64,000 nucleotides of DNA from the NCBI RefSeq assembly GCF_037392515.1, contig NC_090291.1, forward strand, positions 38,959,001 to 39,023,000, in the 5' to 3' direction. Positions 1 through 64,000 of the stretch are shown one piece after another. Within the stretch, counting starts at the first letter, position 1. Every line of letters starts with the position of its first letter. The notes under the pieces are model-generated. The model ran no database searches. It was not told the origin of the DNA and worked only from the letters and a program-made list of their open reading frames with translations. The translations under genes and the position numbers were made by a program. The stretch is from Haliotis asinina. Lineage: Eukaryota > Mollusca > Gastropoda > Lepetellida > Haliotidae.

Positions 1-30
1 ATACTGATAACGGAGCAGTGAAGGGCCTCT

Positions 31-287
31 GAATGTCCGGGGTAGAATAGACCTTCAGCAAGCCATAATTGCTATAACGGGCGACTTTGCTTGTCGTAAG
101 AAGCGGCTAACGGGATCGAGTGGTCAGGCTCGTTGACTTGGTTGGCACATGTCATCGGTTCCCAGTTGCGCAGGTCGATGCTCATGCTGTTGATCACTGG
201 ACTGTCTGATCCAATTCGATTATTTAGAGGCCGCCACCATATATTTGGAATATTGCTGAGTGCGGCGTAAAAACTAAACTCACTCAC
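31..287 (+). repeat. Family A SINE-like repeat, near full length
   Basis: This copy defines the main repeat of the window. Read in sense it starts near GGGGTAGAATAG, passes through CTTGTCGTAAG and CTCATGCTGTTGATCACTGG, and ends GCGGCGTAAA followed by CACTCAC. An internal stretch (GGTCAGGCTC, then GGTTCCCAGTTGC about 40 bases later) is laid out like pol III A and B boxes, so I infer a SINE. More than 25 copies occur here on both strands. I recall the sequence from abalone and other vetigastropods. Confidence 0.85.
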
Positions 288-490
288 GAAACAATGAAGG
301 CGATGCTGTCATTCTTTTCATATCTAATCCCCTGTGAACATGTGCGTTAACAACATCATCTGGTGGAGAATCTGGGCAGAGTAACTGTTTGAGCTCACGT
401 CCGGTTAGGTAACCTCTCTGTTTGCCTGTCATGCTGATGGCCAGTCATCAAGTCAAGACATTAAAACGACGTTAAGTCATGTATCAAGGG

Positions 491-722
491 ACGGCGGGGT
501 GGTCTAGTGGTTACAGCCTTCGCTCGTCACGCGGAGGACACGGGTTCGATTCCTCACATCGAAACAGTGTAGTGATTAGCATCATGAGCATTGATCTAAT
601 CAGCTGGAGTGCGATGACATCAGTCAACCAAGTCAACGAGACTCTCCACCTGATCCCGTTAGTCACCTTTTACGATAAACATGAATTCCTCACGGTCAAT
701 TCTAACCTGGATCTTCACGGGT
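491..722. repeat. Chimeric repeat: tRNA-like head of family B joined to antisense family A
   Basis: 491-570 is the tRNA-like head of family B (GGTGGTCTAGTGGTT, then the B-box-like GGGTTCGATTCC). From about 572 the sequence becomes the inside of family A in antisense (CATGAGCATTGATC, AACCAAGTCAACGAG, GATCTTCACGGG). The B tail and the matching end of A are both absent. The open frame running through it is a by-product. A similar joint is found at 54.8 kb. Confidence 0.75.
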
Positions 723-904
723 TTGTTGACAGGTGCACTACACCATTGCCTAATTGTGTCAATACCGACACGTTTTATGTGCGTTTTACTTCAAATGACA
801 TCATCAGACGAGCTACATCTTTGGAGATATTTTTGAAGGTAATCTCTGAACTAGACCCAGGTGACGCCAGATATACTGGCACAGCTGGAGGTCAGACAAA
901 AGCC

Positions 905-1012
905 GGAGTGAGTGAGTGAGTTTGGTTTTACGCCGCTTTTAGCATTATATTCCAGCGATATCACGGCGGGGGACACCAGAAAATGGGCCTCACACGTTGT
1001 ACCCAACAAAAG
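905..1012 (-). repeat. Family B SINE, 3' half
   Basis: It begins with GAGTGAGTGAG, then TTACGCCGCTTTTAGCA, CACGGCGGGGGACACCAGAA and a TGTACCC motif, which is the 3' half of family B in reverse. The tRNA-like head is missing. Confidence 0.8.
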
Positions 1013-1376
1013 CCGGAGGGTCATTGAGTCACATAAAGAGGATGCAAAAAGTTTTAAAAACCTAAACCAAACACATCCTAGCAATGATTTGTTACACATT
1101 ATCAATGTGCACAGTCTAGCACAAAATTTAATGTATTTTCGAGGACTTTGAAGTCAGACTGAGGATATTTTCGGGTGCCGCCACCCACAATTGCGTATGT
1201 TACTGTTTACACAGCAAAGCAGAATTCAGCGTTTAAGAGTGTGTTTTTTCATGTTAGAATAGAATTATGAATACATGAATAAGGAATAGGAACATGCTTT
1301 CTGAGCAAAGCACCACAGTGTGTGATCAAGCTCCATTAAAAACACAAGAGTACCCATTGTACTCAAAATGCCAAAA

Positions 1377-1410
1377 CTCCTCACTCCTCACTCCTCACTC
1401 CTCACTCCTC
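1377..1410. repeat. Heptanucleotide microsatellite (CTCCTCA)n
   Basis: About four to five perfect repeats of a 7-base unit lie just before a family A copy. Confidence 0.9.
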
Positions 1411-1430
1411 TATACCATCCGATTTCCGCA

Positions 1431-1697
1431 GTTAAGTGGGACTCGTGAAGGTCCGGGGTAGAACAGGCCTTCAGCAACCCATGCTTACCATAAAAGACGA
1501 CTATGCTTGTCATAAGAGGCGACTAACGGGATCGGGTGGTCAGTCTAGCTGACTTGGTTGACACATGTCATCGGATGCTCATGTTGTTGGTCGATGGATT
1601 GTCTGGTCCAAACTCTATTATTTACAGACCGCCGCCATATGGCTGGAATATTGCTGAGTGCGGCGTAAGACTAAACTCACTCACTCACCCACTCACT
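1431..1697 (+). repeat. Family A repeat, full length
   Basis: A sense copy from GTTAAGTGGGACTCGTGAAG to the CACTCACTC tail. The same flanking words, CCGCAGTTAAGTGGG, recur immediately downstream at about 1698, so this copy and the next form a tandem pair. Confidence 0.85.
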
Positions 1698-1893
1698 CCG
1701 CAGTTAAGTGGGACTCGTGAAGGTCCAGGGTAGAACAAGCCTTCAGCAACCCTTGCCTGCTTTTAAAGGCGACTATGCTTGGCGTACGAGGCGACTAACG
1801 GTCAGGCTCGCTGACATGGTTGGCATATGTTCATCACTGGATTGTCTGGGCCAGACTCGATTAATTACAGACCGCCGCAATATAGCTGGAATA
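1698..1893 (+). repeat. Family A repeat, second of a tandem pair, 3' truncated
   Basis: It repeats the start of the upstream copy but has an internal deletion (the segment around the pol III boxes is shortened) and stops at TATAGCTGGAATA. Different sequence with foldback structure follows directly. Confidence 0.75.
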
Positions 1894-1908
1894 TCCGGCA
1901 TGAAGTAT

Positions 1909-2031
1909 AAACCGGATAGCCAAGTTTTTATTGCAATGAGTGCGCTAACACCGTTATCCGGTTTGACAAGCTTGATATGTTTGATAGCAATGTTAGCACC
2001 TGCACCGAAACTTCGCACTCATTGCAATAAA
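1909..2031. repeat. Nested foldback element (MITE-like)
   Basis: Two inverted pairs interlock here. AAACCGGATA (1909) pairs with TATCCGGTTT (1955). TTATTGCAATGAGTGCG (about 1928-1944) pairs with CGCACTCATTGCAATAA (2014-2030), a 17-base perfect arm. The size, near 100 bases, suits a small non-autonomous DNA transposon. No transposase is linked to it. Confidence 0.6.
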
Positions 2032-2619
2032 GAAGGTGACTATGCATATAGAACTTGCTTCCTTTCATCTTTACAACTCTAAAATCCCTCTCAAAGAAGT
2101 AAGTCCATGGATCTTTAGCAATTCCATCCTTCAAAGAGGCAAGTCTAGATAAACGGAGAGTATAGGGACGCTAGTCTGCGGTTATGTATTTGTAGAAATG
2201 TTCATTTAATCTATTATTTATTAACCTAGAGACAATGCAGGTCTAAACACGTTGTGCTGAGACTTCGCTCACATCCTTAATTTCAAAGCCTTAAACTCAT
2301 TGATGCCCTTGTGGTTAGGGAGCGTATATTCCGTTCACAGTCTTTTTGTCAATTATTGACAATGAGCATGAAACGTTCCGGAACGGTGAAGGCGATGTGT
2401 CCCCAGAGAACTAAGGGGAGCAAGGTAATTCCCTGTCGACATATCTGTAGACAATATCTCTGAGTGCAGCAGCAGTAGCTTCTTCATAACACCTGGGTAA
2501 TCTTGGGTCAAATACCTTTTAAGCCCGATTTTTAGGCCATCCCTTTTTAAAATTGATATCGATCACAACCATCAACGGTGACATATAGTTGAAGGTGATA
2601 TCAAGAAGCAGGTAAACAT

Positions 2620-2990
2620 GAGAAGATACCGTTTGGCGTGACAAGAATCCGTTTACTGTGATGAGAAGCGGGTGATTACCGTCAAGAATACTATTCACAG
2701 TGACGAGAAAACCTTTTCAAATGACAGGATACCATGTTACGTGATTGGAAACAGTTTATAGTGACAAGGAACAGTTTACCGCGGTAAAATACAGTTTACA
2801 GTGTTAAAATATTGTTTATAGTGACACGATGCTGTTTATAGTGACACGGTACTGTTGATAGTGACACAATACTGTTGATAGTGGCAGGAAGCAGCTTATC
2901 TTTACACTATACCCCATTTAAATTGACAATGTACCGTTTAATGGTTCGGTGATACAGTTTAACGCGAAAACATACCGTTAAACTGTCTCT
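2620..2990. repeat. Degenerate tandem array, about 20-22 bp unit
   Basis: The word GTTTATAGTGACA and close variants (GTTGATAGTGACA, GTTTACCGCGGTAA) recur roughly every 20-22 bases with many substitutions. It looks like an old, decayed minisatellite. No gene is seen between 2035 and 3060. Confidence 0.6.
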
Positions 2991-3059
2991 TGGCACACTG
3001 AACGGCATTTTTCACGTTAAACTGTCCTGACACATTAAACAATATATCAACAGCGTAGA

Positions 3060-3155
3060 TGGACGCACATGCTGTTAATCATTAGATCGTCTGGCCCAGA
3101 CTCGATTATTTACAGACCGCCGCCATATTACTGGAATATTGCTGGGTGCTTTTTT
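3060..3155 (+). repeat. Family A repeat, 3' fragment
   Basis: It holds CATGCTGTTAATC, CCCAGACTCGATTATTTACA and CTGGAATATTGCTG in sense order, and loses the CTCA tail. Confidence 0.75.
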
Positions 3156-3424
3156 AAACAACCAACCAACCAGTCACCGGTAGCTGTTAAATCAATTGCC
3201 TGTCCACCTTCGAATATTCTTGAATCCTCATATGGATTGTATTCGCGCGGATGCTGAGACAGATATCTGACTGGGGTAGATCATACGCTATGATCTGCAG
3301 CAAGGAGAGGCGAGTCAGCGTCAGGTGGGAGGAATTCCCGTGGTAATGTGTTCAGCGTTCACTTCTACCAGTGTGTACTGGCATCATGCTCATCAACAAG
3401 AACATGTTAATCACGCTATACCCA

Positions 3425-3605
3425 TGCTAGAACTGGTCTTCACGAACCCACGGTTGTCTTAAGAGCCTGTTGGCTTGCCTGGCACATGTCATCGTGTCCC
3501 AACTTCGTAGACGGATGCTCATGTTTTTGATCACTGGATTGTCTGGTCCAGACACGATTATTTACAGACCGCAGTCATATTAACTGCTGGAATAGTCCAG
3601 AGCGC
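3425..3605 (+). repeat. Family A repeat, degenerate
   Basis: Recognisable words are TTGGCTTGCCTGGCACATG, GATCACTGGATTGTCTGG and TCGATT-like GACACGATTATTTACAGACC. Both ends are worn. Confidence 0.7.
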
Positions 3606-3825
3606 ATCCTTGAACCACAAACACTCATGATCATGTTCATTCGGGAATAAACCCACAATCACAGGTTTTTGACATGACAGCTCTCCATAGGGAATTTCGT
3701 AACCTAAATTGTTGGGCCATCAGTTCCTTGTGGTACCTCTGCATTCGCGCCATCACAGGTTTCTTCCAGGCCTAGGGACGAACTAAACGCCTTCAGCGTA
3801 CCTCAGCCCAGTTCCTTCTGAAAAC

Positions 3826-3990
3826 GGGGCGGTGGGGTAGCCTAGTGGTTAAAGCGTTCGCTCGTCACGCCGAAGACCCGGGTTCGATTCCCCAAATGGG
3901 TACAATGTGTGAGGCCCATTTTCTGGTGTCCCCCGCCGTGATATCGCTGGAATATTGCTAAAAGCGGCGTAAAACCAAACTCACTCACTC
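3826..3990 (+). repeat. Family B tRNA-derived SINE, full-length copy
   Basis: This is the best copy of family B. The head, GGTGGGGTAGCCTAGTGGTT with GGGTTCGATTCCCC, is laid out like pol III A and B boxes of a tRNA. The body (ACAATGTGTGAGGCCCAT, TGGTGTCCCCCGCCGTGATA) follows, then the tail GAATATTGCTAAAAGCGGCG and CTCACTCACTC. The tail closely matches the tail of family A, which suggests that one LINE machinery moves both. It is not a working tRNA gene, because no acceptor stem closes. Confidence 0.85.
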
Positions 3991-4334
3991 ACTCCTTCTG
4001 AAAACTACGATATCATTTCCCTTATTATACCTTAGTCATCATAGCGGGGGACATCAGAAACGGGCGTCACACACCGCCCAAAGACTCCTGAGGATATCGA
4101 TTGTTATCAAGGTACTTGTGCTAATGTTTTAAGTTATGTTAGTTTGTATTGTTGTTTGGTGCAAACTAAATGATACATTCATATGTACTTTCCAGACGCT
4201 CTCTTCATTTTCAGAAACAGTAGAAATCTAGACTTGCTACATATTCTAGACTTGCATGGGCTTTCTTGGATATATTTATTTCAGAGTCTGTATGGCAGAC
4301 TAATTTTGCACCGAGGCGCGAATATCTAAGTTTG

Positions 4335-4530
4335 CAGGAAACTATGCTTTTGTAAAGGGCTACTATTGGATCGATTGATGAGGTTCGCTGACTTAACTGA
4401 AACATGCCGTCATATCCAAATTCCACAGGTCGATGCTCATGCTGTCAATCCTTTGATTGCTTGGTCAAGGTTTGATTATCAATAGACTTGCGACAAATAT
4501 ACCCAAAATATTGCTGAGGGTAGTATCGAA
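4335..4530 (+). repeat. Family A repeat, degenerate
   Basis: TTGATGAGGTTCGCTGACTT, CACAGGTCGATGCTCATGCTG and ATATTGCTGAGG lie in sense order with many changes. From here to about 5200 I see no gene and no clear repeat, only AT-rich sequence. Confidence 0.6.
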
Positions 4531-5203
4531 CAACGGAAAAGTTCCTTCCGTTCCCCCATTATTTCCCGCAGATTAACAGAGGTAAAGCTAAGTGGTTCGA
4601 CCCCATATGTCGTAAGTGATTTGGGGGCTTTAAGCTATTCTTGTGAGTTCTCTAGTATATGTTTTGATAGGTTTTGTTAATAATCCTAGTATGTATATTA
4701 ATTCATAAATATTATTTCGGATGGAGGAACAGCAAACGATAGCACCAACAATAAAACAATAAAACCAAACCAACAATAGACATATTTGGCTTGCTACACC
4801 AATTGTATATTTTTATAGGACATCAAATACGGGCTCTTTAGATGAAGCTGGCAGTTAAGACTGACGATTCAAATGGGCACTCCTGGAGCATCATCCAGGG
4901 CGGATGTATCGGGCAGCTCGATATCTACCCACATCCAGTGATTCAGACGCAAGTCTTAAGTATATGTATACACAATGCGAGACAGAATACCGTCTTTTGT
5001 TTAGTGTGACTCAGCTCTAGCATTCAGTAAGCTCCTTCACACAGCAACAAGATTTCCCTTTGTTACACTACGCCGGTAATGGATAGGAGCGTTAAGACTG
5101 AGAACCACACCCACCGCCGTACCTATATAACGGTCACGTCTAAATTCGGAATCAGTGGAGCTACCTTCGGTCATATGAATTCAATGGAAAATAAGCCTAT
5201 AAT

Positions 5204-5435
5204 GAGTGCGTTTTACGCCGCTTTTAGCAATATCCCAGCAACATCACGGCGGGGACACCAGAAATGGGCTTCATACATTGTACCTATGTCGGGAATCGAA
5301 CCTGGGTCTTCGGCATGACGAGCGAACGCTTTAACCACGTGGGTAAATTGTGGCGTCCATTTATGGTGTCCCCCGCAGTGACATTGCTGGAATATTGCTA
5401 AAAGCGGCGTAAAACTATACTCACCCACTCCTGTT
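5204..5435. repeat. Head-to-head inverted pair of family B SINEs with missing centre
   Basis: 5204-5337 is family B in antisense, ending inside the tRNA-like head (GCGAACGCTTTAACCAC). At 5338 the sequence turns into family B sense, starting after the head (GTGGGTAAATTGTGG), and runs to GCGGCGTAAAACTATACTCA. The two halves are complementary over most of their length and can fold into a long hairpin. Confidence 0.8.
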
Positions 5436-5671
5436 GATTCATACATTATTTTACCAACCAAACGTAACAATACACAGTGACTGGTCGGGATCGGTCTAAC
5501 AGTGTCCTCAACCTTCTTTCTTCGCTGTAGTGGCATGAGCGATTATTTTGACTTCAAACTGTCGTATCTCCTAAACTGTAACTTACGAAAGTCGTAGCGC
5601 TACGACGGCTTTGTAAAACGGGTCCCTGGTCGTTAGGTTCGCTGACTTGTTTGATGCATGATGTTGTGTAT

Positions 5672-5795
5672 GAGTGAGGGAGTATAGTTCTACGCCGCTT
5701 TTAGCAATAATCAAGCAGCATCACTGCGGAGGACATCAGAATACGTTTCCCACATTGTAGCCATGTTGGGAATCGAACCGGATCTTTAAAAACAA
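5672..5795 (-). repeat. Family B SINE, degenerate
   Basis: TACGCCGCTTTTAGCAATAA, GGAGGACATCAGAATACG and TGTTGGGAATCGAACC are in antisense order. The head beyond the B box is lost. Confidence 0.7.
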
Positions 5796-6439
5796 AGGAA
5801 CCACCTTAGTATGCAAGAAATGTTTATTGGCAGCCCAAAACAGCATCAAACTAATGCCGTCAGGTTGACCACCTGTGACAACTTCTAACGAGGATACAAC
5901 CCTTCTCAGAGTCACAAGTCTACATGTAATTGTTGTCAAGTGACGTTTTAAAACAGTGGCACCGTCGTCATTTGTCCATTAGAATGGTTGGACTCTCCTA
6001 AGATAGGTCTGGTGTATATCCCGACGGCCTATCAGACTTTCGTTGTTATCCCAAGAGCACAAGGCAGCGCGACTCTAGCTTGGTGTCAAGGTCGACGTCA
6101 GTGGAATTTGACGTCATTTGGAAGAGTCCACTAATTGGGAGTCTATTATTCATGACTGATGACCTTGATTGTGATTGACGCCTCACTGCATATGCAACGG
6201 AACATCCAGGGGCAAGCGTTGTTGGTGTTTGGGTGCCTCTCTCTGTAACCTTAACTTTGTGATTATCAGACATACATGAACAGACAACGTTACATCAATG
6301 GCACCGTAGACAGAGTTGTTTATTAGTTTTGAGCATGTACCTTCAGGACAGATACAGCGCTTTATAAATACCCATTCTGATTACAAGATTACCGTGAAAA
6401 ATGAAGCAGAGAGGGTTCGGGTGACCCTGACACAGTCAG

Positions 6440-7645
6440 GCTGGTAAGGCTTATCACCAGCACGGGGTCCCTGCTCCTTCTACACGCAAGAGAGCGAATG
6501 GGACTTCTCCCAGGAAATGCTGCCGAACCCATAAGACCTTTTCAGAGAATATTTAGACGCCCCAACATAGCAGCCTTCTGCAATACCCAGATTTTGAGAA
6601 GGGCTGTGCTCCCGTTGGAGAACCCAGACACTCTTCTGATCTGCGCCAAAAATCGGGAGGTACTAAACCAAGGGCGCCGAGAACAATGGGGAGTCTAACG
6701 TTTCAAAAGCGAGATCTGCATACTTAGCATGCTTTTCATGAATCTAGCCAATCACATTGATGTCAAATAAAGTCAGGTCCAGGTTGGCTGGAATTCTCCT
6801 TAGGTTGCATATGGGCCTATTCCACAGGGATTTCAAGGCATCATTTTCCATGACGTCCTGGACATGTTCCGGGTCATACCATGGATGGACCTCGGAGTCA
6901 AAGCCACAGACATGTCGATGACGATAGTAGAAGCAGCAAGCCATGCCACCATGTCGTTTAAGATATGCTGCTTGTGCCCTGAAAAGGCATCCACTGACGA
7001 GGGGTTAGTTTTTGCAAATTTATTACAATTATTTTCTTTTAGAGTCACATTTGGCGAATGAGAGTGAGAAGTGACTGGTCCTGAGCAACAAAGTGGAAGC
7101 CTTCATTTTCACTTTCTAGACCAGCTAACTTCATCCAGTCGAATGAGTCGGTTGGATTGCTGTTCTGTTCCACACACTGCATGTACACACGATACAGTGG
7201 TTTCTCAGAAAGCTTCTCCACAAATGACCGACTCTGGGCAGACATGGTGAAGGACTTCACCTGGTTTACTTCCTTCCCTGTACCGTCCAGCACAACATGG
7301 CTTTCAACAAGATGAACCTCATATTTCTGTTTATATCCAACATTTCTGGCATGCTTAAAATAGTTCATCGTTGCTTTCATCGTGAGTTCATCACTAGAAG
7401 GTCAGCCGATAAATAGATATATGCATATGTACACAATAAAATTCTACCATGAAGAGCATCCACATCAATCAAACCCCAACCTTCTATATTGATTGGCATA
7501 TACATGTATAAACGATTGGGAGAGGAACGAGGGTGGTTGGCTCTGTCATCAGACATGATCCTTCTGATCAGGCGATCAAGACTCTGGATGTCTTGTTTTG
7601 GGCGATCAACTACTCCAAAGGAATAGGAAAGGACTGGCACAGCAA
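6440..7645 (-). mobile_element. LINE fragment: C-terminal part of a reverse transcriptase polyprotein, decayed
   Basis: On the minus strand 7640-7377 encodes VLSYSFGVVD, LDRLIRRIM, NHPRSSPNRLYM and EGWGLIDVDAL, the post-RT region of non-LTR retrotransposons. The reading continues in other frames: ENEGFHFVAQDQSL (about 7110), GHKQHIL (about 6990), ENDALKSLWNRPI and RRIPANLDLTLFDINVIG (about 6850-6745), and finally IVLGALGLVPP and QKAAMLGRLNIL (about 6690-6550). This order, ending with a PANxPD-like motif, fits clades with a restriction-like endonuclease such as R4/Dong; the clade is my inference. At least three frame changes and one stop separate the parts, and the RT catalytic domain is absent, so it is a 5'-truncated dead copy. 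Confidence 0.75.
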
Positions 7646-7649
7646 AAGT

Positions 7650-8530
7650 ATTGGTGGCTTTGACTTTGTTTCAAGCATTTAGCTCGGAAACCCAGAGTTC
7701 CTTTGAGTGAGATTTACACTCGTCGGCCCGAAATTGAATCTGGGCATTGTGGAGCGTGTCTGGAACTTGCAAGCCTGATCTTCCACAAGATGTTCATTAA
7801 CTCCCCTCCCCTGTAACGATCCATCGATAGGTACCTTGCCACGTTTCAGATGCGGAGTATTACAATGTATATTTGTCGAGTCAAAAAGTCAGACCAATAT
7901 CATTAGAAAAGGATTCGACAAAGAGAACCTACACTATGAAACTGTTATCTCATTTGACAAAGAGCTCGATGTCATCCGTGTGAACGAGATGATGATGTCA
8001 CCCCGTGTGTTGGGGCTCTGTGCTGTACTGTAAGTCCAGTTACTTTTTGTTGACAATACATTTGACTATTCATTAACATCTTGTATCAATGCTGTATGAT
8101 TTCTGATTAGACCTGTTCAAGTCACTGAGGTTATGCTTAACACTTTCAATGATAATTTCTGGAGAAAAGAAATTCACATATTGTACCTCAAATAGACTGG
8201 CGTCTGTCCGTCTTTCCAGACATGACTTGCCATACTTACAATATATCTATGGGTTTAGCATTCGGATCATTCTTGGAGCGGGACCAATTTCTGATTTATA
8301 TACACCTGCCCATGATATAGTCGGATTGACTGGCACAATTTTCAGTACAGAGTTCTTCTGCTTAAGAAACCGGTTTAATGCCTCTCATTTCCTTCCTGAC
8401 ATTCACATATCAGAAAATATCGTGTGGCAAGATTCCATCGTTAAAAGGATTACAAAGTTTTTATATGGTTATAATGAGTATGTCCTGTACATTTCATTTC
8501 CATGGCAGCTCATTTGTGCGGTTTGATTGT
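7650..8530. other. AT-rich stretch with two unassigned open frames
   Basis: Plus-strand frames at 7836-8033 (65 codons) and 8149-8526 (125 codons) match no family I know. A possible donor CT-GTAAGT lies at about 8030 and a possible acceptor TTTCAG at about 7845, so a lone exon cannot be excluded. I do not call a gene. Confidence 0.3.
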
Positions 8531-8704
8531 TGATTAGGGATCAAACGAACACTGCATGTCAGAACGACCGTTGCATTTCAGAACACCTGACGTCGCATGG
8601 GGACCTAGCGGGGTTAATTTAAAAGTAAAGTTAAAATTCAAATTCTTAATTTTCATAGTTTGAGCAGCTGAATGTAAACTGGGTGGGCGAAAATGAAGTG
8701 TGCA

Positions 8705-8720
8705 CCCCCCCCCCCCCCCC
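8705..8720. repeat. Poly-C run of 16 bases
   Basis: An uninterrupted run of 16 C is followed by TTTCTC, and ATGTGCACCCCTTTCTC just downstream repeats the flank. Confidence 0.9.
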
Positions 8721-8797
8721 TTTCTCAATAATGTGCACCCCTTTCTCAAAATGTAGTATCCGTCTAGATGATTTAATCTCAATACAACTGCCATATT

Positions 8798-8865
8798 GAG
8801 TAAGTGAGTGAGTTTAGTTTTACGATGCACTCAGCAAAATTCCAGCTGTATCGCGGTGGTCTGTA
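8798..8865 (-). repeat. Family A repeat, tail fragment
   Basis: GTGAGTGAGTTTAGTTTTAC, CACTCAGCAAAATTCCAGC and GGTGGTCTGTAAA mark the tail end of A in antisense. From 8870 to 9700 I see no gene or repeat. Confidence 0.8.
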
Positions 8866-9725
8866 AACTAGGACTAGAGACACTGACAAACAAATCGAAA
8901 TATTTCAAATCACACAATTTAGAAACAGCCTATGAATAATAACCTACCTTTGAGCATTGTCTGTGTTAATCAAAACTCTGTTTCATCATGTACTATATTA
9001 TCAATGCCACAGTTTTCAAATCAATCATTATGAATATTTTTTTACACTGGCGATATTTTCGACTAAGGATAGCTAACCCTATTTGTAGACCTAAAACTGA
9101 CGTGGCAATTTTCATAATATCAGCCGAGTACAAATACAGAGAGAAAACCGTTTAGGAAACATGTTCCTAACGTAACACCACTGAGTTCTGTTTTCATGTC
9201 TCGACCTAAAACTTTTTCCAGGTGACTGCATTATTGATAAACGCCATATTGAGCTTAAGGTAAAATTGGGGAATATTAAGCCGCCTACTAAAACATCGAC
9301 CTAGCAATAGACGGACCTGTCTTCGAATCGGAAACACGTCAAAGTCCGACTATAAAATAACAAACCTGACTTAAATGTGTTCATGTGTGGTTGTGTAATA
9401 TCAGGACGGGTTATATACCTAGATATAACCTCTAATGACCAACGTAAAGATATTTCCGCGTGTTTATATACCCATTGCATTGCCTGCGAATGTTCAAATG
9501 AACATCTTGTACTAGGATCAAAAGGAATAATCGGAGAATAAAGATGAATAATTGATAACGTGTTTCAGTTAACAAAACATAGATAGTTATGATTATGTTC
9601 CGAAAATATTGCCAAACATAGACTGTATGCTTTGAGTAACAAACATTCAACTCTGTGCATATCCACCCGTCATCCATGCAAGAGCTGATTTTCACCCAAC
9701 CTAAGCTTGTCGTAAGAGGCTGGTA

Positions 9726-10440
9726 GAATGTGTCAGGATAAAACAGTGGTAGAATGTGTGAACGCAGACCAGTTAGAATGTGTGAGCATAGACCAGTGGT
9801 AGAATGTGTGAGCATACAACAGTCCTAGAATTTGTGAGCATAGACCAGTGGCAGAATTAGTGAGCATACAACAGTGGTAGAATGTGTGAGCATAGATCAG
9901 TGGTAGAATGTGTGAGTATACAACAGTGGTAGAATGTGTGAGTATACAACAGTGGTAGAATGTGTGAGTATACAACAGTGGTAGAATGTGTGAGTATACA
10001 ACAGTGGTAGAATGTGTGAGCATAGAACAGTGGTAGAATGAGTGAGCATAGATCAGTGGTAGAATTAGTGAGCATAGATCAGTGGTAGAATTAGTGAGCA
10101 TACAACAGTGGTAGAATATTTGTGAGTATAGACCGGTAGTAGAATGTGTGAGCATAGGCCAGTGGTAGGATGTGTCAGCATAGACCAGTGGTAGAATGTG
10201 TGAGCATAGACCAGTGGTAGAATGTGTGAGCACAGACCAGTGGTAGAATGCGTGAGCATAGATCAGTGGTAGAATCAGTGAGCATACAGCAGTGGTAGAA
10301 TGTGTGAGCATACAGCAGTGGTAGAATGTGTGAGCATAGACCAGTGGTGTGATGTGTGAGTATAGATCAGTGGTAGAATGTGTGAGTATAGATCTGTGGC
10401 AGAGTGTGTGAGCATATACTAGTGGTAGAATATGTTTGCA
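9726..10440. repeat. Minisatellite, 26-bp unit, about 26 copies
   Basis: The unit is CAGTGGTAGAATGTGTGAGC plus ATAGAC or a variant such as ATACAA. Because 26 is not a multiple of 3 and the unit holds no stop on the minus strand in any phase, long minus-strand frames of up to 256 codons appear in several registers. These are by-products. The left edge abuts CTTGTCGTAAGAGGC, a scrap of family A. Variant units are clustered, as expected from local turnover. Confidence 0.9.
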
Positions 10441-10633
10441 AAGAAACAGTAATATGATGTGTGAGTATAAATCAAAACGTCTTGATTTTGTAAATAAAAA
10501 CAAAAAGCAGTTTCTTCAATGACCCGAATTTGTTTAGCAAACAACCAGTGACATTTAATCAGCACAGTTCTGTTGTTGAAGTTCCAACAATCAAACAGTT
10601 AATAAACTTAGGTCAGTTGACCCAGGGTCGTAA

Positions 10634-12006
10634 TTACATTTCCTGGCGGGTCTTTCCAAGTGGCCTTCCCTTTGCAAATCTAACAGAAAGGTTCTTAGAC
10701 GATCGGCCTGGTTTCCTTCTGTCCTGTTCTCCCTCGGTGACTTTCATGATGGATCTAACATCAGAAGTGACCTTCAACTTTTTATTATTTTTGTCCATGA
10801 CCTTGGCCTTCTCCACGTTGTCACCGGAAGCACATGAATATGTCTTGACACCTGAGATATTGCTTTGAACCTTGACTTTAGACTTTCCTGTGTAGGGTCT
10901 TCGAGTCTTCCTTGGCTGAACTGGAGGACAAACGTTAGAGGAACTGATCTGCTTATTGCCAAGAGTGCGACGGGCCAGAGAGGCAGTTTGGCGTTGGAGA
11001 GCTGCCAGCTCTTCCTCCAGCTTCTTCCTCTGCTCCACCTCTGCCTGCTTCTCCTTCTCCCAGTCGCCTGTCAGCTTCTCCAGCGTCTGTCTCAGTTCCC
11101 GGACCTCGGCCTGCTCCATTGTGCAACTGAGACGATAGTTGAAATACTCCAGCCTAAAGCCCTGTCTCTCCGACTCAGCCTTGAGCCTTAACACGTTTTC
11201 CTCCCGGAGTTGCCGGGCCTGTCGTTCGTTCTCCTCTCTCAGCTTCTGGTTCTCATTGAACAGGTGATCGAGAAGACTGAAAAAGGATGCGTCGATATTT
11301 TGTAATGTACGTAAATAGCCATTGTGTAACTCATTTTTCTATGCAATTTAACACTCAAATGTAAAGTCACGTTTTTCACGCTGTATGCTTTATGCTCCAT
11401 ACATCAGGGGCGAAACATCGCGTGCTCTTCAATGGCTGGGAAGAAACTGTAAACCTGTTTACACTGTGCTTATCGCAGCTGTGACATACAAGCTAAGAAA
11501 ATATCAACAGAAGCTGTGCCTACCTTTCCTCCAAATCCCCGACTTGAAGTTTCAGATCCATGTACTGAACTGTCAAGAGAAATGAAAAATAATAGTTCAA
11601 GCACAAGACGCTGTTCAACAGTTTTTGAATATGGTAAAGATTAGCAACTATCAGATCAGAATTGTTTTTAAAACGCTGGAAACTGACTCGCCATTATTTA
11701 CATCATCACTGCACGGGGTTACATTGGTATTTAACTGAATATATTAAACCAGACATTGTAGAAGTACATTCTGGTACAGACTAAAGTAGCAAATTCAAAC
11801 ACAGGATACCTTTCGACTGTTTGTGAATGAGGTGAACTGAATGGCTTTATGTATTGATTCTGTCCAATATTGCAGGATTGGAATTTCATACCAAGTAAAT
11901 CGTGTTGATGTGGCGTTCTTGGACTGGGAGGGTTAGACTGACGCTCATCCGTCTCGATTATGGGGGAGAAGAGTTTCCTACTCTTCAACCGTTCTTGTTG
12001 ATACAT
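10634..12006 (-). CDS. Coiled-coil protein of unknown name, 267 residues, four exons (first non-coding)
   Basis: Coding exons on the minus strand are 12006-11892 (start ATG at 12006, within an exon beginning at 12012), 11569-11524 and 11276-10634. All have AG acceptors and GT donors, and the phases (1, then 2) fit, giving 267 codons and a TGA-type end. A likely non-coding first exon ends at donor 12218 (CAG-GTAGGTG). Residues 1-38 are polar with SPIIETDER and a PPSPRTP patch. Residues about 40-140 are charged heptad-like coiled coil (LKLQVGDLEES, NENQKLREENERQ, KQAEVEQRKKLEEELAALQ). The C-terminal 110 residues are basic and Ser/Lys-rich. I do not recognise the family; a cytoskeletal, centrosomal or chromatin scaffold role would be a guess. 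Exon structure is well supported, function is not. Confidence 0.72.
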
Positions 12007-12217
12007 CTTCAACTGTGGGCCAAATATATCAAATCTCAATCTTTCAATCTGAATTATTTATATTGCGGATAGCATTTTAAATTACCCAGAAATAAGTTTT
12101 GGATATATCGATTACGATGAACATCATCAGAAGACGTAGTTATTCAATTTATAGGTTTCAGATTTTTTCAGAAAACTAAAGCAATTCTAGCATTCTAAGT
12201 TCTTACCCATCACCTAC

Positions 12218-12402
12218 CTGATAATGGGTTGAGAAGACTTGAACATACAGACACAGACCCGCAACAGATGTGAAGTTTTGCAAGAGCAACGAATGTACGT
12301 CTGTACACCACCAAGCTTTGTTGGTGACTGACTGGGAACCATCAATGTTGTCATGGAACCATTCTGTGACGTCACACCCACTGTTTCTGTCTATGACGTC
12401 GC
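12218..12402 (-). promoter_or_regulatory. Putative promoter and non-coding exon 1 of the coiled-coil gene, with CRE sites
   Basis: A full palindromic CRE, TGACGTCA, lies at 12367-12374 and a near copy, TGACGTCG, at 12394. Both sit about 150-180 bases upstream of the first proposed donor at 12218 in minus-strand sense. The frame upstream of the donor contains no ATG, which agrees with an untranslated first exon. CREB/ATF-type control is inferred from the motif only. Confidence 0.45.
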
Positions 12403-12419
12403 TGTTATTCGCCGTAGAC

Positions 12420-13800
12420 CTTCAGGCAAACATAATGGCTCAGCCCTTTCACATTACACTTCACAATAAAATGCTATGTGTTGAGGACACGCGTAGATTC
12501 GGTAACCAGGAAATGTTTCTAATGGCCTAGAGTCAAAACTACAGTGAATTGCATTAACATTTTTATTCAGAAAACAATCGAGTATATTGTACAAATTTAA
12601 AACGCGTTACAACGCTTTCATGTCTACATCCCATGGCTGTTGCGGCACAACTGAGCAACATCTTTCCACCTACATTTTCAGAGAGCTCAAAGACGACTTT
12701 TTGGCGGGGTTGCAAAACTTACCAAAACCTCAGAGAAGTCTTAATTATGTGATACATGTGAGTGATGCTTTTGGTGACCGAAAATGTCCTTTGCAATGTG
12801 CTATCTTGACTTGTACCGTATGTCTGCTTTCTTTTTATAAACAATAGATTCCGATGAATATAGAGAATTTTCTGGGTATCATTTTGTTTTTATTCTTTGA
12901 TACAACCATCGTTTCAGTGCTTGCTCTGGTGTCATCATCGTGTAGAACTAATGCACGGTAACTATTAACTCTCCTCGTCACATACTTATGACGTCACAAT
13001 GCAAAATTTATGCGCGAAAGTTTAATTTCGCTCAGAATTCATGTTTTGGAGGTTGTAATTGAATGAAAGTGTGTTTGTAAGTATTATGGCATAAAATGCA
13101 TCTCATTTTAACTTAATTCCGCTAATTTAGAGCGATATTAAAAAATCTCGCCCATGGGCACTCAAAATACATCAGGTTATAGCAGTAACCAGGATTGAAA
13201 GCAAACCAACCCTTAGCGTCATCATTTTAGTTTTCTGTGTTTAATGTTTAGAGAAACGAATGTTCTTTTAACTATTCATGTTATTGAAATAGGAAACGGA
13301 AGCTGATGGCGAGCATCAGCAGAAATACAATCAAAAGACGACCATGTCTAAGGGACCAGAGAAATACAACGACCGCAAAATATCGACTTAATAAAGACTA
13401 CTATTTATTTATTTATCAATTTGTTTGTCCCTTTATTTATTTATTTATTTATTACAAGCTGCAGTTCAAAAAGTAATGTTCTTTCGGGGTTTTTTTGTTT
13501 TTGCTTTCTATTACAAAGGAACACATGAGGATCATAATACACCGAACCGCAAAGAAATAATAAAAACAATGAAAAACAACACAACAAAAAACAAAAGAAC
13601 GTCACCCCACCCCCCACCCCCTTCCCCCCAACCCCCTTACCTTCTGAAATTGGCAATCCGTTCAATTCGAACACATGTGAATAACATAATAATTGTCAAA
13701 AAGATTTCGAAATTGACATGTTCTGTTCAATACTTAAGGACGAATTTCAGACAGCTACACGTCAAAAAGACGGCAGGAGGCGCGACAGTGCGATCCAAAA
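12420..13800. other. Intergenic stretch, no gene seen
   Basis: Low-complexity patches only: a (TTTA)n run at about 13432-13453 and an A-rich then C-rich stretch at 13550-13640. Open frames here have no family resemblance. Confidence 0.5.
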
Positions 13801-13801
13801 G

Positions 13802-14500
13802 TCAGTAGCGTGTGTGGCCTCCTCGAGCGTTGACAACAGCATCGTCTGTACATAGAGTGGATGAAACGGTTGATGAAGGTCATAGGAACTTGCGCTCAGA
13901 CACAGTGGTACGCCTGAGAGAGTTCAGCTGCAGTTGTCGGCCTTGGTCGCACATCACTGAGCCTCCTCTGAATCTCGCCTACAAGAGGTCTGTCGGCCGA
14001 GGGCAGGCCACTGAAGAATTTGTATGTCTCTAGTTGCCCTGGCAGTAAGGACACGCACGTTGTCCTGCTGGTAGACACGACGAAGGGTCTCAACGCTTCA
14101 TCAATGTAGCGGGCAGATATTACACTGTTTCTTACTCTACCAGGACCAATATTATGGAACACCATAGGGCCTAGTTTGTGATTGAGAGCAATCAATAACA
14201 CCCCACATCATTATTCTCGGACCTCCCTACGAATCTTTCATGGACAGATCATCAGCAAAACGCTCCCCGCGTCGTCGCCACACTATCACTCTGCCATCAC
14301 CCTTCGAGAAGACTACAGTTCGCCAATTCCGTTGGCGCCAGTTCCGATGGTGTGGCCCACTGGAGACGACGATGTCGAACAGTGAGAATCGGACTCAGAC
14401 AAGGCTTGCGACATCTGACGATGTCTCAAACGTGATGACAATCTGGCGATTTTTGCCGGTTGATAATCGTGGCATGTCCCCGTCGTGACTGTCAAAAGGT
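13802..14500 (-). mobile_element. Decayed Tc1-type transposon remnant
   Basis: In minus-strand sense the remnant starts with a MPRLS-like N-terminus (about 14475). It continues with KGDGRVIVWRRRGERF, YIDEALRPFVV and RPTTAAELSQA, and ends ARGGHTRY and a stop at 13802. The C-terminus and the flanking AAAGTCAGTAGCGTGT match the intact copy at 15.7 kb, so both belong to one lineage. The frame is broken several times, the DNA-binding domain is largely deleted, and I could not find terminal repeats. Confidence 0.75.
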
Positions 14501-14649
14501 GAATGAGTTGGTGCATGTTCGGCGGCTCTTCTTATGGGAATGACACCTCGGGATGCACGCGCATTGTCATTTTCATGAACTACGCACAATAACCTCGTCC
14601 CATCATTACTTTAGTAACTGCGTTTTGGCGACATTTTTTTTTTTATCAA

Positions 14650-15165
14650 ATACAGAATATGAAACCACATTTTATTGAACACTGGCTAAGAACCAGGTCT
14701 AGCAAACACACAAAAAATGACAAAATAATTAAAATCAAGATGAAACATATCTGGCAACATTTATGGTAGGATGAGGTTTCTTTTGCGACACAGTATACAT
14801 CTCATAAGATATTCTTCCCAAGCCCAAGGTGACATTTCGACAACAAAATTAATGATGACAATATGGAAAGCGGATATGGTGGCATTATGTAGCTTGCATT
14901 ACCTCCAGCCACAATAAGGCTAATGGGACTATAGTAAATTTGGACATCTATTGTCTTGACAGTACGAGACATATACTCCCATTGTCAGCTCGGGAAGAAA
15001 CTCACACTCTGGAACTACCTGTAGCACGGCGACTAATTACAGGTGGAGGCACCGCTCTCTTAACGAACTAAAATGGCCGCTAGCCACCACGCGGATCTCA
15101 CTAATTGTTAATGGCTTGATGTGACGATATACTTCCGATGTAAATGTTTTTGTTCACGTCACCAT
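14650..15165. other. Intergenic stretch, nothing recognised
   Basis: AT-rich sequence without a supported gene or repeat lies between the decayed and the intact Tc1 copies. Confidence 0.5.
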
Positions 15166-15169
15166 AGTA

Positions 15170-15330
15170 ACATGCGTTCTATTTGGGATTAAACTTTCTC
15201 AGTGAAGTACAGATTCTAGCATGCCGTTGTTGGGTTGACTCGAACCCACACCCTCAGAGTCGGGCACCTAATAGCCATCACACAAAGTCTGCCTAACGCG
15301 CTCACCCACAGCGGCTTCTAGAGAAATAGA
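15170..15330 (-). repeat. tRNA-headed SINE (family C), partial
   Basis: In antisense it reads GGGATTAAACTTTCTCAGTG, then TTGACTCGAACCCACACCCTC and AGAGTCGGGCACC, ending in CACCCACAGCGGCTT. The B-box complement GACTCGAACCC and the long variable region resemble a Leu/Ser-type tRNA head. Related copies are at 22.8, 54.1 and 61.1 kb. Confidence 0.65.
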
Positions 15331-15512
15331 AGTCGGATAGCCTGTCTCACAGTCTCTGAACCACGTCATTTTCCCACAGTCTAGCCCTCTCTGCAGTGCT
15401 AAGGCTCTGAATAAAGCAAGTCTACATGTTAGCAGGTTCAGGATCTCTGATCTCCCTAGGGCTCCTTTTTCAATTAAAATGGGTTTATTTGTTTCTATCA
15501 AAATTATATATA

Positions 15513-17015
15513 CTGAACATCATTGAAAACGCACCACCCCTAAAATTGTGGATTTCTAAGAGCAGAAGTGAGCAATCTATGTAAATTTTACATATTTGTG
15601 TAGACCAATGTTTGATAAAGAAAAGAAGCAAAAAACAATCAAGCAAAACAGTGAAGATTTAATGCAGCTGACAATGAAATAAAGATGGGGTCAAAATGGA
15701 AAGTCAGTAGCGTGTATGACCCCCGTTAGCAGCAACACAAGCTGTGCAACGTCTCCTCATTGAACGGATAAGTCTCTGAATAAAGTCCTGAGGCACTGCA
15801 TTCCACTCTTGCTGCAAGGCATGGTCGAGTTCCCCAAGGTTGTTGATCTGCGGACGACGTGCGAGGCGTTGGCCGATGTAATCCCACAAGTGTTCGATGG
15901 GTGACAAATCTGGTGACAATGCAGGCCAATGAAGTAGAGGAATGTTGTTGTTAGCCAGATACTGTATCAAAACACGTGCAGTGTGGGCTCGTGCATTGTC
16001 ATGTTGAAATGTGTGCAGATCTTGATGCTGGTGAAAGAAGGGAACGACGTTGTTCTGAAGAATGTTGTCACGGTAGTAAACGGCATTCACTCTGCCACGA
16101 CAAACAATCAGAGCGGTTCTGTGGTGATAACTTATCCCTCCCCACACCATAATGCTGTCTCCACCCCACCGATCGGTTTGCACAACACAATCCTGATGAT
16201 AACGTTCACCCCGTCGACGCCATACCCGTAGACGCCCGTCAGCATTTCGCAAGTGAAAACGCGACTCGTCGGAGAACACCACATCATGCCAACGTCGCAA
16301 CAACCACACACGATGCTGTTCAGCCCATTGTCGGCGTTGCCTGTCAGTCAGGATGGGTCCAACGTAAGGGCGTCGACAACGTAACCCTGCCGCACGGAGA
16401 CGGCGTCGGACGGTGGAAGCGCTGATCAAACCACGTCGACCTTGGACAGCGTTGGCGGTTCTGGCAGCGGGCAAGGTTCGATCCCGAATATGGCGCCGTA
16501 CAATGTCTCGATCTTGACGAGGGGTGGTAACACGTGCCTGACCTGGGCGTTGCCGGTCCCTGATGGTTCCTGTTTGTTGGTATCTGTTAGCAAGCCTCAG
16601 AATGGTCGAATGATGACACCCAAATCGTCGTGCAATGTTTCTGCTTGAAGCGCCGACCTGCAACATACCCAAGGCCTGTTCTCGTTCCTCTGGTGACAAT
16701 CTTGGCATGGCGAAAAAACTTTACTTACGAAAGTACTGCGAAAATGAGAACGGTTTTGTGCCGAAGGTCATTTATACCCCTGAACAGCATGCTTTCTGCA
16801 TGCAATTTGTGCCCTTCGTGTGTGATGTGCATGAATTTTGTTGTTTTCATGTGATGTGTTCGATGATGTGTTCGAACAATCCGTTTTTTACTGTAGAGCG
16901 TTATTTACGATCTAGTGTGTTATTATCAAAATTCCCACCATTAATTTTCCATTTCCAAAAGATTCTATTGCCTTATTTCAAAATTTACAGGTGGTGCGTT
17001 TTCAATGATGTTCAG
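15513..17015 (-). mobile_element. Tc1-type DNA transposon, apparently intact, about 1.5 kb
   Basis: Both ends carry the same 25-base inverted repeat: CTGAACATCATTGAAAACGC plus ACCAC at 15513-15537 and its complement at 16991-17015. Each end is flanked by TA, the target duplicated by Tc1/mariner elements, so the ends are defined to the base. Weak similarity (TAAAATTGTGGATTTC against GTAAATTTTGAAATAAGG) continues inside the repeats. One open 334-codon transposase gene fills the middle. Perfect terminal repeats and an open frame point to a recent insertion. The element lies between genes. Confidence 0.93.
15704..16708 (-). CDS. Tc1-family DD34E transposase, 334 residues, open
   Basis: This is the cut-and-paste transposase of the element. 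Residues 1-110 form the paired DNA-binding region: MPRLSPEERE, a first helix-turn-helix with SSRNIARRFGCHHSTILRL, a GRPR-like RPGQARVT linker, and a second one around SASTVRRRLRAAGL. The catalytic domain shows VVFSDESRFHL (first Asp), the MVWGGIS block, FQHDNARAHTA (second Asp) and SPDLSPIEHLWD (Glu). I count 34 residues between the second Asp and the Glu, the Tc1 spacing. The length is typical and no stop or frameshift is visible. The start is the ATG of MPRLS, shared with the decayed copy. No intron is evident. Confidence 0.95.
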   Translation of the reverse strand: MPRLSPEEREQALGMLQVGASSRNIARRFGCHHSTILRLANRYQQTGTIRDRQRPGQARVTTPRQDRDIVRRHIRDRTLPAARTANAVQGRRGLISASTVRRRLRAAGLRCRRPYVGPILTDRQRRQWAEQHRVWLLRRWHDVVFSDESRFHLRNADGRLRVWRRRGERYHQDCVVQTDRWGGDSIMVWGGISYHHRTALIVCRGRVNAVYYRDNILQNNVVPFFHQHQDLHTFQHDNARAHTARVLIQYLANNNIPLLHWPALSPDLSPIEHLWDYIGQRLARRPQINNLGELDHALQQEWNAVPQDFIQRLIRSMRRRCTACVAANGGHTRY

Positions 17016-17394
17016 TATATATTCAGAGACTAAGCCTTAGTCTAACTTGTGAACCCCTCTGATATGAGTAAACTGAAAGCGATGATTACTCAATGCCTTT
17101 TAGAAAGTGGTCAAATGTCAGATGCAACTTGATTATTTTTAAGAGAATTACCATACAATGTTCAGTGTTTTCACACAAGTAATAATCGTTTAAGGCCGGG
17201 GTCCCTTCCTCTTACATCAATATGCCACGCCCTGATACAACTGGGATTCTGTTCAATGTACCGTTAATCACTCACTCATCCCTTTGTCCACAGGATATAT
17301 CAACTGTGTGGACTAGACCGAACGACAGTAGACTGAAATCGAATTTGGAACTAGCCAAAACCTAATATAGTACGCCTTTTAGGCACAGCTAATC

Positions 17395-17880
17395 CAGCGA
17401 GCTTGGAGGTGCCGGGATCGAGCCCACCTGTGACCGGGTGTAAAAGCCTTGGAGTCAACTTTGTGTGCAGACTCTTTCAGTGTTGTCACAACCCCGACTG
17501 TGCAGTACACAACCCTGTGCACTTAAAGAACTCACGAATCCGTTGGTAGATGACCAGATGGTGACCACACGAATTCGTACTAACACCTCGTTGCGGGTAC
17601 AGCAACGTGCAGTAAAGATGGACAAAGTACTGTGACTATGTGTCCCAGTCCACCCAGCTGTGAATGGGTACCTAGTAAGGATGGGAAAGCCACATTAACT
17701 CGATGCGCCTGTTAAGGCAGCAAGAGTTGTATGATCCCTAGGGAGTTGAGATTGAAAATACGATGTGCTGTTGTTATGGACATGCAATGATCGAGCGGAA
17801 AAAAGCGCCCTTGAGCAGTTGAACTAACTGGATATCGGCGCTATACAAATATCTACTTGTAGATAAAAAAAAAAAAGCTA
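17395..17880 (+). repeat. SINE with poly-A tail, about 480 bp
   Basis: It starts with a pol III-like head (AATCCAGCGAGCTTGGAGG, GCCGGGATCGAGCCCACC), has a long body, ends GATATCGGCGCTATACAAAT and finishes in a run of 12 A at about 17868-17879. The GGCGCTATA ending is common to several metazoan SINEs. Only this copy is seen. Confidence 0.65.
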
Positions 17881-18030
17881 CTACTAAAAGGTGAGGCACT
17901 ATAAAGGCAAAACAACTTTCTTCTTCTTACACGGAAATTTCCATAACCCATTCAGTGCTTGGTTTTATTTTTATAATGTCAGTGTGTGGAAAATACGCCA
18001 TGAGTAAATGTTTTTATAGAGGAGAGGAGG

Positions 18031-18300
18031 AGTGAGTGAGCGAGTGAGTTTAGTTTTATGCCGCACTTAGCAATCTTCCAGCTATATAACGAAGGTCTGT
18101 ACATAATCGAGTCTGGACCAGACGATCCAGTGATCAACATCATGAGCATCGATCTGCTCAAACTGGGAACTGATGACATGTGTCAACCAAGTCAGCGAGT
18201 CTGATCACCCGATCCCGTTAGCCGCCTCTTATGACAAGCATGGTCGCCTTTTATAACAAGCATGAGTTGCTGAAGGCCTGTTCTACCTCACGGAGAGGGG
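18031..18300 (-). repeat. Family A repeat, full length
   Basis: It runs from GTGAGTGAGCGAGTGAG through CGAGTCTGGACCAGAC and AACCAAGTCAGCGAG to GAAGGCCTGTTCTACC. The unassigned minus-strand open frame at 18283-18540 begins at its edge and is not called a gene. Confidence 0.85.
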
Positions 18301-19002
18301 CACCATGGTTACTATGTTGAGAGGCGGTGAAAACGATGAAGATGAAGGAGTCCGCCATGTTATCGGACTTCGTCTTTCATCTGAACTGGTTTTCAGTCTC
18401 TGTTCCATAAATTCCATTGCTGCTTTGGTGACCAACTGGAGTCTTCTCGGAGCAAACCGAATACCTTCGTAACCAAGTACGCGCTTATTTCTCTCGCCAA
18501 CGGTAGCCATTGCCACCACATGGCATGAGGGGTCATCCATGAACGCAGCATGGATCTAGATCCTGCAGTCGAAATGTTTATGGTATTCGTTAAGGTAAAT
18601 TAATGAGCTTTGACAATGTTTGCGTAATATCTAGAATATTCACAAAACTTGGAACTGCTATTGTAATGTGCATACAACAGGAATATAGATCAGAATATAC
18701 CAACGCTCATATGCTTGTATAAAGAGGCAACAAGCTCACCTAATGCCGGAATGACTGCGATACTTCGCTGAGATGCACATGACTCAATAACAGAATCGTT
18801 ACCTGGTCGACATCCGTTTGTATAGGTACACAACATAACGCGCTTATCAGCACATCGTGACAAGATTTCTCTCGTCTAAGTAAAGCGAGAGCAATAACAT
18901 GCCTATAGCGACGTCATCGGTGTTATCAAGCCGTCCAGATAAGGACTCGTGGCACGCACGACAGGACTATATATACTATAGTATAGAATATATACTAATA
19001 GA

Positions 19003-19130
19003 AACAAATAAGGGAACACGTGAAAGTAAAAGAGTTCTTGTATTTATTTCCAGAATTTCACTCACGGTGCAATTCAATCATGGAAAAGAATAAAGGAACA
19101 CTTGTACTTTCTGCGTTCCCTTATTTGATT
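19003..19130. repeat. Short MITE-like element with terminal inverted repeats
   Basis: CAAATAAGGGAAC followed by GAAAGTA at 19005-19030 is mirrored by TACTTTC and GTTCCCTTATTTG at about 19106-19126. Arms are about 24 bases with two mismatches, separated by about 75 bases. Confidence 0.6.
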
Positions 19131-20400
19131 CCATGAGCATACATTCTAAAGTCGAGGCAAGTCTACAGTCTGTACATCAAATCGAGGCAAGTTAATAGTC
19201 AAACCGAATCAAGTCGTGTTGTTTCCATATGACATGAGCCGAGAAAGATCGTGTTTTCCTTAAAAAGGAAAAAGAACGCGTTTGTATTTCTGAAAAAAAA
19301 ACGTTTTCTGGAAACAAAAATATTAAACTGTTATTCTAACTATACTGCTTTCTTCCTACTGCACTGTTTATGCATAGTATAAACTGTCATTCATTTGCGT
19401 AAATACCTGGGCGAAGGTGTATTTACTTGGAAAACGTACCCAATTCTATTCATATATATATATATATAATGTTTAAACTTAACTATGTGTTTTGTGATGT
19501 GTAGGCAAACACGTCAGCTGAAGTTATTCACACTATTATCCGCCCTGCTGTATATAAAGATACATATAATTTATCTACCCTGAACGCAGAAGTTGAACCC
19601 AAAGTAATAATGTCTCGCAAGTATTTACAAGATAAGGATTTCTCCATGCGTGAGCCGGTAATAGCATAGAGGATAACGCTGCTCGAGAGTTAGCAGCATG
19701 GGGGTATATTTATACTATAGGACGTCTACATGGTATGTTTTGCCTGCAGTAAACACTTTAAGTGCTGACGTACGTGTGAAGTCAACGATGGTTCCAGGTT
19801 TGTTTTTGTTCATACTGATACCGGCGTCGAAGGATGGATGAATCACTAGAATGGTCATCCAAACGACTGCACGCCATGTGGGGTAAACAAAACTTTAAAA
19901 AACAGTATCTCTCTCGAATGTGATTTCGAGTTCCAGTTGTATTGAAGGCAAGGTGCCATGCACCGAAACAGGTTTACAATATTTACCGCCACATGACGAT
20001 ATTACTGCCATAGCGTCACGAGAGAAGATTGTACAATCACAAACATATATTCAAACAAAATAAAATCCTGTCGTCAAAGGTGTATAAAACCAATGTTATC
20101 ACATTTTATATAAAACTAGTTTGGGATCAGTGTTATGTCAACTTGCTGTTAAAATATATAAAAAAAGGAGTGGAGGTCAAAGTTCACCGAAACGGAAACG
20201 AATAATTCTAAATAACTTTTATTGGAGACGTCAACTTAACAAAAACATTTTTGTGTGGATGAAAGAAGAAGCTGGTCAATTTCCTCAGATAAGACGCATT
20301 TTATGTCTTGACATCCAACATAATAAGCGAAATCCTAATAAGGAAAAAGCTATTGTTTATTATCTCATCGCTGGTCCCTCAAGGTCGAGATGGTGAAAGA
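19131..20400. other. Intergenic stretch, nothing recognised
   Basis: It holds a short (TA)n run near 19455 and a 91-codon open frame at 20121-20396 with a basic, Lys-rich translation that resembles nothing I know. Confidence 0.45.
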
Positions 20401-20404
20401 AGCA

Positions 20405-20520
20405 GAATTCCTTCTATATGACGGCTGTCTGTAAATAATCGAGTCTGGGTCAGACAATCCAGTGATCAACAGCGTGAAGATCGATCTAAGGAATTGGGAT
20501 ACGACTGGTGACAAGAAAAA
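20405..20520 (-). repeat. Family A repeat, partial
   Basis: TCTGTAAATAATCGAGTCTG, CAATCCAGTGATCAACAG and GAAGATCGATCTAAG are in antisense order. The segment beyond the pol III boxes is missing. Confidence 0.75.
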
Positions 20521-20961
20521 TGAAAATCTCATAAAAGTAAGAGTTCGTTCATATTTACGTCTTCTACTACATACTTGACGAAGAGACGCGTTTCTTTTGC
20601 TGTTCAGTATATTTTCGTGCACTTGCGACTCAGCTCAAGATGACCGTACTTACAGTCTCAATAGATGCAGCGAGATGTGTCGTATTTGTGGAGGTGTTTA
20701 TCACAAGTCATCAAGTGTGGTTTATAAACGCCGTTTGTACACGCATTTTACTTCAATAATGACACGGAAACATTTAATGTAGCTGCACTTAATTCGTTAA
20801 CCGGCTTTCACAAGCACGTGACGGGGCATATGGGTGCATATTTGGAACGCAGAGATTTCGCAGATTTCTCTTTTTATAATACAACATTGATTTTGGCTCC
20901 GTGTCGATGCCTCGCATTCAGGTTTTCTTGCCAGACCTTTAAGAGTCGGCGTTGCTTGGAT

Positions 20962-21350
20962 TAATTTTGTTTGGTGTTTAACGCCGCATTCAGCAATATT
21001 CCAGCTATATGGCGAGAAAACTGTCGGCAGGCCATCGTGTCCCGCCGAATTATGCGCACTGCGGAATATGCCGAGCAAACACGAAGAATGGGTGTAAGCA
21101 TCACAGTTCATATTTTCGTTCAATTACGGTATGCCTCGCTAGGAGTCATGTGACGATCGGTCTGTATACAACAGATTTGGGGCTAAATAATCCTGTGGGT
21201 GACATCATGAGCACCGATTCACGACGCTGGGATATGATGGCATATGTCAATCAAATCAGCGAGCTTGACCACCTGATCCTGCTGGTCTCCTGTTACAACA
21301 AATATCGGTTACTGAAGACCACTTGTGACCCGGATCTTCACGGGTGGAGT
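20962..21350 (-). repeat. Family A repeat, diverged, with about 150 extra bases inside
   Basis: The tail end (AACGCCGCATTCAGCAATAT, CCAGCTATATGGCG) is at 20978-21014 and the rest (CATCATGAGCACCGATTC, CAATCAAATCAGCGAGC, GATCTTCACGGG) at 21200-21345. About 150 bases of unrelated sequence separate them. Confidence 0.65.
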
Positions 21351-21845
21351 GACGCCCGTTTCCTTGGACGTTGTACGTGCAATTACAGGTGGCGTCTGTT
21401 TCACATAAATTATCGGCAAAAGAAAAAGTTAAAAGTGTTAAAACGCAATTGCCTACCGTGCAAACACCAGAATTAGGGTTTAGGTATTGTGTTCATGTCA
21501 AGAATCGAACACGGGTCGAACGCTGTAGCCATATGGTTATCCTATCGCATACTGGATCAGCCAAAAAGCAGAGGATTGTCATGAGGAATGAAGAATTTCA
21601 ATACCTCCAGTTCTTGTAGTAGTGAATACAGAGTAGTTATTGTATAATATATACCAGCCGGATGTGTTATGATCTACTCAACTGATGACTGACAGAAATT
21701 GTGTTGATAATGTTTGTTGGCGTAAATCACGCCAATCCCAGCAGTCTTCTGCAACCCATGCACTGACCTTCCGCTCGCTACGCAGACGCTCAGTCCACTG
21801 GACTCCCAAGAAGTTGTCTCCGTGAAAGTCCTACACCTGGATCAC

Positions 21846-21995
21846 AGTGAGTGAGTGAGTGAGTTTTAGTTTTACGCCGCTCGGCAATATTCCAGTTATA
21901 TGACAGCGGTCTGTAAATAATCGAGTCTGGACCAGACAATCCAGTGATCAACTGCATGAGGATCGATCTGCACAAATTGGAACCGATGACCTAGA
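21846..21995 (-). repeat. Family A repeat, partial
   Basis: GTGAGTGAGTGAGTGAG, TATGACAGCGGTCTGTAAAT and ACCAGACAATCCAGTGATC are in antisense order, ending at AACCGATGACC. Confidence 0.85.
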
Positions 21996-22119
21996 TCACA
22001 TTTGCCACGAGTAGTGTACGCATTTCCGTACGATTTTTAGGCATTGTGGATGACCGCGGGTTACGACGTCTGTGTTCACATCGTCTATAGGAATCATTCA
22101 GTTGGGGACAGGCCGAGGC

Positions 22120-22400
22120 AAACATGCTCGGAGGCTGCAAAGAAATCGTATGGAGACTGTACGGAGGTCTTACGGAAGCCGCATGGTGATCGTGCAGTAG
22201 CCGTGCGATGGCCGTGCGCACATCACTTTAGTTAAAAACATTGTGCGTTTGCCACACGATCATCGTGCGGCCTCCATGCGGTGCCCATGCAATGCCAACA
22301 ATCAGCCACTGCTTTACGATTTTTTTTCAAAGTCGTCATTTTTCACTGTTTCATAAAATCGTAGAATCGTGCGATAATCGTAATGCGCCGAAACTGAGTC
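22120..22400. repeat. Cluster of short direct and inverted CGTGCG/CGCACG words
   Basis: GATCGTGCAG, CCGTGCGATGGCCGTGCG, CACACGATCATCGTGCGG and AATCGTGCGATAATCG crowd into about 280 bases, with GGCCTCCATGCGG complementary to CCGCATGG. I know no named element with this makeup. A mobile-element end or a foldback MITE is possible. Confidence 0.4.
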
Positions 22401-22439
22401 TACTGACACCGTAGACCCATCTCAGTTCAAATGTGAACC

Positions 22440-22615
22440 AGGCACAATTGAGTCGGGTGGTCAGGCACGCTTACTTCGCTGAGTCAAGTAGATAAGTTGG
22501 ATTACATAGGTCGCTGTCTACGACATTGTGAGGATAGGTCTGGACAAGAAAATCACGCGATTTTCTTGTCCAGACCCGATTATTCACAGGTCGCTGAGAT
22601 ATCTAATAGGGAATG
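22440..22615 (+). repeat. Family A remnant containing a perfect 18-bp hairpin
   Basis: GAGTCGGGTGGTCAGGC is family A. At 22537-22576 GGTCTGGACAAGAAAATC, a 4-base loop ACGC, and the exact complement follow, then CCCGATTATTCACAGG continues family A. The hairpin arm is an antisense piece of A's own TGTCCAGAC segment. Confidence 0.75.
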
Positions 22616-22840
22616 GAACTGGGTGCGTCATTAAAGAACAAACATCCCGATCTTAATTGTCACTTTTAGCTTGAGCTTATTTGTAAAACAATATGTTTCT
22701 GTGAACTTTAGTATATATCAGCTCATAAAACTACAACATTTCCCGTTACTACTGTACGGAAAACAAACATTCTTCATATTTTGACAACGTATTCAACCGT
22801 TCGTTAGTAGCTAAATACTTTTCATGACATTCTTTTTCTT

Positions 22841-23098
22841 CAACATGTGTCATATTTGGGATTTCACTTTCTCGGTAAAGTAAAAGTTCTAGTACTTTTT
22901 TTGGTTGAGTCCAATCCGGGATTCGAACCCGCACCCTCAGAGTCAGGCACCTGATCGCCAGCACACCAAGTCAGCCGCCTCGCTCAGCCACCGCGACTTC
23001 CATCCGACTTCGAATCCCCGATGGGACTCAACCAAAAAAGTACTAGAATTTGCACTTTACCGAGAAAGTGAAATCCCAAATATGACATATGTTGCATT
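22841..23098. repeat. Inverted pair of family C SINEs with arms of about 85 bases
   Basis: The left arm (TCATATTTGGGATTTCACTT, TCTCGGTAAAGT, TACTTTTTTTGGTTGAGTCC, GGGATTCGAA) is mirrored at 23010-23098 with few mismatches. Between the arms lies one antisense tRNA-like head (AACCCGCACCCTCAGAGTC to CTCAGCCACCGCGAC). The whole can fold back on itself. 23110-23780 shows no gene. Confidence 0.8.
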
Positions 23099-23784
23099 TG
23101 ACCACGTTCTAAATGGCGTCATGTAATCATTCCTCTTCTTCCAAGGGAATCGAAGAACCGGCCTCTTCATAGAAAGGGACTGGTTGTGCGGTAGGTGTAT
23201 ATTCTTGCGGTAACGCTACTATCCTAAGGAAGTTTAAACAAACAAGTTATAATAGCCCGTTGAGAGGCAGTTGGGTTAATGATGTGCAGGTGTCTTCAAG
23301 GACACTGCAACCATATAATAGTGAAAGAATAACATGTTACATTGTTTACATAGTGGTCACATGATCATAACGGCTCCGGGTATTGAGATGGGTACCCGGG
23401 TCCTACTCGTTACCCACCCGCCCTGGGTATCGGAGTTACCAGTTCCAGCTCCTGAAGCTGGTGCTGGTCTCTGCTTCTGTCAGATGGTAACAGCTTCCAT
23501 TCTCTGATACATTATTGGCTGATCACCAACCAGAACCTCTAATACTAGGATTACCTTTGGGGTGCTACGTTGTCAACATGTTGAGATTATACATTTGTGA
23601 GTAAACAAAAAGATGAAGATGAACGTAAATAAAAGGAACGCTGTGGGTATTTTCGACGCCATACTTTTGTAATTATCAGGATTTGGTATATAATGTTACC
23701 GCTGTCTTCAAGATTATAACGGTAATTACAGTCCATTATGGATAACCTCTTCTTTTTGTGATGATTTTATTAACACCTCAAGCA

Positions 23785-23982
23785 ATATTGGCCGGATGTA
23801 GTTTACTGCACACTGAATGGTCCCTAAGTAATGACGGATTTGTACTGTACTTGCTGATTGGCTCAAGAACGTATCGGAGCATTTCATTGGATGTCGATCC
23901 AGAGAGTGCAGTGTGGTCAGTTCAAACCGAAGCAAGGCCTTGATTGAACGGTACTGATAAAAACATATCTCCGTTGACAAAG
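23785..23982 (+). promoter_or_regulatory. Putative UBE2C promoter with CCAAT boxes and a CHR-like site
   Basis: Three inverted CCAAT boxes (ATTGG) lie at 23787, 23857 and 23886, and TTCAAA, the complement of the CHR word TTTGAA, lies at 23921-23926, 57 bases before the ATG. Late cell-cycle genes are known to use NF-Y at CCAAT boxes spaced about 30 bases apart together with a CHR bound by MuvB complexes near the start site. Spacing here is 29 bases between the last two CCAAT boxes and 35 from the last to the CHR. Function is inferred. Confidence 0.5.
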
Positions 23983-26900
23983 ATGGCAAACATGTTTTTT
24001 GATCAACTTTCTTCTAGCGCCAAAAATAAAGAGAAAACGTCCTCGTCGCCTTCGTCTAAAGATAATCACTCAGTGACCAAAAGGTAGGATTCATGTTGAA
24101 AATGGTTTTATTTGTCTTCATTCTTTCTGTTAGTAAATGAAAACCGATTTCAATTAATTTTGTGAAACCTCGTGCGCATTCTACAACACATCATAAGGGT
24201 GGCTTAATTGGTTAATTAAGGTCCTAGTTACTGAAAACGAATGGGGAAGATGGAATCCATGACCAAGGATTTCATTCATTTTCAAGTGAGATTTCGACAG
24301 TATCGATATATCGATTCAGAACTGAAGAATAAAAGTTTATGTACATACACTTTCTACTTTTGAATGTAGATAAAACTTATCTGCAGCTTGGTTGATCCAG
24401 GAAATCTATAAAATTCAAATTACATAGATATCTTGGCTTCCTCCTGTAAGAGTTGTCATCTTTAATAACTTCAGTCTTATTTCGAACAATTGCAGCTGCA
24501 CTCATAAACACCAGAACCTTGATGGATGGCGAAAATATGCAGCAGTAAGAATTACATCGAAACAGCCACTAACATAAGAGGATGTGCAAGCTAGCTGACT
24601 ACATTTTGTGAAAAATACCAAAATATCTGTGTAATCTTTTGCCTGAAACTCCCACTAACACTCTAAGAGAATATTCTGTGCTTCAAACTATTAAGTGTAG
24701 AACTGAAACTGAAAAGACTTCTTCCAACAACACCTGTCTTTTTTATCATTCTATGCCAGAGATTAATAGTAAGAACATATGTTTTTTGTTTGTTTTTTTT
24801 ATGGGTAGAAAGCCACTCTAAACCTAACATTGAACATTAACATTTCATTAACCTTGAAATAATGATGATAAATAGAATACATCTTAGTGGGGGTTACGGC
24901 CAGAACTCTTACCTAGAGACTTATGCAGGATTTTTTTTACCTGATACTGTTAAATTCATAAATTCATCCCATAGCCCTGAATATAGATATGTCCATTAGT
25001 TTTTAAAAAGCATTATGTAGTTTCACCACAAACAATATGTATGTAAATGAGTCGATAAATATGATAAATGTGGAAGATCCCAAATGTGCCTAACCTTTAT
25101 CAGCACAATATCAAGATGAATCTTGTTTATTTACAGGTTACAGCAGGAACTGATGACCTTGTTGGTATGTATAATTCTGTTGCTCTTCAGGAACCCCTGC
25201 TTGTCGTAAGAGGCGGCTAACAGGATTACTAGGTGGTCAGACTTGCTGATTTGGTTAACACATGTCATCATATCTCAACAGCATAGATCGATGCTCATGC
25301 TGTAGATCACTGGATTGTCTGGTCCTGACTCGATTAAATACTGCCATATAGCTGGAACATTGCTGAGTTTGGCATAAAACTAAAATTCACGTCTTGTCAC
25401 ATGCATATGTAGGGTGGACACAATGGGATATTGACAGTACATGTGACCTCATTTAGAATACTACCAAATAGTACCAAGCCAGCTGTTGTTCATTTTCTAA
25501 TGTCAGTATGTCAAGTGATTATGTTTGCCATTGAACAGTGTCACAGAACTATGAATGTTTTGCGCATCATGTAATTTGAGGCACTGTTTGTCAACAACAT
25601 CAATCCTTAAATACTGACAGTAGCAGGTGACCAGATGAACTCAACCAGGCCAGCTGTTGCTCATTTCCTGATGAGCCCCAGTATGTCATGTGTTGAATTC
25701 AAGACATTGTCAACTGAGTGGATATTTTCAGAACTCAATATTTCATGCATCATGGAATAAGTTGGATGGCATAAGTGTTGGGAATCAGTTGAAATCTCAC
25801 TATTGATGATTGGTTTATTACCAACAAGCAATCATAAAAAAAAAATATTGGTTAACTTCATTGTCAAGACTTTCCTGTTCACGTTGTTATTGTAGATATG
25901 GTTCTCCGTTGTTTTGTTTTAATTTGATAGTGCGCAAATATCTTTATTGTCTTGTCCAGACTCGATTATTTACAGACCGCCAAACAGCTGGAATATTGAT
26001 GAGTGCGACGCAAACTAAACTCAGTCACTTGAAATGAAATGAAAAACTAGTACTTCAATACTTTGTTGCAATGTGCTGTCACTATCTCAATAGTATGTTG
26101 CAATAGACTATTGCTGTCTCAATAGTTGTTTCCCCCTCAATAGTAACATCAGTGAAATGTCTCCTGAGGATTTTGCTCCTTAAACATGTTAAATCTCATG
26201 CACCATCATTATCATTGCTGTGAACACCACTCCTTGTGATCTGATAATAATTCTACACATTTTCCACTTACAGAAATCAGGAGAGCCTGGTGTGTCAGCA
26301 TTTCCAGATGGTGACAATCTTTTCTGTTGGATAGGCACCATTGAAGGTGGTACTGGAACGGTAAGCCTGGCAAAAGTCTCATTCCATTCTGTGCGTCTGA
26401 CTCATGCCAACCATGTTATGACTCATTCTTGACCATCCACTCCATTAACTACACTTTTATGCAAGGTCACGACTCTCTCACATGCTGAAACTGTCTCCAT
26501 CAAATTCTTATACGCTAAATTGACCTGATAAATTCTCTGTCAAACTCTGATGCTTTTTGTCAACATTGCAAGCATCGTGGTACACCTGAAATACACTATG
26601 ATATACACATGTACATCATTGGTTTTTTAGTGTACAATGTGTGATGCCAAATTTTGTGGTCCCTCACTGTGATATTGCGGGAGTGTTGCTGAAAGCATGG
26701 TAATACCCAGCTCACATACTAGCTGGTTATTTATGTTTGTGCAGGTATACGATGGACTGAAGTACAAGTTGTCACTGGTGTTTCCCAGTGGTTATCCATA
26801 CAAACCTCCAACTGTCAAGTTTGATACTCCTTGTTACCACCCAAACGTGGACACCCACGGCAACATCTGTCTTGATATCCTCAAGGAGAAGTGGTCAGCT

Positions 26901-27931
26901 CTCTACGATGTCCGAACCATCTTGTTGTCCATACAGAGTCTGCTTGGTGGTGAGTAGCATGTGATGCAAAACATGTCGGTGTTCAGATCAACATGTTAAT
27001 TGTTAGGTTTTTGTTGTTTTTTTCCACAAAGTCAATCACGAAATATGAATAGTATGTTGTTTCTGTTTTTTTACACGATATCACCAAGATGACACATCTG
27101 ACATGATGTGTCTGGATTTTCTTGAAACCATCACTGTGGTGTAGTAGATAGAGTCCGCTTGGAGAGCAGACGGTCGGGGGTTTGATCTCAGACTGTCATA
27201 CCAAAAAACGTTAAAATTGGGTACATTTTGCTTCCTATCTGGCGCTTGGCGTTAATCATTTTAATGGGAAAAAACAAGGACTGGTCGGCTCGGACTCAGT
27301 ATAATTTGTCTGTGTGGGGTATTCATGCTTAGCTGAGGCATGGTATGTCATTGAGCCAGCAGAATAAAACCATTTTAAGTCTGGGTTAGTACAAGCAGCC
27401 CCACATGCACATGCATGCATGTCATGATATAAGTGAAATATTCTTAAGTACAACGTTAAACCCCATTTCACTTCACTTACTCCCTTAGATGTAGATGTAA
27501 GAATTCTTTTCTTTGATTGTAGCCAATGTGTTAGGAATGGGCTTAAGAAATTTGTAGGACTACATACGTATTGAGAATAGCTGGCATGAATATTTTTAAG
27601 GAAAGTGGAGGTGCTCGCATGGTATCTTGGGAGCCATAATTCACTGTGCAGAGTTGCGTCCCTTGCCAGGATCCTGATATCTTCAAATGCTGTGACTTCA
27701 ACATAGCACATAATATATTAAGGCATTGTAAAACCTTTTCTGTAGCAGGTATTGATATTTTAAACAGACATGTTGAACAGTGGATAATAATATTTGGTCT
27801 TTATTTCAGAACCCAACATTGACAGTCCCCTAAACAGCCACGCAGCTGATTTGTGGCATAATCAAACAGCATACAAGAAATACCTGCTGGAGAATTATGA
27901 TCGTGATGTGCGCAGCAAGCAGAACTTGTGA
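23983..27931 (+). CDS. UBE2C: Ubiquitin-conjugating enzyme E2 C, complete, five exons
   Basis: UBE2C is the E2 that starts ubiquitin chains on substrates of the anaphase-promoting complex and so drives mitotic exit. Exons are 23983-24083, 25137-25164, 26274-26360, 26745-26949 and 27810-27931, all with AG/GT borders and matching phases, giving 180 residues (human about 179). Residues 1-34 are a Ser/Lys-rich disordered extension. The UBC fold follows: [27 protein letters not shown], the PSGYPYKPP turn, [15 protein letters not shown] with the HPN motif and catalytic Cys, [18 protein letters not shown], and EPNIDSPLN. All catalytic landmarks are present. Introns hold family A, B and other SINEs. 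The residues at exon joint 2/3 (LLKSGEPG) differ mildly from human. Confidence 0.97.
25193..25385 (+). repeat. Family A repeat in UBE2C intron 2
   Basis: CTTGTCGTAAGAGGCGGCTA, GGTCAGACTTGCTGATTTGG, GATCACTGGATTGTCTGG and GGAACATTGCTGAG are in sense order. The copy starts about 30 bases after the exon 2 donor. Confidence 0.85.
25770..25840. repeat. Dispersed repeat with CCAAT-like inverted words, UBE2C intron 2
   Basis: GTTGGGAATCAGTTGAAATC followed by GATGATTGGTTTATTACCAA is closely similar to 36084-36130 in the MCUR1/CCDC90B-like gene. It is therefore a copy of a small unnamed repeat. Confidence 0.6.
25950..26030 (+). repeat. Family A repeat, 3' fragment in UBE2C intron 2
   Basis: TTGTCCAGACTCGATTATTT, ACAGACCGCC and GGAATATTGATGAGTGCG are in sense order. 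Confidence 0.8.
26638..26720 (+). repeat. Family B fragment in UBE2C intron 3
   Basis: TGTGATATTGCGGGAGTGTT and GCTGAAAGC match the tail half of family B with several changes. Confidence 0.5.
27125..27480 (+). repeat. tRNA-headed SINE in UBE2C intron 4
   Basis: The head GTGGTGTAGTAGATAGAG, GAGAGCAGACGGTC and GGGGGTTTGATCTC resembles a tRNA with A and B boxes. The end, AAGTACAACGTTAAACCCC, resembles tails of other molluscan SINEs. It differs from families A, B and C. Confidence 0.6.
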
Positions 27932-28740
27932 CAAGAGATGTAGTGTTGCCCTGGTTACCACCTCTCAATGCCCTTCACTCTGCCTCTCCTCCACCCATTC
28001 CACCTTTGTAGTTGTACAGCATACATTTCCAACACCCAACATCCTCACGTCAGTGTTGCCTGACAATACAACATCGTTGCGTCAGTGTCACCTGACAATA
28101 CGACATTCCCACATCAGTGTTGCCTGACGACAGGCACACGTCTTACATCGATGTCACATTTCCCCTCCACATTACCTGAAAACACACATTCTAGCCTTTG
28201 TGTTGCCTGACTGAACACAACATTCTCATCCCTATGTTGCCTGACTGCAAAACGTCTTCATGTCCATTGTGCTTGACAACACACCATTCTTATGACCATG
28301 ACGGATAACACACATTCTCACCTCCATGTTGCATCACAACACAACATTCTCGCATTGATGATGGACAACATACAACACAGTCTCACCTCTCATGTTGTCA
28401 AACAACAACATTCTCGCGTCCATGGTGCTGGACAACATGCCTTATGTCAGTGCAGTATGAGTCTGTTATGGTACAGTGTTTGACATCTGGTTTCATTATA
28501 CAGTATCCCAAGGCTGTACTGATTTAGGTTCTTCAAACATTGTAAAATTGTGATTATTTTATATATATCACCTAATGCTAACTTCTTCATTTAGTAAAGT
28601 GTGAAATAAGTTCTCTCTTTTGCGTCATGTTGCTACAAAAAGAATCTGTGCATTTTTATGTTTTCTAAAGTCAGGAACATGGTGCTGGGTGTATATGAGC
28701 AGAATATGACAAAGAATTCTAATAAAGACAGTGCTTTAAG
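27932..28740 (+). other. UBE2C 3' UTR with degenerate tandem repeats and polyadenylation signal
   Basis: From about 28020 to 28440 the words TGTTGCCTGACAACA and ACATTCTCA recur about every 33-37 bases with many changes, an old array inside the 3' UTR. AATAAA at 28721-28726, followed by GTGCTTTAAG, is the likely polyadenylation signal. Confidence 0.6.
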
Positions 28741-28744
28741 ACGC

Positions 28745-29800
28745 TTTATGTACTAGTACTAATTGCACCATGTTGCTTAGCAACATATTACTTGACCTTT
28801 GATTATTTAACCGTTTGCTACAAAATACCGCGGGTTCACTTGCACCAAGTGATCTTAGTGCTAAAATGATTGTAGCTCCCCAACATAAGCTTGACAGTCG
28901 TAGCAATAAGATTGCTTTGTTCAAGTGGGCCCAAGATCATCATTATTATTGGTGCACTCATTTGTTTTTGCTGTTTTTCTCTTGACCAATTTATGAAAAT
29001 CATTTTTATACAAAGAAGACATTTTCTAAATATATATCGTTGTGACTTCTTCATAATTCCCAATTTTCTATAAGTTGCATCTTTAAGTAGACACACAAAT
29101 TCCAGCGCCAGAGTCACATGTTGTTTCACAGATGGCCTGTCAAGCAGATGATACTGCTGTTTGATGTCAGTGGACTATTTATTGTTTGTCATAATGTGTC
29201 TACATGTACACACACAGAAGTTAGGTCTCAGTCTTCCATATAGTGGAAATAGCTCTTTGGGTAGTGACAGAATCCTGTGATGGTGGGTTTGATCCGCCTT
29301 GTTACATCTTTTGGTTTGTCAGCACTGCTCCATGCTTGTGACTCTCACCAAAATAGTAAAGGTGTGTGGCCTGCATCATTTTGATGCTATACCCACAAAT
29401 TGTTGACACCTGGTGATACCAGTGTGGGAAATAGCCTCTGGCCCCCTAGCCTGGGGCTAGTAAAAATCCAGTCGGGCCTGCAAATCTTAATCACTGGCCA
29501 GACTGGCTAGGGATTTTCATGGGGTCATTTTGTAAATATATCACTCTTTCCAACTTGTTAAGTTATAATTGTGCAAGACCTTATGACCTTAAAAATGTAC
29601 ATCATATTAACAGCTTTATTATGAAACCAGCTCTACATTTGAATTTCAGGCAGGCTATTAACATCTTGACATAGCCAGCCCAACTGGCTGGCAAAACTGG
29701 CTTGGTGATTCTTCCATTGTATTCATGAGCGCCAGTGTCTTGGTGTTGTGGTTATAGCATATCATTTCTTTCGTGGGTAGTATGTGTAAATTATGTTTCA
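28745..29800. other. Intergenic stretch with worn repeats
   Basis: 29420-29700 holds inverted words around GGCCCCCTAGCCTGGGGC, GGCCAGACTGGCTAGG and CCAGCCCAACTGGCTGG, probably a decayed foldback element. 29220-29400 has a tRNA-like GGGTTTGATCC word. No gene is seen. Confidence 0.4.
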
Positions 29801-29805
29801 AGGCT

Positions 29806-29920
29806 TTGAGTTTTGAAGCTCTTTGAGCCAAAGAGAGTCGTAAGTTAATGTTAATGTATAGTACTTACGACTATCTTAGTGTTAAGAGAGCTTCGAAAAT
29901 CTAGGCCCAGGTGCCTAGAC
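29806..29920. repeat. MITE, copy 1 of a pair
   Basis: TTTTGAAGCTCTTTGAGCC and AGTCGTAAGTTAATG are mirrored by TACTTACGACTATC and AGAGAGCTTCGAAAA. The two halves fold back. The same structure recurs at 30370. Confidence 0.75.
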
Positions 29921-30369
29921 CATTATATGGATCGACCATTGCTGAACCTGACACAAAACCCTACTCCTTCACTCCATGGACTAATCCGGTTACCTGCTTC
30001 TGTGTGTGTATTTGTTAACTTTGGCTGTATTTATCAAGGTGAATTACAAGATTTTTGTAATCGCCCTTTATATGTGCACGTGCTGTCAACAACTGAGGAA
30101 TAAACTCATGTAAATAACTTCTTGTTTGTTGGCTGCACTTAAAGGTCTCCTCAAGTCCAGTAGCAGGAAGACTGGTGATCATGTAGAGGCATTTTCATTC
30201 AGAAAGTTCTTTCTCAGAAGTCAAAATGTTATTTAAGGCCTTATGCGTTGAAGCAGTTTGTGATGAATATTTAATGTATGATTGTATCTTGGGTTTCACA
30301 CTGATAGTGCAGGTATTGGACATACACACGGCTTTGTGCCTGCCCCATGGTTAACTTTGGTTAAGGGTC

Positions 30370-30496
30370 TTTAAGACCTTGGTCTAGATTTTTTATGGTC
30401 TCTTAGCGCTAAGGTAGTCGTAAGTTAAATTAATGTTAATATATGGCACTTACGACTATCTCAGCCCAAAGAGAGCTTCAAAAATCCAGACCCTGG
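30370..30496. repeat. MITE, copy 2 of a pair
   Basis: GGTCTAGATTTTTTATGG, CTCTTAGCGCTAAGGTAGTC and GTAAGTTAAATTAATG are mirrored by CACTTACGACTATCTC, AGAGAGCTTC and AAAAATCCAGACC. It shares ends and centre with the copy at 29806. Confidence 0.8.
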
Positions 30497-30605
30497 ATTT
30501 GATTCCTTATATAGGTACAATGTCCATTCCTAGTGTCTCCCTCTACAGTGCTATTGCTGGAATATTGCTAAAAGCTGAGTCAGCTAAACTCTTTCACTCA
30601 CTATG
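30497..30605 (+). repeat. Family B SINE, 3' half
   Basis: It follows the MITE directly: GGTACAATGTCCATTCC, CAGTGCTATTGCTGGAATAT and TGCTAAAAGC are the body and tail of B. The head is missing, perhaps replaced by the MITE insertion. Confidence 0.7.
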
Positions 30606-31424
30606 TGGATAAGATTAGTGGTTATGTAAGCATATTTTTCCGGCTACGTGACTGGTCTAGAGGTCACGCATATTGACTCCAGGTCCTACCAAAACTCATA
30701 TAAACTTGAAAGCACTATAACCTCACTGTACTGTTTAAATATCACAGTATTTTGACATAACCTTATTGGTTGTAGTGAAAACAGAATTACTTTTCTTGTC
30801 TAAATGGGCATGTTTTGAATTTTAGAACTTTGTTCTTGGTAATTACGTAATAAAACAATTACAGGCTGCTGAATTCGGTCCCCTTCCTCGTCCTCTGTCA
30901 ATATTACTTTTCGTGGGTCCATAAAATCAGTTATTGAACTAATCACCAGTCTATAATTGTACAATATTCAACAAGAATCAGATGTAAGGTGAATTTGTAT
31001 TGTAAGGTAATGTCGGAAATAGAATAAAGCTGTTTGGGGCTGTTCTGTATTCCTCAAATTTGCACAACCGCCAAAAAATAGGATAGATCTATGTCGAAAT
31101 AATCCACTTTTGCCCAACTGGGCATTCCGTAGGATGGGGCAGAGCATATCCAGGAAAACATGTTTACTCGTAAAATCTGGGGAGAAAAAGAATAGCTGCT
31201 GAAAACATTAGATCAGACTATAGATGGCAACTGGAAATACATGAAATGCATACGCTGCCAACTGGCACAAAGGGTTTCTCTCAAAGATATTTTGTACCTT
31301 TTCCTGTGTGTTGATCAACAGGACTGGATAATGTTATATATACGTTAGGATATGTCCTGTACTTCCCTACGTTAATTCCCCAATGGAATTCTAACATCTA
31401 AGCCGATATCTCTATTCCCCAGCC
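30606..31424. other. Intergenic stretch, nothing recognised
   Basis: AT-rich, with no supported gene, array or mobile element. Confidence 0.45.
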
Positions 31425-31665
31425 CGACCGCAACCATCGTCTACTTCACCCGTCCCGATTTTGTTTTTGAGACGACCCCCTCCACCCCACACCATCGTCT
31501 ACTTCACCCGTCCCGATTTTGTTTTTGAGACGACCCCCACCCCACCCCATCGTCTACTTCACCCGTCCCGATTTTGTTTTTGAGACGCCCCACCCCCCAC
31601 CCCATCGTCTACTTCACCCGTCCCGATTTTGTTTTTGAGACTCCGCCCCCCTCCCCCCCACCCCT
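31425..31665. repeat. Tandem array, four units of about 60 bp
   Basis: ATCGTCTACTTCACCCGTCC, then CGATTTTGTTTTTGAGAC, repeats four times with a C-rich spacer (CCCCCACCCCACCCC) of changing length. The units are nearly identical, so the array is young. Confidence 0.9.
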
Positions 31666-32149
31666 GTTTCTTTTAATAGTGATAATGATTTCCATTGTCC
31701 TTACATCCTTCACAGTTTCAGCATGAAAGTCTTTTTTATGTCAGCTATCGTTGTTATGAAGCTAAGACTAATTTCAAAATGTCCGTTGAACCAATGCTCT
31801 TTGTAATATAATATCACCGCGCACTATTTTGCATGAAGACATGGTCTTTTCCAAATAAGTGGCTTCGGACTTGGAAAAACCCCCACACTGCCCATTTCTG
31901 CACTAATCTCTGTATTGCACGTTTCCTATCTCCCTACCACTGGAACTGTAGTTAGGCCGAACTATTTAACATGTATTTCACAATTTCGCATATGAACTAC
32001 ATAAAACAGTTGAGATAAATGTGAAAGGTCAGTTTTCTCCCTTTTCCGTCAGTAATTCAATACTTGATAGATGACATGATGAACTGGTGTGGTCATCTCA
32101 TGTTTACCTCTTGCCAAGAATATCCGCATTGCTCTCCAGTTAGGAGTTA

Positions 32150-32335
32150 GAATTTCTTTTCAGCAGCCCATGCTTGTAGTAGTCACTCTAGCTGACTTGG
32201 TAGCACATGTCACAGTATCCCAATCGTTTAGATCCTTGCTCAGTAAGTCAGTCACGGGATTATCGGATTCAGACAGGTATTTGCAGACTACTCCCACACG
32301 GCTGGTAAGTCAATGAGTGCAGTGTTAAACAACAG
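32150..32335 (+). repeat. Family A repeat, degenerate
   Basis: CAGCAGCCCATGCTTG, CTAGCTGACTTGGTAGCACA and GCTCAGTAAGTCAGTCACGG are in sense order, heavily changed. Confidence 0.55.
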
Positions 32336-32819
32336 ACAAATTGTTTTGGACACATGTACCAGTGTTCACGATAATGCAAAAATCATTTTTCACGCCAAAA
32401 AAAATTAATAAATGCACACAAAAAAGAACATGTTTTGGACGCATAGATTCTGATCTACTTAATTTTACAAAGTACCTTAAAACAGCAACATAGAAAAACA
32501 AATTTTTAAATGATTCAGGACTGTGATGAAAATTTCACGTGCGAAAGGTTTGAACTATATACATGTATATATAATTCTATTTCTACACGTACAAAACATA
32601 CCGCTACCACTGCGTGTCCCCACACAAGTTTTCTCGCAAGAGAAGTGGAGAGTGCTTGAGACATTCTTGGTTTCTCAGATACAAAATCTGTAAATGTTAA
32701 CATAATGTATTTTTCAGGTGTCTAGGTTAAAAAAATGTTAAACATTCCAAAGTGACTTCAGCCCATCTCCTTTAATCAGTGATAAGATCACTAACTTGAT
32801 TCCTGCCTGGCTAACTCAT

Positions 32820-33250
32820 AAAGACCCGAGTTACAACTGGTCTTCAGTAACCAATGCCTGTGCGTTTGTGCATAATGTTTGTGAAATGACTAGCTGACTT
32901 GGTTGACATGTGTCATGACATCCAACTAGTAGACTGACATAGACATAACTACAACTACTAATAATATTTTAAGAAATAGGTTTATACATAGTTGTTGCTA
33001 AAGGCTGGGCAAGTCCTCGATGCTATCTTAAAGCTTTGCAGCCTATCAAGCTTACACACACGCGCGCGCACAGGCACACGCACACAAAGGGCTTGCTACG
33101 TTGACTGATGCTCTTGTAGTTGATCACTGGACTGCCTGATTGATGCTCATGTTGTTGATCACTGGACTGCCTGATTGATACTCATGTTGTTGATCACTGG
33201 ACTGCCTGAGCCTCTCAGTCATTTACATAGACCTAAGTGTGACATTAAAC
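32820..33250 (+). repeat. Degenerate family A with an internal 36-bp tandem triplication
   Basis: GACTAGCTGACTTGGTTGAC is family A. At about 33108-33215 the segment TTGATCACTGGACTGCCTGA with TGATGCTCATGTTG occurs three times in a row with a 36-base period. An AC/GC-rich run lies at 33052-33085. Confidence 0.7.
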
Positions 33251-33504
33251 TACTCACTGAATCCAGCCTGCCTGACATTTAATAGTCACAGTGTAAATGG
33301 AGTATTTGGAACCAGGTATTACGGTATTGTGATGTAGTACAAACAGTTTCTGGACCTGTATTTCAAAGGTAATAGAAAACTATGACAACTACATAATAAT
33401 TCAATCAAGGAAGGTCATCTGTCTTCTGCGTGTAACACGTCATATGAATGTCATCTATCTAATTTCATTCAACTGATATAGATCTACCATAAATATAAGT
33501 TTTT

Positions 33505-33690
33505 ACGAGACTGGGTCCTGTGGTCAGGCTCGCTGACTTGGCTGAGATATGTCATCGTTTCCCAACAGGTTAGATCGATGCTCAAGCTGTTGATCACTGG
33601 ATTGTCTGGCCCAGACTCGAATAATTACAGACCTCCGCCATATGGCTGGAATATTGCTGAATACGGGGTACAAGCAAACTCACTCACACT
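33505..33690 (+). repeat. Family A repeat just upstream of the MCUR1/CCDC90B-like gene
   Basis: GGTCAGGCTCGCTGACTTGG, CTGTTGATCACTGGATTGTC, CCAGACTCGAATAATTACAG and GGCTGGAATATTGCTGA are in sense order. It ends about 165 bases before the proposed start codon, so it may lie in the promoter. Confidence 0.85.
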
Positions 33691-33856
33691 GTCCAGAAGC
33701 AAAGAGGTCAACCGACATCCATGATTTTACATGCGCTTCTTTCAATTATCCCTTCATGTGTTCTCTAAAGGGGCAGGTAACTCTAAATCAAAGTGGAACG
33801 AAAACTGAAACCAGTGTTCGAGAAGAAACGATTGTTGTTTCAAGACCCCGGGAGTA

Positions 33857-36800
33857 ATGAGAGGAATGTCTATGGGGAGGCTTTGTGGAAGGCACATATG
33901 GTTCCTTCTTGAGGCACAGAAATTACCCAGATCGTATAGATGGGTTCACGGCAAAGGATCTCAAACTCCAATCGAAGCAGCTGCACAACAGTCCGAGCCG
34001 TTTCTCAATCAGCCCCAAGCTCTCTCTCCGGTTGAGGGCACTCCTAGACGGACAGGTGCTTTCAAGATCGATAGTACAGAAACACCAGAAGTTTCTGAAA
34101 GCACAGGTACACTGTCAACTCGATAGTCATTCGATTTTTAAAAAGCACAGCGTTAAAGGTCTTATGTCAAGTTATGATGCAATTTCCCTAAGTGATTCGT
34201 CATGCGCAAGTGATGTTCATATGCGTGAAATTCGTCTGTCTTAAGATGTATAATGAATGATATCATTGACTGAATTCATATCTTGGGTTTTTTAGCATAT
34301 ACTGTTAGGCATAACATTACTCATGAAATTAGAAGCAATGTGGATTGTCAACACCTGTTCTAAAACGTGCCAACTGTTATGAATATTCTGTTGAGTATAT
34401 AGATAAGATAGATAGGTTCCAAACGGTAAAACACACTCCTTTATTGAATTCAGATGAGAAGCACAGCTATTCACATCAGCGATATCACAGGATGAGCTAT
34501 GTATTCTCTGTAATTATAGGACTGACTTGGTTTGAAAATAACACGACTTGAACATTTCTTGTCACGAATCAAGTACATTGACTATTACTATTCATGCAGT
34601 GTAATAGAATATTGAGCTTCATTATATACATTTGTGTACCAGTGATACATTTCTTTGTCATGTAAAACACTGTGCTTGGTATTGTACATGTCAGTTCTAA
34701 ATATTCTGCCATTCATAACTGCAAGATGTGTCAAGTAATATTCACTCAATCTGAGTAACCAGTTTATAAACTGAGGCTGGATCTCTAATCTATGTCAGGC
34801 CATGTTGAAATACATGACAATGGGGCCTTCATTTAGAATAATAATGGTTGGTAATTGCAGTGCTATTTCCATTTCATGGAGTTTACTGTCTAAATCAGAA
34901 TATGATCTGGTAGCATATTGTCTGCTGCGAGGGCAAACAGTGGTGAATGATTAATAAGTCAGTCAGTTTATTTATGAGACAGATGGCAGACCTGCCGCAT
35001 CATGAACTGAATACATTCAGTTTGTTTTAATATAGCCTGTCGTTTATCATTGATGGTTTTCATGTCAGTGTTCAACAGGATTTCATTTCAGCATCACCTT
35101 GTGTGGCTGTGCTCAACTTAACTCTGGATGAGGGACCGTTTATAATATATGGCTGAAGCATGATGATTTTGTGTGGGTTTCACCCATTCCATTCTGTTGT
35201 ATGCAGGTCATCAATTTTGTAGACTTCGAAAAAGTTACTCTGTAAAGTTGAGGGTGTGGGGGGTAGCTGTGGGAGGTAATGATTTTTGTATGTGACATGC
35301 ATAGTGGGGTCGACTGACTTTGTACATAAATCTTGAGGAGGTTCATCCTCATTGTACATGTCTCTCCTTGTAATCATCATCATCAGTATCAGCATCGTCG
35401 CAAGCACGCACGCATGCACACACTCACTCACTCACTTTGACCACTTGTGTAGCACAATATTTCATATAAAGTGGCACATAATGTCTTCAGTTATATCACA
35501 TTAGGTGATAATTTCAGGGTGGCCTAGGCCATATGTGTGACGAGGGACATTGCCATGTTAGTGGCAAACACTTCTATGTTATTGCATTGAATGCAGTCTG
35601 AAAATTATGTGTTGAAAGTGGCCCTGCTAAGAATTTGAAATAATAACTTCAATAAAACATATACATCCCAACTGAACAAAACTAATTTTGCCACATTTCC
35701 TCCCAGCATCCCTTGTTTTAAGGCCCTGTGTTTTCCAAATTCCATGCAATGACTATGATGCTATTGCACCATTGTAAAACATGAATTTAGACAGCAGACT
35801 CAAGTCACTATTTTCTGTGTCTTGTTCCCAGGAGACTCTAGCATAGAGCATCCGGTCGCGTACAATGTGTGGCATGTGGACCCCTCCACAGTCAAAGAGA
35901 TCTACTTCTTCAACACGATGGAGCTTGTCAAGAAGCTGGAAGATAAGGGTGTGTACTGTTTCTTAGTGAAAACTTCATCACTAAGAGTGAACCATAGTTA
36001 CAACATGAGGAGAAAACTTGACATGCCATCTTCCGTGTATTAAGCACTCTGCTCCAACTACCTTGGCAGGCTTATGCTAGTGTTGGGAATTGGTTAGAAT
36101 TTCACAGTTGATGATTGGTTATTTACAACCAATCAGTCATTATGATTGGTTATTTACAACCAATCAGTCATTGTGATTGGTTATTTACAACCAATCATTC
36201 ATCAAAAATAATTTGTTACCATCATTCATCAAATTTTCCTTATTATGTTTGTTAATGCATAAAAAAACAGAAAACATGCAGTTCTTTTGTAGTTTGGGGG
36301 ACAAATTGCACAAAATGCATTTACAAATCTTACATCTTAAAGGATGACAAGTGAGTTAGGAACATAAATTTCCTGGAGTCTTTTTAGATAAATTCTACCA
36401 TGACAAGGAAGGACCTTGTAGTGCTTATGAAAAGTTTCAGACAAAATCAGCCTTGTGAAAAATGTTGTTAATGTAAACAGGTGTTCCAAAATTGTTTGTG
36501 TTTGATTATCAGAAAACATGATTGATTGCTTAGTCATTTGGTCAGTTTAATCATTCAGTGTGTCTTCAATTAATTCAGTTAATCTGATCACCACGAATTT
36601 GTACACAAGTCGGTATGTAATCTCTTAAAGGACAACACCTAAGACTTATCATTTACATGTCAGTCCATATTTTTGTGATGCCAAAACATTTTGTACACAC
36701 ACAGCAGTACACGTCAAGTATATAGCTGTCATATCAAGTGAAAATTGTTGAAAATGTTTTTCTTTGCCCCTTACCCTTTGACACCTGATCAAAGATTTCA

Positions 36801-39800
36801 TTGGTGAATGGTTTTCAGTAAGCACCCACCTTTGTCAGTTTTCTGTATCTAGGCTTGCTTAGGGAATGAAACTGAAAGGAATATTTTTACAAATTCTCAA
36901 ACTGGATTGACAGGTTTCCCAGTTCAAGTAGAAACAGATACATCCAAGAAAGCCCATGCAAGTCTAGAATAAGCAGAAAGTTTAGATTTCTACTGTTTTC
37001 TGAAAATGCAGAGAGTTTCTTAGCTCCTTTTCTTTATATTATATAGCTACCTTTTATAGACAGCATTTTTCTGTAAAAATGTACATCAAATGTTGGTCTA
37101 CAGTTCTAATTGTGACAGTTGGGACTAATATTATGACTTTGCAGGAATGCCTTGTATTTCTCTGATAACAAGGTCAACAGAGACAAAGAAACTATGATAG
37201 TTATTTATTTATTATCACATGGAAAACAATGTTAAATCCAAAATCATATGTATGCAGAGATGAGAATTTTGTCCCAGTGTACCTGTCATACTTTAGAGAT
37301 CTTTTTTATAGTATCGATCACCTTAACTTCAGGAGGATGATAATGTATCGTGAATAACCAAGTTGCATTGTGGATGTTGTGATTGTCACTTGTTGTTTCT
37401 GTATCAGGATTTACTCGTGAACAGTCGGAAGCAGTGGCGAGTTGTCTAGTTGACATCGTGAATACGACCATCCAACACCAGTCTAACCACATGATCAGCA
37501 AGTCGGAGCAGGAGATCCGCGTGCAGAAGCTTATGGCAGAGATCTCTTCTGTGAAGAAGGACATGGTCATGTTGCAGAAGAGTGAGTTCTCTTCACTACG
37601 TAACCAGACAGAGGTAAGTCTCCACTCTGTGCAGCTAGACACAGGTGAGTCTCCTTGCTATGCAACCAAGCAGAGGTGAAATGGTATGATCTTATCTTGG
37701 TATCTTGGTTTTACCCTGCTGCAATGCGGAATGGGGGACTAATTATTCATCAGTGTCTGTACGGCTGTACTTCTAGTTTCTTGTTAACACGATATCTCAT
37801 GAACTGTTGTACCCCACGTCTTCAAATTTGGCGACATCCTGCATTAGGGGATTACGCAGACACCATTTGATTTTGGTGACCATGACCTTATTTTCAAGGT
37901 CACCACAGCTCTTGGACTGCTTTTATAACTCTTGTTACTGCGATATCTCATGAACAGATGTACCCAATGTCTTCACGTTTGGTGACAGCTTACATTAGGG
38001 GATTGCAAAGGCACCAGTTGATTTTATTGACCTTGGTCTCATTTTCAAGCCACGCTGACTCTTTGACTGCTTTTCAACCTCGTGTTAACACGATATCTCT
38101 TGAACTGTTGTACCCAGTGTCTTCAAATTTGGTGATGGCCTACATTGGGAGATCATACAGAGACCAATCACTTTGGGTGACCTTGACCTTATTTTCAAGG
38201 TCACCATGACTCTTTGACTGATTTTAAACTCTTGTTAACTCTTGTTACAGTTTATTTTGGTGACCTTGATGTCACTTTCAGGTCACCACAACTCTTGTTA
38301 ACGCAATGCCAATGCAAGCATGGGTTGCTGAAGGCCTATTCTACCCCGGGACCTTCACGGGTCGGAATTAGGAAGACACCAGTCGATTTGGGTGACCGTG
38401 ATCCTATTTTCAATGTGACCACAACACTTTGTTCACAATTCGAACTTTTGTTAACACAGTTTTGTTGACAGCTTACATTTGTGATTATCCAGACACCAGT
38501 CATTTCATGCATTTTGTGTATGAGCAAGTAAAAAGTAGTGAATATGTTATAAATATTTTATTCTTCTTTTGCGGTGGGGGACATTGCCATGTTAGTGGCA
38601 AACAGTTGTTTATGTTGATTGGTTGTACAGGTAGGCTGCATATTTAGCTGTTCACCTCACATCTGAAATGATCTATTATTTACTTGCTATTCAGAAACAG
38701 TCATTTGAAATCCGTCAAATCAAAGACTCCTTGCGGGATGAGATTGCAAAGTTGAAAGGTCAAATGACTCTTGATATGAACTTGGAGCGGAGCCGATCGG
38801 TGGAGGCAGTAAGTATAGGAAACTTCTGTATAGGGATTTAGTTATCTTGCCACAGAAAACATTCTCTGCTCACTGGTCCGGTCAAACATGTACGCATTTT
38901 AGCTTATGAAACTGTCCCCCACATCCATGTCTTATGTCAATTAAGGTAAACCTTTTTTAGTATTATTCATTAGGAGGTCATTTCAGGTAACCTCTGAGAC
39001 TGACCAATCAGAGCACAGCTTACTAAATTGCAAAAGTCGAGATTCACACATCCCTTTTGAACTTTTATCTGGAAAAGGTTTGTACCCGAACGATTTCAAA
39101 TGCTATTTTCCATACAATCGCTTCCGGATGATGCATGTGAAGCACGCTACAAGTGCAACATATTCAACAGTGAGCAAAGAATTGCTCAAAATAGGGTATT
39201 TGTCAATATTCAAGGATGTCAGCTTGCAAAAATATTGGCTAATGGTAACAATGTCATCAGAAGATTTAAAGTGTACTTACTGCAGGTCAAATATCTGTGT
39301 TTTATGAGGATTTTCTTTTCTTGAGGGATCAGTGTCAGTGACTGGGAAAATTTGTCAGTCCCACCAAATCCTAAACAATAGTCATTGTCTGATTTGTTGA
39401 ATCCTTTCCACTGTCTCACATTTGATTTAGCGGCTATAGGTCACTCAAATGTTACCTGATGTGACCTCCTGCTAGGGTTTGTTAGACTTGGTAGAGGTGT
39501 GTAATGAATATTGCTGAGACTAAGTTTACTTAGACTGGTCTTAAGTGGAAGTTAAACAGTTTGCCATGAAATATATCTGGGGATATGGAAGAGCTTGATG
39601 TTTACAAAGCAAAGCAAATAGAACAGACTAGATGAGATCTGTAGGGTAGGGCTAGATGTGAAGGTCTGTGCTGACCAAAGTCTGTCATACAGTCCATGAG
39701 GCAAATATATCCAAGGAAGCTCATGCAAGTCTAGAAAATGTGGCAACTTTCGATTTCCACAGCTTCAACAGGGTTCCCTTTCACTATTTGTTTTACTATG

Positions 39801-41413
39801 AATGTTTTTATCTGTGAAATATGTTCATTTCAGAGACTAGTTGTTAGGGTATATTGACTTTTTTGAAGTTTCATGATTCGAAAAGAATTTCCGAATCTGG
39901 CAAACAAAGCTCTGATTGGTTCAGTGAAAGGTTGTTCTTGCATGAACTTTGATACATGCAGCAAAAAGAGCACTGAGATGGGGTTTTTGAGACTAGAGGG
40001 GTATAAGGCTTTTGTAATCTATCATACATAATGGGACACACTCATCTGGCGAGGTGATCATATTGACTTTCCAGCATGCAGAAAATCAAAAGAATCTTAC
40101 CAAGCTTCATCAGAAGATAGAGACACAGGTTGCACATCTCCTGACCAAGTACGAAATATACAGGAACGATGTGTTTAAGTTTGCTGGAGGTATGTACCCT
40201 GTACCACCATGCACATGTCACTGTTAGTATGTTACAGTCAGATTGTGAAAGCAGTCATTCTGCAAAATTACTAAGAGGGTCAGCTATTTCGTGTCATTTT
40301 GTGTAACAACAATCAACATACTTCGGCACTTCAGCTTAGCTTTGAAGCACTTGCAGTGTCCAGAACAGGCACACCTCCCCTGTACCCTGTATCATCATGA
40401 ACATCGTCATGACTATCATCAGCTCTACCAGCGTATGAAATAAGCCCTAACCCAAGCAAGGCATCAACCTCCCCAAATGGGTTTAACTAGAAGAAAAGTG
40501 TGACTGAGTGAGTTTAATTTTACGCCACTCACAGAAATATTCCAGCTCTATGGCAGCGGTCTGTAAATAATTGAGTCTGGACCAGACAAGCCAGTGATCA
40601 ACAGCATGAGCATCAATCTGTGCAGATGGGAACCGATGACATGTGTCAACCAAGTCAGCGAGTCTGACCACCCAATCCCGTTAGCTGCCCCTTACGACAA
40701 GCAGAGTCGCCTTTTATGGTGGGCATGGGTTACTGAAGGTCTCTTCTAACCCGGATCTTCACAGGTCCAGGAGTAAAGAACTCAGTTTTTGCTCAGATGT
40801 ATGGAACATGGTATCTGATGTTTTCACCAGATACCGGACTGCCTAATTGTAAATTAGACCATCCATAAGAAATCTTATCTGTCTCAGAGAGTCGTATGGG
40901 CCTTATTTCATAGGCTGGCTCCATGAAAACGCATTACAGGACTAATATCATTTCTGTTGTGTGACAAGAAATCTCCTATTATATAATTGAAAGAAAGAGT
41001 GAGTTTGGTTTTACCTTGCTCTTAGCAATATTCCAGTAATATCATGGCAGGGGACACCAGAAATGGGCTTCACACATTTTACCCATGAGGGGAATCAAGC
41101 CTTGATCTGAGCATTAACCACTAGGCCTGCATTATTTATTGATAATCGTCTTTCTGAAAGTGCCCTTGAGGCTGACTAAAAGAAGTTCAGGCAGTAACAA
41201 AAATGTTAAGGATAAAAAAATATTTTGGGGGAATGTTTGGCAAGAGTGAAGACTGATCAAACAAATGCATAAAACTTTCTCCAAATATTAATAATTCCGA
41301 ACAGTGTTATTCAGTTTGGTGTTAGGTATGTACTGAGAGTGACCTTTTCTTACACAGGTACGGTTCTGACGTGTGCGGGATTGTGTCTGGGAATAATCCG
41401 ACTGTGGAGCTGA
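33857..41413 (+). CDS. MCUR1/CCDC90B family mitochondrial coiled-coil protein, complete, six exons
   Basis: Family members sit in the inner mitochondrial membrane and have been linked to the calcium uniporter and to respiratory-chain assembly. Exons are 33857-34106, 35832-35948, 37408-37613, 38695-38808, 40075-40189 and 41358-41413. Phases agree throughout, giving 285 residues. Residues 1-40 are Arg-rich without acidic residues apart from one Glu, like a mitochondrial presequence (GRLCGRHIWFL). Next come FFNTMELVKKLEDKGFTREQ and SEAVASCLVDIVN, the family head domain, then the coiled coil with KKDMVMLQKSEFSSLR, DMNLERSRSVEA and HQKIETQVAHL. The C-terminal segment FAGGTVLTCAGLCLGIIRLW is the conserved membrane anchor with its RLW end. 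Exon 1 rests on phase, donor and presequence character; exons 2-6 on family similarity. Assignment to MCUR1 or to CCDC90B is open. Confidence 0.9.
35545..35572 (+). repeat. 27-28 bp word shared by two introns of the MCUR1/CCDC90B-like gene
   Basis: GGGACATTGCCATGTTAGTG plus GCAAACA occurs here in intron 1 and again at 38578-38604 in intron 3. The flanks differ. It may be the core of a small dispersed repeat. Confidence 0.6.
36084..36205. repeat. Tandem hairpins of about 31 bp in intron 2 of the MCUR1/CCDC90B-like gene
   Basis: GATTGGTTATTTACAACCAA plus TC, an 8-base inverted repeat with a 6-base loop, is repeated three times with CAGTCATT spacers. The left flank (GTTGGGAATTGGTTAG) matches the UBE2C intron 2 repeat at 25770, where only one unit is present. 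Confidence 0.75.
36945..37000 (+). repeat. Dispersed word pair in introns of the MCUR1/CCDC90B-like gene
   Basis: ATCCAAGAAAGCCCATGCAA and GTCTAGAA here resemble ATCCAAGGAAGCTCATGCAA and GTCTAGAA at 39709-39740. This suggests two copies of an unnamed intronic repeat. Confidence 0.5.
37775..38320. repeat. Tandem repeat of about 150 bp, 3.5 units, intron 3 of the MCUR1/CCDC90B-like gene
   Basis: ACACGATATCTCATGAACTG marks each unit start at 37791, 37942 and 38092, spaced 151 and 150 bases. Each unit also has GTCTTCAAATTTGG and GACCTTATTTTCAAGGTCAC. The last unit is partial and runs into a family A end (GCATGGGTTGCTGAAGGCC) at about 38318-38360. Confidence 0.85.
40500..40775 (-). repeat. Family A repeat in intron 5 of the MCUR1/CCDC90B-like gene
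   Basis: From GTGAGTTTAATTTTACGCC through CAGCGGTCTGTAAATAATTG and AACCAAGTCAGCGAG to GGATCTTCACAGGTCC, a nearly complete antisense copy. Confidence 0.88.
41000..41135 (-). repeat. Family B SINE in intron 5 of the MCUR1/CCDC90B-like gene
   Basis: GAGTGAGTTTGGTTTTACC, CATGGCAGGGGACACCAG and GGGGAATCAAGCC are followed by TTAACCACTAGGCC, so most of B is present in antisense. Confidence 0.8.
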
Positions 41414-41909
41414 CAACAGCGTGCTAAACTCAACATCAGTTCCACCACGTCCATTTAACTACAGCAGCAGCAGCAGCATCGTCACTCAGGATATCATATG
41501 TTTTTTGTCTGGAGTTAGTGTTTGACTCTCTCCTTTTAGGGAAAGTGTTTGTAATAGTTGATGCTTAGGGAAAGCCAAATGTCATGTTAGTTTCGCACTT
41601 TAATATGACTATCTCAGAATAGGTGTTACTCTGACAACTTCAGATGTCTGAGTGACACTATCAAGAAATCATGTGTCCTCTCATCAACAATTTCCTCACA
41701 AGAAACACATAGACTGCGGGAAGTAAGGGGTGTTTTAACAAGTCACACTTGGAAACTCACTTGGCACGTTTTGGCATCTCAAACCCTCCTCACCTGTACA
41801 ATAGGTGTCTGTCATTCTCACGGTTAATGTTGAATGCGCATTGGCAGCAAAACATTGTTGATCAGAGAGAACCATCCCTGTGATTTAGACATAATGGGTC
41901 CAAAGTAAA

Positions 41910-42055
41910 GTGAGTGAGTGTTTTTATACCACTGTTAGCAATATTCCATCAATATGAAGGGGCACCAGATATGTCTTCACACATTGTACCCTTGCAGGAA
42001 TCAAACCCAGCTCATTGGTATGGTGAGTGAACACTCTCTCCACCAGGCTTCTCCA
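41910..42055 (-). repeat. Family B SINE, degenerate, downstream of the MCUR1/CCDC90B-like stop
   Basis: AGTGAGTGAGTG, TTAGCAATATTCCATCAATA, GGGGCACCAGATATG, CAGGAATCAAACCC and TCTCCACCAGGC are in antisense order. It may lie in the 3' UTR of that gene. Confidence 0.7.
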
Positions 42056-42277
42056 CCGCCCTGACTTCATTGGTTATAGTTTTCATCCAGATCGTTAATC
42101 AGATGGTATTTTAGGTTGGAATGTGTCATATGTCAATATCATGTTCTAATTAAGCTTGTTATTGCAGGGTTTGGTCATATATTTGACAGTGGATGGATGG
42201 GTGAGTTTATGTCTCAGGATTGTATAAGTTTAGGATGGCCACTATCTCCGATAATTAATTATAGTCAGATAAGAACA

Positions 42278-42640
42278 GTGAGTGAGTGAGTGTAGTTTTA
42301 CGCTGCACTCAGCAATATTCCAGTTATATGGCGGCAGTCTGTAAATAATCGAGTCTGGACCAGACAATCCAGTGATCAACAACATGAGCATCGATCTGCG
42401 CAATTGGGAACCGATGACGTGTCAACCAAGTCAGCGAGCCTGACCACCCGATTCCATTAGTCGCATCATACGACACGTTTTATGGCAAGCATGGGTTGCT
42501 GAATGCCTATTCTACACCAGGACTTTCACAGGTCAGATAAGCACAGACTGTATTGATGAACAGCTTCTTTATTCACATTATACAACATTTTGTTACAGAT
42601 TCTTGTATCATTGTCAAGCAAGTACCTCATTAAAGAAGGT
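42278..42640 (-). repeat. Family A joined to a Penelope-type 3' terminus
   Basis: 42278-42535 is a full antisense A (GTGAGTGAGTGTAG to CTTTCACAGGTC). Read on the minus strand, the sequence just upstream of it (42640-42536) contains GATACAAGAATCTGTAAC, AAAATGTTGT and AATAAAGAAGCTGTTCATC. That is the same signature as the Penelope-like element at 55.2 kb. The same joint occurs at 52.5 kb. Confidence 0.65.
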
Positions 42641-43094
42641 GTTCATCCATAAAGTTTGTCCTTGTCTGATTCACCAACTTCTAAACACGCCATTCAAAGA
42701 AGTGATTCATAATATTAATAACCTGTAACTGGATCATTTTACTGCACTTTCATATGGCCAGTGGATTCCTTCATCCGACTTATCTACACCTACAATGTAA
42801 TCAGAATGGTTCTGTTTAAGATGGCTTACATAACTGTTTTATGTGGAATTTATGTTCAAGAACAGAGAATTAACAGCAGTTTATTTATTGAAGGATACTG
42901 TTAAACAGGACCCTCATGTATTGGTGATGGGAATGTCATGTCTCAGTTTGTATTTAATGTGGATGGGGACCTCAATTGAAACTGAAAGTGCTTTGTTTTA
43001 TGATCAGCAAGTTAAGTGAAAATGTTTTTTGTGATTTGACTTTGAATGGCCATTTTCCTGGTTGAATTGAATCTGTTTTCACAAACTCAAAAGA

Positions 43095-43310
43095 AAGTAC
43101 TTAGTGTTCAGGTAGAAGCACCAAAATCACATACAGATTATCGAGCACCAAAACCACATGCAGATTATCGAGCACCAAAATCGCACGCAGGTTATCAAGC
43201 ACCAAAATCACATGCGGGTTATTGAGCAACAAATTCACATGCAGGTTATCGAGCACCAAAATCACATGCAGGTTATCAAGCACTAAAATCACATGCAGGT
43301 CAAATTATGG
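43095..43310. repeat. Minisatellite, 27-bp unit, about 8 copies
   Basis: ATCGAGCACCAAAATCACAT plus GCAGGTT repeats with a 27-base period. As 27 is a multiple of 3, a 63-codon frame appears on the minus strand and is not called a gene. A worn tRNA-like SINE head (GGCCTCTCACGCC, GGGTTCAATTCC) follows at about 43340-43395. Confidence 0.85.
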
Positions 43311-44149
43311 TCAAATATGCTATATGTGGAGCACACAATGTGTCCTGACTAGCATGCTGGCCTCTCACGCCAAAGGCCTGGGTTCAATTCCGTATGAAGC
43401 TTTCATAAAAGTGAGATCTGGGTCTCATACTGTGTTGTGTATCTGGGCATGGCTCTTCATCCACATTGCACTCATTCCACCCAACTATTCCAAATGGCTA
43501 CCTGAGAAACGGATATATGGACATATACAGTCACAGTTTTGAAAATACAATTCACTAAGGGTAATAATGTAATGTCAGAGAGCATCATTATGTTGGATTC
43601 TAGGCACAAGAATTAGAATTATTAACATTTTTTATTAGACACGTCTTAAAGTCTTAACATCTGCAAACATCCTGTGTTCAGTTTACTGGCTCTTTGTTTC
43701 CACAGTTAATGTGGGTCAGCTATTGCCACAGCAGCCAATACAAACAGCTGGACCATTGCTGAGAGTTAGGTTAAACTATCAAGATGGATTGATACCCACC
43801 TAGTTTCAAATGTTTGGGTATCATACCAACATGGCCACATGCTTACCTGGATGGAACTCTATGGCTGATTGATTAACGCTGGTGAGGATTCTTGACAACA
43901 GCATGAACACTGCCCACTATATATACATGCTGACATTTTGTAAGCTGCATATATAATATATATGCACCAAACACAGTACTTTGTGAAATCATCCTAATAA
44001 TTGTCCATTATTCTCATGTTAGTGTCATCCAGTGGTGATTATTTATTATTTGGGTTTGTTTTTTCTTGAAAAAGGTCGAAGGAGAGGAAGTGATGTGTGT
44101 AAATATATATTCTAAATCTCACATGCACCTTTAGTTCAACTGTATGATG

Positions 44150-44600
44150 TGAGGTGATATAAATCTACTCAGTAATAGTTTTAAAGACTTACTGCTTACG
44201 ATCTGAGATTTCATCTTATTGGTGCTACTAACTCTGTCAGTGCCTAGTCAGCATTTATGAACATTTATCAAAGCTTTTCTATATTTCTGTAGAAAACCAC
44301 CCTTTTTCAGTTATCTATACCACTTTTTGTGTTGGCATATCGATGTCTGCTTTTGTATAGTTGGTCCATCATACTTCTCAAGCAGCGTCTCATTAAATAA
44401 GAGCTGGGTAAATGTTTCATATGCCATAAAGAGTGCAGAGAACTTTGAGTATGTATATGGGAGTCAGTGTCAGTTGAATGCAATTGTCATATGGTATTTA
44501 CTTTACAGAATTGTATAGAGTTTTTGTTTGTTAAATATCTACTAAAATATCTGTTATTTATGATGTGTTTGTTGTGTTTTTATCCAGGGTTACGACAGCC
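44150..44600 (+). repeat. Dispersed segment E, uninterrupted copy
   Basis: TTACGATCTGAGATTTCATC, TGGTGCTACTAACTC, TCTGCTTTTGTATAG, AGCAGCGTCTCAT, ATATGGTATTTACTTTACAG and GTGTTTGTTGTGTTTTT are shared in order with 51990-52910. There a family A/Penelope-terminus unit interrupts it. Both copies run into a minisatellite on the right. Confidence 0.7.
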
Positions 44601-44689
44601 TTGTATGATGGTGTAACGATATGTCACCATAGTTTAGTATCAGATACCTCTACACAGTAATGAAGCACTTACGTTAACACAGTATTGTA

Positions 44690-45440
44690 TCCCAAATGTC
44701 AGTTTGTATTGTATCTACACAGTATTGTATCTCATAATGCAACACAGTTTTGTATCACATACATCAACACAGTATTGTATCTCATACTTCAACACAGTAT
44801 TGTCTATACACAGTATTTCATCTGATACATCAACACAGTATTGTATCTCATAGGTCAAAACGGTATTGCACCTCATTCATCAACATGTATCTACACAGTA
44901 TTGCATCACATAGTGCAACACAGTATTGTATTGCATACATCAACACAGTATTGTATCTACACAGTATTGTATCTCATAGTGCAACACAGTATTGTATCTA
45001 CACAGTATTGTATCTCATAGTGCAACACAGTATTGTATTGCATACATCAACACAGTATTGTATCTACACAGTATTGTATCTCAGAGTGCAACACAGTATT
45101 GTATTGCATACATCAACACAGTATTGTATCTACACAGTATTGTATCTCATAGTGCAACACAGTATTGTATTGTATTGCATACATCAACACAGTATTGTAT
45201 CTACACAGTATTGTATCTCATAGTGCAACACAGTTTTGTATTGCATACATCAACACAGTATTGTATCTCATACTTCAACACATTATTGTCTATACACAGT
45301 ATTTCATCTGATACATCAACACAGTATTGTATCTACACAGTATTGTATCTCATAGGTCAACTCAGTATTGTATCTTCAAAGTATTGTCTCAAATGTCAAC
45401 AGAGTATTGTATCTACACAGTATTGTATCACCTATGTCAA
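44690..45440. repeat. Minisatellite with a 66-bp higher-order unit
   Basis: The basic word ACACAGTATTGTATC alternates with CTCATAGTGCA, TGCATACATCA and TACTTCA linkers. In the centre (about 44940-45250) a 66-base compound unit repeats. Plus-strand frames of 157 and 186 codons arise because 66 is divisible by 3. I do not call them genes. Confidence 0.9.
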
Positions 45441-45934
45441 CACGTTATCACATTACAAGGCTCACAAAACAATAATGCCTTGCTTTATAACTTCTGTATT
45501 ACAATGCATACAAATTATTTTAGGAGTTATTTTAGGACTGAAAAGAACTTAAGGTTCAGAGAAAATCTTCAAGAACCTGTGTATGCAGTTTTTCTAGTAT
45601 TTCCAGGTTGTCAAGAAACAGAGAAATCTGCCCAGTACCCTCAAGCTTATGTGTATCTTCCCTTCTGTGTGTCATGGCTGCTGTCTGAGACTTATAAACA
45701 GGTGATTGAGGGTTGTGATTCACATTACAAAATATCATTGGATACAACTTCATATTGTTCTACTGACTAATAGTATTGATATACATTTCACACAGATGCC
45801 ATGTATTGCCATACCTGTAGTCATGTAGAAGTGGCAGATGAGGAGGGTTTAACTGCTTGTATATGTATTTTAGTTATACCATGAAATGTCAGGCTTTCTG
45901 TTGGAGGGAGACAGACTGATGCAGGTCTTAAAGT

Positions 45935-46045
45935 GAGTGAGTTTAGTTTTACACCGCACTCAGAGCTATATGGCAAAAGTCTGTAAATAATCGAGTCTGG
46001 ATCAGACAATTCAGTGATCAACAGCATGAGCATTGATTGATGCAG
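45935..46045 (-). repeat. Family A repeat, partial
   Basis: GTGAGTTTAGTTTTACACCG, CTGTAAATAATCGAGTCTGG and AACAGCATGAGCATTGA are in antisense order. The rest is lost. Confidence 0.8.
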
Positions 46046-46464
46046 GTCTTGAATATTTACCATGCACAAACAACCTGAGAAACATGATCTACCTGGTGAC
46101 TCTAAGCAACACAACTCTTCATCTGATTCCTGTTTCAAAAGACTGAACTATACTTCCCGACATACAAGTAATGAACATGAGACAGTTTTACTCCTACTTC
46201 TGTGAAGACAAATGTGAAACATATACTTGATGCTCACATTATCACCCATTGGTTTCATTCAAATTATTGTTAATGTGCTGGCACTACGACTTGCTCTCCC
46301 ATGTAGAGGGGCTGAGAAAGGAAGGTTTATTCACTGTTGCTATATATATGTTGCAGCCATATGTAAAGTCAGTCAATTTGTAAATTATCTGAAACTTTTG
46401 GTCATTATAAAATTGCTGTAAAGTTAGTTGATTATTTGACAGACTGACTCTGTTTCCTATATAT

Positions 46465-46725
46465 GAATTGGACCCGTGAAGGTCTGGGGTAGAATAGGCC
46501 TTCAGGAACCCATGTGTGCCATAAAATGCGCCTGTGTCATCAGAGGTGGTCAGGCTTGCTGACTTGGTTGACACAAGTCATTGGTTCCCATTTGCACAGA
46601 TCCATGCTCATGCTGTTGATCACTGAATTGCCCGTCCAGACTCGATTATTTACAGACCACCGCTTTATAGCTGGAATATTGCTGAAGGAAAGCATAAAAC
46701 TAAACTCACCCACTCCCTCCTACAT
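46465..46725 (+). repeat. Family A repeat, nearly full length
   Basis: GACCCGTGAAGGTCTGGGG, GGTGGTCAGGCTTGCTGAC, GCTGTTGATCACTGAATTGC and CTGGAATATTGCTGAAGG run to AACTCACCCACTCCC in sense order. Confidence 0.85.
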
Positions 46726-47319
46726 ATTGTGTCAAGTAAGTGACTACTGAAATATATGATCTGATCAAGTGACAAAACAATTGATCAAGAAAACGAAATT
46801 CTCTTAATGGGAAGCAGCGAGTACCACCTTTAGGAAATGTAACAACCCCGCCCCAACCCCAGTATGACACTCATCCAACTAACTGGGAGTTCGACACCCC
46901 AGCAACCTTTGAAAATTCGTGGATCCACCTAAGCAGGGAGTCTATATAGATGGGGAGAAGAAACTCCCCGAAAAGCCGCTGAACGTATGTCTCGGGTCGT
47001 TACGTAACCAGTGTAGCCAATATGGTGGCAGCGTAGTATTTAAGATTGAGCCCGGTTTATTCTCAACAGCTGTTTAAGTTCGCTGAGTGTTATAACAACT
47101 GAAATCCAACATGTTTAAGATCGGTTAACTATTTTGTCACTTCAGTTTAAGTGAAATAATTGGTATTAGTGTCCGTATTAGGACAGTAGATTTGTAGTAA
47201 AGTTTCAGGTCGGTATGTTTTTGCTCACTGGCTTCTATTGTCGATTCACCGCGAAGATAGACTAAATTGTGCCGATGAAAATTTCTTTCACACATTCGTT
47301 TAATTTTTAGGAGAACATA
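46726..47319. other. Intergenic stretch, nothing recognised
   Basis: No supported gene or repeat lies here. CGTTACGTAACC near 47000 is a short palindrome. Confidence 0.4.
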
Positions 47320-47938
47320 CCTTTAGGTGAAAGGTATTCGCAAGTAATATTGACAGCTTTATGACTTAAAAATTGTTAGAGTGTAATTGAGGTGTGTGAA
47401 AAATATGACATTTCGCTGTAGTGAGTGAGTAAGTTTAGTTTTACGCCGCACTCAGCAATATTACAGCTATATGGCGGCGGTCTGTAAATAATCGAGTCTG
47501 GACCAGACAATCCAGTGATCAACAACATGAGCATCGATCTGTGCAATTGGGAACCGATGACATGTGTCAACCAAGTCAGCGAACCTGACCACTCGATCCC
47601 GTTAGTCGCCTCTTACGACAAGCATAGTCATTTCACCATAGAAATGCTATACGCTGTTGTTTTAGTATTCCTAGTTACTTCCTCTAAAACATCTTTCACA
47701 TACACCTTTAATTCATATGAGGGGAATATACTATCAGCCGAACTGTGTTTGCAAGTAATAGTGATAGCTTCATCATCTAAAAAAGAATGTTAGGGTGTAT
47801 TTGAGGTGTGTGAAAAATGTGACAAATCGCCGATCAGCTCTGATCCGCCATTGAAATACTATACGCCGTTGTTTGAGTGTTTCTAGTTATTACTTCAAAT
47901 ACATCTTTCACATACACCTTTAATTCATATATAAAATA
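47320..47938. repeat. Local tandem duplication of about 200 bp, split by a family A insertion
   Basis: TTGAGGTGTGTGAAAAAT with GACA, and the word GCAAGTAATA, occur at 47320-47416 and 47750-47828. CATCTTTCACATACACCTTT plus AATTCATAT occurs at about 47690-47715 and 47910-47931. An antisense family A copy (47420-47632) sits between units one and two, and a LINE enters the third. Confidence 0.75.
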
Positions 47939-48893
47939 GTCTAAAATTATTCCCATTTTATTGTATGGGTCAGAGATTTGGGGCTTCACAAAGAGAGATG
48001 TAATTGAGAGAGTACAAAGAAATTTCTTTAAGAGATTTATAGGTATCAGTAAAACTGTTTCCACAAATGCCATTCTTGGTGAGACAGGCAGACACCCGCT
48101 TTGTGTTAAATATTATACACGCTGTATCAAATACTGGTGTCGACTATTATACATGGAACATCCAAAAGCCTGTTATGAGATGCTCAAGACATACTACAAA
48201 AATGGGAAAATAAGTTGGGTGTCACAAGTTAGATTATTACTTTGGTACACTGGTTTCTCATATGTATGGGTCGCCCAGGATTGTGGTCACGCTGAGATAT
48301 TTATTAAGCAGTTTCAACAACGCCGTGAAGATATCCAGTTTCAACATTGGCATTCTAAGATTAGTAATTCTCACTTTTGGGGGGCATATTCTGAACTGAA
48401 ATCACTATTAACTCCTGAGAAATGCATATCCGCACTTGCTGACAGACACGATTTGAGAAGAATCCTATGTAAGTTTCATTGTCTTTCACATAAGTTAAAT
48501 ATTCAACAGTATAGGTTTGATAAAACTGTTGAGAAAAGAATGTTATTATGCACTAAGTGCCAATTGCAGCAAATCGAGGATGAGTACCATTTTGTGCTTA
48601 TTTGTCCTTATTATTCTGGAAGCCGCAAGAAAATTAATCCATCATATTATCATGCTAATCCATCACGTGCTAAATATTATCAGTTACTGACATCAATTCA
48701 CTATGTGCACATACTAGCTTTAAGTATCTATTTGAAACGAAACTTACCAATTTGAGTATATTGGCAGTACACAACCCTCCACTCTTCGTACACCGCTGTG
48801 CACTGTTTCTTTTGAATATTTAATGTACTTTAGGCCATGTGGCCTTCGTACTGAAATAAATTGTCATTGTCATTGTCATTGTCATAATTCTTA
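47937..48893 (+). mobile_element. LINE, 5' truncated, 3' domain open for 264 codons, flanked by a target-site duplication
   Basis: The open frame (about 47946-48755) starts inside a reverse transcriptase protein at IIPILLYGSEIWGF. It continues with ERVQRNFFKRFIGISK, the C-terminal region and a zinc-knuckle-like CTKCQLQQIEDEYHFVLICP. These are typical of the post-RT part of CR1/L2/Jockey-group LINEs. The 3' UTR ends with the small hairpin GGCCATGTGGCC and (TTGTCA)n repeats, the simple-repeat tail used by some LINE clades. AATTCATAT on the left and AATTCTTAT on the right look like a 9-base target duplication. The RT catalytic core is absent, so it is a dead-on-arrival copy, but its open frame indicates youth. 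Confidence 0.85.
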
Positions 48894-49289
48894 TGAGGGG
48901 AATATACTATGGCTGAGGTTCTGTTAAACCAGGGATAATCTACAAAGTATGTACTCTATATTGTCTCCCTGGTTAAACACAAATGAAGTTGCACTGGGAA
49001 CGAGCCAAGTCACTGTGTGCGTTGGAGGATGACGAGGCACATGTTAATTAGTACAAATGGAAAAGAAAGCAAGCGAGTGACCTATCCCTGTTGTAGAGTA
49101 TCCCTGACCTAAGTAAATTATAACCTCAAATATAATGTGTTAAATTGAAAACGGTTTACATATTTTGCGCATAATGTTTGGTAGACTACTCATCTTCTTA
49201 CAAAGGAGTATCTGAGTGGATACCCTTCCTTTTCCTAATCATTGATCAACCCACCCTTACATATATCCACTTTTATCACACGGTGCTGA
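48894..49289. other. Intergenic stretch
   Basis: 48894-48920 resumes the duplicated host sequence split by the LINE (TATGAGGGGAATATACTATG). Nothing else is recognised. Confidence 0.45.
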
Positions 49290-49434
49290 TGTCACTCTCC
49301 AATAACGCGCTGCCATTTCATCTACTCTGACGTCACTAAGCAGTTCATTGGTCAACGCGAGGGAATACCAATGTTCTTGATGCAACGGCGTAAACAAGGT
49401 GATAAGGCTGTTTTTATCATAAGGACACATTGCC
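49290..49434 (+). promoter_or_regulatory. Putative promoter of the PPxY/FN3-like gene with a full CRE
   Basis: TGACGTCA at 49328-49335 is a complete palindromic cAMP-response element 100 bases before the ATG. CCAAT at about 49297 and inverted CCAAT (ATTGG) at 49347 flank it. The start codon sits in a strong context (GCCATGG). The role is inferred from position and motif. Confidence 0.5.
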
Positions 49435-51370
49435 ATGGCAGGACACGATAATCCGCCAACTTACAGCGAGGCAGTGCAGGTGCTTACACGTGAAATCCAG
49501 CACAAGTATGGAATCGATGCATCTGACGTGGGACGGGCGGTTCTTATGGGCAACTCCGATGTTGTCGCTATATTCCCACCCAAGGAACACGCCGGAAATC
49601 ATAGGTATGTACGACTATTTATAGATGATGTAGGTTACAACATTGTTCAGAGGGGACCATAATAAGTGAGACATAACTGTTCTTTGACACAAGTGTCCAG
49701 AAAATAGAAACAGTTGTTAGTGAGAGCACAACTACGAAAGGGTAAGTTTCCGCACTTAGTCGATAACATTCGTCACCTCTACTGCAGTAGGCTCTTTTCT
49801 TTTGCTGGACTTATTTCGGATCTCTACGAGCTATCGTAACTGTATAGTTTATCACACGCTTACAAATGACGTAGAGGTAAGATCGCTTTGTTTATCGGGA
49901 CCCTGAACACTTATGGAATGTGCTGAGCTGTTTTCGTACTAATTTACAGTGTGCATCATTCACTGTAAGATTTCAATCTTTCCAACGCATTTCAAATCGG
50001 TCCATGCTCCTGAAAAATAATGCTATTTATTAAGAACCATTATCACATCTAAAAGCGACATGACAGTGAAGTTGATATGAATAATAACCCAACCCAAACT
50101 CTGTCCATCCAAAATGAAGTGGCAGGAACAATGAGAATTCTTTTAAAGCCGCACTCCGATATAGGACCACAAGAATCAATTAACACATTGTAGATAACGT
50201 GCATGAACCTGTTCGGCCAGTCGTTCGTTCACCGATGCGTTAAGTCGCCTCCAACACCAAGCATACATGTTATATAATATTGTACAGATCTCCATGGCAA
50301 TACGGGAACATTCGATCCCCAATTTCTTAAGTGTCAAAAGCCTTGGGTGGTCTAGTGGTTAATGCGTCTCCCATAAAAAAATCATCATTATCCTTTCTTG
50401 CCATTGATTAGTTCGTAGGTAACACATGAATGATTGTTTTACGTTGTGTGAGCAATATTACAGCTATTCACGGCTAACGCTGGTAAAGGGGAAGGTTAGA
50501 TTCTCAACAACGTGTGATGCCAAGCTCTGTCGTGTTACTGGAATGTTGCGAACATGTCTGTCGATAGGTCGGTCTGTCGTTACTTCTTTTAGTTTTTTCG
50601 CTCGCACTTTCGATTGATGTATTTTTTATTTATTGATTTTAAGGCACTTCATAAACCAGTCTCCATCAGCGGTGACATCACCTACGTCTCCGAGAACGGG
50701 CAGCATACCTGGCGGCTCGGCAACACCAGAACGTCCTGCCAGTGAGATCAACTCAACAAGTGTGCACCAAGGAAACATAGATAATGTCTCGTATCAGTCA
50801 GGAGTTGGAAGTCAAAGACGATTTCGACATCCCATTCAGGATCCTATGGGCGTACTTGATCAAAAGTCACGTGAACACAGCTCACACGATGTACATCCGG
50901 GTAACTCCAGACCAGAGAATGTAGGCGCCGATCAGATTTCCAGTGAGAGCCCCAATCAGCCAATCCGGGTGGTTGCTTACCCTCTATCCGTTAGCTTTGA
51001 GCATGACTATCTAGAAATTCCGCATAATTGCACGCAGACTGATATTAACTGGGACCCTCCTGCTAATGCGGACTTGTTCGAGGGTTTAATATATAAATTA
51101 CAGATAATGGTTTCACGTAACTCACAAACAGTGATTGATTGGGAGGATGTTGCTGAGTGCACGAATAACCAGATTCGAGTGTACAGGATTGAAGAGGTGG
51201 TTATGATAAACAGAAAACGTTACAGAAGACTGTTTGGCAACCCCCCAAAACCGTTTGGTGTTGATGTGAAATTGAGAATCAGAGCTGAGGGAGTCCCCAA
51301 GGACTTGGAAGTGACAAGACGAGGTGTTTGGAGCGAAATTACTTTACGATTATGGCGAGAAACATCGTGA
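49435..51370 (+). CDS. PPxY-containing protein with FN3-like C-terminal region, 298 residues, two exons
   Basis: Exons are 49435-49604 and 50644-51370. The joint AG|G is in phase (NHR then HFINQ) with GTATGT donor and TTTTAAG acceptor. The N-terminus carries PPTYSEAV, a PPxY motif of the type bound by WW domains of Nedd4-family ubiquitin ligases. Residues about 60-165 are Ser/Pro/Asn-rich and probably disordered (SPSAVTSPTSPRTGSIPGG). The last 125 residues look like one fibronectin type III fold: INWDPPANADLFEGLIYKLQ, a WEDVAEC strand, VKLRIRAEG and SEITLRLW. No signal peptide or membrane segment is seen, so an intracellular adaptor is possible. I know no named family with this pair. The intron holds a scrap of family B at 50341-50376. 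Confidence 0.8.
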
Positions 51371-51507
51371 TTCAGTGAAGGAGAAGTCTGAGTTACCAAC
51401 GTATGTCTGCGATATTGACATTGCTCAGGACGTTTTGGATGGTCCTTCAATTTTGTAATATATATTTACACGAAATCATTCTTTTAATACAATATGTTAT
51501 TTGTCCA

Positions 51508-51580
51508 TGGGGCGGTTGGGTGGTCTAGTGGTTAAAGCGTCCGATCGTCACCTAGATGACTCAGTATGACATGGGCGTTC
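51508..51580 (+). repeat. Family B SINE, tRNA-like head fragment
   Basis: GGGGCGGTTGGGTGGTCTAG, TGGTTAAAGCG and GATCGTCACC match the head of B just after the stop codon of the PPxY gene, perhaps in its 3' UTR. Confidence 0.75.
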
Positions 51581-51989
51581 ATATTTTATACTCAATGAAT
51601 GGGACAGGGCAGTCACATTTGTCACTGTGTTACTGCACAAATATACATGAGTAAAATGCATACTGAAGTAATTATCACGATCGCAAGTGTGCCACACAAC
51701 TTACACGTAACTTGTGCAAAATTGGGATGGCCTAAAAGTCGTGACGGGCCGGGCCACCTGGTACTATTGAAAATTGATTGGAAACGAAATCTGCACATTT
51801 GCGTAGATAAAATTCCAAGTATTCGCTTCGTTTAGGTCGTATGACACTTACTCGTGTGATAATTCTCATTCTCTCTCTCTCTGTATATAGCTGGTACACG
51901 TATAAATGCCAATTGCAGTCACAAAACAGCCTGTCTCACTAATAACGTGTATATAAGGTAACGCTCTTACGCGATGGTTTGATAATCAG

Positions 51990-52910
51990 TGGTAGAAGTG
52001 TTCTCAGTAATAGGTGTAAAGAATGATCGCTCACGATCTGACATTTTTTATTCTTGGTGTTACTCATTCCTTTGCTGTCTGGTCACTCATTTTTTTTACA
52101 TCTTTTCTGTATTTCTGTACAGCAACTAAACATGTTGGGGCAGAAGAAAACCACTTACACATGTATGTTCACACTTGTATTTTACTTACTGTGTTGGCAT
52201 TACTGCTTTTGTATAGATGACTCATCATGCTTCATAAAAGCAGCGTCTCATGTAACAGGAGCTACATGAATGTAAACAGCGAGTGAACGAGTTATGTTTT
52301 ATTCCGCACACAGCAATATTCCAGCTATATGGCGGTGTTCTGTTAATAATCGAGTCTGGACCAGACAATCCAGTGATCAACAACAGGAGCATCGATCTGC
52401 ATAATTGGGAACCGATGACGTGTCGACCAAGTAAGCGAGTCTGACCACCCGATCCCGTTAGACGCCTCTGACGACAAGCATAGTCGCCTTTTGTGGCAAG
52501 CATGGTTTGCTGAAGGCTTATTCTACTCCGGATCTTCACATGTCCTATGAACAGTACAAACAAACAATACTGAACAAACTTTGTTGATAACAACTTCATT
52601 TACTTCATAACGACATTACTTTTCGATACAGATAGAGGAATGCTTGACAACGGTACAATAAGGTGTATCGAAATGTCGCGCTGTACGAAAAAATAAGTTG
52701 TTATATATCCATTCAATATTGTACGTCCCATATTTTACTATGCAACCCAGACAAAAGAACACTTAGAATCTGGGATTCAGTGCCTAATAAGTGCAAGTGT
52801 AATATGGTATGTTTTTTACAGAACTCTATATTTTTTGTTGAATATTAATGAAAATAGCTGTTTTTTAAATAAAAGTGTTTGTTGTGTTTTCTGGATGACG
52901 AGCCCTGATG
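51990..52910 (+). repeat. Dispersed segment E, interrupted by a family A/Penelope-terminus unit
   Basis: 51990-52270 and about 52680-52910 match the two halves of 44150-44600 in order (CACGATCTGACATT, ACTGCTTTTGTATAG, AGCAGCGTCTCATG; ATATGGTATGTTTTTTACAG, GTGTTTGTTGTGTTTT). Between them sit an antisense family A (52275-52540) and a Penelope-type terminus (52545-52680; minus strand ATCTGTATCGAAAAGT). Because the 44.1 kb copy lacks this unit, the unit inserted here later. Confidence 0.7.
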
Positions 52911-52935
52911 TCTTGTGTAGTTGTAATACATAGGG

Positions 52936-53950
52936 GATACCCAACGACCTTCCATGGAATACACAGAGGACACCAAACGACCTTCCATGGAACACACAGA
53001 GGATACCAAACGACCTTCCATGGAACACACAGAGGATACCAAACGACCTTCCATGGAACACACAGAGGATGCCAAACGGCTTTCCATGGTATACATAGAG
53101 GATACCAAACGACTTTCCATGGAACACACAGAGGATACCCAACGGCTTTCCATGGTATACATAGAGGATACCAAACGACTTTCCGTGGAATACACAGAGG
53201 ATACCAAACGATTTTCCATGGAACACACAAAGGATACCAAACGACCTTCCATGGAACACACAGAGGATACCAAACGACCTTCCATGGAACACACAGAGGA
53301 TACCCAACGGCTTTCCATGGTATACATAGAGGATACCAAACGACTTTCCGTGGAATACACAGAGGATACCAAACGACCTTCCGTGGAATACACAGAGGAT
53401 ACCAAACGACTTTCCGTGGAATACACAGAGGATACCAAACGACTTTCAGTGGAATACACAGAGGATACCCAACGACTTTCCGTGGAATACACAGAGGATA
53501 CCAAACGACCTTCCATGGAACACACAGAGGATACCAAACAACTTTCCGTGGAATACACAGAGGATACCAAACGACTTTCCGTGGAATACACAGAGGATAC
53601 CAAACGACTTTCCGTGGAATACACAGAGGATACCAAACGACCTTCCATGGAACACACAGAGGATACCCAACGACTTTCCATGGAACACACAGAGGATACC
53701 AAACGACTTTCCGTGGAATACACAGAGGATACCTAACGACTTTCCATGGAATACACAGAGGATACCCAACGACTTTCCATGGAACACACAGAGGATACCA
53801 AACGACCTTCCATGGAACACTCAGAGGATACCCAACGACTTTCCATGGTATACATAGAGGATACCAAACGACTTTCCGTGGAATACATACAAGATACCAA
53901 ACGATTTCCCATGGAATACACGGAGGATACTAAACGACCTTCCGTGGAAT
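52936..53950. repeat. Minisatellite, strict 33-bp unit, about 31 copies
   Basis: The unit is GAGGATACCAAACGACCTTC plus CATGGAACACACA. Its centre TTCCATGGAA is a 10-base palindrome. Marker units with CATGGTATAC fall at 53085, 53151, 53316 and 53844, all multiples of 33 apart, so no indel has entered for about 1 kb. Variation sits at few positions (CCTT/CTTT, ATGG/GTGG, AACAC/AATAC). Long open frames exist on both strands (341 codons plus, 292 minus), a consequence of a unit divisible by 3 without stops. I do not call a gene. Confidence 0.92.
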
Positions 53951-54094
53951 ATCCTTTTTATGCTTCTCAAGAGCATCAGACCTTATAGAAACTCACAATG
54001 TATGGATTAATGTTAACGCCATGTCAGATGTACAAAATATCATTCTGTTTTATTGGGAAGATCGTTACCGACTACATTAAATTCTAGTATAGTT

Positions 54095-54190
54095 TTGTTG
54101 GGTTGGGTCCCATTATGGATTCGAACCTACACCTTCAAAGTCAGCCAACTTATCGCCAGCCGAACCCCACCCAGCCACTGCGGCTTCCAC
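54095..54190 (-). repeat. Family C SINE fragment
   Basis: TTGGGTTGGGTCCC, GGATTCGAACCTACACC and CAGCCACTGCGGCTTCCAC resemble the antisense tRNA-like head of family C. Confidence 0.6.
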
Positions 54191-54571
54191 ACCAGTTAGG
54201 CAGCTTCTATCCACGCGCTTTGCAAACGGGACAAGAAAGGGTGTCAGTGCGTTGCACCGATATTAATGCATTCACCACCCCTTGCACAATAAGGGTGGTG
54301 TTCACTCAGTGATGCCCGCCCACAGATCCACGGGCAGATCTGTCATGAGGTTGACACGACAGGACGAAGTATACCGAGGAAGTGCAAAGTGAATCGGAGT
54401 TCATCTGAAGACGGTCAACCAGCGACCATTATTCGGGTTTCGACATTCGTGGCGCCATTGACGTCTGTTGGCACTATACAATGTGTACAGGGTGGCACAA
54501 CACGTTGGAATTTCGAACGACAACCAGCGCACGTGTGTGGCGCCGTCTCGTGAGACACGTGCAACTGGAAT

Positions 54572-54724
54572 GTGAGTGAATTTAGTTTTACGCCGCTTTT
54601 AGCAATATTCCAGCAATCTCACCAGAAAATGGGCTTCACACATTGTACCCATGTGGGGAATCGAACGCGGGTCTTCCGCGTGACGAGCGAACGCTTTAAC
54701 CACTAGGCTACCCCACCGCCCCGC
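54572..54724 (-). repeat. Family B SINE, nearly full length
   Basis: TTAGTTTTACGCCGCTTTTA, CACCAGAAAATGGGCTTC, GGGGAATCGAACGCGGGTC and CACTAGGCTACCCCACCGCC run the whole of B in antisense. Confidence 0.88.
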
Positions 54725-54799
54725 AACTGAAATGTATTATGATGCTATGTTTACAGGCACTAATGTTCTTGTGTATGCTTTTTGACGTGAACATGTGAT

Positions 54800-55040
54800 C
54801 TTTGTGGGTTAGCCCTGTGGTTAAAGCGTTCGCTCGTCACGTAGAAGACCAGGGTTCGATTCTCCACATGGGTGGAAGTCTGTAAATAACCTAATCTGGA
54901 CCAGACAGTCTGGTGATGAGCATCGTTCTTCGCAATATGGATACAATGACGTGTCAACCAAGTCAGCGATCCTTACCAACCGACCCCGTTAGTCGCAACT
55001 TACGGAAGATCAATTCTAACCCAAATCTTCATTACTGTAA
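54800..55040. repeat. Chimeric repeat: family B head joined to antisense family A
   Basis: 54805-54870 is the B head (TGGTTAAAGCGTTCGCTCGT, GGTTCGATTCTCCACATGGG). At about 54875 it changes to antisense A (GTCTGTAAATAACCTAATCT, AACCAAGTCAGCGATCC) without the B tail or the matching A end. It is the second example of the joint seen at 570. Confidence 0.75.
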
Positions 55041-55059
55041 CTACCCGTGAAGTTACTCG

Positions 55060-55175
55060 TTCTTTAGGCCTGAGCAACCAGTGCTAGTCGTAAGAGGGAC
55101 TAATGGGGTCGGGCTGTCAAGCCTGCTATAAATTGGTTAAAACTTGTCATCATATCCAAGCAGCATACAGTGATG
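55060..55175 (+). repeat. Family A repeat, fragment next to the Penelope-like element
   Basis: GAGCAACCAGTGCTAGTCGT, GGACTAATGGGGTCGGG and TTGTCATCATATCCAAGC are in sense order. Confidence 0.65.
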
Positions 55176-55179
55176 TTTA

Positions 55180-56309
55180 AGATCAAACTAAAAGTGTTTT
55201 ATGGTTCAACTTCTTTATCATACAAGGTCACAACGTTTCGAGACAGATTCTAGTCTCTTCTTCAGGTGAGGTGAGGATAAAACTAAAGGGTTGTAGTATA
55301 TATACACATAACAGTAGACCGATAACAATGGGTAACAAGATATACAGGTTGTATTGATTGATGTACAGGCTTCGACTGATTGATATACAGTCTTCAACTT
55401 ATGTACAGGCTGATTGGTGTGCAGGCTTGTGTTGATTAGGTTAACGAGTTGCAGGTAAAGATGTTTGGATAAAGATTAGTCACTGAGGATAAAGTGGTTC
55501 CATGCATTGGGTAAGTAAACACCTCCGTCTCTGTTGATTGAGGGCTTGTTCCGCTTGATTGCAATGGCTTCTAGGAGCTTCCGTTTTTTGAAGTCACTGG
55601 CGTTCCTAACTAATGTCCTGGTGTTGTCCCAAACAATCTTGTGATTGGGGTTGTGCATGATGTGTTCACATACGGCAGACTTCTGATCCAAATTTTTAAC
55701 TGATGTTTTGTGCTCTTTTAACCTGATAGTCAGTCGTCGACCAGTTTCACCAATATATGTCTCTTTACAACTACATTGGATCTGGTAGATGCATCCTGCT
55801 GGATTGTTGCATTTAGGTGTTGTTGGCCCGCGTCCATTAGCTGATAGTAGCGTTTTCAGGTTGGTGTCGCTACGGAAGGTGACGTCTATTCCTGTTGTTT
55901 TCTTGATGAGACGGCTGATGCGATGACTTATCTGGCCATGGTATGGTATGTTAATTCTGATGGGGGAAGGTTCCGGTTTAGTTGACTTGGGAGTTTCTTT
56001 CAGGGTCTTGGTGATGGTGTTGCTGACTAGATGGGGTGTGTACTGGTACACCATAACAACCGAGAAATCAGTTGTTTTGCTGCGTGAGTTTCCGTTCGCG
56101 ACTGACAAATCAAGAATGTGAGCCGAAAAATCTCCGAAGACGGCCGAGTGTGTTTCAAGTATTACCGACATTGCTTCCGATATGGTCGATGTGTTTCTAT
56201 TATTACCGCTAAATTGCCGATATGGCTGCAATTGTTTCGCGAGTGGGCTGCGTTTGTTTACATTTGAGATGCAATTCCTGAACTGCCCTCCATAGTATAC
56301 ATCATGCAT
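55180..56309 (-). mobile_element. Penelope-like retroelement, 5' truncated, with GIY-YIG endonuclease
   Basis: The minus-strand frame 56309-55476 (277 codons) contains INIPYHGQISHRISRLIKK, a linker, then CIYQIQCSCKETYIGETGRR with the Y..YIG core of GIY-YIG nucleases. LTIRLKEHK, SAVCEHIMHNPNHKIVW and a C-terminal NAWNHF complete the endonuclease domain of Penelope-like elements. The reverse transcriptase expected before it is missing; the first 110 residues of the frame have no clear family match and may be flanking sequence. Downstream, 55270-55180 has TCTGTCTCGAAACGTTGTG and ATAAAGAAGTTGAACC, the 3' terminal signature. The left limit borders a family A fragment and the right limit a minisatellite. 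Confidence 0.82.
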
Positions 56310-56790
56310 TATCTATTTCCAGTGTTACAACACCACATCCATGTATTCCCCGTTTCCTGTTATATAATCCTATCTATCTCCTGTTATATCACAGAAACTA
56401 TCCGTCTCCAATGTTGTGTCACAGAAAATGTCCGCCTCTTGTGTTATATCAGAAACTATTCTATCTACACTTTATGTTATTATTAGAATTATCCGTCTCA
56501 TATGTTATATCAAAGAAACTATCCGTCCTCTATATTACTGAAGAGAATATATATAAAACATTGTGTTTTATCGCAGGAACTGTCCGTCTCCTGTGTTATA
56601 TCGTAAAAACCATCCGTCTCCTGTGTTATATCGTAAAAACCATGCGTCTCCTGTGTTATATCGTAAAAACTATCCGTCCTCTATGTTATATCACAGAAAG
56701 TATCCGTCCTCAATGTTACTGAAGAGAAACTATCCATCTCCTATACATGATACTGTACAGAAACTATATGTCTACTGTTTTATCGCCCGA
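56310..56790. repeat. Minisatellite, about 30-bp unit, about 14 copies, decayed at the edges
   Basis: CTGTGTTATATCGTAAAAAC plus CATCCGTCTC is the central unit, nearly perfect for three copies at 56580-56670. Copies diverge on both sides. Plus-strand frames of about 100 codons are by-products. Confidence 0.88.
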
Positions 56791-57299
56791 ATTATGTATT
56801 ACCGGCCTTTAGTTATACCGCCGTCGCATGTTCTCTATGTTTTAAAAATATATCTGTCCTGTATTTATACAATGCCACTAGATCACTACTGTAACACCAC
56901 GACCTTGTTGTAGATTATCCCTGGTAATAAATGACCCCACAGACATGCTTGTCACCACACACCTATTGCAGTGAATATGCTGGAAGTTTAACGCATGAAT
57001 ATGACAAATACCAATCAGTTCATTTGACATTATAATCGGCAGAAAAATACACAGTTTTGTTCAACAGTGCGAGGCAATATAATGTTTTTTTTATGTAAAC
57101 TAGATTTTTTAATTCAACTAATCTGAGTTAAAAACTAATGACATTTCTGTATGTGATCTAATTCATCTCACAGTTCGGTCAACGCATCGCCACTATCTGA
57201 TCTGAAGACACGGAGCCCAGCCCACAGTCCCGTCTCTAAACATAACCGCTCAAAATAATAACTTCTCCCCAACATGTCCGCTCGCTTCAATCGGTTCAA

Positions 57300-57516
57300 T
57301 GCGTTTGCTGCGCGGACGCTTCAATAGCAGTGTGCAAAATGTAAACAAAGCAAGAAATGTAGGTGACAACAGATAGCGTATGCTAGTTATCGGCTCCGAT
57401 GCTCCACTCAGGGCAAAGTGTGACTAGACTGGGGCATTACATATGGGACGGACGCTGGAAGTAGCTGTCAAGCCGAACAGACTTCTGAATAACTAGAACT
57501 AACGAATTTCAATCAG
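57300..57516 (+). other. Possible non-coding first exon of the 58.6 kb gene
   Basis: A donor-like CAATCAG-GTATTA lies at 57516. The sequence before it is less AT-rich than its surroundings and has no start codon in a long frame. This is a suggestion only; no promoter motif is clear. From 56800 to 57300 I see no other feature. Confidence 0.25.
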
Positions 57517-58075
57517 GTATTACCATCAGCTGTTCTGCTTGTTGTCAGTGTCTGCAGAGACCATATACTACATCTATTATACGGTCTCTGGTGTGTGTTT
57601 ATCGATACCCCTCACTGTAGTCAGTCATAAAACTATCCTCCTGTTCACTACAGAACCATATTTTATACAATTATCGTGGATCAAGACAATCTTTTTATTT
57701 GTAGAAACGTTAATACCTCTTAATGCATGCATTGTGTGATTACAGTTCTGAAATCCTGGTGCTTGCGGTGGCATAATCACTACGGTGCTCATACTAGACA
57801 AGTACAATAGTTTCTCAAAGTCGCATTAGGAAGTTGTTTTTTATTACAAAGATGCAGCATCTGGGTATAGATGCAATGCTTATAAGAAGCAAGTGTCACA
57901 TTTAATGCAAATAGAAAAGTTGTCAGTACATAAAATGTTTTCCTCCTCAAGTAAAATAGTATTGAGTGCAATGCTGATGTGATCACAAGTATTGATATTT
58001 TATGCTACGACAACCCATTATGGTCATAATGCCAGAACTATTGATTTCTTATGTCACAAGACATGGATCCAGATT

Positions 58076-58147
58076 GCATTCATAGTCGGCCCAACGTTGG
58101 CCCAACATTGGAAAATGTTGGGCCAGCGTTGGGCCAACTGTGAATGC
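58076..58147. repeat. Near-perfect hairpin element, 34-base arms
   Basis: GCATTCATAGTCGGCCCAAC begins the left arm (58076-58109), the loop is GGAA, and the right arm (58114-58147) is complementary at 31 of 34 positions. Inside each arm GGCCCAACGTTGGCCCAAC is itself a double GGCCCAAC word. It resembles tiny foldback MITEs. Confidence 0.75.
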
Positions 58148-58269
58148 TAGTCTAAGTTAACTTTGAGTCTCAGTACTTTTCGTTACACTCTACTACTGAG
58201 TCTAACAAAACCTAGTAGGAGGACTATGTTTACTTAGACTGCTATGAATGCTGTCTAGTGAGTCATCCC

Positions 58270-58395
58270 ACAGATGACATCCTTACCTTGTCAGCTTGCT
58301 GACAGGGTTAACCTCTATGTCATGTGGACAAGGAGTCCAGCTTCGAATCAGAAGGTCTGTGGTTTGAATCCTAACACAGGACTCTGAAATTTTAT
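58270..58395 (+). repeat. Worn tRNA-like SINE head
   Basis: CAGCTTGCTGACAGGG, CAAGGAGTCCAGCTTCGAAT and GTGGTTTGAATCC resemble a tRNA-derived head with a B box. The family was not assigned. Confidence 0.4.
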
Positions 58396-58607
58396 GGTAA
58401 CTACTCTTATATGAGCATTACTCCATTACTCCATTACTTACAGACAGTTTCCATATGCTGGAATATTGCTTAGAGTGGTGTTAACCAACAAACTGATCCC
58501 AACATCACACTATCGATTTATACCATGATATTTGCGGTGATGAGTTACAATGTATTATCTACAACATGCTACTAATTGTGTCCCATTGTGTTGTTACAGC
58601 GTTGTTG

Positions 58608-61600
58608 ATGATGATGCTTGCAGTGGCAGCTGGTGTTGCGAGCAGTGTCTTTATCTGGCTCTTCCTCAAGCCAAGCAATCCTCGCCATGGTGTTTATGCT
58701 GTGCCAGGTAATGTCTTTCTGTTCCAGTCATAACACATGCAATCAGTTATGCATGAGTCTTATTTTTTGCATTCTTAGAACATTTGATTTTGATTGAGAA
58801 AGTAAAATTAACTTACTTAGTTTTATCCAAACCTGTTTGACCACTTTCATGTTTTCAATGCAAAGCATTGCAGCTTTTCAGACTGAAAGTTTGCGATATT
58901 TGGAGCCTATATCTGACTATAGTATTAGCAAAATACAATGCAAACTTTGCTGCAGTAAGTACAATTTAACATTGATATATTGTCACATGTACAATTGATT
59001 GATTCAGCTTGTAATAGAAAGGTCCACAGACATGTACAGTTGGATCAAACGATTTAATGGAAAATATTTGTTTTTACCAGATTGGTCAGTCAGTGTTTGC
59101 CTATGCCAGGTGTCCCAGATCTTTGACTCCCTTGTCATGTGTTGAATGTATTTACTTGGAGCACTTCATATCGGCAACATCATCGTGAAATTCTGCCAAA
59201 AGTCTTTTCATGTGGAATATTCCATGAAGATCTGAGTCAGAAATGAACCTATGGTTGTCGATTATGTGGCCAACTTAAAACATGTATTTAAAATCCACAA
59301 AGCTCTTCAAAATGTTAAAAACTTGTGGCTATTTAAAATGATAAGTAACCACAATTGTACTATAAGGCCTTGTGGTCGGTATTATTTAATAAAATGTCTG
59401 TCTGTCTTTATGCGTCAAACAAGATCAGCTGGTCAGGTTTGCTGACCTGGTTAATGCATGTCCTTGTATTCCAAGTATTGCTGTTAGTGACTGGAATGTC
59501 AAGTCAAGACATCACAGACTGCTGTCATAGCTGGAAATTTGCCGAGTGCAGCAAACTCTTCCCCCACACCCACCCCCACCCCCACTTCCTAAATATTCCC
59601 ACACCAAAATTCCCATACATATCACTCAAATTATCATGCTGAACATAACTTTCAGGAAAGAAACATCAAGATAAATTCCATAAATGTAATGAAATACAGA
59701 AAGTAGCGGTTCTATTTTCATGAAGTGGGAAACATACCTTGTAATAACATTACAATGCTTACAATATTTCTGTAGCATGAAATGTGCCAAAAATACAAGA
59801 AATATAGAATACATACACTTTGGTGATGTACTGTGGTCCTATATGAGTTGAACAACATATTGTTGAGCTCAGCGTGATGCTGCCTGGCCTTACAGCTATC
59901 CCTCTTCAAAGCAACTGACAGAAACTGTCACTTATGATGAACTTCCACGTGCAGATCATGCGCAAACCGAAACCAGGTATCATCACTGGTATGACAAACC
60001 TATTATGGTCTTAAAAGAAAAACATGTACAGATTTTACTGTTGCTTGTGACCGCACAGCTGTAGTTTGTACCTTGCATACCTTTCTTGTGTTCACTTTGC
60101 TACATTGTTATCAAGTGTAGATATTATTAAAACTCCATGTTACATTTACAAAATGTGAGTAGGAGTTAAAATGTGCAGATGAAACTATTCTCAATCCATT
60201 TCACACATTTCAAGTTTTAGACAGACCAAAATGGTCCTGGCTGTCAATCGAACCCAAATCAACAACAATACAGACAAATATTGATATCATGGATAGGACA
60301 GAATAGCCATAACGGAGGCATGTGATAAAGTGATAATAAAGTATCTTAATTATGAAGGAGCAAGAATTAGCTGTAAAACATCATTTAAAACTTAAAAGGA
60401 ATTCTTATCCATAAAACAAGTCATGTATTTAAAAACTACACACTGAGGTGTAACATAGACTGTATATCTATGTGAAATTATTGCTTTGTATGGTGACACT
60501 AGATTTGTTTTGTTCTTTATCTAAATTTTCATGGATCACTTGTTATGTTTCACTGAAACAATTGAATTGTTTTACAGGTCGATGGTACTGGTTGAAAAAG
60601 GTTGTTTTTTATTTGATGTTCTCTGCTCGTAAGCGTCAGAACAAGAAGAAAGGTCAAGGTCAGGGTCAAGTTGACAAATTTTCAAAGGGCTACGGGAAGG
60701 GCAACACTGACCTTGCAAGCATCGATGGCCCCCAGGTCCTGGGTGAAGATCCTTATGTGAGTTATCCTGAGCTGAATGATCACTTGAATGTATACTGTGA
60801 AAGAAAAGGTTTGGATATTCCTGTTGGGCCTTTCAAAGGTGTTTACTTAAAAGTGTTTATATGTTTTATGAGGAAATGTTAACTGTGCACTTATTAAACA
60901 CATGTATTCATTTTACTTGTGTTAAGTGTTTGTTTTGTAAACCGTATTATTTCTTTGTGTTTTAAAGCACTGTAGTAGTCCATAATTCAGGTTTTCAGTA
61001 ACTCATATTATCAGGTTGTCAGGTTTGTTGACTTGGCTTACACCTGTCATTGTATCCCAACTGTATAGATCGATGCTCATGCTTTTGGAAAGTGGTCAAA
61101 TGTAATATATGTTTTATGTGGGATTAAACTTTCATTGTGGCTTTCTGACGTGGGTGCCATGCCAATTTACACTTATCAGAGGGGTACACAAAGTCTGCGG
61201 TCTAGACTACCAGTTGTCCAATTTCCATCTCTGTGATAGTCACAGTGGCTTAGTAGGTTAGGTGGCTGAATTTGAGTGTTGGTGATAAGGTGCCAGCTGA
61301 CTCTGAGGGCGTGGATTTGAATCCTGTAAGGGACTCTGTAATTCTAAAAACTTAGTGCTGTAATATTCAAATAGTTAAAAGTATTTGGATGAATATGTGA
61401 AAGATGCACTTTCAGTGTTTGGGATGGGTGGTTTCAAAGAGCAGTTAATATCATTAGGGTAACATAAAAATGCTAAAAAAAAAATCAATGTTGTTCATCC
61501 ATGTGTATGATAAGAACCCCTTATAAGCCCAAAGCTCATTCTAGGTGTAATAAACTTTTGTCTTATAGATAATTCTATACAATATAATAGTGATGAGGAT

Positions 61601-63215
61601 AAGTAACAGGATTGTGGTTTTACAGCACACTCAGCAATATTACAGCTGCATAGTAGCAGCCTGTAAATAATTCAGTCTGGACCTGACAATACAGTGATCA
61701 ACAGCACAAGTATCAATCTAAGCAATGAGAATATTGTGATAAACAACAGGTAAGCCCACTTGATATGAATTGCATAAAACAAGCAAACTAGACAGATATA
61801 TTCTTAGCTTATCTGACATTATCCCCCCAAAATCCAATTATACGATCCCTTCATCCTGATGCTCCTTCCACAGGCAATAGATACAGCCTACTATGCTGGG
61901 TTTGGAGAGGATGGTACCAAGGTTGTGTTCCGTATTGCCCGTCGCCATGGACGCAGTGCCGAGCTATGGTTGTTTCTGGATCTGCCCGGTATTGGTCAGC
62001 TGCAACACCCAGTCCACCCAGATACGGATGTTTATAACACAGATGGGCAGAGTTTTTCTGCTGGTGGACTGACCTTTGAACTTCTTCAGCCAATGAGAAG
62101 ATGGAAGATCACATACAGTGGATTGATGAGGTACAGGAGCCATCTCAAAAACATGAAGATAATTTTGATCTTTTGGATTTTCATATTTAATCTACTTGTT
62201 TGGTGAAATTTGATTGACATACACACAAAAAGATTTAGTGAAGTTTTTTTGTTTAATAATCTATCACCCAATCACTATGAAAGTGTGACCTTGTACCGTA
62301 AGGTTCCGCTATGGAAAAACCCAATATATAAGACTACATATATGTTTAATTCAGTGATGAAACTGCTTTTGAAATATCATTGAATAGCAATACTTAATCC
62401 TCATTAAAGTGAAAGATTTACAAACAGTTAAATGCTCTGATTTCACTTCCAGAGTAGGACTGTGCAACGATGTGGACACCAAACCTGACAAGTTTGTGGA
62501 GACCAAGATTTCCTTCATGTAAACAAATACTTATCATTTTTGTTACTATCAATATCAAAAGGTTGGTCTGGTCAGGCTCACTGATTTGTTGGATGCATGT
62601 TGGGGAGGATCTAGAGAGAGGGGTGTGGGTATGAACAAAATTTCCCTTTGAAGAGAATTTCCCCCTAACCTTTGAACTTCATCTTTTATGTGCACCCCAT
62701 TTCTCCCAAATCCTGGATACAGCCCTGCACGTCATCGTATCCAAATTGTGTGGATAGATGTTCAAGATGTCATTCACTGGATTGTCTGGTCCAGACTCAG
62801 TTATTTACAGGCTGTTGTCATATAGTTGGATTACTATGAAACAATAAAGAAACAAAGTTTTCAAAATTCATACCAGAAGTGAAAATATGAGTTATCTCCT
62901 TTGCTTATGTCCATCTATGCCCAATGCTTGCTTGAGTATCACATACCAGTTAGGTGCTTAAAACTCTTGAATCAAATTTGCTGTGACAGTATGTTTTCTC
63001 AGGTTAATTTTAAATTATCAGTTTACAGGTCTTGATATGACTGAAATGGTGTAAAGCAGAGAACATCTTATTTGATTGATTCAGTTTTATACAAACTTCA
63101 GTTGGGATGCCTTCACTGACCACTTTAACTTTGACATGGACATCAGTGCTTCGGCCATCGCTGATGGTGTTGCTAGGGAGCTGTGGACGAAGGAATTCTG
63201 GGCCAGACTTCAAAA
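58608..63215 (+). CDS. PEP-synthase-like membrane-anchored protein, N-terminal 238 residues, continues beyond the window
   Basis: Exons are 58608-58707 (exon from 58600), 60578-60756, 61874-62130, 62453-62518 and 63102-63215. Phases 1, 0, 2, 2, 2 all agree. The start is the first of three ATG codons. Residues 3-21 (MLAVAAGVASSVFIWLFL) form a signal anchor, followed by an aromatic/basic stretch and a Lys/Gly/Gln-rich linker (KKKGQGQGQVDKFSKGYGKG). A domain follows with AIDTAYYAGFGEDGTKVVFR, ARRHGRSAELWLFL, HPDTDVYNTDGQSFSAGGL and LLQPMRRWKITYSGLM, then DAFTDHFNFDMD and REPW-like RELWTKEFWARLQ. I recognise this order from the N-terminal domain of invertebrate proteins annotated as putative phosphoenolpyruvate synthases. 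Their ATP-grasp and phosphohistidine domains would lie outside the window. The donor of exon 2 at TAT-GTGAGT was chosen because it gives phase 0. Confidence 0.75.
59415..59570 (+). repeat. Family A repeat, degenerate, in intron of the PEP-synthase-like gene
   Basis: GGTCAGGTTTGCTGACCTGG, TTAATGCATGTCCTTG and GCTGGAAATTTGCCGAGTGC are in sense order. A (CCCCCACA)n-like run follows at about 59562-59585. Confidence 0.65.
61015..61400 (+). repeat. Family A scrap followed by family C SINE, in intron of the PEP-synthase-like gene
   Basis: 61015-61085 has GGTTTGTTGACTTGGCTTAC and GATCGATGCTCATGC of A. 61235-61345 has CACAGTGGCTTAGTAGG, CAGCTGACTCTGAGGGCG and GGATTTGAATCC, the sense tRNA-like head of C. 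Confidence 0.6.
61612..61750 (-). repeat. Family A repeat, degenerate, in intron of the PEP-synthase-like gene
   Basis: CACACTCAGCAATATTACAG, CTGTAAATAATTCAGTCTGG and GTGATCAACAGCACAAG are in antisense order. Confidence 0.75.
62560..62840 (+). repeat. Family A repeat, degenerate with insertion, in intron of the PEP-synthase-like gene
   Basis: GGTCTGGTCAGGCTCACTG, then about 130 unrelated bases, then CATTCACTGGATTGTCTGGT, CCAGACTCAGTTATTTACAG are in sense order. Confidence 0.65.
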
Positions 63216-63275
63216 GTGAGTGAGTGAGTGAGTGAGTGACAAAGGAATTCTTGTCCAGACTTCAAAGAGGAGTGA
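63190..63275 (+). repeat. Local duplication of the end of exon 5 with its splice donor
   Basis: AAGGAATTCTGGGCCAGACT followed by TCAAAA and (GTGA)n at 63190-63238 is repeated as AAGGAATTCTTGTCCAGACT, TCAAAGAG and GAGTGAG at 63241-63275. The second copy has lost the donor GT. Confidence 0.75.
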
Positions 63276-63412
63276 GTGAGGTTTTACAATGTCACGGTTG
63301 GGGGGACACCAAGAAATGGTGCCACACATTGTACCATAGTGAGAAATAGAAAACAGGGTCTTGAGTGTGATGAGCAGAGGTTTTAGCCATTACGCTAACC
63401 CATCACCACAGC
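63262..63412 (-). repeat. Family B SINE next to exon 5 of the PEP-synthase-like gene
   Basis: GAGTGAGTGAGGTTTTAC, GGTTGGGGGGACACCAAG, CACACATTGTACC and CATTACGCTAACCCATCACC run the whole of B in antisense with many changes. Confidence 0.75.
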
Positions 63413-64000
63413 TAAGGTGAGATATGGCTACATTGTAAACGGATGTTTATTATGTTAGCATGGCTATAATAGGAAGGCTGACATTAAAATCACCTGTATG
63501 GTGGACGACCAGGTAACATGAAGTGCGATAGTTGGGTCCATATTTCTATTTTCATCCCAGACAGTTAAGAAAAAAATTGGATTATTTGTTTTTATAAAAG
63601 GAGAAGTACACTTTGTGATTTTGTGTATGTTATGCAAAAACAGTTTGTTGGCAAATATGAGTATTATCCAAACGATAGATTTCCATTTTCTGTCAACTAC
63701 ACTTCATACCATTAATATTTATATTTTAAGGGTCAAGTTTGGACCTCAGCTATCTATGAGATCAGTTAATATACAGTCATAGATGGTATCTAAATAAAAA
63801 AAAAACTTGTTATAAATATTTCTTTTAAGCCAGAGTGTTTTGCAAAGTATGGTAGAATACCAAACATGTTAAACTTTGTGTCCAAGTATTTACAATATTT
63901 TTATATGCAGCTGATTGAAAGAGTATTAAGTAACATACAATATTGTGATTTGGTTGAAAAGAAAGGGTCTGATTTTCTATCAGAAATAAAAAAAATAGTA
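63413..64000 (+). other. Intron of the PEP-synthase-like gene, nothing else recognised
   Basis: AT-rich sequence without a further exon that I can support. The gene must continue to the right. Confidence 0.4.

Follow-up and report, generated by a model that had tools for sequence, protein, structure and literature searches.

A Tc1-type transposon copy of Haliotis asinina, likely a passenger of a young family with a variable patch in its transposase

Does the Tc1-like element at this locus of the abalone Haliotis asinina still move by its own transposase, or is it an ordinary member of a larger family that is carried by others? The element lies in a window of 64,000 nucleotides (the whole stretch of DNA analyzed; NC_090291.1, positions 38,959,001 to 39,023,000). 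The repeat CTGAACATCATTGAAAACGCACCACC occurs twice in this window, at 15513-15538 (+) and 16990-17015 (-), both with 0 mismatches; nowhere else in the window was it found with up to three mismatches allowed, and 100 shuffles gave a mean of 0.00. A previous sequence-only reading had described perfect inverted repeats of 25 bp, TA on both sides, an open frame of 334 codons and a DDE triad at Tc1 spacing, and most of this anatomy held. The identical repeat measures 26 bp within the ends drawn there, or 33 bp with the outward extension ATATATA, TA is present at 15511-15512 and 17016-17017, and 34 residues separate the last two members of the triad. The frame exists as described, but falls short of the family's full length of 337 codons.

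The transposase shows the organization of its class, with the Pfam domains HTH_38, HTH_Tnp_Tc3_2 and DDE_3 all exceeding the cut-offs; a single gene carries the bipartite HTH and the DDE part. Its top relative among solved structures is Sleeping Beauty (107.5 bits, residues 125-334), while Mos1 reached 39.4 bits; the predicted model (mean pLDDT 82.8) matches the folds of both. Several characteristics of the DD34E/Tc1 group were found, namely an HTH and DDE gene, the D-D-34-E motif, inverted repeats, a TA duplication (34/36 copies) and a length within the range of about 1.3-2.4 kb given in the available text of PMC7731502. Judged by its domains, triad spacing, ends and best matches, the element is a DD34E Tc1-type DNA transposon. 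The transposase would bind the short inverted repeats, excise the element and insert it at a TA, which would be duplicated; this cut-and-paste mechanism is known for the Tc1 family and is here read from the anatomy of the element.

Table 1 Features of the element and its older neighbor in the window.
Feature	Position	Strand	Remarks
Whole element, redrawn	15511..17017	-	1507 bp, TACTG...CAGTA; transposase on minus strand
Terminal inverted repeat	15511..15538	+	28 bp, terminal TA counted in
Terminal inverted repeat	16990..17017	-	28 bp, terminal TA counted in
Putative TA target-site duplication, side one	15509..15510	.	From flank and empty-site comparisons
Putative TA target-site duplication, side two	17018..17019	.	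From flank and empty-site comparisons
Transposase frame	15704..16708	-	334 codons + stop; HTH_38, HTH_Tnp_Tc3_2, DDE_3; D147, D237, E272
Junction of private 9-bp in-frame deletion	16337..16342	-	3 residues short vs 337-aa copies; linker ahead of catalytic domain
Hypervariable 6-bp patch	16157..16162	-	GGAGAC here, majority GGAGGC; codons 186-187 of 337-aa frame = residues 183-184 here
Remains of a decayed Tc1 transposase from a different, older lineage, outside the element	13805..14419	-	From protein comparison

The sequence-only reading had proposed a genome search for further copies and a comparison of their identity, and this search revealed a large, near-identical family. In the assembly of 1.143 Gb (159 contigs), the 28-bp end consisting of TA and the repeat occurs 681 times exactly, and the 26-bp repeat with at most three mismatches marks 790 ends, equivalent to ~395 copies. 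In a DNA search with the window element, the best 40 of 482 candidates were all near full length with 96-100% identity, the window copy being among them. The gap between the two end counts corresponds to a divergence of ~0.53% per site, and its small size indicates that the ends of the family hardly include an older, diverged fraction.

To avoid choosing copies by their likeness to the window copy, a positional sample of 37 copies was obtained by taking ends as they follow one another along C1 and C2, using a pattern that contains TA beside CTG/CAG at one end at least. The mean pairwise divergence within this sample (1.16%) is twice the mean distance to the majority sequence (0.59%), as in a star-shaped amplification. 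Coding and non-coding sites diverge equally (0.580% and 0.583% per site in the 37 copies), and the singleton changes are distributed as 99:43:5 between nonsynonymous, synonymous and stop, the expected shares being 69:25:6%; both observations argue for neutral decay following insertion. If each site changes at 1e-9 to 6e-9 per year, the burst would be 6 to 1 million years old, and 1.4 million years old at the zebrafish rate stated in the accessible part of PMC7913693. In 18/37 positionally sampled copies, the frame still runs for at least 330 codons from its usual start, so that open frames are common and the earlier expectation of a rare intact copy does not apply to this family. No stop was found in 114 of the best 120 protein matches among 27452 candidates, a sample biased towards good copies. 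Altogether, we consider it very likely that a recent star-like amplification gave rise to ~395 copies, which decay neutrally once inserted, with the window copy as a likely passenger.

An assembly or haplotig artefact is an extremely unlikely explanation of this burst. Two locus pairs (L032/L033 and L051/L052) are indeed duplicated together with their flanks, but the flanks of the other sampled copies are unrelated or merely diverged repeats, and the copies bear private mutations. Besides that, internally deleted copies with good ends were observed, namely L080 and L081 with lengths of 830 bp and 1173 bp and a copy of about 550 bp between paired ends at C1:71304217-71304772. Such copies are possible starting points of non-autonomous derivatives.

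The large number of copies also allowed us to place the boundary of the element. In 34 of 36 positionally sampled copies (the flank counts leave out L048, whose left end was not recognized), the sequence across both junctions reads TATA/CTG...CAG/TATA. This pattern is best read as a TA beside CTG/CAG that would belong to the element itself, with the duplicated TA adjoining on the outside, which shifts the ends by 2 bp. Filled sites joined with one TA are typically 4 bp longer than paralogous empty repeats. The reading with an own TA plus a TA duplication was best or tied-best in 22/29 comparisons with empty sites (seven independent sites and one tie), where the empty sites are diverged paralogous repeats, 65-88% identical and in several cases from one repeat family. 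The remaining 7/29 comparisons, in which it was not best, concern L025, L028 (twice), L061/L037, L070, one of four for L074, and L079; L001-L008 were left out because they duplicate loci that are listed under other labels.

Under the conventional boundary, the TA next to CTG would be the target duplication and the element would strongly prefer TATATA targets, which we regard as distinctly unlikely. TA lies directly beside CTG/CAG in 74/74 two-ended copies, as this boundary predicts, though the pattern behind the positional sample itself holds that TA, and AT-rich palindromic targets are known for relatives of Tc1. The conventional reading was best in two and tied-best in one of the 29 comparisons, all three of them at L028. 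In most comparisons, however, the empty paralogues are shorter than it predicts, and three of four L074 paralogues offer a plain TA (CCATAG, GTTATAG) with no TATATA. Moreover, an extreme preference would be required, since only 102/5218 TA sites of the background fall in TATATA, compared with 34/36 at the insertions. A 4-bp duplication placed one base out often ties in the scores, but the flank identity that it needs is present in just 24/36 copies, and that for a 6-bp duplication in 3/36, as against 34/36 for TA two bases out. As evidence against the favored boundary, one TA instead of TATA stands between flank and CTG/CAG at one end in 7/74 two-ended copies at six sites (L023, L032/L033, L036, L039, L056 and L079), perhaps because the cut was imprecise or one TA unit was lost.

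Given these intact ends, the condition of the transposase becomes the main point for the mobility of the window copy. The distance from CTG to CAG is 1503 bp in this copy and 1512 bp in most siblings (1516 bp with their own terminal TAs), and the copy lacks nine bases in frame. As aligned, the deletion removes residues 124-126 of 337 and alters residue 127, in an arginine-rich stretch where the gap has more than one possible placement; R125 is Arg in 115/120 homologues, and in the predicted model the deletion falls where the linker helix preceding the catalytic domain begins. A 32-base pattern over the junction, searched with up to two mismatches in the whole assembly, matched the window copy alone and no sister. 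In addition, the changes S49I, G145D and N299H occur in 0/53 full-length siblings, while S250L is shared with one of the 53 and G187D is common. The description of this copy as intact thus does not stand, in view of the private 9-bp deletion and the three amino-acid changes absent from all 53 full-length copies.

The transposase of the window copy is probably weakened, as far as can be told from its residues, and movement by its own transposase appears doubtful, whereas mobilization in trans by other copies is plausible. The suspicion that the window copy is autonomous and currently mobile builds on its open frame, its three catalytic residues and its perfect ends as well as on a young family with many open frames, and losing three residues in frame would not necessarily inactivate the predicted protein. 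We nevertheless judge it very unlikely, because the private deletion hits a conserved linker stretch, the three changes were seen in none of the 53 full-length copies, and the deletion without a sister copy gives no sign that this copy has yet given rise to another. With intact ends but a shortened and altered transposase, the copy is a passenger more likely than a self-mover.

Several other members of the family suggest that broken copies are mobilized in trans by working ones. A 1-bp insertion causing a frameshift is common to L068 and L069, which lie only 21 kb apart, a 10-bp frameshift deletion to L049 and L070, and a premature stop at codon 168 to L057 and L060, where a recurrent C-to-T change could also account for it. 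In all three pairs, the flanks are unrelated. A shared disabling lesion combined with unrelated flanks would indicate that broken copies have been carried to new sites. Apart from these pairs, clusters of neighboring copies with one haplotype of the patch described below were observed at C2:10.64-10.73 Mb (four listed places) and at C4:36.17-36.41 Mb (five listed places). L068 and L069, which belong to the C2 cluster, occupy different insertion sites, and the pattern of this cluster looks like local hopping.

The variation within the family is unevenly distributed. Among 73 copies, in a table that leaves out the flank duplicates L033 and L052, nine variants are shared by at least three copies, and four of these fall in a stretch of ten bases (codons 186, 187 and 189). 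We counted this patch and its controls by pattern searches with six bases left free, using the first 100 places listed for each. The patch, GGAGGC in the majority, is non-majority in 50/100 places with 13 haplotypes (first 100 listed of 315), and in 41/91 after collapsing neighboring places of the same haplotype. A control patch over the second catalytic Asp varies in 1/100 (first 100 listed of 349), and the near-identical 6-mer GGAGGG located 21 bp downstream in 10/100 (first 100 listed of 322, counted by eye). Fisher's test of 41/91 versus 1/100 gives 4e-15, with copies taken as independent though they are related. Across the element, non-overlapping 6-mers vary on average in 2.6% of copies, according to a survey of about 70 copies that leaves out L033, L052 and L069, as does the linkage test below; L052 was left out of some further copy comparisons too.

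The patch variants comprise the silent GGGGGC and GGAGGA as well as amino-acid changes to R, E, A, S, D and F; patch variation was also seen in other copies, e.g. L048, L055, L059 and L063. D187 behaves as a subfamily in the sequence comparisons, with further shared variants nested within it. The same patch changes appear on G187 and D187 backgrounds, which implies either recurrent changes in the patch or shuffling. Six groups of patch variants showed no excess likeness elsewhere in the element, in a test that is blind to source copies differing at one site. In the linkage test, 33/57 pairs agreed versus 15.9 expected (0/1000 shuffles), a result that leans on L072/L073 and L065/L066, and this excess points to patch variants being inherited through transposition. 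A deletion breakpoint seemingly shared near the patch proved to be an alignment artefact of inserted columns.

Most likely, the patch is a local mutation hot spot, and the moderate excess at the downstream 6-mer fits this explanation. A G-rich hot spot as such is partly supported by that 6-mer, but against it, the remaining G- or C-rich stretches of the element show variation in 0-5 of about 70 copies, excepting windows that overlap the patch. Other candidates are selection on the hinge of the transposase and escape from nucleic-acid recognition. In the structure of Sleeping Beauty, the clamp loop pivots on three consecutive glycines, and this strip lies near the target TA; changes of the residue beside the glycine pivot were reported to be hyperactive (both from the portion of PMC4820933 available to us). 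The patch residues align with the second and third of these glycines in a residue match taken from the sequence alignment. Because silent variants are included, one may further propose that the patch changed many times in the burst, with the rest of the element 99.4% constant, as a target at the DNA or RNA level (e.g. of a host small RNA), whose change would be an escape of source copies, or as a site at which transposase activity is naturally tuned, and not as an ordinary hot spot. We hold this last proposal to be rather unlikely and keep the local hot spot as the favored explanation. In any case, the patch is the part of the family that deserves a second look.

The window contains decayed transposase pieces close to the element, as the sequence-only reading had noted; the decayed Tc1 itself is real, but its use as evidence for a long residence of the same lineage fails. 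Identity between these pieces and the window transposase is 34-69%, with stops and gaps, and in a comparison with 121 transposases the window's own ranks only sixth, five others matching better. These values rule out that the pieces are an aged member of the window family, and by protein comparison the neighbor is a different, older Tc1 lineage, which therefore tells nothing of the age of the window family. Further features of the window are tandem-repeat arrays at 9721-10435 (unit 26 bp), 31434-31641 (unit 55 bp), 44713-45443 (unit about 25-66 bp) and 52925-53951 (unit 33 bp).

Outside the assembly, a transposase from ENA and Logan sources (P0001) shares 333/337 residues with the family majority. 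This genome gave no 100% match to it among the best 119 of 28123 candidates, the top identity being 99%. P0001 carries Gln at position 239, and the genome shows 99 His, one Asp and no Gln among the first 100 listed of 349 places, so that P0001 may derive from another host or population. With regard to possible horizontal transfer, the next homologue is 74-75% identical, and a second named host was not found. Our literature searches returned no published description of this transposon family, which is not proof of its absence from print.

Taken alone, the window copy is of little weight, for it is an ordinary member, with slight damage, of a young transposon family. The family itself, in contrast, with its several hundred near-identical Tc1 copies and its many open frames, represents a good natural system for studying how a burst is silenced and how broken copies ride on working ones. 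The glycine patch, if confirmed, would constitute natural variation at a hinge of Tc1 transposases that structural work has singled out (PMC4820933, in the text available).

Among the known systems, the Mos1 mariner has its overall fold and cut-and-paste transposition at TA in common with the window element. Its sequence match to the window transposase is weak (39 bits), and Mos1 is of the DD34D type, unlike the DD34E of the window element. Sleeping Beauty of fish is closer, being of the same DD34E/Tc1 type with the same catalytic fold, although the identity is just 32% in the structural match. The glycine strip of the Tc1 subfamily is present in both, whereas Sleeping Beauty has repeats of ~230 bp with two binding sites each, compared with ~28 bp in the window element (strip and repeats of Sleeping Beauty according to the available sections of PMC4820933). 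ZB of zebrafish, also DD34E/Tc1, resembles the window family in its young, near-identical copies with mostly open frames: 20 full-length copies are above 99%, 19 of them intact, according to the accessible text of PMC7913693. The window family differs from ZB in its ~395 copies, of which about half of those sampled are broken.
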